Assembly (NCBI GenBank): GCA_028278065.1 | Contig: JANQFA010000026.1 | Location: 1-48,471 of the forward strand | Reading direction: 5' to 3' | Source of the DNA: Myxococcota bacterium | GTDB taxonomy: Bacteria; Myxococcota_A; UBA9160; JAFDET01 | Length of the DNA: 48,471 bases | Part shown: positions 1-48,471 of the stretch, one piece after another | How the letters are laid out: every line of letters begins with the position of its first letter | Numbering within the stretch: the first letter of the stretch is position 1 | The notes under the pieces: model-generated | What the model saw: the letters and a program-made list of their open reading frames with translations, nothing else | The model's database searches: none | Told to the model about the DNA's origin: nothing | Position numbers and translations under genes: made by a program

Positions 1-1371
1 ATCCTGTTCACAGCTCTCACGGCGGCCGTGTTCAATAGCTGGGTGTTTCGCGAGACGGCAATCGCCGACACCCTCGTCAAGCTCTTCTACTACGGCCCCG
101 TCCTATTGCTGCTGGGTGGCGGATGGCGACTCTGGAAACGTCGCGGCGCGTTGGATCAGACCGCCTGCAGGAGTGCGTTCTTCCGAGAGCTGACGGTATG
201 GTCCCACGCGTCAGCCCTGATCGTCCTGGTGTGGCTTCAGGTTCCACAAGACTACCTCCATATGGCGGTTCTCTACGCTCCCATCCTCATCTTGTTGGTT
301 GTGTACGCCGATGACTTCTGGGGGAAGAACCGCCTCGGCTCCCGCTTCGTAGTCATCGTCGGCGTCGGACTGTTCATCGTCGCTGCTGGCTACTCGGTTC
401 ACCTCGTCGTCTCCCTGCGCGAGAGATACTCCCAGCCGATCCCGCTTGCACGAGCCGGAGTACGGATCACGCCTCCCGCCGCAGCGTTGTTGTCGGATCT
501 CGTGACGTACACTCGCGCCGAGACACGGCCAGAAGAGCCTCTACCCGTGATGCCCTACGCACCGCTGATTCACTTCCTGTCGGATCGACAGGCACCGCAC
601 CGCCTGTCCTACATCATGTGGCCCTTCTCGGAGTTCCCCGACCGCGATCGCAAGATCATCGACGCCATGGAGCGGGCAAACTCCCAGCTCGTGATCTACG
701 ACCAGGGCCAGTTCCGCGGGTTTCCACCCTTTGAGGAGTACGTTCCCGATCTCTTCCGCTACCTCGTCGAGCAGTTCGAGATCGATCGGGTCTTCACCCA
801 CCCGGGACCGGCCAGTCACATGCTCGCGTTGAGACGCACCCAGGCGCGCGAGACAGGGCAACGGCTTGCCGCTCCGACCCCCCAGCCCGACGGTGTCTGG
901 GCAGAAGGCCCGGACGGCGCGCGGCGCGGCGATTCCGCGGAGTCCCTGCTTCGCACAGTCGACTGGCCGTTCCGACCGGTCTGGGCGTTGCGGCCCACGG
1001 CTGCAGGCGGCCGGACAGTCCTCTCCTACCCGTTCAGTGTGCCCCGGAACGCTACGCTGGAGACGGCGATCGCCACGCATCCCCGATTCTGGTTCCGCTT
1101 CAGGCCCACCTCCACGACCTTCGTGCTCGAAGTGGAGGACGCGACCGGAAGGCACGTCGTATTCTCCAAGGTCCTCGATCCACACCGCAAGCCCGCCGAC
1201 CGGCGCTGGCACGAGGCTTCAGTCGACCTCCGCCGCTGGGCGGGCAAGGGCGTGGTGTTGCGATTCTCGACCGCGACGCAGGCCGAGATCGGCGAGAATC
1301 TGGATGCCGCAGCGTGGGAGGTCCCGAGAATCGTGTCGCCCCCCGACGGCACCGGGGGGCTACGTGACTGA
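1..1371 (+). CDS. Membrane glycosyltransferase-like protein, 5' truncated
   Basis: The frame is open from the first base, so the true start lies before the window; 456 residues are visible. About four hydrophobic segments occupy the first 140 residues, followed by a soluble domain. This is the layout of the C-terminal half of a GT-C (PMT/ArnT-like) enzyme, which transfers sugars from a polyprenyl-phosphate carrier outside the inner membrane. The last 150 residues look like a beta-sandwich with the pattern RRWHEASVDLRRWAG and a closing AAWEVPRI. A similar ending occurs in the membrane protein at 23493-25568. The stop overlaps the next start by 8 bp (GTGACTGA), implying co-translation. The glycosyltransferase call is inferred from architecture, because the catalytic N-terminus is missing. 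Confidence 0.6.
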   Translation: MLFTALTAAVFNSWVFRETAIADTLVKLFYYGPVLLLLGGGWRLWKRRGALDQTACRSAFFRELTVWSHASALIVLVWLQVPQDYLHMAVLYAPILILLVVYADDFWGKNRLGSRFVVIVGVGLFIVAAGYSVHLVVSLRERYSQPIPLARAGVRITPPAAALLSDLVTYTRAETRPEEPLPVMPYAPLIHFLSDRQAPHRLSYIMWPFSEFPDRDRKIIDAMERANSQLVIYDQGQFRGFPPFEEYVPDLFRYLVEQFEIDRVFTHPGPASHMLALRRTQARETGQRLAAPTPQPDGVWAEGPDGARRGDSAESLLRTVDWPFRPVWALRPTAAGGRTVLSYPFSVPRNATLETAIATHPRFWFRFRPTSTTFVLEVEDATGRHVVFSKVLDPHRKPADRRWHEASVDLRRWAGKGVVLRFSTATQAEIGENLDAAAWEVPRIVSPPDGTGGLRD

Positions 1372-3667
1372 AGTCGAGCTGAGACCGTCGGGGCGGACCC
1401 TGGCCGCCGTCGGGATCGTGGCGGGCGCTACGCTCGCCTTCCAGATCGCCCTCTCCCGGCTCTTCGCGGCGGCCGTGGCCTATCACTTCGGCTTTCTCGC
1501 GATCTCTCTCGCGCTCCTCGGAACCGGCGGGGGCGCACTCTACGTCTACGCGAGACGGGTACGCTCCGGGGGCGGCTCCTCGCCTTCGTGCAGCCGCTGG
1601 TGCGCAGCCGCCGCACTCCTCTTCGCGGGATGCGTCCTCCTGCTCGTGCGCCTGGATTTCGCCGCCGAGGGGGTCGGCTTCTACCTCCGCCTGGCAGTCG
1701 CTTGCGTGGCGGCAGCTCTCCCTCTCTTCGCATGCGGCGTCGTCCTGGCCGTCGCCATCACCGGGTACATCGGCTTCGTGGGCCGGGTCTACGCGTCGGA
1801 TCTGATCGGGGCGTCGCTGGGCGCCGGCCTGGTGGTTCCGGCGCTCGCGATCGCCTCTCCCCCGGTCCTGATCGCGGCTCTGGGCGCGGTCCTCGCCGGA
1901 GCGGGAATCCTGTTCGCCGGTCCCCGTGGACGCGAGGCCCGGCTGAACTCCGGGATCGCCGCCGGAGCCTGCGGGCTCGTCGCGGCGGCCACGATCACAC
2001 CGATCCTGGAGCTCCCGTTGCAGCTGCCGCCGGGCCTCAGCGTCGACCGGGTCGCCCAGCACTGGACGCCGCTCGCGCGGATCGTCGGGGTCGGTGCCGA
2101 GAAGGCTCGCGTCGGCCTCCTCTTCTATGACCGGGTCTACGCGCCCATCCCGGGGATCGGCAAGGGTGTCGAGGCGCGCTGGGACACCCTGGTCGCAGGC
2201 CCGCCGAGCATCGGATACCAGCTGACCGGCCCGGGACGGACCCTGATCATCGGCGGGGGCGGGGGTCGCGACATCCACGTCGCGCTCTCCGAGGGACAGA
2301 ACCCCGTCGACGTCATCGAGCTCATCGACGGGAACCGGCGGGTCGTCGACGAGGACTTCGGAGATCTGTCCGGACGGCCCTACTCCCGGGACGGCGTCAC
2401 GACCGCCATCGGAGACGGACGCTCGGTCCTCGCCTCGCGCTCTACGCTCTACGACCAGATCCACATCGGGTTCACCGATACCCTGAGCGCCAACTCCGCG
2501 CAGGGCTTCGCACTCATGGAGAACAGCCTCTACACGCTGGAGGCGTTCGTCCTCTACCTCGAGCACCTGAAGCCTCGCGGGATCCTCAATGTCTCGCGGC
2601 TGCTGAACCTCGTGGGTGAGGAAGCCCTGCGCGCGACGGTCCTCACCCTGGCCGCGCTGCGCGAGTCGGGCATCGAGCATCCCGAGCGGCACGTCGTCGT
2701 CGTGCTGGGGAAGGATCTCTTCGGCGCCCTCTACGGCACCGTCCTCGCGCGCCTGGAACCCTACAGCCCCGACGAGCTGGCTCGCATCGCGCGGCTCGCC
2801 GAGGAGCGCGGAGAGGGACTCGCCATGGCGCCGGAGGGGCCGTACTACGGGCCCTGGAAGGACCTGGCGGCGGCCCCGAGCCTGGAGGCGTTCTGCGCCG
2901 CCTATCCGATGGACGTCTGCCCGCCCACGGACGACCGCCCGTTCTTCTTCAGCATGCAGCGGATCGGCGGGATCGGTGGAGGGTCCACGAGCGAGCTCTA
3001 TACCTCCGGTGACCCGTTCACGATCCTGCTCGTCACGCTCGTCGTCCTGCTGGCCCTCTCGACGCTCGCCTTCCTCGGGCCGATGGCCTTCCTGGCGCCG
3101 CCACGGCCGGATGCGATCAGCATGACCTATTTCGCCGCCATCGGGCTGGGGTTTCTCCTCCTCGAGGTCGTGCTGATCCAGCGCTTCGTCTTCTTCCTGG
3201 GCTACCCGACCTACGCGCTCTCGGTGGTGCTCTTCACGCTGCTCCTCGCATCCGGGATCGGCGCTTCCCTCTCCGGGAGGATGGGACGTCGCGGACTCGT
3301 CGCCTGCCTCTCGCTCGTCGTCGCGCTGGCCATGGCCGGTGCCTGGGGCCTGCAGCCTCTCCTCGGCGCCTGGGTCTCGCAGCCCTTCCCGCTGCGACTC
3401 GCGCTGACCGTGGCCCTGCTCACACCGCTGGGACTCTGTCTCGGCGTTGCGATGCCCATCGGGCTGCGGCGACTGCAGGGCACACAGCCGTCGGCGGTGC
3501 CGTACGCGTGGGGCGTGAACGGCATCTTCTCGGTCGTCTCCTCGGTGCTCGCGGTGGCGCTGGCCATCCAATGGGGTTTCGCCGTGACCACCGTCGTGGC
3601 CGCCGCCTGCTACGGCGTGGCCCTTGCGCACGCCGCCTCGTCGCGTTGGCCTCGAACCCTTCCCTGA
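1364..3667 (+). CDS. Spermidine-synthase-like protein with flanking membrane domains
   Basis: A 767-residue protein starting at GTG 1364, which overlaps the previous stop; the open frame extends further upstream but through the preceding gene. Transmembrane helices at roughly residues 10-210 and 545-765 flank a Rossmann-type core. The core carries a glycine-rich SAM-site motif (LIIGGGGGRDIHVAL, about residue 294), the acidic strand DVIELIDGN and a later DGRSVLAS. The C-terminal stretch GFLLLEVVLIQRF followed by LGYPTYALSVV is characteristic of integral-membrane spermidine-synthase-like proteins found widely in delta-type bacteria. Those relatives are poorly characterised, and real polyamine synthesis is doubtful because the usual GGGDG is GGGGG here. 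The protein probably resides in the inner membrane and is transcribed with the upstream glycosyltransferase. Confidence 0.75.
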   Translation: MTEVELRPSGRTLAAVGIVAGATLAFQIALSRLFAAAVAYHFGFLAISLALLGTGGGALYVYARRVRSGGGSSPSCSRWCAAAALLFAGCVLLLVRLDFAAEGVGFYLRLAVACVAAALPLFACGVVLAVAITGYIGFVGRVYASDLIGASLGAGLVVPALAIASPPVLIAALGAVLAGAGILFAGPRGREARLNSGIAAGACGLVAAATITPILELPLQLPPGLSVDRVAQHWTPLARIVGVGAEKARVGLLFYDRVYAPIPGIGKGVEARWDTLVAGPPSIGYQLTGPGRTLIIGGGGGRDIHVALSEGQNPVDVIELIDGNRRVVDEDFGDLSGRPYSRDGVTTAIGDGRSVLASRSTLYDQIHIGFTDTLSANSAQGFALMENSLYTLEAFVLYLEHLKPRGILNVSRLLNLVGEEALRATVLTLAALRESGIEHPERHVVVVLGKDLFGALYGTVLARLEPYSPDELARIARLAEERGEGLAMAPEGPYYGPWKDLAAAPSLEAFCAAYPMDVCPPTDDRPFFFSMQRIGGIGGGSTSELYTSGDPFTILLVTLVVLLALSTLAFLGPMAFLAPPRPDAISMTYFAAIGLGFLLLEVVLIQRFVFFLGYPTYALSVVLFTLLLASGIGASLSGRMGRRGLVACLSLVVALAMAGAWGLQPLLGAWVSQPFPLRLALTVALLTPLGLCLGVAMPIGLRRLQGTQPSAVPYAWGVNGIFSVVSSVLAVALAIQWGFAVTTVVAAACYGVALAHAASSRWPRTLP

Positions 3668-3682
3668 GCGCGGCTGCAGGAC

Positions 3683-5107
3683 TCAGTCGCCGCGCGCTCC
3701 CGGTCTGGGAGCCAGCCTGCTGAAGAGTCCGTCCACCAGGGCGCCCGGGGCCAGCACCGCGCCAGCCAGATCCACCATCTCCCGGCGCCTCCGCCACGCG
3801 ACCTCGACGAAGCGGCGCCGCAGCAGGCGCGTCCACGGGAGGTAGCCGATCTCCCAGATCATGAGCAGGCCCCAGAACGCCAGGTCCGAGCGGACGCCGC
3901 CCGGGCGGAGGTCGGTGCGGAAGCGCATCGAGCCGTGGATGAAGTGGGTGATTCCCTTGTCCATCGCATCGGCGAGGACGCCTTCCGGAACGTGGATTAC
4001 ACAGGCGTGGCCCGGAGGCGGCCGCGTCTCGCGACGGACGGCCCGACGGCGGAAGTCGAGCACGAAGCTCGCGTCCGGGGCGGCCGACGGCACCTCGAAG
4101 ACGATCGGCTCACGCACCAGGAGACCCGGCACTACAGGCGGAAGCTCGCGCAGGAAGCGGCCGAAGTAGGTCGAGAAGGCCTCCCACGAGACCCGGCGCC
4201 CCGCCTCGTCGCGCAGCTCCGCGTCGACCTTGGGCCGCACCGATTCGGCCAGCTCGCGCAGGTGCCGATCCCGGTCGTCGTACCAGTCGATCGCCGAGCG
4301 ACGAAAGCCCGAGCTCTCGTCCCAGCCATCGCCCGGCGCGAGGGGGAAGACGGTCGTGCCGCCCAATCCATCCGCCGAGGCCGCCGCCTCCGCCACCTCT
4401 CCCGGTGTGATCAGGTGCTCGTTCACGTGGAAGGACTCCGGATGCAGGAATCCCACCATGCTCCCGAAGGGGATGGCGAAGCGCGGCTGCAGAACACGCA
4501 TCGCGTCCAGGAAGTCGCGCACATAGGTCCTGCGGTCGACCAGCTCGAGATCCGCGGGGTCATCGGCTTCGTAGCAGGCCGGATACCCCTGGGCGAACGA
4601 GTGGCCCTTGAAGGCGAACGCGACGTCTCCGAAGTCGTGCTTCAGCCGGGTCAGCGCCCGTCCGCGGATCTTGCAGTCGTTCAGGTTCACCAGGACGGTG
4701 CCACCGGCGTCGATCACGAACGCCGTGTCGTCGAAGCCGTACTGGTACGATGCCACCCGCAGGTCCTCGCCCAGCTCGAGCACCCGGGCGTGGTCCAGCT
4801 CGCGTACGTCCTCGAATCCCAGCGACGCGAGCTCGCCCTTCATCACGTCCACGCCGAAGCGCGGAATCAGGACCCTCGCGTCCCGCGAGATGCGCCGCAT
4901 GCTGGGATAGTGGAAGTGGTCGGGGTGGTGGTGGGTGAGATAGAGGTGGTCGGGCTCGAGCCACTCCGGACGCAGCTCGGGCGTCGGAGGATAGTGCCAC
5001 CAGGATCGCCAGCCCGCGGAGCCGAAGAGCCACGGATCCACGAGGATCGAGCCGCCGTCGGTCTCGACGTAGAGACAGCTATGGCCGATGACGGTGAAGC
5101 GGAGCAT
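3683..5107 (-). CDS. MBL-fold metallo-hydrolase
   Basis: A 474-residue protein with a metallo-beta-lactamase fold at the N-terminus. The sequence opens with MLRFTVIGHSCLYVE, and the metal motif HHHPDH sits at residues 59-64. A later conserved His lies in FKGHSFAQGYP. The order resembles UlaG/NAPE-PLD-like and CMP-sialic-acid-hydroxylase-like hydrolases rather than beta-lactamases. About 200 extra C-terminal residues include a basic, hydrophobic stretch (FWGLLMIWEIGYLPW) that may associate with the membrane. I chose ATG 5107 because it starts directly on the first beta strand; GTG 5119 is an in-frame alternative. The substrate is unknown. It converges with the upstream membrane protein, leaving only 15 bp between stops. 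Confidence 0.8.
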   Translation of the reverse strand: MLRFTVIGHSCLYVETDGGSILVDPWLFGSAGWRSWWHYPPTPELRPEWLEPDHLYLTHHHPDHFHYPSMRRISRDARVLIPRFGVDVMKGELASLGFEDVRELDHARVLELGEDLRVASYQYGFDDTAFVIDAGGTVLVNLNDCKIRGRALTRLKHDFGDVAFAFKGHSFAQGYPACYEADDPADLELVDRRTYVRDFLDAMRVLQPRFAIPFGSMVGFLHPESFHVNEHLITPGEVAEAAASADGLGGTTVFPLAPGDGWDESSGFRRSAIDWYDDRDRHLRELAESVRPKVDAELRDEAGRRVSWEAFSTYFGRFLRELPPVVPGLLVREPIVFEVPSAAPDASFVLDFRRRAVRRETRPPPGHACVIHVPEGVLADAMDKGITHFIHGSMRFRTDLRPGGVRSDLAFWGLLMIWEIGYLPWTRLLRRRFVEVAWRRRREMVDLAGAVLAPGALVDGLFSRLAPRPGARGD

Positions 5108-5187
5108 CGATCGCCGCACCCGCCCGATTCACGTCCGAGCGGACATCTTGTCGCTTGCGCTGCGGAACGGGATGCCGCAGCCTCACC

Positions 5188-5212
5188 CCGCTGCCCTCTC
5201 CCACGGCAGCGG
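5188..5212. repeat. Perfect stem-loop ahead of a small lipoprotein gene
   Basis: Arms CCGCTGCC and GGCAGCGG pair perfectly over 8 bp around a 9-nt loop. The hairpin ends about 8 nt before the TAGGGAGT ribosome-binding site of the GTG start at 5229. It could modulate translation initiation or end transcription from upstream. Neither role is shown. Confidence 0.4.
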
Positions 5213-5228
5213 AATAGGGAGTCCCAAC

Positions 5229-5552
5229 GTGCGAGATCGTATCTGGATCGCCTTCGTCCTTCCAGCCTTCCTGGTGCCCGTCGCCTGCGGGCCGGGCTCG
5301 CAGTCGGAGAGCGAGGGCTCGGCGCCCGCCCCGGCCGCAACCGCCCAGAAGTCGGCTCCGGCGGACGGCCAGGCGATGAAGGAGCTCATCTACTGGCCCG
5401 AGGAAGCGGGCCCGCGCCGCGACCTCGATGCCGACATCAAGACGTGTCAGGAGCGCGTACAGGAGAGCTACCCGGACGATGCGGGTGCCCAGTTCATCCA
5501 CGCCCTCGGGTGCCTCGGCGAGTTCGGCTGGAAGGCGCACAAGAAGGAGTGA
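5229..5552 (+). CDS. Small putative lipoprotein
   Basis: A 107-residue protein from GTG 5229, preceded by TAGGGAGT. Residues 1-20 form a lipoprotein signal peptide ending in LVPVAC, with Cys20 as the predicted lipidation site. A Ser/Ala/Pro-rich linker (about residues 22-45) follows, then a compact segment with two cysteines (in IKTCQERV and ALGCLGEF). The pattern DAGAQFIHALGCL looks helical, perhaps one TPR-like pair, but it is too short to assign. It is divergent from the MBL hydrolase and convergent with the GNAT-like gene. No function can be assigned. Confidence 0.65.
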   Translation: MRDRIWIAFVLPAFLVPVACGPGSQSESEGSAPAPAATAQKSAPADGQAMKELIYWPEEAGPRRDLDADIKTCQERVQESYPDDAGAQFIHALGCLGEFGWKAHKKE

Positions 5553-5591
5553 ACCGGCCGCGACCGGCCTGCTCCCGGGAGGCTCCGGGCC

Positions 5592-6440
5592 TCAGTACGC
5601 ATCGAAGTCGAAGACCTCGTAGCGGACCCTCGACGGATCGAAGCGGCGCGCCTGCTCGGTCAGGTCGTAGAAGAGCAGGTTCAGGGGTGACGACCAGAAG
5701 CGCTGCGGAACGTCGCGGTAGGGGGACGAGGACCAGTCCCGCGTGGGATCCGCGCCGATCCACGCCCGGACGACCCGGCCCGCCCCGAGCGACGCAAGAT
5801 CCGCCGGAACCAGCGCTTCGGGAAACGCGCCGACCTGGACCGGGAGACCCCACGGACCTCGGGCATAGAGGCGGACCCAGCCGCCGCTTCGCGTGACCCG
5901 GTACGGCTGGCCGGGATGCCGGCAGCGCCAGGCGACGGATTCCGGCCTCCACAGCCGGACCAGGTCGAGATCGTCGTCCGGTCCCGGCGGAGGCGCCCCA
6001 CCGAGACCGACCCTGACGTCGAGCTGGCGGACGAGCTGATAGCCCCACTTCTTGACGAAGATCGGTGTGCTGTTGGCGTTGCCCACGCCCGCGAAGAACG
6101 TGTAGCCGCGCTCCCGGCAGATCCCGAAGGAGTCCTCGACGAAGCGGCTGAAGAGACCCTTCAAGCGGTAGCCCGGATGGGTGGCGAGCTGGAACGGCCA
6201 GATACCCACCTCCTCGGCCCCGAAGATCCGCGCTCGGATCGGGATCATCAGGTAGTGGCCCACCAGCTCGTCGCCCTCGTAGGCACACAGTCCGAACGTC
6301 TCGCCCTCGGGATTCCCGTGGTAGAGGCGATCGAGATAGCCGGGATCGAGGTGGTCGGCCCCAGGAAACACCACCTGGAGCAGCTTCGCCGTCCGCTCGA
6401 GACCCGCAGGTGAAAGGTCGAGCGGGCGGACCTCAGGCAC
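5592..6440 (-). CDS. GNAT-family acyltransferase-like protein
   Basis: A 282-residue protein from a GTG start that overlaps the upstream deacetylase stop by 8 bp. The N-terminal half has a GNAT layout: EGETFGLCAYEGDELVGHY as beta strands, then the acetyl-CoA pyrophosphate loop region ATHPGYRLKGLFSRF (residues 87-100), then FFAGVGNANSTPIFVKKWG. Such proteins N-acylate amino sugars or other small substrates in the cytoplasm. The C-terminal 140 residues are less typical and may be a second half-domain. Coupling with a polysaccharide deacetylase suggests that an amino group exposed by deacetylation is re-acylated, which is inference from order only. Confidence 0.7.
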   Translation of the reverse strand: MPEVRPLDLSPAGLERTAKLLQVVFPGADHLDPGYLDRLYHGNPEGETFGLCAYEGDELVGHYLMIPIRARIFGAEEVGIWPFQLATHPGYRLKGLFSRFVEDSFGICRERGYTFFAGVGNANSTPIFVKKWGYQLVRQLDVRVGLGGAPPPGPDDDLDLVRLWRPESVAWRCRHPGQPYRVTRSGGWVRLYARGPWGLPVQVGAFPEALVPADLASLGAGRVVRAWIGADPTRDWSSSPYRDVPQRFWSSPLNLLFYDLTEQARRFDPSRVRYEVFDFDAY

Positions 6441-7278
6441 CGGCCGTTCCGGCCTCCAGGGAGCCGCTCACGTAGTCGGCGTAGCGGACGATGGGGGCCC
6501 CCATGTTCATCAGCCGATCGAGACGCGGAATCACCAGGCCACGATTCCGGTACATGAGCCAGTTCCCGACCCGGCTGCCGTTGATCTCGGGATACGGGAA
6601 GCGCTCTTCCTCCGTGTCGAGGTCGTACGGGTGGATGTAGCCGACGACCGGGAGGCCGCGGGCCAGCCGTCTTCGGAAGGAGCGCTCGACCAGCAGGCCC
6701 GGCAGGACCCGGAAGTAGACCCCGCCGGCGAACGGCACGCTGAGGCCCGGCAGGTGCGTGAGGCTCGCGGGAATCTCCCACACGCCGCGGTGGCGTCGTG
6801 GAAGGTCCGGGCCGAACTCGGGCCAGCCGTACAGCGGGCTCCGCGCCGCCAGGACCGATGCCGAGTAGCGGAACCCGAAGTCGCGGAGCACGTCGTAGGC
6901 CCACGCGGTCTCGCCGGTCATCGAGCCCATCGGAGCCCGGAAGCCCACCACGTTCTCGACGCCGGCCCGGGAGTAGGCCTTCTTGCAGCGCTCCAGATCC
7001 TCGCGCAGCGCTGCGGCGTCCATCCGGTCGAGCGGAATGTGCCGATCGGAATGGCATGCAATCTCGTGCCCTTCCGCGGCGATCTGCGCGATCAGCTCGG
7101 GGTAGCGACGGGCGACGTCGCCCGTGGCGAAGAACGTGCAACGAGCCTCGTAACGCCGCAGGAACTCCAGGTATGGACGCGTCGTCGCTTCGACCCGGTC
7201 CTGCAGGCGCTCCCCACCCGGCACGAGCTGGCGGATGTCCTCGAGGTCGACACTGAACAGGAACGGAGCACAGGCCAA
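6433..7278 (-). CDS. Polysaccharide deacetylase (NodB-type)
   Basis: A 281-residue protein with the NodB carbohydrate-esterase 4 fold. Visible motifs are the VDLED strand (residues 10-14), TFFATGDVA (residues 48-56), the metal pair HSDRH (H76, H80), GFRAPMGS, and the late YIHPYDLD. The C-terminal portion after that His resembles the extension found in XrtA/PEP-CTERM-associated deacetylases. I prefer TTG 7278 because GAGGAGATCCCCCG gives a well-spaced ribosome-binding site and the protein then begins just before the catalytic strand; GTG 7332 would add 18 residues of low-quality sequence. No signal peptide is visible, so it probably acts in the cytoplasm or through the membrane on a precursor. 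It is operonic with the GNAT-like gene. Confidence 0.85.
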   Translation of the reverse strand: MACAPFLFSVDLEDIRQLVPGGERLQDRVEATTRPYLEFLRRYEARCTFFATGDVARRYPELIAQIAAEGHEIACHSDRHIPLDRMDAAALREDLERCKKAYSRAGVENVVGFRAPMGSMTGETAWAYDVLRDFGFRYSASVLAARSPLYGWPEFGPDLPRRHRGVWEIPASLTHLPGLSVPFAGGVYFRVLPGLLVERSFRRRLARGLPVVGYIHPYDLDTEEERFPYPEINGSRVGNWLMYRNRGLVIPRLDRLMNMGAPIVRYADYVSGSLEAGTAGA

Positions 7279-7449
7279 CGGGGGATCTCCTCGGAACAGC
7301 CTACCATGACTGCTTCGGGGGCTTTCCGCCACCCCGCCGGTGTCGTTGCGGGGCTACATCCGATAGCGCAGGCTCTCGAACCGCCCGAATCGAACCGACT
7401 CCGGTTCTCGAGCGCCACATCTCCCGCGAACGAGGCCCCTACAGGAACC

Positions 7450-9546
7450 ATGCTCGAGTGGCGAACCCCGAGACGAGCGTTCTGCGTGCTGCCAGTGCTC
7501 TGCGTGCTCGTTGCCTGTAGCGTCCCGGAACCGTCCGGTCGGGCTGCCCATCATCGCCTCGTCGATCCGGAGGCGCGGGAGGACGCCCGCCTGATCCCTG
7601 TCGAGCTCGAGGCGTTGCTCCGCGAGGACATCGATGGGGGCGAGTCCCCGGCCATCGACCTCCAGGGCGACCGACGGCTCGTGCTCTTCGCTCACCCGAC
7701 ATCGGGAATGAAACAGGGGCGGCTGAAGCCGTCGCGTCGGGGCTGGCTCGAGCTCGAAATCCCGTTGGCGGAGCGCTTCTCTCGAGCCGAGGCCGTCGTC
7801 CTCCGGACGCGAGCCAAGGTCGGCGACCTGTGGATTCCCTGGCCCGCTTCCCTGCACCCGGTGGTCGAGCTGAGCTCCGGCGAGCGCGGCTTGAAGACCT
7901 CGTTGAGGCACCCGCTCCTGCGCGTCCCCAGCCAGGTGCTGCTCGTCTGGGAGGTGTTCCTCGCTCCGCCCGGCGGGCGAACCGTGTATCGGACGAAGCC
8001 ACTGGAGATCCCGCCGGGAGCGACCCTGGATCTGGCGACCGGCTTCGTGGACGCCAGCGAAGACGCCCGGGTCCGGCTGAGCGTCTCCTTCTGCGAGCAG
8101 GGGCTGCCGGAGTGCCTCGTGCTCCTGGAGGCTGACTCCAGGGTCTCATCCGATCGCCCCTGGCAGCCGCGGAGCATCTCGCTCGCCAGCGTCGAGGGTC
8201 GCGAAGGCGGGCTGGTCTTCGAGACCGCACTGCACGCGCCGGACTCCGCGGGGTTCGCCCTCCCGGTCTGGGCAAATCCCGTGGTCAGCGCTCCGACGCA
8301 GGACGACGGCCCGAGCGCAATCCTGATCTCGCTCGACACCCTTCGCGCCGACCACCTCTCGGCCTACGGCTACGAGCGGGAGACGTCACCGCGCCTCGAT
8401 GCATGGGCGGCAAAGGGCACGCTGTTCGAACGAGGCATATCCGCTGCCACGCGCACCGAGGCGTCGCACATGTCGATGTTCACCTCGCTGCTGCCGTCGG
8501 AGCACGGAACCACCCAGGGGCTCGTACCGCTCGCCGCATCGGTCCCGACGCTGGCGGAGCTCCTCAGGGCGGAGGGCCTCGCGACGGCCGCGATAACGGA
8601 GAACGGCCCGCTCGCTGCCCGGCTGGGATTCGGGAACGGCTTCGAGCGCTACGTCGAGAACAAGAGCCCCAATCTGCGCCGCCCGGAGGGCTACATCGAG
8701 CAGACGCTGCAGTCAGCCAGGGACTGGCTCACCTTCCAACGCGGCCGTCGCTTCTTCCTCTTCCTGCATACCTACCAGGTGCACTACCCCTACGATCCTC
8801 CTCCCGAGTATCGCGATCTCTTCGGTGCGACGGAGCGAGACGAGCGTACGGTCGTCGAGATGCGCGACGACTACGATCGGGAGATTCGCTACACGGACGA
8901 CGTTCTGGCCGAGTTCCTCGACTGGCTGCACGAGCAGGGACTCGATCGCAACACGTTCGTGATCGTCACCTCGGACCACGGGGAGGAGTTCCTCGAGCAC
9001 GGGGAGATCGGACACGACAACCTACCGTACGAAGAGCTGCTCCACGTCCCGCTCATCTGGCGCGGCCCCGGTGTCAGACGCGGCCGCCGGGTGACGCAGC
9101 CCGTGAGCCACCTCGACCTCGCTCCGACCCTTCTCGAGCTGATGGGCGCCGACCTTCCCTCCCATGCGCGTGGAATCAGCTATGCGCACTCCCTCCGCGA
9201 CGCCGAGATCCCCGAACCGGACGGCCAGCGCTTCGTTCCGAGCGAGTCGTGGGGCAAGCTCGAGGATGAATTCGAAGCACCCGCTCACGCCGTTCGCAGA
9301 GGGTCGCAGAAGCTGATCCGCCTGCGACGGAACGGCCGGCAGGAGTACCGGTTCTTCGACCTCGCAACGGACCCGATGGAGAGCCGGGACCGGTCGGGGG
9401 ATCACCCCGAGCGTGTCCAGGAGCTGGCTGCGGAGATCGAGCGCCTCGACCAGACGGCCATCAAGAAGGAAGTCGAGCGCGTTCCCACCCTGGAGGTCGA
9501 TCCCGAGCGAGAGGACAAGCTCCGCGCCCTCGGCTACATCGAGTGA
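7450..9546 (+). CDS. Sulfatase/phosphotransferase-family lipoprotein with N-terminal beta-domain
   Basis: A 698-residue protein from ATG 7450. A lipoprotein signal ends in VLVAC (Cys23). Residues 30-280 are a beta-rich domain ending in FALPVWANPVV, a pattern common before sulfatase domains. The alkaline-phosphatase-superfamily domain starts near residue 285: LISLDTLRADHLSAYGY (metal Asp), RTEASHMSMFTSLLPSEHG (nucleophile loop) and IVTSDHGEEFLEHG (metal Asp-His). The residue at the formylglycine position is Thr, not Cys or Ser. A phosphoethanolamine- or phosphoglycerol-transferase-like, or phosphodiesterase, role therefore fits better than sulfate hydrolysis. The protein ends in LRALGYIE, shared with the two other superfamily members in this window. 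It is probably periplasmic and membrane-anchored. Confidence 0.85.
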   Translation: MLEWRTPRRAFCVLPVLCVLVACSVPEPSGRAAHHRLVDPEAREDARLIPVELEALLREDIDGGESPAIDLQGDRRLVLFAHPTSGMKQGRLKPSRRGWLELEIPLAERFSRAEAVVLRTRAKVGDLWIPWPASLHPVVELSSGERGLKTSLRHPLLRVPSQVLLVWEVFLAPPGGRTVYRTKPLEIPPGATLDLATGFVDASEDARVRLSVSFCEQGLPECLVLLEADSRVSSDRPWQPRSISLASVEGREGGLVFETALHAPDSAGFALPVWANPVVSAPTQDDGPSAILISLDTLRADHLSAYGYERETSPRLDAWAAKGTLFERGISAATRTEASHMSMFTSLLPSEHGTTQGLVPLAASVPTLAELLRAEGLATAAITENGPLAARLGFGNGFERYVENKSPNLRRPEGYIEQTLQSARDWLTFQRGRRFFLFLHTYQVHYPYDPPPEYRDLFGATERDERTVVEMRDDYDREIRYTDDVLAEFLDWLHEQGLDRNTFVIVTSDHGEEFLEHGEIGHDNLPYEELLHVPLIWRGPGVRRGRRVTQPVSHLDLAPTLLELMGADLPSHARGISYAHSLRDAEIPEPDGQRFVPSESWGKLEDEFEAPAHAVRRGSQKLIRLRRNGRQEYRFFDLATDPMESRDRSGDHPERVQELAAEIERLDQTAIKKEVERVPTLEVDPEREDKLRALGYIE

Positions 9547-9564
9547 AGGAGTAGAGAGCGGAAG

Positions 9565-10425
9565 ATGCGACCCGGCGACCAGGAGCTCACGACACTGGGG
9601 GGATGCCTCTGCCCGGTCTGCAGGTCCGAGGCGACGAGGGAGATGAGCCTGGGCCAGTACTGCCTCTATCGTTGCAGGTCCTGCGACTCGTGGTCCAGCG
9701 ATGCGCTCGCGCGACGGGTCGACACGTCATTCGAACCCGAAGCGTACTTTGCCAACGCAGATCTCGATCGCGAGAAGTGGGACGTTCTCTTCGATCGTCT
9801 CGGGGCGTCGAGCCAGCCGCGAGCCATCCTCGACGTCGGGTGCGGAAACGGGGCCTTCCTGTCCTACGCCGGCGGACGCCATCCCGCCGCGCTGCTGGCG
9901 GGAGTGGAGGTGGACCCTGAGCGTGCGGCTGACGCGCGCCATCGCAATCCGGAGGCCCAGATCCGCGTGGGCGATGCGCTCTCGGTCTGTCGAAGCGTCG
10001 ATGCGCCCTTCGACCTCATCACCCTCTGGGATGTCCTGGAGCACGTCCCCGCACCGACCGACCTGATCACCGCACTGAGCACGCTCCTCGCCCCGGGTGG
10101 CGCCATCTATGTCCAGACGATTCACGAACAGAGCCTCCTCCCTCGTGTGGGGCGAGCGATCTACCGAGCCTCCGCGGGCCGGTTCAGATATCCAGCGCTG
10201 CGAACGCACGAGGCCCATCACGTGACGTTCTTCTCGCTGCGAGGATTGAACGGCCTCGCAGAGCGCGCCGGCCTGGCCATCGAACAGCTCTGGTTCGATC
10301 GACTCGCCCGAGCCCGGATGGATGGTCCGCCTCTCCTCACCGCGGCGAGCTCCGCTGCACTCTGGCTCGAGAACAGGGTCGGAAACGGTCTGTTCGTCAA
10401 CGCGCTGATGAGGCCGCGCGCGTAG
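9565..10425 (+). CDS. SAM-dependent methyltransferase with N-terminal zinc-binding motif
   Basis: A 286-residue protein following the sulfatase-like gene by 18 bp, with GGAGTAGAGAGCGGAAG before the ATG. Two CxxC pairs (C16/C19 and C37/C40) form a likely zinc ribbon. A class I methyltransferase core follows: motif I ILDVGCGNGAFL (about residues 89-100), then GVEVDPERA, and LITLWDVLEHVPAP as motif IV. This zinc-ribbon plus Methyltransf_23-type layout is frequent in surface polysaccharide loci, where it methylates sugars or lipid-linked intermediates. The gene at 20437-21369 is built the same way. Confidence 0.85.
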   Translation: MRPGDQELTTLGGCLCPVCRSEATREMSLGQYCLYRCRSCDSWSSDALARRVDTSFEPEAYFANADLDREKWDVLFDRLGASSQPRAILDVGCGNGAFLSYAGGRHPAALLAGVEVDPERAADARHRNPEAQIRVGDALSVCRSVDAPFDLITLWDVLEHVPAPTDLITALSTLLAPGGAIYVQTIHEQSLLPRVGRAIYRASAGRFRYPALRTHEAHHVTFFSLRGLNGLAERAGLAIEQLWFDRLARARMDGPPLLTAASSAALWLENRVGNGLFVNALMRPRA

Positions 10426-10469
10426 CAGCCCCGGGCGACGCTCGCACGCACCTCGCGCAGCCCGGACGT

Positions 10470-11837
10470 CTACAACGCCTCCCACTGCGCGATCAGCTGG
10501 CTGTGATCACCGAACGCGATCACCAGGGCGAACATCGCGATCGCAATGGCGGCGATGATGCCGCGGCGCAGCGACAGAAGAGCCCGGAGCTCCGAGCTGT
10601 TCCGCGACAGCAAGAAGCCGGCGTAGATCACTGCGAACGCGGTCACGTAGAGCCGGTGCCGGTGGAAGCCGGTCGCGATCGCATGCATCCCGCTTGCGTG
10701 CGCCGTCATCGCGACGAAGAGGAGGGTGGTCGGCCAGGCTGGAGCGAGCGCCCCTCCGATCAGGGCGGCGACGACCAGGAGGACGTAGGAGACCACGATC
10801 AGGACGAGGAGAGCTCGGCCTGCCCATGTCGGTAGCTTCGGAAAGCCGTAGCTCTCGTTGACCAGATGTTCGAGCACCAGCGAGCCTGGCGCCCAGATCA
10901 TCGTGGAGTTCTTGGTGAGCACCCGGCGAGCGTACGCAGCCGGATCCGCCCGAATGAGGTCCAGCGCCCTGGCCTTGAGAAGCTGATCTCTCTCGAGATG
11001 ACCCATGAACGGGGTCGCACCCGACTTCTTGACTTCGGCGAGCGGGTTCTCACTGGCTCCATAGATCAGAGCAAGGCCGGTATGCGGGGAGATCGGGACG
11101 AAGGCATCGTAGGCGCCTGCGTTTCGCAGCGTCCACGGCGCGATCGTCAGCAGCGCCGCAGCGAGGACCATCGCGGCGCGGCGAACGGACGCCGAGAGCG
11201 GTCTGCCACCCACCATCACCATCCATACGAGCAGCAGCGGAAGGAACGTGAGCATCGTCTGCCGGGTGAGTGCGGCGAGGCCCAGCACGACGCCCGACAG
11301 CGCCAGCAGTCTCCACGAGTCCAAGCGAATCCCTCGAAACAGAAGCACGGCCCAGGCCGTGTTGAGCAGGATGAACTGCGTCTCGGCCCAGAACAAGACT
11401 GTGTAGCCCACGAAGCATGGGTAGAACGCAAACAGGGCGGCGGCCGCAACGCCTGATCTGGCATCGAAGAGCTCGCGACCCAGCAGAAAGACGAGCACGA
11501 GAGTGAGGGTGCTCAGGAGAACCTGCAGAAACCGAGCCATGTCCATGTCGGAGGGAGCTCGTACAGGGTGGCTTTCGGGAGGCGCGAAGAAGCCACCGAG
11601 CGAGCTGAGTGCCCCCTCACCTCCGAGGGCGGCCAGCCGTCGGGCCCCCACGAGGAACCCCGGATACAAGGGCGGGCGGTTCGTCACGTAGCGCCCGGTC
11701 TCGTCCAGAGCCTGGGCAGTTCGAAAGTAGTCCCAGGCGTCGCGAACGGGATAGATCGAATGCGCAGGGATCAAGAGGGCCAGCTTGATGCCCAACGAGA
11801 TCACGACGACGACCAGGACCGCCCGCTCCGACCTCAT
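10470..11837 (-). CDS. GT-C family membrane glycosyltransferase
   Basis: A 455-residue integral membrane protein from ATG 11837, with GAAGGG upstream; an open frame of 33 more residues upstream lacks membrane character. The first helix is VLVVVVISLGIKLALLI, followed by an external loop with acidic residues (YPVRDAWDYFRTAQ) and NRPPLYPGFL, as in ArnT/PMT-like enzymes where acidic loop residues coordinate the lipid-phosphate sugar. Roughly ten helices follow, with LAALTRQTMLTFLPLLLVW as the typical mid-protein pair. It is the last gene of a three-gene minus-strand unit behind the arylsulfotransferase-like and SGNH-like genes. The acceptor is unknown. Confidence 0.75.
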   Translation of the reverse strand: MRSERAVLVVVVISLGIKLALLIPAHSIYPVRDAWDYFRTAQALDETGRYVTNRPPLYPGFLVGARRLAALGGEGALSSLGGFFAPPESHPVRAPSDMDMARFLQVLLSTLTLVLVFLLGRELFDARSGVAAAALFAFYPCFVGYTVLFWAETQFILLNTAWAVLLFRGIRLDSWRLLALSGVVLGLAALTRQTMLTFLPLLLVWMVMVGGRPLSASVRRAAMVLAAALLTIAPWTLRNAGAYDAFVPISPHTGLALIYGASENPLAEVKKSGATPFMGHLERDQLLKARALDLIRADPAAYARRVLTKNSTMIWAPGSLVLEHLVNESYGFPKLPTWAGRALLVLIVVSYVLLVVAALIGGALAPAWPTTLLFVAMTAHASGMHAIATGFHRHRLYVTAFAVIYAGFLLSRNSSELRALLSLRRGIIAAIAIAMFALVIAFGDHSQLIAQWEAL

Positions 11838-11862
11838 GCCGACCCTTCTCTTCGAGGCGCCC

Positions 11863-12945
11863 TCATCGGTCCACCGGCAGCCGATCAACCCTCTGCGCCC
11901 GATAGAGCGTCGCCGCGGGCACCCCTCCGAAGACATACCGGGTCCGAATCGTGCTGTGCAAGAACCACGCTGAACGTCCGTCCGCGGTCACCTCGAGGAG
12001 CAGTGCCCCGGAGCGATACTGCCCGAAATTCAGGAGCGTGTTGCCGTTCGCGAGACGCTGGGCGTTTCCGAACCCGAGCGAATACAGGCCGCGCGGCTCG
12101 AAGCTCCATACGATCTCCTGCGTCTCGGGATCGAACTCGACGGCCCGACTCGAACAGGGTGCACTTGCACAGATCTTGCCGGGGGTCGGATAGCTTCCGT
12201 TGTCGAACAGCAGGACGTTCCCGTTGTCCAGGACTGTGGCCGCGTGCTGGTGCCCCAATATCCCATCCCCCCACGACCAGACGATGGCTCCGTCGGGGTA
12301 GGAGATCCGCACGATCCGGTTCAGATTCCGGATGCTGAGCAGGACGTCGCCGTTCTCGAACAGATCGAGGCTGTTCAGGTGGAGCCAATCCGTCAGTCCG
12401 TACCACGGATGACCTCGCTCGAGAGAGGTCTCGGGATCGGTTGGATCGTAGTGTGCCAGCGGATTCCACATCCAGAGGGTCTCACCTGTGGCGTCGACCT
12501 CTACGATTACATCGTAGATCATCTCAGGGTCGTCGTGCTGACGCTGGACAAGGAACATCGTTGTGTTGCGTGGGGTACGCAACACCTCGTGGTGAACCAG
12601 TCCCAGACTGGGCTGGTGCTTCCAAACGACCTCGCCGCGTCCATCGATCTCGACCAGCCCATCGATCAATCCCAGGCCCGCGATCAGCAGGACCGTGCCT
12701 CCGTCGAGCTGTCGAGCCAGCGAGACCTTCCACGGCAGCTCGAGTCGCTTCGCGACCCGCCCTGCCATGGTCACCCACAGGAGCTCCTTTCCAGCGACGG
12801 GGGCCAGGAGGGTGAGGCCGCGCTCCGTCTCTGCAGGGAGGAGATGCTCCGCCCACAAGCGGGGTTCTTCCTCGAAGTCCGCACCGCATCCGGCGGCGAT
12901 CGCACAGATGAACGCCAACGCTGCCGCCCGAGAGCCCCACGTCAT
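11863..12945 (-). CDS. Arylsulfotransferase-family (ASST-like) exported beta-propeller protein
   Basis: A 360-residue protein from ATG 12945; the ATGA overlaps the preceding stop. Residues 1-18 form a signal ending in AIAAGC, probably a lipoprotein site. The body is a run of blade-like repeats (VVWKHQPSLGL, ETLWMWNPL, AIVWSWGDG, EIVWSFEPRG) in the style of the Arylsulfotrans families. The family histidines appear as DWLHLNSLDL and GHQHAATVLDNGNVLLFDNG, and the following arginine is in SSRAVEFD. Characterised members transfer sulfate from a phenolic donor to a phenolic acceptor in the periplasm. Many genomic homologues are untested, so this one may bind rather than catalyse. It is 25 bp ahead of a GT-C gene. 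Confidence 0.75.
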   Translation of the reverse strand: MTWGSRAAALAFICAIAAGCGADFEEEPRLWAEHLLPAETERGLTLLAPVAGKELLWVTMAGRVAKRLELPWKVSLARQLDGGTVLLIAGLGLIDGLVEIDGRGEVVWKHQPSLGLVHHEVLRTPRNTTMFLVQRQHDDPEMIYDVIVEVDATGETLWMWNPLAHYDPTDPETSLERGHPWYGLTDWLHLNSLDLFENGDVLLSIRNLNRIVRISYPDGAIVWSWGDGILGHQHAATVLDNGNVLLFDNGSYPTPGKICASAPCSSRAVEFDPETQEIVWSFEPRGLYSLGFGNAQRLANGNTLLNFGQYRSGALLLEVTADGRSAWFLHSTIRTRYVFGGVPAATLYRAQRVDRLPVDR

Positions 12946-13802
12946 GGACTCGGCTCCTTCGTCGGCTCTCCGCTTGCGTCCGGCTTCGAAGCCTCCGATC
13001 GCGGCGGCGCTGACGGGCAGACCGAGCTCAGATCGACCAGGCCACGGTAGAGGACCCGTGCAAGCTCGCGATGCCCCAGCGCGGTCGGAAGTCCGTCTGG
13101 AAGCCAGACCGCATCGGGCTCCGTCCCCTCGAAAGCGCCCCCAGCGTCGAGGCTGTGGACGGCCGGCGATTCGAACTCGATGTCCGTGGGAGAACGCGAG
13201 GACGTCCCGTCCTGACCGCGCACCGGGAGCACGAAGGCGACGGTACACAGCCCCTGGCGAACGCCGAGGCTCAGGACCTCCTGGAAGTCGGGCCCGGCGT
13301 ACGGTCCACTGCCTTCGACCGATGCAACGATGACCCGCGGCGCAAAGCGCGCCAGAAGCGTCTCCACCCTCTTCGAGCACGCGCCACGAGCTCCGTCGCA
13401 GACGCCCCCGAAGTTCAGCACCTCGGCAAGCTGCGTCGGGCGAGCTGCATTGAGGTGCGTTTGCATCAGCGCGGGAAACTCCTCCCCTTGCCAGACCCCG
13501 ACCCCCAGAGTCGCAGCCCCACCGACGACCGCGATCCGCAGGCTCCCCGGCGGTCGCTTCAGCGGGTACCAGGCACCACGAAACCCGGCGCGGTTCACTG
13601 CGAAGAACGCCCCTCGCAGCAAGCCACGGACACTCGGCTCCAGCAGACCTTCCGAGACCTCGAGCAGCGGCAGCTTGCGGGCCGCTGGGTGGCGCGCCTC
13701 TGGATAGACGCCGGGTACGCCCGTGCGCTCAGCGCTCGCAGCCCCGCCGAACCCAGCCACCATTCCGACGATCACAAACGACGAGATCCACTGCACGCGC
13801 AC
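12942..13802 (-). CDS. SGNH/GDSL-hydrolase-like protein, catalytic residues missing
   Basis: A 286-residue protein from GTG 13802, with a signal-like segment VQWISSFVIVGMVAGFGGAASA. The region FFAVNRAGFRGAWYPLKRPPG followed by LRIAVVGGAATLGVGV matches SGNH proteins of exopolysaccharide loci. The nucleophile position (normally GGSxT) is Ala96, and the late DxxH block reads DGLP, so Ser and His are both absent. It is likely a non-catalytic carbohydrate-binding or scaffold protein. The stop overlaps the arylsulfotransferase-like start by 4 bp, indicating one transcript. The start is uncertain: 78 further codons are open upstream but look non-coding and would run across the promoter of the divergent gene. 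Confidence 0.65.
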   Translation of the reverse strand: MRVQWISSFVIVGMVAGFGGAASAERTGVPGVYPEARHPAARKLPLLEVSEGLLEPSVRGLLRGAFFAVNRAGFRGAWYPLKRPPGSLRIAVVGGAATLGVGVWQGEEFPALMQTHLNAARPTQLAEVLNFGGVCDGARGACSKRVETLLARFAPRVIVASVEGSGPYAGPDFQEVLSLGVRQGLCTVAFVLPVRGQDGTSSRSPTDIEFESPAVHSLDAGGAFEGTEPDAVWLPDGLPTALGHRELARVLYRGLVDLSSVCPSAPPRSEASKPDASGEPTKEPSP

Positions 13803-13974
13803 TGCTCTAGAAGGGGCCCTCGGTGAACACCGCCAGACTACCCGATCTCCCCGGTGGATTGGCCGCTCGAGGCCCCGCCCTCCCGCCAACGCTGGACAAC
13901 GATACGCAGGATTCCCGCAATCGCTCGGACAAGTCTCCCGGCTCCCGATCGATTCTACGCGCCAGCTGCTGCGA

Positions 13975-14004
13975 CGGACAATCACGCACGGTAGGGGGTA
14001 TAAT
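13975..14004 (+). promoter_or_regulatory. Sigma-70-type promoter candidate
   Basis: A perfect -10 box TATAAT lies at 13999-14004. CGGACA at 13975-13980 is a 4/6 match to -35 with an 18-bp spacer. The site sits in the 235-bp divergent region and points into the GT2 gene starting at 14038. A transcript start near 14011 would leave a leader of about 27 nt. Confidence 0.55.
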
Positions 14005-14037
14005 GGCCCGAGGCCAACCGGCCCGGGAATCTGCACA

Positions 14038-15000
14038 TTGACCGCTGCGAATCACGACGTCGGCGCCAAGACGCCCCGAGTTGCCGTCCTCATCCCCTGC
14101 TACAACGAGGCCACGACCATCGCCCAGGTGGTTGGCGACTTCGCTGCCGCGCTTCCCGAGGCTCGGATCTACGTCTTCGACAACAACTCGACCGACGCGA
14201 CCGCTGACATCGCGGCAGGAGCCGGGGCCACCGTCGTGCATTCGCCGGTACAGGGAAAGGGAAACGTGGTCCGCCACATGTTCGGGTCAGTCAAGGCGGA
14301 CCTGTATGTCCTGACGGACGGCGATGGCACCTACCCGGCCGCCGCAGCACCGAAGCTGATCGAGCAGTTCGTGCACCAGGACCTGGACATGCTGGTTGGC
14401 ACCCGCCTGACCACGTTCGAGCCCGGCTCGTTCCGCGGGTTTCACCTCTTCGGGAATCACGTCATCTCGGGCCTGATCAGCCTGCTCTTTCGCACGCGCT
14501 TGACCGACGTCCTGTCCGGATACCGCGTCCTCTCCCGCTCTCTTGCCCAGATCGTGAATCTCCGATCGGGCGGCTTCGAGGTCGAAACGGAGCTCACGCT
14601 GCAAGCGTTGACGAAACGCCTCGCGATCCGAGAGAGCCCGATCGAGTATCGGCCGCGCGAGGACGGCAGCGAATCGAAGCTGAGCACCTGGAGCGACGGC
14701 TTCTTGATCCTGAAGTGCATGTTCATGCTGTTCAAGGACTACAAGCCGCTCGTCTTCTTCTCGACGGCAGCCGGCATCTTCGCGCTCGCCAGCCTGGCGA
14801 GCGGCATTGCGCCGATCCGCGACTTCATCGCGACGGGCCTGGTGCTCCACGTCCCGCGAGCCATCCTGGCCGCCGGCCTCGCTGTCCTGGCGCTCGTGTC
14901 GTTCACCGCAGGTCTGATCCTCGATACCATTGCCAAGTTCCATCAAGAGACCATCGATCTGTGGAAGCAGATGCTGAGTAGATCCGACACGGATGGATAG
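14038..15000 (+). CDS. GT2 glycosyltransferase, polyprenyl-phosphate sugar synthase type
   Basis: A 320-residue protein. The GT-A core starts PRVAVLIPCYNEA, with the nucleotide site DNNSTDATAD and a metal-binding DGDGTYP. Two C-terminal hydrophobic segments (LVFFSTAAGIFALASL and AILAAGLAVLALVSFTAGL) match GtrB/DPM1-like enzymes that charge polyprenyl phosphate on the cytoplasmic face. TTG 14038 is chosen because it follows the TATAAT promoter at a suitable distance and gives a normal N-terminus; earlier in-frame starts would lie upstream of the promoter. A 12-codon reading frame (ATG 14003) ends at TGA 14041, overlapping this TTG. It forms an operon with the methyltransferase (8-bp overlap) and the permease. 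Confidence 0.85.
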   Translation: MTAANHDVGAKTPRVAVLIPCYNEATTIAQVVGDFAAALPEARIYVFDNNSTDATADIAAGAGATVVHSPVQGKGNVVRHMFGSVKADLYVLTDGDGTYPAAAAPKLIEQFVHQDLDMLVGTRLTTFEPGSFRGFHLFGNHVISGLISLLFRTRLTDVLSGYRVLSRSLAQIVNLRSGGFEVETELTLQALTKRLAIRESPIEYRPREDGSESKLSTWSDGFLILKCMFMLFKDYKPLVFFSTAAGIFALASLASGIAPIRDFIATGLVLHVPRAILAAGLAVLALVSFTAGLILDTIAKFHQETIDLWKQMLSRSDTDG

Positions 15001-15688
15001 GACGTTCGAGGCGTCCGACCTCATCGAGGTGATGGACCGGGCGACCAACTACAACGCATTCCTGATCGATCAGCTCGTCGACTGGGCCGCGGAGAGCCAA
15101 CGCGTGCTCGACTTCGGGGCCGGGAACGGACGCTTCGCCGGCGCCCTCGCGGAGCGGGGCTTCGGCGTCATCGCCCTGGAACCCGACCTGGCTCTGCGGA
15201 CCGCGATCGCAGGGCAGGGGATCGATACCGCATCGAGCCTCGGGAACCTCAGCCCCGAGTCACTGGACGGCGTCTACTCGATCAACGTGCTCGAGCACAT
15301 CGAGGACGATCGCGGCATTCTCGGCTCCTTCTACGACCTCTTGCGACCCGGCGGCGGGCTGTTCATCTATGTGCCCGCGTTCCCGATCCTCTATTCGGCG
15401 AACGACGCACGGGTGGGGCACGTCCGGCGCTATCGGAGACGCGCCCTCTCGGATCTGACCAGAAGTACAGGGTTCGAGATCGAATCCTGCGCGTTCGTCG
15501 ACTGCCTGGGCTTTCCAGCCGGGCTCATGTATCGGTACTTCGGAGACCCGGATGGCGGCCTCAATCTAGGGGCGATACAGGCCTACGATCGCGTCTTGTT
15601 TCCGATCAGCCGCGTACTCGACCGGGCGCTCAGCACGGTCGTGGGCAAGAACCTCCTCCTTCGCGCGCGCAAACCCGCCTATCGCTGA
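14993..15688 (+). CDS. Class I SAM-dependent methyltransferase
   Basis: A 231-residue protein starting 8 bp inside the GT2 gene. Motif I is RVLDFGAGNGRFA (about residues 37-49), followed by the acidic strand end ALEPD, the motif IV region DGVYSINVLEHIEDD, and the post-core LLRPGGGLFIYVPAF. The segment HVRRYRRRAL followed by LTRSTGFEIESC is typical of methyltransferases paired with dolichol-phosphate-mannose-synthase-like GT2 genes. The substrate is probably a sugar or lipid-linked intermediate made by the coupled enzyme. It has no membrane segment. Confidence 0.85.
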   Translation: MDRTFEASDLIEVMDRATNYNAFLIDQLVDWAAESQRVLDFGAGNGRFAGALAERGFGVIALEPDLALRTAIAGQGIDTASSLGNLSPESLDGVYSINVLEHIEDDRGILGSFYDLLRPGGGLFIYVPAFPILYSANDARVGHVRRYRRRALSDLTRSTGFEIESCAFVDCLGFPAGLMYRYFGDPDGGLNLGAIQAYDRVLFPISRVLDRALSTVVGKNLLLRARKPAYR

Positions 15689-15697
15689 ACCATCGTC

Positions 15698-17002
15698 GTG
15701 ACACCTCAGGCTTCGATCTCCCGGCGTCGGGTCTCTCTGCTGAGCGCGGCATCCATCGTTGTCGGAAACATGCTCGGGGTCGGCGTGTTCACGACCTCCG
15801 GCTTCTCGCTTGCGGACCTGGGCAGCCGCGAGTGGGTTCTCGCCGCGTGGGTCGTCGGAGGCGGAATCGCGCTCTGCGGCGCCACCTGCTACGGGGCACT
15901 GGCGCGGCGCATTCCCGAGTCGGGCGGGGAGTACACGTTCTTGAGCGCGACGATTCACCCCGCCGTGGGCTTCACCGCCGGGTGGGTGTCGCTCCTGGCG
16001 GGCTTCACGGCGCCCATCGCGGCCGCAGCGCTGGGCCTGCAGGCCTACCTGGGCGAGGTCTTCGGCTCCCATCTGCGACCGGAATGGCTCGGAACGGCAG
16101 CCATCGCCGCGGCCGCAGCGATGCACGGGCTTCATCTGGAGGCAGGCCTGCGCCTGCAGAATCTCGCCGTGGGTTTGAAGCTCGCCGCCATCGTGTGCTT
16201 CATCGGGCTCGGATCGTTCCTCCTCCTCCCCGGGCCGGCGACCCAGGCTGCGACCCCGGCGGCGACGTCCGACGCCTTCGAGATCGGCGCGTTCGCGGTC
16301 ACACTCGTCTGGATCTCCTTCGCCTACTCGGGATGGAACGCCACTGTCTACTTCGCAGGAGAGGTCTCGGATCCGAACCGCAACGTCCCCAGATCGCTCT
16401 GGCTGGGAGCGACCACCGTCATGGTGCTGTACGTGGCACTCAACGCGGTCTTCGTCTACGCCGCACCACTCGAGGATCTCGCGGGGCGCGCCGACGTCGG
16501 TGCCGTGGCAGCGCAGGCCCTCGGCGGCGAACCGCTGCGCGCCGCGCTCTCGGCGCTGGTCGCGCTCGCACTCTTCACCTCGATCTCGGCGATGGTCATG
16601 GCGGGACCACGCGTCTATGCCCAGATGGCCGAGGACGGCCTCTTTCCGCGGCTGTTTCGGCCGGCGGCCGTACCCTCGGCGGCCGTCGTCCTTCAGGCCG
16701 GCCTGGCCGTGGCGGTCGTGTGGAGCACCGGGCTGGCCCAGCTGCTCTCGTACGTCGGCTTTCTCCTGGGGATCTCGGCTGCAGGAACCGTATGCGGCCT
16801 TCTCATCCTGAGGCGACGTGAGGGAGCGGCACGCGTACCCATTCCGGGCTTTCCGTGGATCCCGGCCGTCTACCTCGTCGGCACGCTGGGAGCGTCTGCG
16901 TTCATGGCGACACGTAGGCCGTCCGAGGCGCTCGCCGGACTCGCGACAGCGCTGGTCGCCCTGCCACTGTACGCCGCCCTTCGCTGGAGGAACGGACGCT
17001 AG
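15698..17002 (+). CDS. APC-superfamily amino acid permease
   Basis: A 434-residue protein from GTG 15698, 9 bp after the methyltransferase. About 12 helices are visible. The first carries the APC signature IVVGNMLGVGVF, and helix 2-3 carries ARRIPESGGEYTFL, the classic P-x-x-G-G-x-Y substrate-loop motif. The segment WISFAYSGWNATVYFAGEV is also typical of the family. It probably imports or exchanges amino acids across the inner membrane. Placement behind glycan genes may be incidental. Its stop overlaps the convergent FkbM gene by 4 bp. Confidence 0.9.
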   Translation: MTPQASISRRRVSLLSAASIVVGNMLGVGVFTTSGFSLADLGSREWVLAAWVVGGGIALCGATCYGALARRIPESGGEYTFLSATIHPAVGFTAGWVSLLAGFTAPIAAAALGLQAYLGEVFGSHLRPEWLGTAAIAAAAAMHGLHLEAGLRLQNLAVGLKLAAIVCFIGLGSFLLLPGPATQAATPAATSDAFEIGAFAVTLVWISFAYSGWNATVYFAGEVSDPNRNVPRSLWLGATTVMVLYVALNAVFVYAAPLEDLAGRADVGAVAAQALGGEPLRAALSALVALALFTSISAMVMAGPRVYAQMAEDGLFPRLFRPAAVPSAAVVLQAGLAVAVVWSTGLAQLLSYVGFLLGISAAGTVCGLLILRRREGAARVPIPGFPWIPAVYLVGTLGASAFMATRRPSEALAGLATALVALPLYAALRWRNGR

Positions 17003-17724
17003 CTGCCCGCCTTCGGGCGGAAGTACCAGTTGACCACGTCGTACTCCAGATACCGGTCGATGCGCTCGTACCCGTGGCGCTCGAAGTAGTCCAGCAGGCC
17101 CTTCCGGTACTCCGGATCTCCACCGGAAGCCTCGAGGCACACCAGCTCCGGCCGGTAACGCTCGATGTCGAACCCGGCGAGCGCCTTCGGCGCGCCGCCC
17201 TCGATGTCCATGGACAGGAAGTCGATCTTCTCGATCCCGGCCTTCTCCAGCAGAGCATTGAGTGTGACGGTCGGGACCTCGAGCGTGTCGGTCTTGAGCT
17301 CCTTGCCCATCCACTCCTGTCGCTCGATGGTCGAGGACAGACCCGTTGCGCCGCGCACCCGGTAGAACTTCTCCTTGGTGCCCTCGTGATCGGTCACGAT
17401 GTAGCTGTAGAAGCGGGTCTGGGGTCTCTGCTCCTCGTACTTCGGCGCAAACTCGGAGAGCGCGTCGACGCCGATACCCGACCAGCCGAGGTGCTTCTCC
17501 AGGTAGTAGGTGGTGCTGTTGTGCATCGGATCCGCGCAGCCTACGTCCAGGAAGACCCCTTCACGCCGATCCTGGAAGAAATCGCGGATGATCAGCTCCT
17601 CGTTCTTCTGGGAGTAGAGCTTCTTCTCGGTTCCGACGATGTCCTTGTGCGGCTCCTCCGTCGAAGCAGGACCCGCAAAGCCAAGCAGGGCGAGCACCAG
17701 CCCGAGCGTTCGTGCGCTTCTCAT
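16999..17724 (-). CDS. FkbM-family methyltransferase with an export signal
   Basis: A 241-residue protein from ATG 17724, with GAGGAG 8 nt upstream. Residues 1-21 look like a Sec signal peptide (RTLGLVLALLGFAGPAST). The FkbM core follows: GVFLDVGCADP (about residues 56-66), GIGVDALSEFAP, VTLNALLEKAGIEKIDFLSMDIEGGAPKAL and LVCLEASGG. FkbM enzymes O-methylate sugars or polyketides in the cytoplasm. A cleavable signal is unexpected because SAM is not thought to be available in the periplasm. An alternative is that the N-terminus acts as a membrane anchor. The longer open frame upstream (to 17796) would hide the signal but lacks a good ribosome-binding site. Confidence 0.8.
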   Translation of the reverse strand: MRSARTLGLVLALLGFAGPASTEEPHKDIVGTEKKLYSQKNEELIIRDFFQDRREGVFLDVGCADPMHNSTTYYLEKHLGWSGIGVDALSEFAPKYEEQRPQTRFYSYIVTDHEGTKEKFYRVRGATGLSSTIERQEWMGKELKTDTLEVPTVTLNALLEKAGIEKIDFLSMDIEGGAPKALAGFDIERYRPELVCLEASGGDPEYRKGLLDYFERHGYERIDRYLEYDVVNWYFRPKAGS

Positions 17725-17802
17725 CGCGCTTGCTCCTCTCGATCTCATGGTCAGCGCAGTATAAGGCCGCCGGGAACGCGTGGCTCCCGCCGCCATCCGG
17801 AA

Positions 17803-19488
17803 TCAGGAGGGCGGCGAGCCGATCCGCAGTGGTCGCGTCAACTCCAACACCTGGTAGACCTCCGGCGGGACTGCGCCCAGAGCGTAGGGAAGCGGACCCC
17901 AGATGTCGCTGTAGAACCCGGCACCGCGCGGTGCCGACATCGTCGCGATCCGGCCTGAGACCGGCAGCTCGACGTCCTCGAGCAGCCTCACCGCTTGCGG
18001 CAGGAGGGGCCCCGCTCCGGAGTTGTTCAGCGGAACGAGCACGATGTCCCCCGGTGCGAGCTGCGTGCTCGCCTCGTCGATCTTGCGTGCTCCCTGCCGC
18101 TTCGCATAGTGGTGGAAGCCCCAGGCTCCTCGGAACCAGAGCGTCCCCTCCGCCGGGCTGTGTCGGGCGGTCAGCTCCACTGCAGCCTTGCGAGAGGTCG
18201 CCGCGAGACGCGCGTCGCCCCACGCCACCGCCACGGCGACCGCCAGCCCCGGAGCCAGGGCGACGGGCCAGAAGCGCCGCACCGGGGAGCCCACGCCGAC
18301 CCCGTCCAGGCGTCCCGCGACGAGCAGCGCAGCCGCCGGAGCCGCCAGAACCAGGGCCCGAGCGTTGGTGCTCCAGTTGAGGACCGCGGCGAAGACGACG
18401 ATGCCGAACAGCCAGAGTACGAGAAGCACCGAGACCCCATCCCGTCGGCGCCACATCTCGGCGATGCCGAGGGCCAGCCAGTGCAGTCCGGCCAGCACGA
18501 AGAGCGCGAGCTGGCTCACGACTCCCCAGCGGACCCCGTCGTCCCACAGCGGGAAGGCGCCGACATCACCGCGGACGATCAATCCGGCCAGGACGGCCGC
18601 CCCGGCCGTCACCAACACCAGGAGAACGTCGCGGCTCCAGAGCAAGGGCGCGAAGAAGAGGCCGGAGAGGAGCGACCCTCCCAGGAACGAGAGGCCGACG
18701 ATGACCTTGTCCAGGGGCGCGTAGCCCTGGGGTCGATACTCGAGCGCGTAGCCTCCGACGTCGAGGAGGGGAGAGTGGCCGTAGAGCCGCCGCGCGTAGA
18801 GATCGAACGCGGCCACCATCGCCAGCGAAACGAGCAGAAACGCGAGCGACCTCCCCTTCCGCGGAGCGAGCAGCAGCGTGCAGGCGGCCAGGAGGGGAAT
18901 CAACGCGATGCCGACGTACTTGGTCACGGCCGCCAGTCCGGCGAGGACCGCACCCGCCAGGAGGAGCGGCGGGCTCGATCGACGCAGGCCGGCGACCCAC
19001 GCGGCCAGCGATGCGCACCAGAAGGCGACCAGCAGGGGATCCGCCATCAGGGTGGTCGCCGCAACCAGGAAGCCGGGCATCGAGAACAGCACCAGGGTGG
19101 ACGCGAACGCGTCGATCTCGAGCTCGCGGGCGAGCGCAGCGGTCGCAGCCAGCGCGGCCAGCACGGCGACGAGCATCGCCGCGTGAAGCCCCCGTTCGCT
19201 CCAGCCGGTGACGAGGCTGGCCGCCGCCAGGTAGTAGCTGACACCAGGGGGGTTCTTGTTGAAGTCGGCCACCGGCTCGAGGCGTCCGTGCCAGTTCATC
19301 TCGAAGCCGTAGAAGTCCGCCGGCGCGGTGCGGATGTGCTGCGCGACCCGGACGTAGACCGGATCGTCGATGTGCAGCGGCTTGTCGAGGAACGGCAGCA
19401 GCGTCCCGAGTGCGACGGCGGCGACGAGCGCGAAGCGCCAGCTCGCAGCGTTGCGCACGGCGCGCGGCATCGCCTGGGTAGCGGACAT
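17803..19488 (-). CDS. GT39/ArnT-like membrane glycosyltransferase
   Basis: A 561-residue protein from ATG 19488. It begins with a helix (FALVAAVALGTLLPFL) and the loop DKPLHIDDPVYVRVAQHI, whose DD pair matches the catalytic acidic motif of PMT/ArnT enzymes in the first external loop. PPGVSYYLAAASLVTGW follows, with about eleven more helices. The C-terminal 150 residues form a soluble domain (EGTLWFRGAWGFHHYAKRQG). Such enzymes transfer a sugar from polyprenyl phosphate to protein, lipid A or a glycan outside the inner membrane. It is transcribed away from the methyltransferase at 19541 through a 52-bp region holding a symmetric TATACT element. Confidence 0.85.
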   Translation of the reverse strand: MSATQAMPRAVRNAASWRFALVAAVALGTLLPFLDKPLHIDDPVYVRVAQHIRTAPADFYGFEMNWHGRLEPVADFNKNPPGVSYYLAAASLVTGWSERGLHAAMLVAVLAALAATAALARELEIDAFASTLVLFSMPGFLVAATTLMADPLLVAFWCASLAAWVAGLRRSSPPLLLAGAVLAGLAAVTKYVGIALIPLLAACTLLLAPRKGRSLAFLLVSLAMVAAFDLYARRLYGHSPLLDVGGYALEYRPQGYAPLDKVIVGLSFLGGSLLSGLFFAPLLWSRDVLLVLVTAGAAVLAGLIVRGDVGAFPLWDDGVRWGVVSQLALFVLAGLHWLALGIAEMWRRRDGVSVLLVLWLFGIVVFAAVLNWSTNARALVLAAPAAALLVAGRLDGVGVGSPVRRFWPVALAPGLAVAVAVAWGDARLAATSRKAAVELTARHSPAEGTLWFRGAWGFHHYAKRQGARKIDEASTQLAPGDIVLVPLNNSGAGPLLPQAVRLLEDVELPVSGRIATMSAPRGAGFYSDIWGPLPYALGAVPPEVYQVLELTRPLRIGSPPS

Positions 19489-19492
19489 CCGG

Positions 19493-19506
19493 GCGAGTAT
19501 ACTCGC
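19493..19506. promoter_or_regulatory. Symmetric palindrome, possible bidirectional -10 element
   Basis: GCGAGTATACTCGC is a perfect 14-bp palindrome in the 52-bp gap between divergent genes. It contains TATACT on both strands (5/6 match to TATAAT). The plus-strand start would fall near 19510, about 31 nt before ATG 19541. The minus-strand start would fall near 19489, almost at ATG 19488. No convincing -35 box is visible on either strand. A repressor operator is the alternative. Confidence 0.5.
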
Positions 19507-19540
19507 GCGCCATGCACCGTGGAGCGTCGGCACGCCACCG

Positions 19541-20278
19541 ATGAAGGAGCACGTCTTCCGATTCCGACGGCTCGAGCGGATTCTCGTCGAGTCCCTGCCC
19601 GGGGCTCGGGTGCTCGACATCGGGTGCGGCGCCGGCGACAACCTGACCCGCCTGCGTCGCTACGGGGGACGGCCGAGCGGACTCGACCCGAGTGCAGAGC
19701 GTGTGCACGAAGCCACCCGAATCGCCCCCAGCGTCGTGGGAATCGCCGAGGGCCTGCCCTGGCCCGACTCCAGCTTCGACATGGTCTACATCTCCCACGT
19801 CCTGCACCACGCCACGGACGTCGACGCCTCGCTCTCCGAGATCGAGCGCGTGCTCGTCCCGGGCGGCCTGCTCTTCCTGATCGAGACCGTGGACGACAGC
19901 CCGCTCATGCGCCTGGCCCGACGCCTCCAGCCGAGCTGGGACGATGACGAGGTGCTGAACCGCTTCCGCTACGACGATCTCGTGCGCGCCGTGGACCGGC
20001 ACGGCCTCACGGTCCGCAGCGGCGAGACGTTCAACTGGATGTACTTCGCCTGGGAGCTTCTCCCCATGGCGTTCCGCCCCTTCGAGCTGCTGACTCCCCT
20101 CTTCATCGGGGTCGAGGTGGCGTTGCGCCGCCTCCTGGACCGCTGGGGGGGGCACTGCTGGCTGGTCGCGGCCAAGCCAGGGCGTCCGGTGTTCCCCGAG
20201 TCCGCCCTCACCCGTGTGGTCCCCCTCGCCGCCGGAGGACCGCCAGCGCCGCACGCCGCGATCGAATCCTCGCGCTGA
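19541..20278 (+). CDS. Class I SAM-dependent methyltransferase
   Basis: A 245-residue protein of the Methyltransf_11 type. Motif I is RVLDIGCGAGDNLTRL (about residues 25-40), followed by GLDPSAERV, AEGLPWPDSSFDMVYISHVL and RVLVPGGLLFLIETV. After the core, residues about 160-215 contain a hydrophobic stretch (NWMYFAWELLPMAFRPFELL) that may touch the membrane or a lipid-linked substrate. The start ATG 19541 is the first in frame after the divergent promoter region. It probably methylates a glycan or lipid intermediate, with the substrate unknown. Confidence 0.85.
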   Translation: MKEHVFRFRRLERILVESLPGARVLDIGCGAGDNLTRLRRYGGRPSGLDPSAERVHEATRIAPSVVGIAEGLPWPDSSFDMVYISHVLHHATDVDASLSEIERVLVPGGLLFLIETVDDSPLMRLARRLQPSWDDDEVLNRFRYDDLVRAVDRHGLTVRSGETFNWMYFAWELLPMAFRPFELLTPLFIGVEVALRRLLDRWGGHCWLVAAKPGRPVFPESALTRVVPLAAGGPPAPHAAIESSR

Positions 20279-20327
20279 ATCGGCCACTTGCGTGACGGCT
20301 GCACACCGCTTGCCGGCGGCCTTGCGC

Positions 20328-20356
20328 TTGCCTTCACCCAGCATCCGGGAGATACT
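20328..20356 (+). promoter_or_regulatory. Sigma-70-type promoter candidate
   Basis: TTGCCT at 20328-20333 and GATACT at 20351-20356 are separated by 17 bp; each is a 4/6 match. The bases after the -10 (CGCGAG) resemble those after the TATACT element at 19498. It lies in the 158-bp gap and points into the gene at 20437. Confidence 0.35.
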
Positions 20357-20436
20357 CGCGAGTTCCTCTGCTTCGCGGAGCGGTGGACGGGGAAGGGGGC
20401 GCATCCACGCGCGCCAAGCGTGGCCAGGAACTCACG

Positions 20437-21369
20437 GTGAGCCCTGCAGCACCCATGTGGGATTCGGAGCAGAAGCAGAGCGGGCTCGAAGAGGAAGCGC
20501 CCCGCTGCCTGGTCTGCGAGTCGCCCAGCGCCGAGACGGTCTACCGGATCACGCGCTTCCGGGTGCTCCGCTGTGCGGCCTGCAGCGTGGTCTACCTGTG
20601 GCCGCTCCTGACCGAAGAGGAGGTCCAGGAGCTCTTCTCGGGTCTCTACACCAGCGGGGAAGGCTCGGTCCCGGAGCTGCGCGACTACTACGGGTTCTGC
20701 TACGAGGACGATCCCCAGAACCCCCTCGTGCAGCTGTACGAGAGCTGGCTGGCGCGGCTGGAGCGCGAGCGGGAGCCGGGACGCCTCCTCGACGTGGGCT
20801 GCGGCACCGGCCTGTTTCTCGCGGTGGCCAGGCGGCGCGGCTGGGAGACCTTCGGCGTGGACGAGTGCCCGGAGGCACTCGCCCACGCGCGCGACCACTT
20901 CGGCCTGCAGGTCTGGGAGGGCAGCTTCGACGAGCTGGGACTCGAGGGGAAGACCTTCGACGCCATTACCCTCTGGGACATCATCGAGCACGCGCGCGCC
21001 CCCGTGGACCTGCTCTGCGGGATCCGCGCGCGGCTCTCGCCGGACGGGCTGGTCGGTCTCTCCACCCCCAACCGGCGCAGCGTCCTCGACGTGGTGGCGG
21101 GCGCCCTGTATCGGCTCAGCGGCGGACGCCTCACCACCCCGCTCGAGAAGTTCTACATCGAGCAGCACTTCCTCTACTTCGACCCGGAGACCCTGGCGAG
21201 CACCCTGGCCCGGGCCGACCTCCAGCTCGTCGCGCAGGCACGAGAGCTCACCGACCTGCGGCGCCTGCACCTCTCTCCGGCGAAGCGGATGGTGCTCGAA
21301 ACCCTGTTCGCCGCGGCGCGCGTGACCGGACTGGAGAACCGGCTCTTCGCGTTGGCGCGGGCTGCGTAG
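20437..21369 (+). CDS. SAM-dependent methyltransferase with N-terminal zinc-binding motif
   Basis: A 310-residue protein from GTG 20437, with AGGAA 6 nt upstream; ATG 20455 is an alternative. It opens with CLVCESPSAETVY and VLRCAACSVVY, two CxxC pairs of a zinc ribbon. The class I core follows: RLLDVGCGTGLFLAVARRRG, GVDECPEAL, and FDAITLWDIIEHARAP. The last third includes HFLYFDPETLASTLARA, typical of Methyltransf_23 proteins from O-antigen and exopolysaccharide loci. It heads the plus-strand series that runs to 28158 with minimal gaps. It shares its layout with the enzyme at 9565, suggesting two related glycan methylation steps. Confidence 0.85.
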   Translation: MSPAAPMWDSEQKQSGLEEEAPRCLVCESPSAETVYRITRFRVLRCAACSVVYLWPLLTEEEVQELFSGLYTSGEGSVPELRDYYGFCYEDDPQNPLVQLYESWLARLEREREPGRLLDVGCGTGLFLAVARRRGWETFGVDECPEALAHARDHFGLQVWEGSFDELGLEGKTFDAITLWDIIEHARAPVDLLCGIRARLSPDGLVGLSTPNRRSVLDVVAGALYRLSGGRLTTPLEKFYIEQHFLYFDPETLASTLARADLQLVAQARELTDLRRLHLSPAKRMVLETLFAAARVTGLENRLFALARAA

Positions 21370-21392
21370 CTGCTCGAAGGCGGAAGCGGAAC

Positions 21393-22133
21393 ATGCGGAC
21401 CATCGTCATCCTCCCCACCTACAACGAAGCCGGGAACGTGGGCTCACTCGCGCAGGGACTCTTCGCGGCCGAGCCCCGCATCGACGTCGTCGTGGTGGAC
21501 GACAACAGCCCGGACGGGACGGGAGACGTGGTGGAGGCGATGATGCGGGACGAGCCGCGCCTCCACCTGATCCGCCGCCCCGGCAAGCTGGGCCTGGGAA
21601 CCGCCTACCTGGCGGGATTCCGCTGGGGCCTCGACCGCGGCTTCGACCGCTTCGTGACCATGGACTGCGACTTCAGCCACGATCCCGCGGCCCTCCCGCG
21701 CATGCTGGACGCGATGCGGGAGTCGGACATGGTGATCGGCTCCCGCTACGTGGACGGCGGAGGAACGCAGAACTGGCCCTGGTCGCGACTCGCGCTCTCG
21801 GTCTGTGCAAATCGCTACACCCGCATCATGCTGCGGCTGCCCGTGCGCGACTGCACCTCCGGCTATCGCGGCTACACTCGCAAGGTGCTGGAGGAGGCCG
21901 AGCCCTTCGACATCCGCTCCTCGGGCTACTCCTTCCTGGAGGAGATGGTCTGGCGGGTGCACCGCTGCGGCTTCCGGATCGGCGAGGTTCCCATCGTGTA
22001 CACCGTGCGGGCCCACGGCCACTCCAAGATCGATCGCACGGAGATCTACCGGGCGATCTGGCACGTCACCGCAACGGCCGTTCGTTCCTGGCTCGAGTCC
22101 CCGCACCCGCAGCGCGTGCGCCGGGATCCCTGA
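21393..22133 (+). CDS. Polyprenyl-phosphate mannose synthase-like GT2
   Basis: A 246-residue DPM1-type GT2 with no membrane helices. Key motifs are VILPTYNEAGNV, the nucleotide site VVDDNSPDGTG, GKLGLGTAYLAGFRWGL, the metal motif MDCDFSHDP, and GSRYVDGGGTQNWPWSR. Characterised relatives transfer mannose from GDP-mannose to polyprenyl or dolichol phosphate on the cytoplasmic side. The product is the donor that GT-C enzymes such as those at 23493 and 25565 would consume. GGAAGCGGA precedes the ATG. The paralogue at 28717 has the same motifs on the other strand. Confidence 0.9.
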   Translation: MRTIVILPTYNEAGNVGSLAQGLFAAEPRIDVVVVDDNSPDGTGDVVEAMMRDEPRLHLIRRPGKLGLGTAYLAGFRWGLDRGFDRFVTMDCDFSHDPAALPRMLDAMRESDMVIGSRYVDGGGTQNWPWSRLALSVCANRYTRIMLRLPVRDCTSGYRGYTRKVLEEAEPFDIRSSGYSFLEEMVWRVHRCGFRIGEVPIVYTVRAHGHSKIDRTEIYRAIWHVTATAVRSWLESPHPQRVRRDP

Positions 22134-22143
22134 GGAGAGACCG

Positions 22144-23496
22144 ATGAACCTCCGGTGCGCGCAGGCCCTCGCGGCCTTCGTGCTGCTCGTGTGCCTCGTG
22201 CCTGCGTGTCGCGAGGCCCAGCAGGATCCCCCGTCACCGACGAGCGAGGCTCGCGAGGTCCCGAAGCGCAGTGGGCGCGTCCTCGTGATCGGGATCGACG
22301 GGGCGACGATGCGGATCCTCGAGCCGCTGCTCGAAGAAGGGCGCGTTCCGAATCTCGCGAAGCTGGCCGCGGAGGGCGCATCGGGACCGCTTCGCTCGAT
22401 CAAGCCGATTTTGTCCCCCCGGATCTGGACGACGATCGCAACCGGCAAGGACCCCGACGATCACGGGATCCTGGCGTGGGTGACGCCCGAGAAGGATGGC
22501 GAGCCGAGCCGTCTCTTCACCAGTCTGGATCGACGGGTCCACGCGCTGTGGAACATCGTGAGCCAGGCCGACATCAGCGTGGGGACGGTGAACTGGCTCG
22601 TGACCTACCCGCCCGAGCCGATCCGCGGCGTCATGGTCACCGACCACGCCCTGCCGAGCGGGGCCGAGAGCAAGCGCTTCATGCAGCAGACCTTCGGAGC
22701 GGGCTCGGGCGACGTCAACCGTCCGGAGACGCCGGTCACACTGCCGGCCGAGTGGCAGGCCAGGGTCGAGGCCGAGCTGATGAACGACGCGCAGCTCACC
22801 TCCATTCCGAATCCCTTCAAGACCGGGACGATCCCGATCGACATCTTCCGCGACCGCTACATCGGCTACTACGAGCAGGATGACGTGCTGGCCCGCATCG
22901 CCCTGCGGCTGGAGGAGGAGGAGAGCCCCGACATCCTGATGTTGCTGCTCCAGGGCATCGACCGATCCTCGCACTTCTTCTGGGGCGGCTTCGAGCCCCC
23001 CGACATCTACCCGCCCAAGCTGAAGTTCACACCCGAGGAGCGGGAGGGAGCGCGGCGCGTGCTCCACACGTACTACGAGTACACCGACGCCCTGATCGGC
23101 AAGCTCCTCGAGCGCTACGGACCCGACGATCTCGTTCTGGTGCTCTCGGATCACGGGTTCGAGGGCGGCGTGACCTGGAACGTCATGACCGGTGTCCACC
23201 ACTCCGACGAGGCCATCGATGGGGTCATCTTCGCGCGCGGCCCCCGCGTCCGGCAGGGGCCGGCCGGCGCCGTCAACGTCAAGGACATCACGCCGACCAT
23301 CCTCGCCTGGCTGGGACTGCCGGTGGCCGACGACATGGACGGCGCGCCCGCTCCGTTCCTGGAGCCGAGGCCGGACCAGCCGCCCAACATCCCCACGTAC
23401 GAGACGAAACCGGTGCCGCGCCTGGAGGCGGGCGCGGAGTCGGGCGCGGAGGAGCAGTACATCGAGCAGCTGCGGGAGCTCGGGTACGTGGAATGA
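22144..23496 (+). CDS. Type I phosphodiesterase/alkaline-phosphatase-family lipoprotein
   Basis: A 450-residue protein from ATG 22144, with GAGGAGAGA upstream. The lipoprotein signal ends in CLVPAC (Cys22). The fold is nucleotide pyrophosphatase/phosphodiesterase-like: VLVIGIDGATMRIL (metal Asp), ILSPRIWTTIATGKDPDDHG (nucleophile loop), LLLQGIDRSSHFFWG, and LVLSDHGFEGG (metal Asp-His). These enzymes cleave or transfer phosphodiester-linked groups and would work in the periplasm here. The C-terminus LRELGYVE repeats the tail seen in the two sulfatase-like lipoproteins. The stop overlaps the next start (ATGA). The substrate is unknown; removal or exchange of a phosphate substituent on a surface glycan fits the context. 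Confidence 0.85.
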   Translation: MNLRCAQALAAFVLLVCLVPACREAQQDPPSPTSEAREVPKRSGRVLVIGIDGATMRILEPLLEEGRVPNLAKLAAEGASGPLRSIKPILSPRIWTTIATGKDPDDHGILAWVTPEKDGEPSRLFTSLDRRVHALWNIVSQADISVGTVNWLVTYPPEPIRGVMVTDHALPSGAESKRFMQQTFGAGSGDVNRPETPVTLPAEWQARVEAELMNDAQLTSIPNPFKTGTIPIDIFRDRYIGYYEQDDVLARIALRLEEEESPDILMLLLQGIDRSSHFFWGGFEPPDIYPPKLKFTPEEREGARRVLHTYYEYTDALIGKLLERYGPDDLVLVLSDHGFEGGVTWNVMTGVHHSDEAIDGVIFARGPRVRQGPAGAVNVKDITPTILAWLGLPVADDMDGAPAPFLEPRPDQPPNIPTYETKPVPRLEAGAESGAEEQYIEQLRELGYVE

Positions 23497-25568
23497 GCCG
23501 GGAATCCGGGGGCCCCTGGGCTCCGCTGGCCTGGATGCTCGCGGGAGCCGCCGTCTGCGGGGGCATGATCCCCCTCGAGCCCAACCTCGTGGAGGAGGGC
23601 TTCGCGCTCCACGTCGCCGAGCGCATCGCCCACGGCGAGCAGCTCTATCGCGACATCATCTTCTTCTCGGGTCCCCTGCCCTTCGAGCTGCTCGGACTCC
23701 TCTTCCGGATCTTCGGCGAGTCCGTCTGGGCGGCGCGCGGGACGGTCCTCGTCCTCCACGCCCTCGCCAGCGGTGCGTCCTATGCGGCCGCGCGCACTGC
23801 GGGCGCCGGCCCCTACGCCCACGTGGCCGGCGCGACCCTGGCGGCCAGCCCCGTCCTGCTCTTCCCCCTCTTCTCGATCTACTTCCACACGACCCTCGCC
23901 ACCTACTTCGTGCTGCTGGCGATCTGGGCGGCCACCGGTGCGCCCACCTCGCGCCGCCGCGCCGTGGCGACGGGCGTGCTGGTGGCCTGCGCCGCGATCA
24001 GCAAGCAGAGCGTCGGCGGGATCCTGGCGGTCACGCTCAGCGCGGCCATCGTCGCCTCTGCGCCCACCGGTACGCGTCGCGCCCGGCTCCTCGACCTGGT
24101 GCTCGGGGGGGTCGTCGTCGCAGCCCTCACCCTCCTCCTGTTCGCCGTCCGCGGCAACCTCGAGCCGCTCTTCCGCTGCGTCGTGCTCCTCCCGTTCAGC
24201 CTGGGCGAGAGCTTCTACACGCCCTACATGAACCTGTGGCCCCCGGGCCAGCTCGGCGAACGGATCATCGGGAACTACTTCTTCTACATGCCCAAGCTGC
24301 AGCGTCTGCTGGGAGACGCCATGGGCCTTCCCAGCCGCGCCGTCGTGGTGGCGACCCAGATCCTGTTCGCCCTGCCCTGGCTCACGCTGGCCGTCACCTT
24401 CGCGCGCGGCGTCGCGGGCACGCTCCCCAGGGCTGCATGGATCTACGGAGCCGGCCTGGCTGCCCTGCTGGTCAACCTGTATCCGCGCGCGGACTGGGGC
24501 CACCTGGTGCCGGTGCTGCCCGCCACCGCGGTCCAGCTCGCCATCCTGGTCGGGACCCCGGGTGCGACCGCCTCGCGCCGCATCCCCGTGGCGATCAGCG
24601 CCGGGCTCATGCTCGCGGCCACGCTGGCGGGGGGCGCGCTCATCCAGCGCTCCACGGAGCCGACCCTGGGTCCGCGGGTTCCCCTGCGCCCCGTCGGAGA
24701 CGACGCCCAGACGATCGTGCCCGCCGTCGACTACCTGCTGGCGAACACGGAGCCCGGCGACGCCATCTTCGTCGCTCGCGCCGAGCCGCTCATCTACTGG
24801 GCCACGCGGACGCGCAACCCGACGGCCTACGAGGGCATCCTCCACCTGCTGCGCGAGGACCAGCAGAGCCAGATCATCGAGGGCCTCGAGCAGGTCCGGT
24901 ACGCGGTGATGAGCGACGTGGACCACCCCTTCACCGCCATCTACGCCAGGGAGCTGCCCCGGGTACACGACCACCTGGAGCGCCACTTCGACGTGCCGCG
25001 CGACTGGCGAGGCCACCTCAGCCCCGTCCAGGTGCTGGAGCGGATCGATCCCCGCCCGCCCACCCTGATCGACCTGGTGCCGCGCTGGAGCCGGGGCGCC
25101 CAATGGGTGCGCGATCGCGAAGGCACGATCGCGCCGCTCGCGACCGAAGCCATCCCCAACTTCGCGACCCGCCTCAATCGCCGCCCGATGGGCGTGATGG
25201 TGGGTCCCGGAGGCGGTGGAATCGACCTCGTGGTGGAGCTGCCGGAGGGTGCCGTCTTCGAGTCCTCCCTGGGTCTTCGCGGAGTGATGTCGCCCCTGGG
25301 CCTGCACGTCCACCCGCGCGGAGTGACCCTGCGCGTCAGCGTGGACGAAGGCGCGGGCTTCGAGGAGGCGGGATCGGCGCGCGTCGGCGGAGCCGCCGGC
25401 CGACGCTGGGAGTCCATGCGGGTCGACCTGTCGGAGTACGGCGGGCAGACGGTGCGCCTGCGCCTCGACGTCTCGCCGGATCGAGCCCGCGACGGCGTGT
25501 CCTTCGCCTGGTGGGGAAGCCCGCGCATCACGCTCCACGCCGCGGAGCCGGCGGACGAAGCGTCGTGA
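23493..25568 (+). CDS. GT-C-like membrane glycosyltransferase with C-terminal beta-domain
   Basis: A 691-residue protein. The first loop EPNLVEEGFALHVAERI, followed by GEQLYRDIIFFSGPLPFELL, follows the GT-C pattern of an acidic pair after the first helix. About ten helices continue to residue 380. A soluble region follows (residues 400-520, with GDAIFVARAEPLIYWATRTRN), then a beta-sandwich (about 560-690) containing RRWESMRVDLSEYGGQTVRLRL and closing SFAWWGSPRITL. The same terminal pattern ends the truncated protein at 1-1371. The sandwich may hold the acceptor glycan in the periplasm. The gene is translationally coupled to both neighbours (ATGA and GTGA overlaps). Confidence 0.75.
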   Translation: MSRESGGPWAPLAWMLAGAAVCGGMIPLEPNLVEEGFALHVAERIAHGEQLYRDIIFFSGPLPFELLGLLFRIFGESVWAARGTVLVLHALASGASYAAARTAGAGPYAHVAGATLAASPVLLFPLFSIYFHTTLATYFVLLAIWAATGAPTSRRRAVATGVLVACAAISKQSVGGILAVTLSAAIVASAPTGTRRARLLDLVLGGVVVAALTLLLFAVRGNLEPLFRCVVLLPFSLGESFYTPYMNLWPPGQLGERIIGNYFFYMPKLQRLLGDAMGLPSRAVVVATQILFALPWLTLAVTFARGVAGTLPRAAWIYGAGLAALLVNLYPRADWGHLVPVLPATAVQLAILVGTPGATASRRIPVAISAGLMLAATLAGGALIQRSTEPTLGPRVPLRPVGDDAQTIVPAVDYLLANTEPGDAIFVARAEPLIYWATRTRNPTAYEGILHLLREDQQSQIIEGLEQVRYAVMSDVDHPFTAIYARELPRVHDHLERHFDVPRDWRGHLSPVQVLERIDPRPPTLIDLVPRWSRGAQWVRDREGTIAPLATEAIPNFATRLNRRPMGVMVGPGGGGIDLVVELPEGAVFESSLGLRGVMSPLGLHVHPRGVTLRVSVDEGAGFEEAGSARVGGAAGRRWESMRVDLSEYGGQTVRLRLDVSPDRARDGVSFAWWGSPRITLHAAEPADEAS

Positions 25569-26905
25569 ACGCTGCGGTGCTCTGGACCGCCGCGGGCCTC
25601 GGCGCAGCAGGACTCGCCGTTCGCGCCAGCAACGCCCTCCACTACCCGATCGGCTACGGGTTCGACGCCGACGGCAACTGGGCGTACATCGCGACCCTCC
25701 TGCAGTCGTGGTCGCTGCCGAGTCCCGACGCAGCCTGGTCGACGTCGCACCCTCCGCTCTTCTACTACCTCTCGGCCGGAATCGCGCGCGGCCTCGGCGC
25801 GCACGAGCCCGACTCCGCCGTCCCGGCGATCCGCCTCGGCTTCGCCGCGCTCGGAACGGGGAGTGCCGTGCTGGCGGCCTGGCTGGTGCGTCGCACCGAT
25901 CCCGCGCATCCCTGGCGCGCCATCCTGGCGGGCGCGCTCCTGCTCTTCCTTCCAGCCCACCTCTACGCGAGCGCGATGCTGAACGAGGAGGTGCTCGCCT
26001 CGTTCATGGTCGGGGTGATCGCGGTCGGCGCGGCCCTGGCGACGACGCGGAGGGATCCCGGCTCCTTCGCCGCCCCCATCGCGCTGGGCGTCGTGGCCGG
26101 GCTGGCGCTGCTCACCAAGCTCAGCGCCGCGGTGACCCTGGCGGCCGTGCCCCTGGCCTACCTCGTCGAGGGGCTGCGTCGCGCGGCGTGGCGGCCCTGG
26201 GCGCTGCGCGCGGCGGCCTTCCTCGTCGCAGCGCTTCTGGTCGGAGGCTGGTACTACGCGCGCAACTGGATCCAGCACGGCTACCTGTATCCTCACGACC
26301 TCGCGATCCACAGCGTCATGCACCGGATGCCACCGGGCGAGCGGGGCCCGGCGGACTATCTGCGCATCCCGGCGGCGACCTGGTCGGATCCGCAGGTCCT
26401 CCACCCGGACCTCCTGCGCTCCGTCTGGGGAAGCACCCACGCCACGCTGTGGTTCGACGGACACCGCCACTTCCTGCCACGCGACGCTCCCGCGGTGCGC
26501 CGCACGGGAACCGCGCTGACCCTGCTCGCCCTGCTCCCCCTGGCCGCCTTCGCCGCGGGCGCGCTGGGAGGCGTCCGCCGCTGGGCGGGGAACGCGCGCA
26601 CGCCGGACGGACCGCTGCTCCTCCTTGTGGGCTTCACCCTGGCCGGCTACGTCGCCTTCACCTGGCGCAATCCCTGGTTCGTCACCGTGAAGGGGACCTA
26701 TCTGCTCGGCCTGGGCGTCCCCTTCGCGTTCTACGCCAGCGAGGTGCTGTCCCGCTGGGCCCGACGCGGGCGACCCGCGAAGGCCGCGATCGCGGCGCTC
26801 GTGGGCACCCTGCTCCTCGGGTCGGCGCTGACCTTCACCTACGGACTCGCTTTCACGAAATCCGAACCCCCGGGACTCCCGTGGCTCGAACGACCGGCTC
26901 GCTGA
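25565..26905 (+). CDS. GT-C family membrane glycosyltransferase
   Basis: A 446-residue protein from GTG 25565, overlapping the previous stop by 4 bp. The first external loop has GYGFDADGNWAYIATLLQSW with acidic residues, then STSHPPLFYYLSAGI, a layout common in PMT/ArnT-like enzymes. About eleven helices follow, including LALLTKLSAAVTLAAVPLAY and a periplasmic loop with HATLWFDGHRHFLPRD. There is no C-terminal soluble domain. It is likely to transfer a polyprenyl-phosphate-linked sugar, perhaps the product of the GT2 at 21393. The last 25 bp overlap the next gene. Confidence 0.75.
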   Translation: MNAAVLWTAAGLGAAGLAVRASNALHYPIGYGFDADGNWAYIATLLQSWSLPSPDAAWSTSHPPLFYYLSAGIARGLGAHEPDSAVPAIRLGFAALGTGSAVLAAWLVRRTDPAHPWRAILAGALLLFLPAHLYASAMLNEEVLASFMVGVIAVGAALATTRRDPGSFAAPIALGVVAGLALLTKLSAAVTLAAVPLAYLVEGLRRAAWRPWALRAAAFLVAALLVGGWYYARNWIQHGYLYPHDLAIHSVMHRMPPGERGPADYLRIPAATWSDPQVLHPDLLRSVWGSTHATLWFDGHRHFLPRDAPAVRRTGTALTLLALLPLAAFAAGALGGVRRWAGNARTPDGPLLLLVGFTLAGYVAFTWRNPWFVTVKGTYLLGLGVPFAFYASEVLSRWARRGRPAKAAIAALVGTLLLGSALTFTYGLAFTKSEPPGLPWLERPAR

Positions 26906-28158
26906 AGGCGCTCGGACTCGCACTGGCCGTCGTGCTGGGCGGCGCCTCCTGCGCGCCGGACCCCAGCCCGCCCGAGCGGATCGTCCTGGTCGTGATCGAC
27001 ACCCTCCGTCGCGACCACGTGTCGGCCTACGCGGGCGGCTCGCTCACCCCGCACATCGACAGCCTCGCCGCGCGCGGGATGCGCTTCTCCGGCGTCTACT
27101 CCGCCTTCCACCAGACCACCATGTCGATGGCTTCGCTCTTCACCGGGCTCACCCCCAGCCTCGAGACCGGCGATCCGGGCCGCCCCCTCCCCTGGAACGG
27201 CCGAACCTGGTGCGGACTGCGCCGCTTCGCCGCCGAGACGGGAGAGGACGCCTGCGTTCCGGCCGCCCTGGAGACGCTGGGCGAGCGCATGAAGCGCGCC
27301 GGATACACCACCCTGGGCGTGACGTCGAATCGTCTCCTGTTCCGGCCGGCGGGCTACGACCAGGGCTTCGACACATGGCGCGAGGTCGGGCTGGGGCGCA
27401 GCAAGCCCAGGGACCGGGACGAACGCGACCGCGCGGCCCAGGCGCGCGTCGGCGCCCGGGTGAACGAGGCCGTCGCCGCCGTGCTCGACGGGCGGCCGGA
27501 CGACCGCTTCTTCCTCTACGTCCACTACATGGACGCTCACGACTACGGCCTGCACCGCGTCCCCTACGCGGAGGGCGTGGGCAGGGCGGACGACGCGGTC
27601 GGCACCCTGCTCGAGCTGCTCGGCGAACGCGGCCTCGTGGCGGGCACCACCTTCGTAGTCACGTCCGATCACGGCGAGCGCCTCGCGGAGCGCCACCCGC
27701 TGCCCACCGGCCCGAGCCACACCGGCAACCCGTCCTTCGACTACCTGCTGTGGCTACCGCTGATCGTCGCCCCGGCGCCGCCCGGCGAGACCGACGGCTG
27801 GCTTCGCAGCCAGGACCTGGCGGGTCTCCTCGGGCGGCTCGCCGGAATCGACGACCCGGCTCCGGACGCGACTCTCGAGCCCGACGAGCAGCTCCTCTCG
27901 GAGATGCACTGGCGGACCTACCGCCGCGGGCGCTGGAAGAGCACCTTCCACCGGCGCTCGGGCGAGCAGGCGCTCTTCGATCTGGAATCGGATCCCGCCG
28001 AGACCCGCGACGTCTCCGATCAGAACCTCGCGATTCTCGAGGCCCATCGCGCGCGCATCGAGGAGGTCAGCAGGGCTCTCGGCGCGCCGGAGGCTCGCCC
28101 CAGCCGGCTCACCGAGGAAGACCGCGCGCGCCTGCGCGCCCTGGGCTACGCGGAGTGA
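26881..28158 (+). CDS. Sulfatase/phosphotransferase-family lipoprotein
   Basis: A 425-residue protein from GTG 26881, inside the end of the previous gene. The signal ends in LGGASC (Cys24). The domain shows LVVIDTLRRDHVSAYAGG (metal Asp), FHQTTMSMASLFTG (nucleophile loop), FFLYVHYMDAHDYG, and FVVTSDHGERLAERH. As in the 7450 protein, the formylglycine position is Thr rather than Cys or Ser, so this is probably not a formylglycine-type sulfatase. It ends in LRALGYAE, the shared tail. Its stop codon lies within the first unit of a 37-bp tandem repeat. A periplasmic phospho-substituent transferase or hydrolase is the best guess. Confidence 0.8.
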   Translation: MARTTGSLKALGLALAVVLGGASCAPDPSPPERIVLVVIDTLRRDHVSAYAGGSLTPHIDSLAARGMRFSGVYSAFHQTTMSMASLFTGLTPSLETGDPGRPLPWNGRTWCGLRRFAAETGEDACVPAALETLGERMKRAGYTTLGVTSNRLLFRPAGYDQGFDTWREVGLGRSKPRDRDERDRAAQARVGARVNEAVAAVLDGRPDDRFFLYVHYMDAHDYGLHRVPYAEGVGRADDAVGTLLELLGERGLVAGTTFVVTSDHGERLAERHPLPTGPSHTGNPSFDYLLWLPLIVAPAPPGETDGWLRSQDLAGLLGRLAGIDDPAPDATLEPDEQLLSEMHWRTYRRGRWKSTFHRRSGEQALFDLESDPAETRDVSDQNLAILEAHRARIEEVSRALGAPEARPSRLTEEDRARLRALGYAE

Positions 28159-28265
28159 GCGGCTGCGCTGCCCCGCGCTGGGCTACGCGGAGTGAGCGGC
28201 TGCGCTGGCCCGCGCCGGGCTACGCGGAGTGAGCGGCTGCGCTGCCCCGCGCCGGGCTACGCGGA
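28143..28265. repeat. 37-bp tandem repeat, three full copies plus a partial
   Basis: Units begin GGGCTACGCGGAGTGAGCGG at 28143, 28180 and 28217, with a truncated copy from 28254. Full units differ at only a few positions in the last third. The first unit contains the GYAE-stop end of the upstream lipoprotein gene, so this stop is duplicated twice. The fourth copy holds the stop codon of the opposite-strand gene at 28257. There are no spacers, so it is not a CRISPR array. Confidence 0.9.
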
Positions 28266-28709
28266 CGGGGCGGCTGCCGGGCGCCGGCGGAGCTGGACGC
28301 CCATCCCGGCGGCCAGCATCAGGGCTCCGATCCAGCCCCAGGCGGCGTCGTCCTCCAGCGCCCACCAGGCGGCCTCGTCGCGCGTGGCCACCATGCGGGG
28401 CTCGCCCCAGCCCTGCTCCAGGACCACCACCTTCTCGGGGAGCCTCCCGGGCAGTGCGCGCGTCGCCACCGAGAGCTTGCCCGGATCGCCCCCGGCCGCC
28501 TCGATGCGCAGCCCGAAGCGCTCGAGGAGATCCTGGCCGGCGGGCGCCGTCGCCGCGATCTGGCCCTCCTCCGCGAGCGCCTCCATCAGCGCGATGCGGT
28601 CTCCGTGCTGGAAGAGCCCCAAGAGGAAGCCGAAGACCAGCGCGAGCCCGACCCACTGGAGCGCGAGGGCTGCGGCGTCGACCCACTCGCGGGCGCGTGA
28701 CGAGCTCAC
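28257..28709 (-). CDS. Small two-helix membrane protein of unknown function
   Basis: A 150-residue protein from GTG 28709, 7 bp after the upstream GT2 gene, so it is probably co-transcribed with it. A first helix (ALALQWVGLALVFGFLLGLF) and a last one (AAWGWIGALMLAAGMGVQL) flank a soluble segment of about 95 residues containing GKLSVATRALPGRLPEKVVVLEQG. The topology suggests a periplasmic or cytoplasmic loop anchored at both ends. I do not recognise the family. The start could be further upstream, but that would overlap the GT2 gene extensively. Confidence 0.55.
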   Translation of the reverse strand: MSSSRAREWVDAAALALQWVGLALVFGFLLGLFQHGDRIALMEALAEEGQIAATAPAGQDLLERFGLRIEAAGGDPGKLSVATRALPGRLPEKVVVLEQGWGEPRMVATRDEAAWWALEDDAAWGWIGALMLAAGMGVQLRRRPAAAPSA

Positions 28710-28716
28710 CGTGCGG

Positions 28717-29433
28717 CTAGATCCGACCCAGGCGATCGGCGACGCGCAGCCACCACACGATCCACAGCGCCTCGAGCCCGATGCGGAAGGTGAGCTTCGA
28801 TTCGCCGCGAGTGCGATCGAGGAAGAAGAACGGGATCTCCTTGATCCGCGCACGGTGCTTCATGAAGCGGTAGTTCATCTCGATCTGGAAGGCGTAGCCG
28901 TCCGAGCGGATCTTCTCGAAGTCGATCCGCTCCAGCAGCGAGCTGCGGATGCAGCGGAAGCCACCGGTGGTGTCCGTGATCGGGAGGCGCGTCACCGCGC
29001 GCGAGTACATGTTGCCGAAGTAGCTGATCAGGATGCGTTCGATGGGCCAGTTCACGACGGTGATGCCGTTCAGGTAGCGCGAGCCCAGCACCACGTCGTG
29101 ATCCTCGACCTCCCGCAGCAGATCGCGCAGCGACGCAGGCGGATGAGAGAAGTCGGCGTCCATCTGCACCACGAAGTCGGCACCGAGGTCCAGCGCGTGG
29201 CGCAGACCATGGCGATAGGCGCGCCCGAGGCCCTCCTTCGCACGGCGGTGCAGGACGTGGACGCGGCCGTGCTCGGCGCGCAGCTGTTCGGCGATCTTCC
29301 CGGTACCGTCCGGGGAGTCGTCGTCGACGACCAGCACCTCGAGGCGCGGATCCTGCGCCAGGATCTGAGGCACCAGGAGAGGTAGGTTGTCCGCTTCGTT
29401 GTAGGTCGGAACGACCGCGATCACCCGACTCAT
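28717..29433 (-). CDS. Polyprenyl-phosphate mannose synthase-like GT2
   Basis: A 238-residue DPM1-type GT2 from ATG 29433; a longer frame to 29493 adds a low-complexity start. Motifs are VIAVVPTYNEADNL, VVDDDSPDGTGKIAE, KEGLGRAYRHGL, the metal site MDADFSHPP, and GSRYLNGITVVNWPIER, followed by TGGFRCIRSSLLERIDF and RTRGESKLTFRIGLEALWIVWWL. It should charge polyprenyl phosphate with mannose or another hexose on the cytoplasmic face, feeding the GT-C enzymes. It differs enough from the 21393 enzyme that the two may use different sugars or lipids. Confidence 0.9.
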   Translation of the reverse strand: MSRVIAVVPTYNEADNLPLLVPQILAQDPRLEVLVVDDDSPDGTGKIAEQLRAEHGRVHVLHRRAKEGLGRAYRHGLRHALDLGADFVVQMDADFSHPPASLRDLLREVEDHDVVLGSRYLNGITVVNWPIERILISYFGNMYSRAVTRLPITDTTGGFRCIRSSLLERIDFEKIRSDGYAFQIEMNYRFMKHRARIKEIPFFFLDRTRGESKLTFRIGLEALWIVWWLRVADRLGRI

Positions 29434-29754
29434 GCCAGCTCCGCCCGAACCCCTCCGCGACCCATCGTACGCCGTCCCCCGGGCATCCGACAAGGCCGAA
29501 AACGCCCGGGAAATCGCCCGAGATCACGCCTCCACGGAAACGAGGGGTCGCTGAAACCGCCCTGGATCGGAGCCATTGCGCACGCTCCTGCGCACACGCG
29601 GAGCGCGGCTGCCGGCGCGTGCCCGCGCAGGTCCGACACATTTCAGTCGCGGATCGGGGCGTCCCGGACCCGAGGTTCCCCCGTTGCGCGCGGCGCGGCG
29701 GCCGTCCATCCTCACGCGCCGGCGGCGACCCACACCGCTGCCCGGAGAGCGGGT
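29434..29754. other. Gene-free divergent intergenic region
   Basis: A 321-bp, very GC-rich stretch between the minus-strand GT2 and the plus-strand TPR membrane protein. I see no good -35/-10 pair, no sigma-54 site and no coding pattern. A ribosome-binding site (GGAGAG) precedes GTG 29755. Promoters for both genes must lie here but are not recognisable to me. Confidence 0.5.
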
Positions 29755-31776
29755 GTGACGCGCGAAGAACAGCCCCGGACTGAATCCGCACGAGGGCGCG
29801 GGGCGTCGCCCGGCTGGAGCGCGGCGGTCGCCACCGCGCTTCTCGTGGCGGTCACCGCCGCGCTTCTCGTGGCCGTCACCGCCCTCGTCTACGCACCGGC
29901 CCTCGGCTTCGGGTTCGTGGCGTTCGACGATCCGCAGTACGTCGCGGCGAACCCGGCCGTCCAGGGCGGTCTCTCCTGGGAGTCCGTGCGCTGGGCGTTT
30001 ACGAGCACGACCCTCGGAAACTGGCATCCGCTCACCTCCCTCTCCTACATGCTCGACATCGAGCTGCTGGGATCGGATCCAACCGGCCATCACGCTGTGA
30101 ACGTGGTGCTCCACGTCGCCAACACGCTCCTCCTGGCAGCCGTCCTCTGGAATGCCACGGGAGCCCTCTGGCGCAGCGCCGCGGTCGCGGCCCTCTTCGC
30201 CGTGCATCCCCTCCACGTGGAGTCGGTGGCCTGGATCGCCGAGCGCAAGGACGTCCTGAGCACGTTCTTCGGGTTGCTCGCCATCGCCGCCTGGCTTCGC
30301 TACGCGCGACGCCCCTCGCCAACCCGCTACCTGATTGCGGCGTTGCCGTTCGCGCTCAGCCTGATGTCCAAGTCCATGCTCGTAACGCTTCCGATCCTGC
30401 TGTTGCTGCTCGACGTGTGGCCGCTCGGACGCGCATCCAGCGGACCTCGCCGGCTGATTGCCGAGAAGCTTCCCCTGGTCGCCCTGGCGGCGGCCGCGGT
30501 GGTCGGCGCCTTCGTGACCCAGGCCGCGGACAGCGCGCTCGCCCCGGACTCCATCGTCCCCTGGCCCGCACGCGCCTCCAATGCGGTGATCGCGAGCCTC
30601 GCATACCTGGGCAAGACCGTGTGGCCGTCGAATCTGGCCGTGTACTACCCACACCCCGTTGCGGTCGAAGCGGGGCGTGCCAGCGCAGCCGTGGCCGCGC
30701 TGCTCGCCGTCAGCGCCGGGGCCTTCGTGTGCCGCAAGAGCCGTCCGTACCTCCTGGTGGGCTGGCTCTGGTACCTCGTCTCCCTGCTTCCGGTAATCGG
30801 CCTGGTGCAGCTCGGCTACCAGTCCATGGCAGACCGCTACACCTACGTTCCGCTCATCGGGGTCTTTCTCGCTGTCGTGTGGGGCGTGGCCGATCTCGTG
30901 CGGGAGCGCCCCGTCCTTCGGGGAGCCGTCGTCGTCGGGAGCCTCGTCGTGCTGGCGCAGCTGGCCGCCCTGTCCCGCCAGCAGGTCCACTACTGGCGCG
31001 ATACGCGCACCCTCTTCGAGCACGCCCTCGAGGTGACCGAGGCGAATCCGATCGCCCACACGGTCCTGGGGCAGGTGGAGGCCGAGGCGGGCGACCTGGA
31101 CGCATCGGTCGCCCACTACCGCGAGGCGCTCCGGCTCGAGCCGCGCCTCGACGAGGCCCGCATCAACCTGGCGACGATCCTGGCGCATCAGGGACGGCTG
31201 GACGACGCCGCCGCCGAGCTGGAGGCGGTGCTGCCCGGAGCGCGGAATCCGGTCGACGTCCGCATGCGCCTGGGCAACGTCCACGCACTGGCGGGAGACC
31301 TCGACGCCGCACTCGAGCAGTACCGGGCGGTCCTGGAGCAGCAGCCCGATCACGTCATGGCGCGGAGCAACCTGGGGCAGCTCCTGGTGCGCAAGGGGCG
31401 ACGCGCGGAGGGGATGACGGCGTACCGCGAAGCCCTGGCACGAGATCCCGCCTTCGTCGCGGCACGCTTCAATCTGGCGATCGCGCTGGCCGCGGACGGC
31501 AGCCTCGACGAGGCCCGGCAGGAGCTGGAGCGGACCCTGCAGCATGCGCCGGAGTTCTCCGCGGCACGCCTTCAGCTGGCCCTCGTGCTGGATCAGCAGG
31601 GGCGCCGCGCAGACGCGCGCGCGGAGGTCGAGCGCGTCCTGGCGGCACGGCCGAACGATCCGATGGCGCAGCAGCTCGCGCGGCACCTCGCCGAGCCCTC
31701 GGCGGTCGGAGCCCCGTCTCAGGGCCCTCCCGAGGAGGGCGGCGCGCCCCCTGCAGAGCGCGGCTCGCCCCCGTAG
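29755..31776 (+). CDS. TPR-containing membrane protein, TMTC-like O-mannosyltransferase
   Basis: A 673-residue protein from GTG 29755. The N-terminal 400 residues are a GT-C membrane domain with the acidic loop VAFDDPQYVAANPAV, and HPLHVESVAWIAERKDVLSTFF, close to the motif of TMTC-type O-mannosyltransferases. About ten helices follow, including NLAVYYPHPVAVEAG in a loop. Residues 410-640 contain about six TPR units (such as DASVAHYREALRLEPRLDEA and EGMTAYREALARDPAF), which would face the periplasm and bind acceptor protein. A 24-bp tandem duplication in the first helix gives ALLVAVTAALLVAVTAL. The final 58 bp overlap the convergent gene end. Confidence 0.8.
   Translation: MTREEQPRTESARGRGASPGWSAAVATALLVAVTAALLVAVTALVYAPALGFGFVAFDDPQYVAANPAVQGGLSWESVRWAFTSTTLGNWHPLTSLSYMLDIELLGSDPTGHHAVNVVLHVANTLLLAAVLWNATGALWRSAAVAALFAVHPLHVESVAWIAERKDVLSTFFGLLAIAAWLRYARRPSPTRYLIAALPFALSLMSKSMLVTLPILLLLLDVWPLGRASSGPRRLIAEKLPLVALAAAAVVGAFVTQAADSALAPDSIVPWPARASNAVIASLAYLGKTVWPSNLAVYYPHPVAVEAGRASAAVAALLAVSAGAFVCRKSRPYLLVGWLWYLVSLLPVIGLVQLGYQSMADRYTYVPLIGVFLAVVWGVADLVRERPVLRGAVVVGSLVVLAQLAALSRQQVHYWRDTRTLFEHALEVTEANPIAHTVLGQVEAEAGDLDASVAHYREALRLEPRLDEARINLATILAHQGRLDDAAAELEAVLPGARNPVDVRMRLGNVHALAGDLDAALEQYRAVLEQQPDHVMARSNLGQLLVRKGRRAEGMTAYREALARDPAFVAARFNLAIALAADGSLDEARQELERTLQHAPEFSAARLQLALVLDQQGRRADARAEVERVLAARPNDPMAQQLARHLAEPSAVGAPSQGPPEEGGAPPAERGSPP
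29836..29883. repeat. 24-bp tandem duplication inside a transmembrane helix
   Basis: GCGCTTCTCGTGGCGGTCAC is repeated directly at 29860, with one mismatch across the 24-bp unit. It adds eight residues in frame to the first helix of the TPR membrane protein. Confidence 0.85.
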
Positions 31777-33182
31777 AACGTCTGCACCGCCTCCGCGATG
31801 TGCGAGCCGGGAAGCTGCTCCGCGAGGTAGAGCCAGGTGCGCGGAAGCGCGGGCTGGCGCTCGAGATCGAAGACGAGGCCCTGGGCGAAGACCAGGGCGG
31901 CGACCAGCGCGGCGGCGAGCGAAACACCCAGCGCCGGAGCTCGCCATCGCGCACGCAGCAGACCCGCCCCCCCGGCGAAGAAGACCGCCGCCGGCACCGC
32001 CAACGGGAGCAGATACGAGGCCTTCGCGGCGGCCAGCGACGGGGCGTAGGCCGTGAAGCCCACGAAGCTCACGAGGCCCAGCAGCGACAGCGCGACCAGC
32101 GGCGCATCCGGCGAGCGGCCCCGGCTGCGCACGGCCGCGGCGACGGCTGCCGCCAGCCCGGCCAGCACCAGGCCCGTCGGCACGAAGCCGAGCACGAGCA
32201 GCAGCGTCCCCCAGTACAGCCCGTCCCGGTGCGCCTCGATGGGAACCCGGTGCCCCATGGCGTCGTACCAGAGGCCCGCGTAGAGCTGCCCCCACACCCG
32301 CGTCATCGCCGGGTTCTTGTTGGCGTAGCTGCCGGGCGCATCGGCCACGTGGTAGATCGACGGCCGCAGCACGACTCCCGGATCGATCCACACGTAGTCG
32401 GCGACGCGCCGCGGGCGCAGGACCAGGGCGGCCTCGGCCCCGCGCATCGGCTCGAGGTCGCGAGTCATGGGAAGGGGCGTGCCCGCGACCACGAGATTTC
32501 GGAGGTAGACAGGGCCGGCGATCACGAGGCCGACGACCGCGGCGACCGCCAGCGCGCGCGCCCCGCGCCGGTCGAGATCGCGGCGCAGAAACGGCACGGC
32601 GCAGGCCCCGGCGACCCAGAACCCGGTGAACTTGGTCGCCAGCGCGAGCCCGGCGAAGAGACCCGCGAACGCAGCCGCCCGCGTGTCGCGCGGATCGGCC
32701 TGGAGCGCGACCAGGAACGGCAGCGCGAACGCCGCCAGGCCGGCGCCGAAGGCCTCGTTGCCGACCATCACCGCCGAGAACTGGTTGGCCGGGACCAGCC
32801 AGACCAGCGTCGCAGCCACGATCGCCACTCCCGATCCGGCCTCCTCGGGACCCAGCCGCCGCACCAGACTCGCCGCCACCAGTCCGGCTGCCAGCCACAC
32901 CGCCGCCCCGAGCCAGCGCAGGGCGACGCCCAGCTGCGCCGCTCCGAGCGGCTCGGCCAGCTTCCAGACACCGGCCGCAACGGCGTGGTAGGTGGGGGGA
33001 TGGAAGGTGGACCACCCCCCGAGCGGGTGGGGGAGCGCGCCCTCCCGGGCGATGGTCAGCAGGAATCCCGCGTGCCCCGGGGCGTCGTATCCGATCAGCG
33101 GGGGGAGCTTGGCCGCATTCCAGCCGTAGAGAGCCGCCGCCCCCGCGAGCGAAGCGCCCAGGAGCGCCCTCGTCCGATTCAC
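31719..33182 (-). CDS. GT-C family membrane glycosyltransferase
   Basis: A 487-residue protein from GTG 33182, where the hydrophobic N-terminus begins; a further 83 open codons upstream look non-coding. The first loop has PPLIGYDAPGHAGFLLTIARE and STFHPPTYHAVAAGV, a GT-C pattern with an acidic residue close to the first helix. About eleven helices follow, with ALATKFTGFWVAGACAVPFL mid-protein. The C-terminus (WLYLAEQLPGSHIAEAVQTF) resembles a short soluble tail. Its last 58 bp overlap the convergent TPR protein gene. The donor and acceptor are unknown. Confidence 0.75.
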   Translation of the reverse strand: MNRTRALLGASLAGAAALYGWNAAKLPPLIGYDAPGHAGFLLTIAREGALPHPLGGWSTFHPPTYHAVAAGVWKLAEPLGAAQLGVALRWLGAAVWLAAGLVAASLVRRLGPEEAGSGVAIVAATLVWLVPANQFSAVMVGNEAFGAGLAAFALPFLVALQADPRDTRAAAFAGLFAGLALATKFTGFWVAGACAVPFLRRDLDRRGARALAVAAVVGLVIAGPVYLRNLVVAGTPLPMTRDLEPMRGAEAALVLRPRRVADYVWIDPGVVLRPSIYHVADAPGSYANKNPAMTRVWGQLYAGLWYDAMGHRVPIEAHRDGLYWGTLLLVLGFVPTGLVLAGLAAAVAAAVRSRGRSPDAPLVALSLLGLVSFVGFTAYAPSLAAAKASYLLPLAVPAAVFFAGGAGLLRARWRAPALGVSLAAALVAALVFAQGLVFDLERQPALPRTWLYLAEQLPGSHIAEAVQTFYGGEPRSAGGAPPSSGGP

Positions 33183-33271
33183 CGGCAGATCCCGGATCCG
33201 TCCGCCGCCGCAGGGAAAACCGGCAGGTATCGCGCCAACAACCAAGCCCTCAACGCGTTTCCCCCCAGAAC

Positions 33272-33288
33272 TTTCCCAAAATGGGAAA
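33272..33288. promoter_or_regulatory. Inverted repeat, possible activator-binding site
   Basis: TTTCCCA and TGGGAAA form 7-bp perfect arms around AAA. It is one of the few AT-rich spots in the 350-bp gene-free region 33183-33532. It lies about 130 bp upstream of the -24/-12 element at 33413, a normal distance for an enhancer site of a sigma-54 activator. A TTGACG at 33296 could alternatively be a sigma-70 -35 box, but no good -10 follows. Confidence 0.45.
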
Positions 33289-33412
33289 AATCCTGTTGAC
33301 GGCGCCAGGCTGCGAGGGCCGATACCCCCAGGGGAAGGCGCTCCGCAACAAATTTCGCAGCGGGAACAAGGGGTTATGACCTGATCGGTGCCGCGCAGTG
33401 GGGTGCGAAACA

Positions 33413-33428
33413 CGGCACGCCTTGTGCA
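33413..33428 (+). promoter_or_regulatory. Sigma-54 (-24/-12) promoter candidate
   Basis: CGGCACGCCTTGTGCA matches the consensus TGGCACR-N4-TTGCW at 10 of 12 defined bases, with the invariant GG (33414-33415) and GC (33426-33427) 10 bp apart. Transcription would start near 33440, leaving a leader of about 93 nt before ATG 33533. Confidence 0.55.
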
Positions 33429-33532
33429 CAACCACCCGCTCGGAGCTGCGGGCTGGTGATGCTGCAGCCTCGAGTGCTAGATGCTGGGAGCGTCCCGGTA
33501 GCTCGGATTCACCAATCAAAGGAGAGCAGATC

Positions 33533-34669
33533 ATGAAGCGTATTGTGGCCTTTGCGGCCGGGACGGCCATGGTGATGGCGGGAGCCGCCGTGACCCAGGC
33601 CCTCATCTTGGATTCCTCAACCACGAAGAGCGCGGCCAAGTGGCGCGGCGACATCACGAAGCAGAGCAACAAGTTCACGGACTGCGTCGTGAAGGCGCTG
33701 CTCGGGTGCGAGAAGAAGGGTGCCTCGACCAGCCTCGAGTGCGACACCACGTGCGACACGGCGTCGAACACGGGTGGCGACCTGAACCTCGGCGGCACCG
33801 GTGCCTGCACCGATCCCGGCCACCCGGATGCGGGCGCGAACCAGAAGTTCCGCGATGCCCTCGACAAGTGCGTGGGCGCCTACAACGGCGGCAAGGCGGC
33901 CTTCGACGCGGACGGCAGCGGCGTGGCCAACGACCTGGGCGACCAGTCGCCGATCGGCTGCCAGGCCGACTGCGACGCGGCCGACGGCACCCAGCTCGAC
34001 ATCGCGTCGTGCGGTGGCGGCGACATCGGCGCGGCCTGGAACGCCGCGGTGACCGACCGCAACGGCACCACCCGCAGCACGCTGACGGCGTTCGACCTCC
34101 AGTTCGCGGTTGCATGCGGCGCCGACGACCCGCTCCTCGAGGATGAGCAGTCCGACTGCGTCAACACCAACGGCAAGCTGCTGGCCAAGATGACCTCCGG
34201 TGTCAACAAGGCCCTGGCGAAGTGCGAAGGCGACTTCAAGAACGCCGGCGGTGGCGGCCCCACGGATGATCCGACCGGCTGTCACGCGACGTTCAGCCTG
34301 CCCTGCTCCGAGGGCGCCTGCGCGCCGACCGGTGGCAACCAGGCCGTTCAGGACGCCATCAACGGCATCTTCAACGACCTCGTGGTGAACCCGGTCAACA
34401 GCCTGAACATCGCCCAGAGCCTGGTCCCGACCGTCGTGAACGGTCTCCAGAGCGCGTCGGATGGCAGCTACAACCGCCAGGTCGACTTCGACTCGGGTGG
34501 ATCCCCGTCGCCGGTGGGTACCGCAGCTCCGTCCTGCGGCACCTGCGGAGACGGCACGATCGACTTCGGTGAGGAGTGCGACCCTGGCGCCCCGCTGCCG
34601 GGGGGCTGTGCCAGCTGCCCGTCGACCACCAACTTCCTCGGTGGTATCACGGCCTGCGAGTGCAACTAG
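33533..34669 (+). CDS. Secreted Cys-rich protein, upstream member of a tandem pair
   Basis: A 378-residue protein from ATG 33533, with a strong AAAGGAGAG site. A signal peptide covers about residues 1-22 (IVAFAAGTAMVMAGAAVTQA). The mature part is rich in Cys, Asp and Gly, with segments such as TDCVVKALLGCEKKG, LECDTTCDT, GVNKALAKCEGDFKNAGGGG and VVNPVNSLNIAQ. It ends in a disulfide-type element CGTCGDGTIDFGEECDPG, which resembles the Myxococcus Cys-rich repeats found at the ends of many exported proteins. There is no CxxCH, so it is not a cytochrome. The family is not one I recognise. A 12-bp UUCG-loop terminator follows immediately. Location is probably periplasmic or extracellular. Confidence 0.8.
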   Translation: MKRIVAFAAGTAMVMAGAAVTQALILDSSTTKSAAKWRGDITKQSNKFTDCVVKALLGCEKKGASTSLECDTTCDTASNTGGDLNLGGTGACTDPGHPDAGANQKFRDALDKCVGAYNGGKAAFDADGSGVANDLGDQSPIGCQADCDAADGTQLDIASCGGGDIGAAWNAAVTDRNGTTRSTLTAFDLQFAVACGADDPLLEDEQSDCVNTNGKLLAKMTSGVNKALAKCEGDFKNAGGGGPTDDPTGCHATFSLPCSEGACAPTGGNQAVQDAINGIFNDLVVNPVNSLNIAQSLVPTVVNGLQSASDGSYNRQVDFDSGGSPSPVGTAAPSCGTCGDGTIDFGEECDPGAPLPGGCASCPSTTNFLGGITACECN

Positions 34670-34697
34670 GCCCATCGGGCTCTTAGCCAAGCCCAAC

Positions 34698-34733
34698 GGG
34701 GGCGGCAGCTTCGGCTGCCGCCCCCTTTCTTTC
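34698..34733 (+). terminator. Strong intrinsic terminator
   Basis: GGGGGCGGCAGC pairs perfectly with GCTGCCGCCCCC across a TTCG tetraloop, followed by TTTCTTTC. It lies 28 bp after the first Cys-rich gene and 38 bp before the second, so it probably sets their ratio by partial termination. Confidence 0.85.
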
Positions 34734-34771
34734 GGGCCCGTGGGGGGCTCGACGCATGAGGAGACCAGCTC

Positions 34772-35923
34772 ATGAAGGGTCTCGTGGCCTTCGTGACCGG
34801 AGCGACCCTCGTGGTGGCCGGTGCCGCCGGGACCGAGGCCCTCGTCCTGGATTCGGCGACGACGAAGAGCGCCGCCAAGTGGCGGGGCGACCTCACCAAG
34901 CAGGGCAACAAGCTCACCGACTGCATCGTGAAGGCGCTGCTCCAGTGCGAGTCGAAGGGCGCCTCCACCGGCCTCGAGTGCGACACCACATGCGACACGT
35001 CGTCCGACACGGGCGGCGCGCTGAACTTCGACGGGACCGGCGCGTGCACGGTCTCGACCCACCCCGATGCGGGCGCCAACGCGGCTTTCCGCGCGGCGAT
35101 CGACAAGTGCGTGGGTGGGTACAGGCCCGGCAAGGCGGCCTTCGACGCGGACGGCAGCGGCGTGGTCAACGACCTCGGCGACCAGTCCGCGATCGGCTGT
35201 CAGGCCGACTGCTCCCAGGCCGACGGCACCCAGCTGGACCTCGCCACCTGCACCGGCGGAGACATCAGCACCGCGTGGGCCGGCGCGGTGACCGGCCCGG
35301 GCGGCGTCACGCGCAGCACACTCACGGCGTTCGATCTGCAGTTCGGCATCGCCTGCGGCGCGGACACGCCGGACCTCGAAGACGAGCAGGCGGCCTGCAC
35401 GAGCACGAACGGCAAGCTGCTCGCCAAGATGGTCTCGGGGGTCAACAAGGCGCTCGCCAAGTGCGAGAACGACTTCAAGAACGCGGGTGGCGGAGGGCCG
35501 ACGGACGTGGGAGACGGCACGACCTGCCATGCGGAGTTCGCCGGCGTCTGTCCCGGCACCGGCGGGGCCGGCTGCGCTCCGACGGGCGGCAACCAGGCCG
35601 TGCAGGATGCCGTCGACGCCGTCTTCACCGATCTGGTCGTGAATCCGGTCAACAGCCTCAACATCGCGCAGGCCCTGGTGCCGACGGTCGTCGAAGGGCT
35701 GCAGGGTGCTTCATCCCTCGCCTACAACATGCAGATCGGCTTCGACACCGGCGGATCCCCGTCGCCCGTCGGCGACGCGGCGCCCTCGTGCGGTACCTGC
35801 GGCGACGGCAACCTCGACTTCGGCGAGGAGTGTGACTACAACGGAGACGACTCGGCCTGCCCGGGCAGCTGCCCGTCCACGACCAACTTCCTGGCCGGTC
35901 AGACTCCCTGCGCCTGCCCGTAG
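34772..35923 (+). CDS. Secreted Cys-rich protein, downstream member of a tandem pair
   Basis: A 383-residue paralogue of the gene just upstream, similar over its whole length. Shared segments include LDSxTTKSAAKWRGD, GGKAAFDADGSGV-type and PTGGNQAVQDA stretches. The signal peptide is about residues 1-22 (GLVAFVTGATLVVAGAAGTEA), and GAGGAGACC precedes ATG 34772. The C-terminus has CGTCGDGNLDFGEECDYNG and SCPSTTNFLAGQTPCACP. Cys positions are largely conserved between the copies, implying the same disulfide fold. It has no obvious promoter of its own and may depend on read-through of the terminator at 34698. The function is unknown; the pair may form a surface layer or matrix component. Confidence 0.8.
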   Translation: MKGLVAFVTGATLVVAGAAGTEALVLDSATTKSAAKWRGDLTKQGNKLTDCIVKALLQCESKGASTGLECDTTCDTSSDTGGALNFDGTGACTVSTHPDAGANAAFRAAIDKCVGGYRPGKAAFDADGSGVVNDLGDQSAIGCQADCSQADGTQLDLATCTGGDISTAWAGAVTGPGGVTRSTLTAFDLQFGIACGADTPDLEDEQAACTSTNGKLLAKMVSGVNKALAKCENDFKNAGGGGPTDVGDGTTCHAEFAGVCPGTGGAGCAPTGGNQAVQDAVDAVFTDLVVNPVNSLNIAQALVPTVVEGLQGASSLAYNMQIGFDTGGSPSPVGDAAPSCGTCGDGNLDFGEECDYNGDDSACPGSCPSTTNFLAGQTPCACP

Positions 35924-35963
35924 GGCACGGCCGCGATCGCGACCCGACGAGAGCGCTCCGGCC

Positions 35964-35977
35964 GCTGACCGGTCAGC
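35964..35977. repeat. 14-bp perfect palindrome between convergent genes
   Basis: GCTGACCGGTCAGC overlaps the stop codon of the minus-strand HEAT lipoprotein. It could fold as a 5-bp stem and may help termination in both directions, but no T-run follows. Confidence 0.4.
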
Positions 35978-36644
35978 TGGCAGGAATCGACGTGTCGCCC
36001 AGCGTGCGCAGGATGTTGGCCAGCGCACCCCGGATGCGGGGGTCGGTGGTCTCGTCCTTGTACAGCTCCAGCAGCCGGGCGCCGATCGTCGGATCCGCGA
36101 GGTGGATCAACGCCAGTCTGGCGTCCTTGTTCACGGCCGGGCTCGGGTCGCCCAGGGCGGCGACCAGGGCGTCGGTCACCTCGTCTCGGGCATCGATCCC
36201 GATGTAGTGAAGGGCTTCGATCGCCCGCAGCTTGGCCGCCTCCTGGCCCTCCACGGCGAAGATCCCGCCCAGGGCGCGCGCGGAGTCGGGGCCACCGATG
36301 TCCTCGAGGGCACCGATGGCGGTCTCGTACACGCGCTTGCGCGGATCGTCGATGTAGGCCGAGAGCGGGTCGATGGCGACGGGATGGCCGATCCAGCCCA
36401 GATCCGAGAGTGCTGCGACGACCTGGTCCTCGCTCGTCGCCGCCTCGAGCTTCGCGATCTGCTCGCGCGCGGACTCGAGCTCGTCCTCGTCGAAGCCCTC
36501 GGCCGCCGGCGGCGGGGGGAGCTCCGAGCGGATGGGAGCTTCCGTCATGGCCCCCTCGCTGCCGGCCTCCGACGTGGGCTCCTCGGGGCCGGGGCCGCAG
36601 GCGGGGATCAGCGCAACGATCGTGACCGTCAGCAGACGCTTCAT
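35973..36644 (-). CDS. HEAT-repeat lipoprotein
   Basis: A 223-residue protein from ATG 36644, 11 bp after the preceding HEAT gene. The signal ends in VALIPAC (Cys16). A Pro/Glu-rich linker runs to about residue 55, then four HEAT-like helical pairs follow (VVAALSDLGWIGHPVAIDPL, VYETAIGALEDIGG, KLRAIEALHYIGI, ALGDPSPAVNKDARLALIHL). Such armadillo-like solenoids bind partner proteins. The protein is probably anchored in the envelope. It is the last gene of a minus-strand run starting with the PEP-CTERM gene, and its two upstream neighbours have the same repeats. Confidence 0.8.
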   Translation of the reverse strand: MKRLLTVTIVALIPACGPGPEEPTSEAGSEGAMTEAPIRSELPPPPAAEGFDEDELESAREQIAKLEAATSEDQVVAALSDLGWIGHPVAIDPLSAYIDDPRKRVYETAIGALEDIGGPDSARALGGIFAVEGQEAAKLRAIEALHYIGIDARDEVTDALVAALGDPSPAVNKDARLALIHLADPTIGARLLELYKDETTDPRIRGALANILRTLGDTSIPAS

Positions 36645-36655
36645 GGGCAGCTCTC

Positions 36656-37837
36656 TCAGGCCTCGTCCTCGGGCACGAGGTCGCTGACGTCACCGCCCAG
36701 GTCTTCGATCAGGCCGATGAGCTGCGCCTGCAGCACCGGGTCGTTGGTGTTGAAGTAGGCGTCGCGCAGCAGGGGCACGGCGATGGGATCGTAGATCTCG
36801 TCCAGCGTCTGGGCCGCCGCGATCTGGATGGCCGGATCGGACGTGGTGACCAGGAGGGCCACTGCGAGCTCGACGGCCCGCTCGCCCTCGATCCACGCCA
36901 GCGCCTCGAGCGCCCGCTGCTGCAGGCCCTCGGCACCGCTCCGCGAGAAGGCGGCGGCCAGCGCGTCGACGGCCGACTCGCCGCCGATGTTCTCGAGCGC
37001 GTCGGCCGCAGCGAAGGCCAGTGCCAGATCCGACTCGTAGAGGGCGCCCTGCAGGGCGGTGGCGCTGGCCGGGTCGCGGATCCAGCCGAGCGCCCGGATC
37101 GCGCGCAGCTTGACTTCGGAGCTCACGTCGTTTCGGCGCAGCACCGAGGCGACCGCCGCGGCACCTTCCGTCCCGCCCAGCGTCTCGAAGCCGTCGATCG
37201 CCGCCATGATGGCCACGGGGTCGTTCGAGTTGAGCTGATCGAAGAGCGCGGCGACGTCGTTCTCGCCAGGGCTGCTCTCCTCGTCGGCCTGCCCGTCGCC
37301 GTCGTCCTCGCCCTGCGCGGCCGACTCGCCACCCTCCGAGTCCGCTGCCCCGCCCTCGTCGAGGGCCAGGACGGAGTCCGCACCTCCGGCGCTGCTCCGG
37401 CCGCCGAAGATCGTCCCGAGACCCGACCGGCCGGCGCTGCCGTCGCGGGTGGCTTCCGCGTCCCGCGGTCCCCGCGATGAGGAGGTGCTTCCGGTCAGCC
37501 CCGTCCGGTCCTTGGCCTTGGCGCCCTTCCGGCGCTCGATCGGGCGGCCGTCCTCGTCGAGCAGCACGCCGCCGTCGTCGCCGGAGTCCGCCGCACCGGC
37601 GGCTCCTCCTCGGGACGGGCCGGCGCCCCGGCGAGCGGCAACGGCCGCGGCCCGCACATCCCGCGGATCCTCCCCTCCCGCGATGCCGCGCAGGACGGAG
37701 AGCGGCGAGCGGACCAGGGCGGCGACCGCAGCCGCGACATCCGTCTCGCGGTCGCCGCCCAGCCAGAGGGCGGCACCGGAGAGCGCGATGCAGATCGCGA
37801 AGACGACGAGAACGGGGGTCCGGACCATCCGGGACAT
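36656..37837 (-). CDS. Membrane-anchored HEAT-repeat protein
   Basis: A 393-residue protein. One N-terminal helix (TPVLVVFAICIALSGAALWL) is followed by a long, low-complexity acidic and Ser/Gly-rich linker (residues 60-200, with DDGDGQADEESSPGEND). About six HEAT units fill residues 205-385 (FETLGGTEGAAAVASVLRRN, IRALGWIRDPASATALQGAL, ALEALAWIEGERAVELAVALL). It differs from its neighbours in being anchored by a helix rather than a lipid. The linker could let the solenoid reach across the periplasm. It is likely to be translated with the lipoprotein downstream (11-bp gap). Confidence 0.8.
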   Translation of the reverse strand: MSRMVRTPVLVVFAICIALSGAALWLGGDRETDVAAAVAALVRSPLSVLRGIAGGEDPRDVRAAAVAARRGAGPSRGGAAGAADSGDDGGVLLDEDGRPIERRKGAKAKDRTGLTGSTSSSRGPRDAEATRDGSAGRSGLGTIFGGRSSAGGADSVLALDEGGAADSEGGESAAQGEDDGDGQADEESSPGENDVAALFDQLNSNDPVAIMAAIDGFETLGGTEGAAAVASVLRRNDVSSEVKLRAIRALGWIRDPASATALQGALYESDLALAFAAADALENIGGESAVDALAAAFSRSGAEGLQQRALEALAWIEGERAVELAVALLVTTSDPAIQIAAAQTLDEIYDPIAVPLLRDAYFNTNDPVLQAQLIGLIEDLGGDVSDLVPEDEA

Positions 37838-37903
37838 TCTACAACTCGACGGGGACGCTTGGAAGAAGACAGGCGTCTCGGGGGCCCTCCGAGGATGCCC
37901 CCC

Positions 37904-38539
37904 CTACCCCTCCATGCCCTCCGCTTGCATCGCCGCCAGATCCTCCAGCTCGGCCAGCGCGTCGCCCAGCACCTCCCGCGCCTCGGCGTCGCTCTCGGCC
38001 AGGACCGCAGCCTGCAGATCGGGAATGGCCTGGGTCGCCTCCGCGAGGGCGAGCGCCTCGCCGCAGGCGGCCCGCACCAGGGGATCCGGATCCTGGAGGT
38101 GCTCGCTCAGGATCTCCAGCGCCCGCGGGGTCTCGAGGATGCTCAGCGCGTCGATCGCGCTCTGCTTGAGCAGCTCGGCGTCCTCGCCGGTGAGTGCAAA
38201 GACGTCCGTGAGCGCCTCGACGGCCTCCGTCGAGCCCATGTCCTCGAGGACCTGGATGGCGGCCTCGGCTACGTCGGGATCGGGATCCCGCAAGGCGGTG
38301 CGGACGGCCTCTACCGAGCCCGCCCCGCCGATGAAACCCAGCTCGTAGACGGCCTCGAGCCGCTCCTCCGCATCGGAGGCGCGCGTCACCTGCTCCAGGG
38401 TGGTGCGTCGGTGTGCGGCCTCGTCGAAGGGGGCCGTCTCCTGGGCACCCTGCTCGCACGCGAAGGGGCCGCATCCGTGCAGGAGTGCCACGGTGCAGAC
38501 GGCGGCGAGTCGCAGCGGGAGCGGGAGGTTCGCGTTCAC
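37904..38539 (-). CDS. HEAT-repeat lipoprotein
   Basis: A 211-residue protein from ATG 38539. The signal ends in ALLHGC (Cys23). HEAT units follow from about residue 55: RLEAVYELGFIGGAGSVEAV, DVAEAAIQVLEDMGSTEAVEAL, LLKQSAIDALSILETPRALEIL, LVRAACGEALALAEATQAI. It sits 56 bp downstream of the PEP-CTERM gene and 66 bp ahead of the membrane-anchored HEAT gene, so all four genes may share a transcript. The role is probably protein binding at the envelope, with no partner identified. Confidence 0.8.
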   Translation of the reverse strand: MNANLPLPLRLAAVCTVALLHGCGPFACEQGAQETAPFDEAAHRRTTLEQVTRASDAEERLEAVYELGFIGGAGSVEAVRTALRDPDPDVAEAAIQVLEDMGSTEAVEALTDVFALTGEDAELLKQSAIDALSILETPRALEILSEHLQDPDPLVRAACGEALALAEATQAIPDLQAAVLAESDAEAREVLGDALAELEDLAAMQAEGMEG

Positions 38540-38595
38540 GGAGATGGCACCCGAGGCCTAGAGGTTACCGGGCCCCGGGGCGGGTCCGCCCGGAA

Positions 38596-39171
38596 TCAGC
38601 CGCGCAGCGGCTGACGGCGACCGGCCCAGGCCAGCCCGAGGAGACCTGCCCCGAGGAAGGCCAGCGAGCCCGGCTCCGGCACGATGTACGCGGAGACGCC
38701 ACTGGGGTTCTCGATCGAGAGCTCGCCAGGCGAGATCCCGGCGCCGTTCACGCCGGTGTCCACGAAGACGGTGAAGTCGGCCTGATCGTCGTCCGTGATG
38801 CCGACGACGGTGAAGTCGACGCTGAAGAGATCGCCCACGTCGGCTCCGAACAGGACCGCGGCCACGCGATCGCCGCCCGGGTTGTCATCAACCGGGTCCT
38901 GGCTGATCGCGAGGTTGCCCGCGATGAAGTTGGTGCTGCCCACGTTGAGCGCGAGCTCGGTGGGGTCCCACATCACGGTCAGGTCGAAGCTCTGGGCGGG
39001 GACCAGCGGGCTGAAGCCCACCGTGAAGGTGATCGTGTCCGAGAGCGAGGGGCTGACGTCGCCCGCCGGATCCAGGGTGATGTTCGTCGCGCTCGCGGGG
39101 CTGGCCAGCCCCAGCATGAGCGCTGCCGCGCCTGCAGCGATCCAGCTCAGCTTCCGATCGATTCCGCTCAT
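38596..39171 (-). CDS. PEP-CTERM protein with a cohesin-like domain
   Basis: A 191-residue protein from ATG 39171, with AAAGGA upstream. A signal peptide covers residues 1-29 (WIAAGAAALMLGLASPASA). Residues 30-160 are a beta-rich domain with FTVGFSPLVPAQSFDLTVMW and LFSVDFTVVGI, the layout of cohesin-like or PEP-CTERM-associated beta-sandwiches. The C-terminus is a complete sorting signal: VPEPGSLAFLGAGLLGLAWAG and then RRQ, starting near residue 164. Exosortases cut such tails and attach the protein to the envelope or release it. No exosortase gene lies in this window, so one must be elsewhere. No sigma-54 site was found upstream. Confidence 0.85.
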   Translation of the reverse strand: MSGIDRKLSWIAAGAAALMLGLASPASATNITLDPAGDVSPSLSDTITFTVGFSPLVPAQSFDLTVMWDPTELALNVGSTNFIAGNLAISQDPVDDNPGGDRVAAVLFGADVGDLFSVDFTVVGITDDDQADFTVFVDTGVNGAGISPGELSIENPSGVSAYIVPEPGSLAFLGAGLLGLAWAGRRQPLRG

Positions 39172-39355
39172 CTCGGCAGTCCTTTCGTCCACGGTCCCCG
39201 TGGCCGCTGCACGCACCCCCCATCGCAACGCGGGTGGGCCCGACCGATGGGTATGTGGGTTCGGACAGGCCAGAAGTGTCACGGAAAGTGAGAGGGGAGG
39301 CCCCCGAGGGGACCCGGTGAGGGGGGAGGAGCCCGCATGGGCCCCGGAGGGGCGA

Positions 39356-40759
39356 TCAGGTCGCCGCGGGCGACGTCTCGTCCGCGGTGGCCAGCTCCAG
39401 GTCGCGGATCTTCTGGAGCAGGGTCGAGTAGCTCACGTGCAGCAGCCGGGCGGTGCGGCGGCGGTTCCAACCGGTCTGGTCGAGACCGCGTCGCACGGCG
39501 TAGCGCTCGGCCTCGCTGGCGGCCCGGCGTCCGACCTCGAGGAGCGGTACGTGGCCCGCACTCTCCTCCAGCTCCTGGACGATGCGCTCGAGCGTCTCCT
39601 GGGCCTCGCGCGCCGACGAGGCGGGCTCGCGCAGCTCACGCAGCAGGTGGCGCGAATCCTGGAAGGCCACCAGGCGCTTGGCCATGTTCTCGAGCTCGCG
39701 CACGTTTCCCGGAAACGAGTAGTGCTCCAGCACGGAGAGCAGCTGGGCGTCGAGCGACGGGACGGGCTTGGCGTAGAGCGACGCATAGCGGTGCAGGAAG
39801 GCGTCGAGCAGGGGCCGCACCTCGTCGCGACGTGCGCGAAGAGGCGGCACTGCGAACGTCACCACATTGATCCGGTAGTAGAGATCCGCGCGGAAGGTCC
39901 CGTCCTCGATCATCGCTTCCAGGTCGCGGTGAGTCGCGCAGACGACCCGCACGTCCACCTTGCGGTCTTCGTAGCTGCCCAGCCGCGAGAACGTCCCGTC
40001 CTGAAGGACCTGGAGCAGCTTGGCCTGGAGATCGGGCGTCATCTCGCCGATCTCGTCCAGGAAGATCGTTCCACGGTGGGCCATCTCGAAGCGGCCCGGC
40101 TTGCTCTCGTTGGCGCCCGTGAAGGCGCCCTTCTCGTAGCCGAAGAGCTCGCTTTCCAGGAGCGAGTGGGGAAGTGCCGCGCAGTGCACCTTGACGAAGG
40201 GCCGCTTCGCGCGCCGGGATGTCGCGTGGATCTGCCGCGCGACGACCTCCTTGCCGACGCCGGTCTCTCCCTGGACCAGGACCGGGACCTCGGTCACCGC
40301 GATGCGCTCCATCTCGGGGCGCAGCTGGTCGAGGACGCCGCGCCATACGGCCGGCCCCTGGGAGCCCGCGGTCGAGCGGTTGGCCAGCGCCTGGCGCACG
40401 GCCCCGCGGAGATCCTCGTCCTCCACCGGATCGACCAGGCAGCCGCACGCACCCAGGCGCATCGCCTCCACCACCGTCCTGGTGTCGTTCTCGTGAAGCA
40501 GGGCGAGAATGGGAGCTCTGGGAAGCGCCTCGACGAGCGAGCGAAGCCCCGCGAGCCCGTCGCGCGGCGCGAGACCGTTCAGGACGAGGACGGGGTCCTC
40601 GGTCTCCTTCACGCGTCGCAGCACACCCTGGCCGGAACGAACGCCGTATACCGGGTGGCCGAGCTCGAGGAGCGAGCGCGAGAGTCGCTCACGAAGCGCA
40701 TCGTCCCTCTCGACGATGAAGAGCGTCGCCTGGCGATCGGTGTCCGCGCACAGCCTCAA
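39356..40759 (-). CDS. Sigma-54-dependent activator with degenerate receiver domain
   Basis: A 467-residue NtrC-type protein from TTG 40759, with GAGAGG 8 nt upstream. The N-terminal receiver-like domain (residues 10-125) has Asn61 where the phosphorylated Asp belongs (PVLVLNGLAPRDGL), and Asp110 in place of the conserved Lys. The AAA+ domain is intact: Walker A GETGVGKE (164-171), the sigma-54 contact loop GAFTGA (211-216), Walker B TIFLDEIGEM, and a Fis-type helix-turn-helix at the C-terminus (RRTARLLHVSYSTLLQKI). It should open sigma-54 promoters without phosphorylation control, perhaps through a ligand or partner. PEP-CTERM loci often carry such a regulator. Likely targets are the -24/-12 sites at 33413 and 43023. 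Confidence 0.9.
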   Translation of the reverse strand: MRLCADTDRQATLFIVERDDALRERLSRSLLELGHPVYGVRSGQGVLRRVKETEDPVLVLNGLAPRDGLAGLRSLVEALPRAPILALLHENDTRTVVEAMRLGACGCLVDPVEDEDLRGAVRQALANRSTAGSQGPAVWRGVLDQLRPEMERIAVTEVPVLVQGETGVGKEVVARQIHATSRRAKRPFVKVHCAALPHSLLESELFGYEKGAFTGANESKPGRFEMAHRGTIFLDEIGEMTPDLQAKLLQVLQDGTFSRLGSYEDRKVDVRVVCATHRDLEAMIEDGTFRADLYYRINVVTFAVPPLRARRDEVRPLLDAFLHRYASLYAKPVPSLDAQLLSVLEHYSFPGNVRELENMAKRLVAFQDSRHLLRELREPASSAREAQETLERIVQELEESAGHVPLLEVGRRAASEAERYAVRRGLDQTGWNRRRTARLLHVSYSTLLQKIRDLELATADETSPAAT

Positions 40760-40863
40760 ATCAGCAGCCTCTCAGCAAGCACACGGATTCTGCGACGACG
40801 ACGGGCCGCTTGTCCAGCGGAAAGGTGCGCGCGGCGTGGTGGTTCGGGAGAAACCACCAAGGA

Positions 40864-41808
40864 TCAGGGAGATGCGGACGGGCCGGGCACTCCGGCGGCA
40901 AAGCCGGGCAGGAAGAGGTTGAAGTCGCTCGCGTTCACCGCACCGCTGCCGTCCATGTCCGCACCGACCCCGGTGTCGCTGCCGCTGGAGAAGATCGGCA
41001 GGAAGAGGTTGAAGTCGTCGGCGTTGCAGCGCTGCTGGGGATCGTTGTTGAAGTCGCAGTCGCACATGTTCCCGAAGCCGTCGGCGTCGGTGTCGAGCTG
41101 CGAGAAGCCTCCGGCATCGAGCGCGAGCGGGCCATTCGCGGCGGCGATGCAGTTGTCGCAGGCGTCGCCGACGCCGTCGCCGTCCTGGTCTGCCTGGCTC
41201 GCGTTGGAGACGGTCGGGCAGTTGTCGGAGCAGCCCGCGGTCTGCCCGCCGGTGCAGGGATCCAGGCCCGGGTCGTCGGGGATTCCGTCACCGTCGTCTC
41301 CGACGGTGACGTCCGCACCGCTCGCCGTCACGGCGGCGCTGCTCCCGCCGGCCGTGGAAGCACGCCCCGTCGCCCCGAGGACGTAGGTGCCGGGAGTGGC
41401 GTTGCCCGCCGTCGTGAACTGGCACGCGAAGATCGTCCCGTCCGGGAGCACGTTGTTGTTGAAGCCGAGCACGCCCACCCGAAGCACGCCGGTCGCCGGC
41501 TGGCTCTGGACGAGGGACTTGGCTGCGCTGGTCCCGGCACCCACGGATGCATCGATCGCGCAGACCGGCGTTCCCGGGAAGATCGCCGCGTCGTAGGTGA
41601 TGTCGGTGGAGAGCGAGGCCACCTCCTCGCCCGTCCCGCTGAACGAGACGGGGACGTCGAAGGTCCCACCCGCCGCAGTGGTGGCGCCGCCGAGGGAGAT
41701 CTCCGCCGCCCGCACCCCCGAGGCCAGCGTGCACACGGACGCGAGGACGAGGGTTGCCATCCAACCCGCCCGGAACCCTGACCATCTGCTCGGCACCACT
41801 CGTCGCAT
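40864..41808 (-). CDS. Secreted cohesin-like, TSP3 and dockerin-like protein
   Basis: A 314-residue protein from ATG 41808; the longer open frame to 41946 lacks a signal peptide. The signal (about residues 1-35) is followed by a cohesin-like domain (35-160; GGTFDVPVSFSGTGEEVASL and ILGFNNN-like VGVLGFNNNVL). Calcium-binding thrombospondin type 3 repeats (DQDGDGVGDACDNC) occupy about 170-250. The dockerin-like end has two EF-hand-type units (DFNNDPQQRCNADDFNLFLP and DMDGSGAVNASDFNLFLPGF). Cohesin and dockerin normally pair in surface complexes, and having both in one chain would allow chaining or self-assembly. The end module is almost the same as that of the 43730 protein. Confidence 0.8.
   Translation of the reverse strand: MRRVVPSRWSGFRAGWMATLVLASVCTLASGVRAAEISLGGATTAAGGTFDVPVSFSGTGEEVASLSTDITYDAAIFPGTPVCAIDASVGAGTSAAKSLVQSQPATGVLRVGVLGFNNNVLPDGTIFACQFTTAGNATPGTYVLGATGRASTAGGSSAAVTASGADVTVGDDGDGIPDDPGLDPCTGGQTAGCSDNCPTVSNASQADQDGDGVGDACDNCIAAANGPLALDAGGFSQLDTDADGFGNMCDCDFNNDPQQRCNADDFNLFLPIFSSGSDTGVGADMDGSGAVNASDFNLFLPGFAAGVPGPSASP
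41008..41088 (-). repeat. 81-bp near-identical copy in dockerin module (copy 1)
   Basis: The minus-strand sequence here differs at one base in 81 from 45575-45655 on the plus strand. Both encode DCDFNNDPQQRCNADDFN and flanks. The flanking dockerin DNA has diverged more. Confidence 0.9.
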
Positions 41809-41839
41809 CCGCTTGTTCCCCGCAACAGCCGCAGTCCCG

Positions 41840-41845
41840 AGTATA
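41840..41845 (-). promoter_or_regulatory. TATACT -10 element candidate
   Basis: On the minus strand TATACT (5/6 match to TATAAT) lies 32-37 bp before ATG 41808. It shares the nonamer GTATACTCG with the palindrome at 19493. No clear -35 box is visible. Confidence 0.35.
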
Positions 41846-41968
41846 CGGGTGCGACGCCGCGTTCCGCCCTCGAAACCTGCGCCGCCGCGGCCCTCGGCTC
41901 CCCCGCGGGTCGCACCGGCCGGGCGCAGACTCTCGGACTCGACCATCTAGGGAGTAGCCATGGCGCTC

Positions 41969-42017
41969 AGAAGGTGTCAGCCACCGGGACCGGCCGCTGC
42001 GCCGAGAAGGTGTCAGC
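41969..42017. repeat. Two 13-bp direct repeats
   Basis: AGAAGGTGTCAGC occurs at 41969-41981 and 42005-42017, 36 bp apart, just before ATG 42049. The first copy continues as CACC, giving a small GGTG/CACC inverted repeat. It resembles fragments of REP-type elements but is too short to assign. Confidence 0.5.
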
Positions 42018-42048
42018 GGCCGCGGGCCCGGGCTAGACTCGGCTGTCC

Positions 42049-42879
42049 ATGTATCCGACCTTGCTGCGCTTCTCCCTTCCGATCTGCCTTCTCGTGCTGG
42101 CTGCGGCGCCCGCGACGGCCCAGACTCCGGCGGACTACACCTTCCAGGGTCGCGTCGAGGCCGCCGACGCCCCGGGCCCGCTCGACGTCGAGGTCTGGCT
42201 CCTGCCGAGCGATCCCCGGGCACCGGCGGTCTACGCCGAGCGGCACCAGCTGGAGGCCCCGGACGGCGTCTTCAACCTGCGCCTCGGCGCCGGTGAGCCC
42301 ATCGAGGGGCAGCTCGACGCCCTGGAGCCGCGGCCCTTGGGGGCCGAGACGGCCGAGTTCTGGGTCGGAGATACGCTGGTGGCCTCCCGAAGCCTGGCGG
42401 ATGCCCGCCCGTCGGGCGTGGTCCCGACCGCCGACGCGGGAACGGCCGATCTGCGCGTCTTCGACGGCGACGGCGCCGAGCTGGGGCGCTACGCGGGAGA
42501 GGAGATCCACGGCGCGAGCCGTCTGCTGGCCCACCGCAGCGACCTGGGTCTCACCCTCGTCATCCACGCCGAGAGCGGCGACCTCGATGCCCCCGACATC
42601 GCCGTCCTCTACGACGAGCCCGGCTGTGTCGGGCGCTCCTTCGTCGCCCGGCGCTGGAAGGGAACCGTCTTCGCGCGCACCGACGAGGGATTCCTGACCG
42701 GGACGGCGACCGCCGTGCTCCCTCCCCGACTCGTGCAATCCCGACGCGACCAGGCAGACGGGCGCTGCACGGATCGGGTCGAGTGGGTCGAAGACGTGGT
42801 GCCGGTCACGGCCCTGGCAGAGATCGACCTGGACCTGCCCTTTGCACTGCCCGTGCACGTCGGTGTCGTCGGTCGGTGA
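42049..42879 (+). CDS. Exported protein of unknown function
   Basis: A 276-residue protein from ATG 42049. A signal peptide covers residues 1-24 (FSLPICLLVLAAAPATA, cleaved before QTPADYTFQ). The mature N-terminus (about 25-110) resembles a collagen-binding/transthyretin-like beta-domain (YTFQGRVEAADAPGPLDVEVWLL, FNLRLGAGEPIEGQLDAL). The second half has ADLRVFDGDGAELGRYAGEEI and two Cys (EPGCVGRSF, DGRCTDRVE) likely to form a disulfide. I do not recognise the family. It is probably periplasmic or extracellular. Confidence 0.65.
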   Translation: MYPTLLRFSLPICLLVLAAAPATAQTPADYTFQGRVEAADAPGPLDVEVWLLPSDPRAPAVYAERHQLEAPDGVFNLRLGAGEPIEGQLDALEPRPLGAETAEFWVGDTLVASRSLADARPSGVVPTADAGTADLRVFDGDGAELGRYAGEEIHGASRLLAHRSDLGLTLVIHAESGDLDAPDIAVLYDEPGCVGRSFVARRWKGTVFARTDEGFLTGTATAVLPPRLVQSRRDQADGRCTDRVEWVEDVVPVTALAEIDLDLPFALPVHVGVVGR

Positions 42880-43022
42880 GGGTGAACGCGTCTGGTGAGG
42901 CAGGCGCATTCCCTGGGATGGTAAGCCACTTCCACCCGTCGCCCGCCGCGCGGGCGCGTCTGCGGGGAGGATTCCGCGTGACCACGCGCTCCGCTTCCTG
43001 TGATCTTGCCGATCGGCGTGCA

Positions 43023-43038
43023 CGGCACTGGGCTTGCA
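43023..43038 (+). promoter_or_regulatory. Sigma-54 (-24/-12) promoter candidate
   Basis: CGGCACTGGGCTTGCA matches TGGCACR-N4-TTGCW at 10 of 12 defined bases, including GG (43024-43025), N10, GC (43036-43037). The start point would be near 43049, only about 4 nt before ATG 43053, so the first gene would be nearly leaderless. No ribosome-binding site is visible there, which is consistent. It closely resembles the site at 33413. Confidence 0.55.
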
Positions 43039-43052
43039 ACAGCCGCGGCCCC

Positions 43053-43628
43053 ATGTGGGAGCGTCGCAAGCCCTGGCTCCGTCCGCTGTTCCTCGTCCTG
43101 GCGGGCGCGGTGGCCCTCGGAACGGGCTGTGCGACCACCTCTCCGGAGCCGGCCGAGCCCGCGCCGACGCCCGAAGCCGGCGTGGTGTCCGACGAGACCG
43201 CCGCGCAGATCCTCGCCGAAGAGGAGCCCCAGGACCGGAGCGACGTCCGCGTCGGCTGGGGCATCTATCTGTTCGACATGCAGCGCGAGCCCAATCGCAC
43301 CACGACCCGCGTCCTCGACCTCTGGATCCTGCGTTTGCTGGAGGTGGGCTCGGGCACAAACCCCGACTACTCGGCGTTCGGTCTCCTCGAGGGCCCGCTG
43401 TTCAAGATCTTCGCGCGCCGCAAGGACGGCGTGACCCGCGAGCTCCGCTTCGCCGACTTCCGGATCCTGGCCCTGTACCGCGGCAAGCGGCAGTCGGAAG
43501 ATCAGTCGGAGTGGCACGTCCTCAAGCTGCCTTTCATCGGCTCCCTGCTGAGCCGGGAGGAGATCGGGAACGAGCACAAGTGGACGTTCCTGTACCTGGT
43601 CCGCGTCAACATTCCCCAGGAGGAATGA
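43053..43628 (+). CDS. Lipoprotein of unknown function
   Basis: A 191-residue protein from ATG 43053. The lipoprotein signal ends in ALGTGC (Cys26), and the arginine-rich start MWERRKPWLR fits a Sec signal. A Pro/Glu linker runs to about residue 62. The folded part has VGWGIYLFDMQREPNRTTTR, VLDLWILRLLEVGSG and KIFARRKDGVTRELRFADF, apparently mixed beta and alpha. I do not recognise the family. No Shine-Dalgarno sequence precedes the start, and a -24/-12 site lies just upstream. The dockerin-type gene 101 bp downstream may share the transcript. Confidence 0.65.
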   Translation: MWERRKPWLRPLFLVLAGAVALGTGCATTSPEPAEPAPTPEAGVVSDETAAQILAEEEPQDRSDVRVGWGIYLFDMQREPNRTTTRVLDLWILRLLEVGSGTNPDYSAFGLLEGPLFKIFARRKDGVTRELRFADFRILALYRGKRQSEDQSEWHVLKLPFIGSLLSREEIGNEHKWTFLYLVRVNIPQEE

Positions 43629-43729
43629 GGGCCCGGAACCACGAGGTGCCGGACGGTGTCCATCCGGTCGGCGCCTCGGCCGCCGTTGCTGCAGACGCTG
43701 CCATGAGCCGACGCCGAAGGAGAATGCTG

Positions 43730-45787
43730 GTGCCGCTGTCGTCCCCCCTCCGCTCTCGAGTCCACCTCGCGACCTGCTTCGCGCTCCTCCTGCCTCTCGC
43801 CGCCGACCCGGCTCGCGCAACCGAGGCCGGAGAGCTCTGCGACGGTGGCGTGCTCGTCGATCCCTGCATCATCAGCGGCAACCTCGATGTCGAGGACTTC
43901 TCGCTGCTCGATTTCGAAGGCGCCGAGGTGATCCTGAGCGGCACCCTCGACGTGGATTCGGGCTCGATGGACATCAACGCGGGACGCTTCGAGATCACGT
44001 CGTCGGGCCAGATCAAGGGCGTGGGGGGCACCAGCGACGTGGGCGGCCAGATCGTGATGACGATCACCGGCGACGTGGTGATCGACGGGACGGCTGGCAG
44101 CGGCGCGGTCTTCATCACCGGCAAAGACGGCGGCACCCTCGACATCACGGCCGGCGGATCGATCACCGGCTCCGGCAAGGTCAACGCCGAGGCGACGCCC
44201 GTCGACGGCTTCGGCGGAGAGATCGCGCTCACCGCGGCCAGCATCAACTACACCGGCGAGCTGACATCGGCCGGGGGCGCCGGCGCCTTCGGCCTCGGCG
44301 GTGTGGTGGAGATCGCGGCCACGACGGGACCCGTCATCCTCGCCGAGGTGGACGTGCGTGGCGGCGAGGGCGGCATCTTCGACGTCTTCCAGGGGACCTC
44401 CGTGGAGCTCGGCACCGTCATCGGCCGCGGGGTGGGCACGGACGGCTTCGGATCCGACGTGAGCCTGAGCTCGAGCGGGACCGTGACCTGGGACCTGATC
44501 GACCTCGACAGCGGCGGCGCCGACGGCGGGTCCCTGGGCGTATTCGCCGATGGCATCGTCACCGTGGGAGACGTCGAGGCGAGCGGAGGCGGGGACTCCG
44601 GCCTGGCGGGCGCGATCACGGTCACGACCACCAACGCGGCCGACATCGTGCTTCCGGCCTCGGCCGAGATCCTCGCGCGCGGCGCGAACAACCTCCTGAG
44701 CGGCGGCGACGGCGGGACGCTCGACCTGTCGGCCGGCTCGCCCGCCAGTCCGGGCAACGTCACCGTGGCCGGCTCCGTCGAGCTCCTCGGCCGCGGCGCC
44801 AACGGCTGCGGTGGGACGTTCTTCGTCGCAGGCGGCGACATCACGCTCTCCGGGAGCATCGCGATGTCCGGCTCCAGCTTCACCAGCTGCGGTGGACTCG
44901 CCGACGTGGACGCGACGGGCGTTCTCGACATCTCGGGAGAGATCGATGCGGACCACGGTGACTCCTCCCCCGCCAACCTGGACCTGTACGGCATCGGGGG
45001 CCTGGATCTCACCGGTACGGTCCACGCCGATGCGAAGGGCAACGACACGACTGCCGGCGACGTCGTGCTGCGTTCCGACGGGCTGCTCCAGCTGATGGCG
45101 GGCAGCTCGGCGACTGCGAACGGCGCGAACCCCAGCACCGGATCCGGAGGGGGCGTCGTGCTCGAGGGTTGCCGGGTCGACGTCGCCAGCGGCGTCGCCG
45201 TGGAGGCGGAAGACGGGTTCGGAGACGTGGTCGTCCGGACGCGCGGCTCGGTCCAGTCGACGCTTGCGGGGGCCTTCCTGGCCGGTCCCGAAGGGATCGG
45301 GATCGCCCTGCGCCACCGGGATCCGGAGACGCCCCCGGACACGACCGGCGCGAGCTTCAGCCCCACGGAGACCGTGACCCACGACCCGACCCTCCTCGAG
45401 TGCGACTCCGACGAGGACACGGTCGGCGACGACACCGACAACTGCCTGCTCACGCCCAACCCGACCCAGGACGACGCGGACTTCGACGGTCAGGGAGACG
45501 TCTGCGACAACTGCCTGCTGGCCGCCAACGGCCCGCTCATCCCCGATGCGGGAGGCAACGTCCAGCTCGACGTCGACGGCGACGGCTTCGGGAACATGTG
45601 CGACTGCGACTTCAACAACGATCCCCAGCAGCGCTGCAACGCCGACGACTTCAACATCTTCCTGCCGGAGTTCTCGAGCGGAAGCGACAGCGGAATCGGC
45701 ACGGACATGGATGGAAGCGGCGCGGTGAACGCGAGCGACTTCAACATCTTCCTGCCGGGCTTCGCCGCCGGCGTTCCGGGCCCCTAG
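43730..45787 (+). CDS. Secreted beta-helix protein with TSP3 and dockerin-like C-terminus
   Basis: A 685-residue protein. GTG 43730 is chosen because AAGGAG lies 7 nt upstream; ATG 43724 and 43703 are alternatives. A signal peptide (HLATCFALLLPLAADPARA) is followed by about 500 residues of short beta-strand repeats rich in Gly, Asp, Ser and Thr (GEIALTAASINYTGEL, GGTLDLSAGSPASPGNVTV), typical of a right-handed beta-helix surface protein or adhesin. Near the end are TSP3-like calcium sites (DSDEDTVGDDTDNC, DFDGQGDVCDNC) and a dockerin-like pair (DFNNDPQQRCNADDFNIFLP, DMDGSGAVNASDFNIFLPGF). The last module nearly repeats that of 40864-41808. It probably binds a cohesin-like partner on the surface. 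Confidence 0.8.
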   Translation: MPLSSPLRSRVHLATCFALLLPLAADPARATEAGELCDGGVLVDPCIISGNLDVEDFSLLDFEGAEVILSGTLDVDSGSMDINAGRFEITSSGQIKGVGGTSDVGGQIVMTITGDVVIDGTAGSGAVFITGKDGGTLDITAGGSITGSGKVNAEATPVDGFGGEIALTAASINYTGELTSAGGAGAFGLGGVVEIAATTGPVILAEVDVRGGEGGIFDVFQGTSVELGTVIGRGVGTDGFGSDVSLSSSGTVTWDLIDLDSGGADGGSLGVFADGIVTVGDVEASGGGDSGLAGAITVTTTNAADIVLPASAEILARGANNLLSGGDGGTLDLSAGSPASPGNVTVAGSVELLGRGANGCGGTFFVAGGDITLSGSIAMSGSSFTSCGGLADVDATGVLDISGEIDADHGDSSPANLDLYGIGGLDLTGTVHADAKGNDTTAGDVVLRSDGLLQLMAGSSATANGANPSTGSGGGVVLEGCRVDVASGVAVEAEDGFGDVVVRTRGSVQSTLAGAFLAGPEGIGIALRHRDPETPPDTTGASFSPTETVTHDPTLLECDSDEDTVGDDTDNCLLTPNPTQDDADFDGQGDVCDNCLLAANGPLIPDAGGNVQLDVDGDGFGNMCDCDFNNDPQQRCNADDFNIFLPEFSSGSDSGIGTDMDGSGAVNASDFNIFLPGFAAGVPGP
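45575..45655 (+). repeat. 81-bp near-identical copy in dockerin module (copy 2)
   Basis: Plus-strand partner of 41008-41088, in inverted orientation about 4.5 kb away, with one mismatch in 81 bp. It lies within the dockerin-like coding sequence. Confidence 0.9.
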
Positions 45788-45789
45788 CT

Positions 45790-45813
45790 CGCGAGGGAAC
45801 GACGTCCCTCGCG
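45790..45813. terminator. Stem-loop terminator between convergent genes
   Basis: CGCGAGGGA and TCCCTCGCG form a 9-bp perfect stem around ACGACG, 3 bp after the stop of the beta-helix gene and 31 bp from the opposite stop. It has no T-run, so factor-assisted or weak bidirectional termination is more likely than a classic intrinsic terminator. Confidence 0.5.
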
Positions 45814-45844
45814 GACACGCGTCAGAGGCCGAGCGCCGAGACCA

Positions 45845-46519
45845 TCACGGCAGAGCGAAGCTGAACAGGAAGACCTCGCTCGAGCCGCCCCACCCGACCC
45901 GCAGCGCGACCCGTCCGGGAGTGCCCGCCGGGAGCTCGATGCCGGAGAGCACCGTGTAGACGATGATCTGTCCCCGATCCGTGTGGGGGACGAGATCGCC
46001 GAGGTCGGGACGGATCGTGAGGAACTTGGAGGTGTCTTCGACGATGGTCCAGGGCTCGAAGGCCTGGCCCAGCTCCGCCTCGGTGAGAGCCGAGTAGCGC
46101 TTCCCTCGCGTGATGAAGTCCCTGACCTCTCTCAGCGTCGGTCCGCCGAGGACACCCGGCTGCCTCTCGACGAGGAAGTAGAAGACGTAGCCCGCGGGCG
46201 CCGCCGAATGGCGCTGCGCGGCGAGGCCCGGAACCACGGGCCCGATGTCGAGAAGCGACACTCGGGACAGGACACCCTCCACCGTGGCGAGCCTGGCCGC
46301 GGTGTCCGAAGCGGGGACGATGCCCTCGTCGTCCTCGACGAAGCCCCCTTCGGCCTGTGCGGGCGGCGAGGCGGAAGCCTCGGCCTCCTTCGCACCGGCT
46401 TGCGCCTCGTCGGCCGCCGACGCCCCGTCCTGCCCCGGGAGGCCCTGGGGCTCCTCGGCGTCCGCCGGAGGGGCACCCATCCAGAGCAATGCAGCGACGA
46501 GGACAGCGAAGCGAATCAT
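45845..46519 (-). CDS. Exported protein of unknown function
   Basis: A 224-residue protein from ATG 46519. Signal peptide residues 1-21 (FAVLVAALLWMGAPPADA) precede an Ala/Glu-rich low-complexity linker to about residue 70. The folded portion includes LSRVSLLDIGPVVPGLAAQR, YVFYFLVERQPGVLGGPTL, and FEPWTIVEDTSKFLTIRPDL, ending in VALRVGWGGSSEVFLFSFAL, mostly beta. There are no cysteines in the mature chain. I do not recognise the family. Confidence 0.6.
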   Translation of the reverse strand: MIRFAVLVAALLWMGAPPADAEEPQGLPGQDGASAADEAQAGAKEAEASASPPAQAEGGFVEDDEGIVPASDTAARLATVEGVLSRVSLLDIGPVVPGLAAQRHSAAPAGYVFYFLVERQPGVLGGPTLREVRDFITRGKRYSALTEAELGQAFEPWTIVEDTSKFLTIRPDLGDLVPHTDRGQIIVYTVLSGIELPAGTPGRVALRVGWGGSSEVFLFSFALP

Positions 46520-46610
46520 GACTCAGACGTCGGCGGGTGACGCCCTGCCCTTGAGCCGACAGGTCGAGCCAGCGAGGCTCAACGCCTCCCCCCAAGCCCG
46601 CCGATCTTAC

Positions 46611-48032
46611 CTAATAGTAGAAGCTGGCGTCGAGCTTGAAGCCGCTCCTGGACTTGCCGAAGACGGTCCGGAGCGCGTCGCGCACCCGCTCCGCCTCGCT
46701 GCTCTTGCCGCTGCAGCTGACGCGCATCTTGGTCCGTCCGTTCGCGCCGTTGAACTGGTTCGCGTCGGCGCGGAGCCGGGCGCTGGCCTTGCACTCGGGC
46801 ACCACCAGGCCTCCTGAAATGACGCTCGGCTGGCCCCCGTACGCCGTGAAGCGGCCGACGCCCAGCCGGAAGGCGACGTAGCTCTTCTGGACGAGCGAGA
46901 GGCCCGACTTCGCCCACCAGCGCCCCCTGCGCTTGACGCGATCGGGCTCGTAGAGAATCGCCTGCACGAACGGGCCGTGCGCTCCGCCGCCGGTCGAGGT
47001 GATGTGGCCGACCACGCCGGCCGCGAAGGGCGGCGCCAGGGTGGGGACGTAGTAGGCCTTGACCGTGGTGCCGCCGCTCGGCGAGGGAAAGCCGGGGTAC
47101 AGGAAGTAGGAGACCTTGGGCATCTGGCCGGCCTTCAGGTTTCCGACCACCGAGCTCGTGGCCAGACCGTTCTTCGCCCCCTGCACCTTGGCCGGACCGC
47201 CGAAGTAGCTGTAGTAGGCGCCGAAGTTGAGATCCGCGAGGGCAGGATGGTCGAGGGCGAGCCCGGGAACGTCGACCATCTGGGTGGGCGCCGCGGGGGG
47301 AAGCTCGGAGTCGAACGCGACCTCCAGCTTGAAGCCCTTCGCCGGCTTGCCGAAGACCACCTCGAGAGCGTCCTTGATCCGCTGTGCCTGCGTGCTGCTG
47401 CCTCCGCAAGCGACCTTCATCGTCGCCTGGGTGTTGTCGCCGTCGAGATCCGCCGCGTCGCGGCGCAGCACGGCGGTGGCCTTGCAGCTCGGCACCACCA
47501 CCGCGCCCGAGATCGGGTTCGGGACCCCGCCACTCGTGAACTGGCCCAGCCGGAACGCCAGGTAGCTCTTCTGCTTCAGGAGCAGCTTCGAGCGGGCCGC
47601 CGGTCGCCCCGTGCGCTTCACCTGGTCCGGCTCGTACAGGATCGCCTGCACGAAGGGCCCCGAGCCCGTGGAGGGCAGCTGCCCGACGGCGCCCGCCGCG
47701 AAGGGCGGCATCAGGGTGGGCAGGTAGTACTCCTTCGCCGTGTTGCCACCGTAGGGACTGGTGGGAAGCGCGGGAAAGAGCAGATAGCTGGTCTTGGGGA
47801 CCTGACCGGCCTTGAGGTGCCCGACCACCGTCCCGGTGCCCGCGGGCTTGACGCCGCGCACGCTGGCCGGAGCGCCGAGGTGGCCGTACGGAGAGCCGGA
47901 CGAACCGTAGGAGACGCCCACCTGGAGATCCGAGAGCTCGGGATGATCCAGCGCCAGGCCGGGTACGTCGAGCTGGGCCGACGCGCCGCTCGGGAGCCCG
48001 ACGGCGAAGAGCAGCAGGAGGATCTTCTTCAT
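46611..48032 (-). CDS. Secreted protein of two duplicated domains, unknown function
   Basis: A 473-residue protein from ATG 48032. Signal peptide KKILLLLFAVGLPSGASA is followed by two homologous domains (about residues 21-245 and 253-473). Each has DVPGLALDHPxLxDL, KAGQxPKxSYxLxP, PPFAAGxVG, FVQAILYEPDxVKR, a KSYxAFRLG strand, and a Cys pair (VPSCKATAVL/MKVACGGSS in the first, VPECKASARL/MRVSCSGKS in the second). One disulfide per domain is likely. The upstream sequence has an in-frame partial copy of the start region (see the repeat at 48023), with an earlier ATG at 48122. I do not recognise the family. Confidence 0.7.
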   Translation of the reverse strand: MKKILLLLFAVGLPSGASAQLDVPGLALDHPELSDLQVGVSYGSSGSPYGHLGAPASVRGVKPAGTGTVVGHLKAGQVPKTSYLLFPALPTSPYGGNTAKEYYLPTLMPPFAAGAVGQLPSTGSGPFVQAILYEPDQVKRTGRPAARSKLLLKQKSYLAFRLGQFTSGGVPNPISGAVVVPSCKATAVLRRDAADLDGDNTQATMKVACGGSSTQAQRIKDALEVVFGKPAKGFKLEVAFDSELPPAAPTQMVDVPGLALDHPALADLNFGAYYSYFGGPAKVQGAKNGLATSSVVGNLKAGQMPKVSYFLYPGFPSPSGGTTVKAYYVPTLAPPFAAGVVGHITSTGGGAHGPFVQAILYEPDRVKRRGRWWAKSGLSLVQKSYVAFRLGVGRFTAYGGQPSVISGGLVVPECKASARLRADANQFNGANGRTKMRVSCSGKSSEAERVRDALRTVFGKSRSGFKLDASFYY

Positions 48033-48113
48033 GGGGCGCCGTCGTCCGACATGGCCACTCGTATCGGCAGCACCAGGAGGCAGCGGGAGGGTCTTCTTCA
48101 CGGGGCGCCGTCG
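48023..48113 (-). repeat. Direct repeat duplicating the start region
   Basis: The 22-bp core TCTTCTTCAYGGGGCGCCGT (extending two bases further) appears at 48023-48044 and 48092-48113, offset by 69 bp (23 codons). The inner copy has the ATG of the gene, and the outer has GTG at the same position. Similarity extends a few bases further on both sides. Confidence 0.7.
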
Positions 48114-48131
48114 GTTCGACATGTGGATCGT

Positions 48132-48137
48132 ATCATA
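48132..48137 (-). promoter_or_regulatory. TATGAT -10 element candidate
   Basis: TATGAT on the minus strand is a 5/6 match to the -10 box, placed 10 bp before ATG 48122 and about 100 bp before ATG 48032. No convincing -35 box precedes it. Confidence 0.35.
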
Positions 48138-48278
48138 GGGGAGTGTTGGAGCCGGTCGCGCGCGGGCCTCAGGTATAGCCCCAGGCAACTATGCGACGAA
48201 ACCCTGCTTGGCAGCGACCGAACGCCCGATACCGGCGTGCGGACTCAGCGGCCGACGCGCTGGACCCGCCCCGCGGTG

Positions 48279-48471
48279 TCAGCGGCCCGCGCGGTAGACC
48301 CGCTCCACGTAGTCGCCGAGCATGCGCCTGGCGCTGAAGCGGAGGGCCCCGGTGCGGATCGAGGCCTTCACGCGCTGCATCCAGGCGCGGGGGACGCCCT
48401 CTCTGTCCCGCTCGTGGAAGAGGGGGATGACCTCCTTCTCGAGGAGATCGAGGACGGCCGTGGAGTCGCGC
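48279..48471 (-). CDS. glgP: Alpha-glucan phosphorylase C-terminus, partial
   Basis: The last 63 residues of a larger protein that continues past the window edge, ending at TGA 48279-48281. The stretches LEKEVIPLFHERDREGVPRA, WMQRVKASIRTGALRFSARR and MLGDYVERVYR match the C-terminal end of alpha-glucan (glycogen/maltodextrin) phosphorylases. These release glucose-1-phosphate from glycogen using pyridoxal phosphate in the cytoplasm. The catalytic part lies outside the window. The sequence GGTGTCAGCGGCC across the stop resembles the repeat at 42008. Confidence 0.8.
   Translation of the reverse strand, partial: RDSTAVLDLLEKEVIPLFHERDREGVPRAWMQRVKASIRTGALRFSARRMLGDYVERVYRAGR

Follow-up and report, generated by a model that had tools for sequence, protein, structure and literature searches.

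A tandem pair of putatively secreted, cysteine-rich paralogues with an unplaced body in a Myxococcota bacterium

Two neighbouring genes of a Myxococcota bacterium (assembly GCA_028278065.1) were singled out in a preliminary description as tandem paralogues, rich in cysteine and apparently secreted, whose body could not be matched to any known family. What kind of proteins are these, how widely do they occur, and might they be abundant structural material, as their arrangement was taken to suggest? We addressed these questions in the window, i.e., the whole 48,471-nt stretch of contig JANQFA010000026.1, and in collections of other genomes. Both open reading frames, P0002 and P0001, were recovered at the positions and in the lengths that had been proposed (Table 1), and the two proteins share 73% identity across their full length. 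The claim of common Cys positions was borne out as well: 21 of 22 Cys align between P0001 and P0002, and 20 of these are also common to a third paralogue, which came to light when the source genome was searched, is 52% identical to P0001 and carries an extra Cys-containing insert. Members of this three-paralogue family contain 22–26 Cys per protein. A resemblance of the third paralogue to Cerato-platanin (E 0.014; 16 bits against a cut-off of 24.4) was dismissed as chance.

Table 1 Positions of the paralogues, associated sequence elements and copies of the Cys/Lys-rich module. Plain numbers refer to the window; G000 is the source genome, followed by contig and position.
Feature	Position	Strand	Remarks
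Sigma-54-like -24/-12 site, CGGCACG-CCTT-GTGCA	33413-33428	+	ends 104 bases before P0002 start codon
P0002, first paralogue	33533-34669	+	378 aa; signal-like N-terminus; 22 Cys in mature part
DUF4215/TIGR02232-like tail of P0002	34544-34666	+	residues 338-378; E 6e-8, own repeat model
UUCG hairpin, terminator-like	34698-34725	+	12 bp, -31 kcal/mol, z -4.5; between P0002 and P0001
P0001, second paralogue	34772-35923	+	383 aa; signal-like N-terminus; 22 Cys in mature part
DUF4215/TIGR02232-like tail of P0001	35798-35920	+	residues 343-383; E 1e-8, own repeat model
Third paralogue	G000:C91:97629-98858	-	410 aa; other contig of same genome, unlinked
Cys/Lys-rich module copy, L031	G000:C24:4475-5245		
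Cys/Lys-rich module copy, L040	G000:C77:21372-22115		
Cys/Lys-rich module copy, L043	G000:C196:5474-6163	-	
Cys/Lys-rich module copy, L045	G000:C90:23121-23855		
Cys/Lys-rich module copy, L048	G000:C147:9334-10128		
Cys/Lys-rich module copy, L050	G000:C141:3698-4444		
Cys/Lys-rich module copy, L052	G000:C209:3609-4286	-	

Divergence between P0001 and P0002 (dN 0.20, dS 0.66, dN/dS 0.30) is dominated by synonymous change, which marks both as constrained genes and their duplication as not brand new; the pair is real coding sequence under purifying selection. Each protein begins with what was judged by eye to be a Sec-type signal peptide, and on the strength of these signal-like N-termini export is putative. 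The mature proteins are strongly acidic (pI 4.05–4.1), with 34–36 Asp against 13–15 Lys, so the 'K-rich' character ascribed to them does not hold overall; what remains of the proposed K-rich helical pattern is a concentration of Lys in two predicted helices. All three paralogues keep a DxDGSG loop plus a subsequent Asp. A suspected internal repeat, pairing the N-terminal helix with the helix at residues 205–238, is not claimed: 44, 200 and 399 of 1000 shuffles matched its single-sequence scores, and a profile comparison with E 2.5e-4 spans only 20 columns.

The C-terminal tail could be assigned. Its CGDGxxDFGEECD motif is present in all three paralogues, as anticipated for the pair, and the tail follows the pattern that DUF4215/TIGR02232 repeats require, a CGDG-x-GE-x-CD core and then paired Cys. 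TIGR02232 matched the last ~45 residues of two of the three paralogues below its cut-off of 20.8 bits (16.9 bits for P0002 and 17.4 for the other), while the DUF4215 model (PF13948) did not pick up the tail in a Pfam search. Our own model, built from 18 DUF4215-like repeats of the source genome and its relatives, matched the tails of all three (20–24 bits; E 5e-9 to 6e-8, with three sequences searched). Judging from these two sets of matches, the tail is a divergent cysteine repeat of the DUF4215/TIGR02232 type. It resembles the cysteine-rich acidic repeats of these families in its CGDGxxDFGEECD...C..C pattern and differs from them in being a single divergent copy of ~45 residues that ends in C-x-C and leaves the body uncovered. 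Related repeats sit in long ORFs of the source genome and its relatives. Two loci of another genome of the order (L014 and L015 in G008) bear DUF4215-like repeats of a second spacing, CDGxxDAACPGxCxxxCxC, close to the P0001 tail. The literature on this tail family and on comparable proteins yielded no useful parallel.

For the body (approximately residues 24–330), neither P0001 nor P0002 gave an above-chance match in Pfam, NCBIfam, PHROGs or PADLOC, and a PDB sequence search with P0001 returned 0 chains at E values up to 10. AlphaFold2, given only P0001 and P0002, each at full length and with the tail removed, produced models with mean pLDDT values of 32 and 36, which were thus unfit for a fold search. 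The notion of an unrecognised family therefore stands for the body and falls for the tail: by sequence comparison, the former is unplaced in current family libraries and the latter is of an already known type.

A lead to the body came from a short pattern. Searched as DNA in the source genome, KAxxKC occurs at six sites (none for the reversed control), three of them in the paralogue family and three in large proteins with a Cys/Lys-rich helical module. This module, ~250 residues long, has seven copies in the source genome; elsewhere in the order it recurs in eight genomes (eight copies in G008, the rest in the other seven), and those members that were tested had no credible match in Pfam or NCBIfam. 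Copies in long ORFs often come with a terminal DCDxxDDG...SC motif. The body might be a diverged version of this module, which would make the pair free-standing representatives of a broader family of extracellular modules. Residues 205–241 match module helix 1 ungapped and with the same 22-residue Cys spacing, residues 14–67 match a second module helix, these scores are reached by 5–9 of 1000 local-composition shuffles, and the KAxxKC pattern matches only the paralogue family and module proteins. Against this, the alignments reach at most 5.9 bits and an hhalign probability of 19%, and the order of the two helices is swapped in the alignment, with the remainder of the module unaligned; the module profile thus aligns to the window proteins over two separate helices rather than over most of its ~250 positions. 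Module and pair have in common helices with C-x21-C spacing and KAxxKC, but their overall similarity is marginal and the module mostly lies inside longer ORFs. We regard the resemblance as suggestive and short of membership, and common descent of the body from the module as a possible but doubtful origin.

How narrowly the family is distributed was assessed with a three-member profile. It detected no relatives of the body in the rest of the order (79 genomes) or of the class (90 genomes, two same-genus ones included), nor among 378 genomes sampled from the phylum; matches outside the source genome were confined to the tail region. Two pattern scans of GTDB r220, one seeded on the N-terminus and tail and one on mid-body, returned 150 and 544 candidate stretches, respectively, with 0 confirmed relatives each, and scans of viral contigs and plasmids gave no match to the family. 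As these searches rely on a fast prefilter or on pattern seeds and several genomes are incomplete, distant relatives may have been missed. The genes flanking the pair were absent from the detections in the two same-genus genomes, which leaves no empty site for comparison. In the collections searched, the three-member family so far appears confined to one genome.

A Cys-rich, secreted orphan tandem found in one genome and missing in same-genus genomes is also what fast-turnover interaction proteins would look like, and the pair could be diffusible or cell-contact antagonists or signals, stabilised by disulphides and diversified through duplication. Neither locus has an immunity-like partner gene beside it, however, no toxin or defence family was matched, and the dN/dS of 0.30 points to constraint and not to diversification, so that we consider such an acting role unlikely.

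Turning to expression, we examined the sigma-54 site and the terminator that had been proposed to adjoin and separate the genes. The putative site upstream of P0002 has two mismatches to TGGCACGN4TTGCA and GG-N10-GC spacing, and an equally good one would arise by chance on the plus strand of that intergenic stretch with P ~0.01–0.016. The proposed site is therefore credible before P0002 (a chance of 1–2%), but not for the other paralogues, and no such site lies upstream of the third one. RpoN is encoded in the source genome; the region yielded no promoter of the sigma-70 type. Between the end of the sigma-54 motif and the start codon, proteobacterial PEP-CTERM genes have on average 71 bases (SD 38.5; PMC1569441), compared with 104 at P0002.

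The UUCG hairpin reported as a strong terminator between the paralogues is indeed there and is terminator-like (Table 1). Its 16-base core, GGCAGCTTCGGCTGCC, has just two occurrences across the 5.35 Mb of the assembly, one between P0002 and P0001 and one directly 3' of the third paralogue; the outer stem differs in sequence between the two sites and retains its pairing. With the core found only at two sites, each 3' of a family gene, the hairpin seems to belong to the paralogue gene unit. P0001, the second gene of the window, is without it. An Rfam search across the window gave no match. With an Nc of 30.0, the lowest among the window ORFs compared (ORF 31722–33183 was left out), P0002 gives a weak hint of high expression, which can merely reflect high GC. 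The proposed high-abundance structural protein is plausible in view of the low Nc, the strength of the hairpin and, before P0002 only, the possible sigma-54 promoter.

Among the products of the neighbouring genes are a sigma-54 response regulator, a cohesin/TSP3/dockerin-like protein and a protein with a PEP-CTERM; the gene for the last and that for the regulator lie 3–5 kb from the pair. As no more than an analogy, RpoN-driven PEP-CTERM proteins keep flocs together in a different bacterium (PMC9850573). Like sigma-54-controlled PEP-CTERM matrix proteins (PMC1569441, PMC9850573), the members of the pair are putatively secreted and follow a long non-coding upstream stretch with a sigma-54-like site at a comparable distance, and a PEP-CTERM gene and a regulator lie nearby. 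Unlike them, the pair has no PEP-CTERM tail: neither PF07589 nor TIGR02595 matched, and the C-terminus is Cys-rich. The nearby regulator scored 308 bits with the PrsR model, under its cut-off of 502.6 and below the NtrC and AtoC models. Given the third paralogue without a site, the missing PEP-CTERM and the regulator under the PrsR cut-off, the link of the pair to PEP-CTERM/PrsR-type sigma-54 control is weak. No anchor was found either, the C-terminus having neither a membrane segment nor a PEP-CTERM, a point against the surface or matrix reading, in which attachment would be putative.

Other genes of the window also deserve mention. Two secreted proteins, at 40864–41946 (minus strand) and 43034–45787 (plus strand), have near-identical C-termini (DCDFNNDPQQRCNADDFNxFLPxFSSGSD...DMDGSGAVNASDFNxFLPGFAAGVPGP); the former contains a cohesin domain, TSP3-like repeats and a GC-type dockerin match below cut-off. 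Three consecutive small HEAT-repeat proteins, two of them with lipoprotein-like signal sequences, are encoded at 35973–38539 (minus strand), convergent with the pair. At 29755–31776 (plus strand), a membrane protein with weak PMT_2 similarity is fused to C-terminal TPR repeats; next to its gene lie those for a further multi-pass membrane protein and for a GT2 glycosyltransferase.

That the pair belongs to a real secreted orphan family is, in our view, very probable; a structural role of this family at the surface or in a matrix is about an even bet. In the account that we favour, with a probability of roughly 0.5 as a whole, P0002 and P0001 are exported, acidic, disulphide-rich surface or matrix proteins, with P0002 favoured by promoter and hairpin. 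Following Sec export, the Cys would pair into ~11 disulphides that fix the helix-containing body, the exported proteins would form structural or adhesive material of the cell surface or extracellular matrix, and the Asp-rich body with its conserved DxDGSG loop could bind calcium. Transcription would begin upstream of P0002, possibly from the sigma-54 site. The UUCG hairpin would stop most transcripts or shield the P0002 message and would in either way cause P0002 to be made in excess of P0001. Both the location of the proteins and their disulphides are inferred, as are calcium binding, abundance and stoichiometry. That the pair comprises instead periplasmic or surface binders of calcium, another cation or a ligand, with no structural role, accords with the 34–36 Asp, the pI of ~4.1 and the DxDGSG loop with its subsequent Asp in all three paralogues, but is improbable, as EF-hand and dockerin models do not match the loop, EF-hand position 12, acidic in EF-hands, is Gly here, and no transporter or redox partner is adjacent. 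Within the structural reading, the boldest version, in which the body is a new fold and the pair the disulphide-rich, acidic, helical main surface or matrix protein of a narrow lineage with a hairpin-set paralogue ratio, is more improbable still.

As it stands, the family represents a clean case of an orphan secreted family, found in one genome of the collections, conserved across three paralogues and with a body that family libraries do not cover. It also leads to the wider Cys/Lys-rich helical module, which is worth a family entry of its own. Were the family to turn out to be abundant at the surface, this would illustrate how narrow the distribution of a lineage's matrix material can be.
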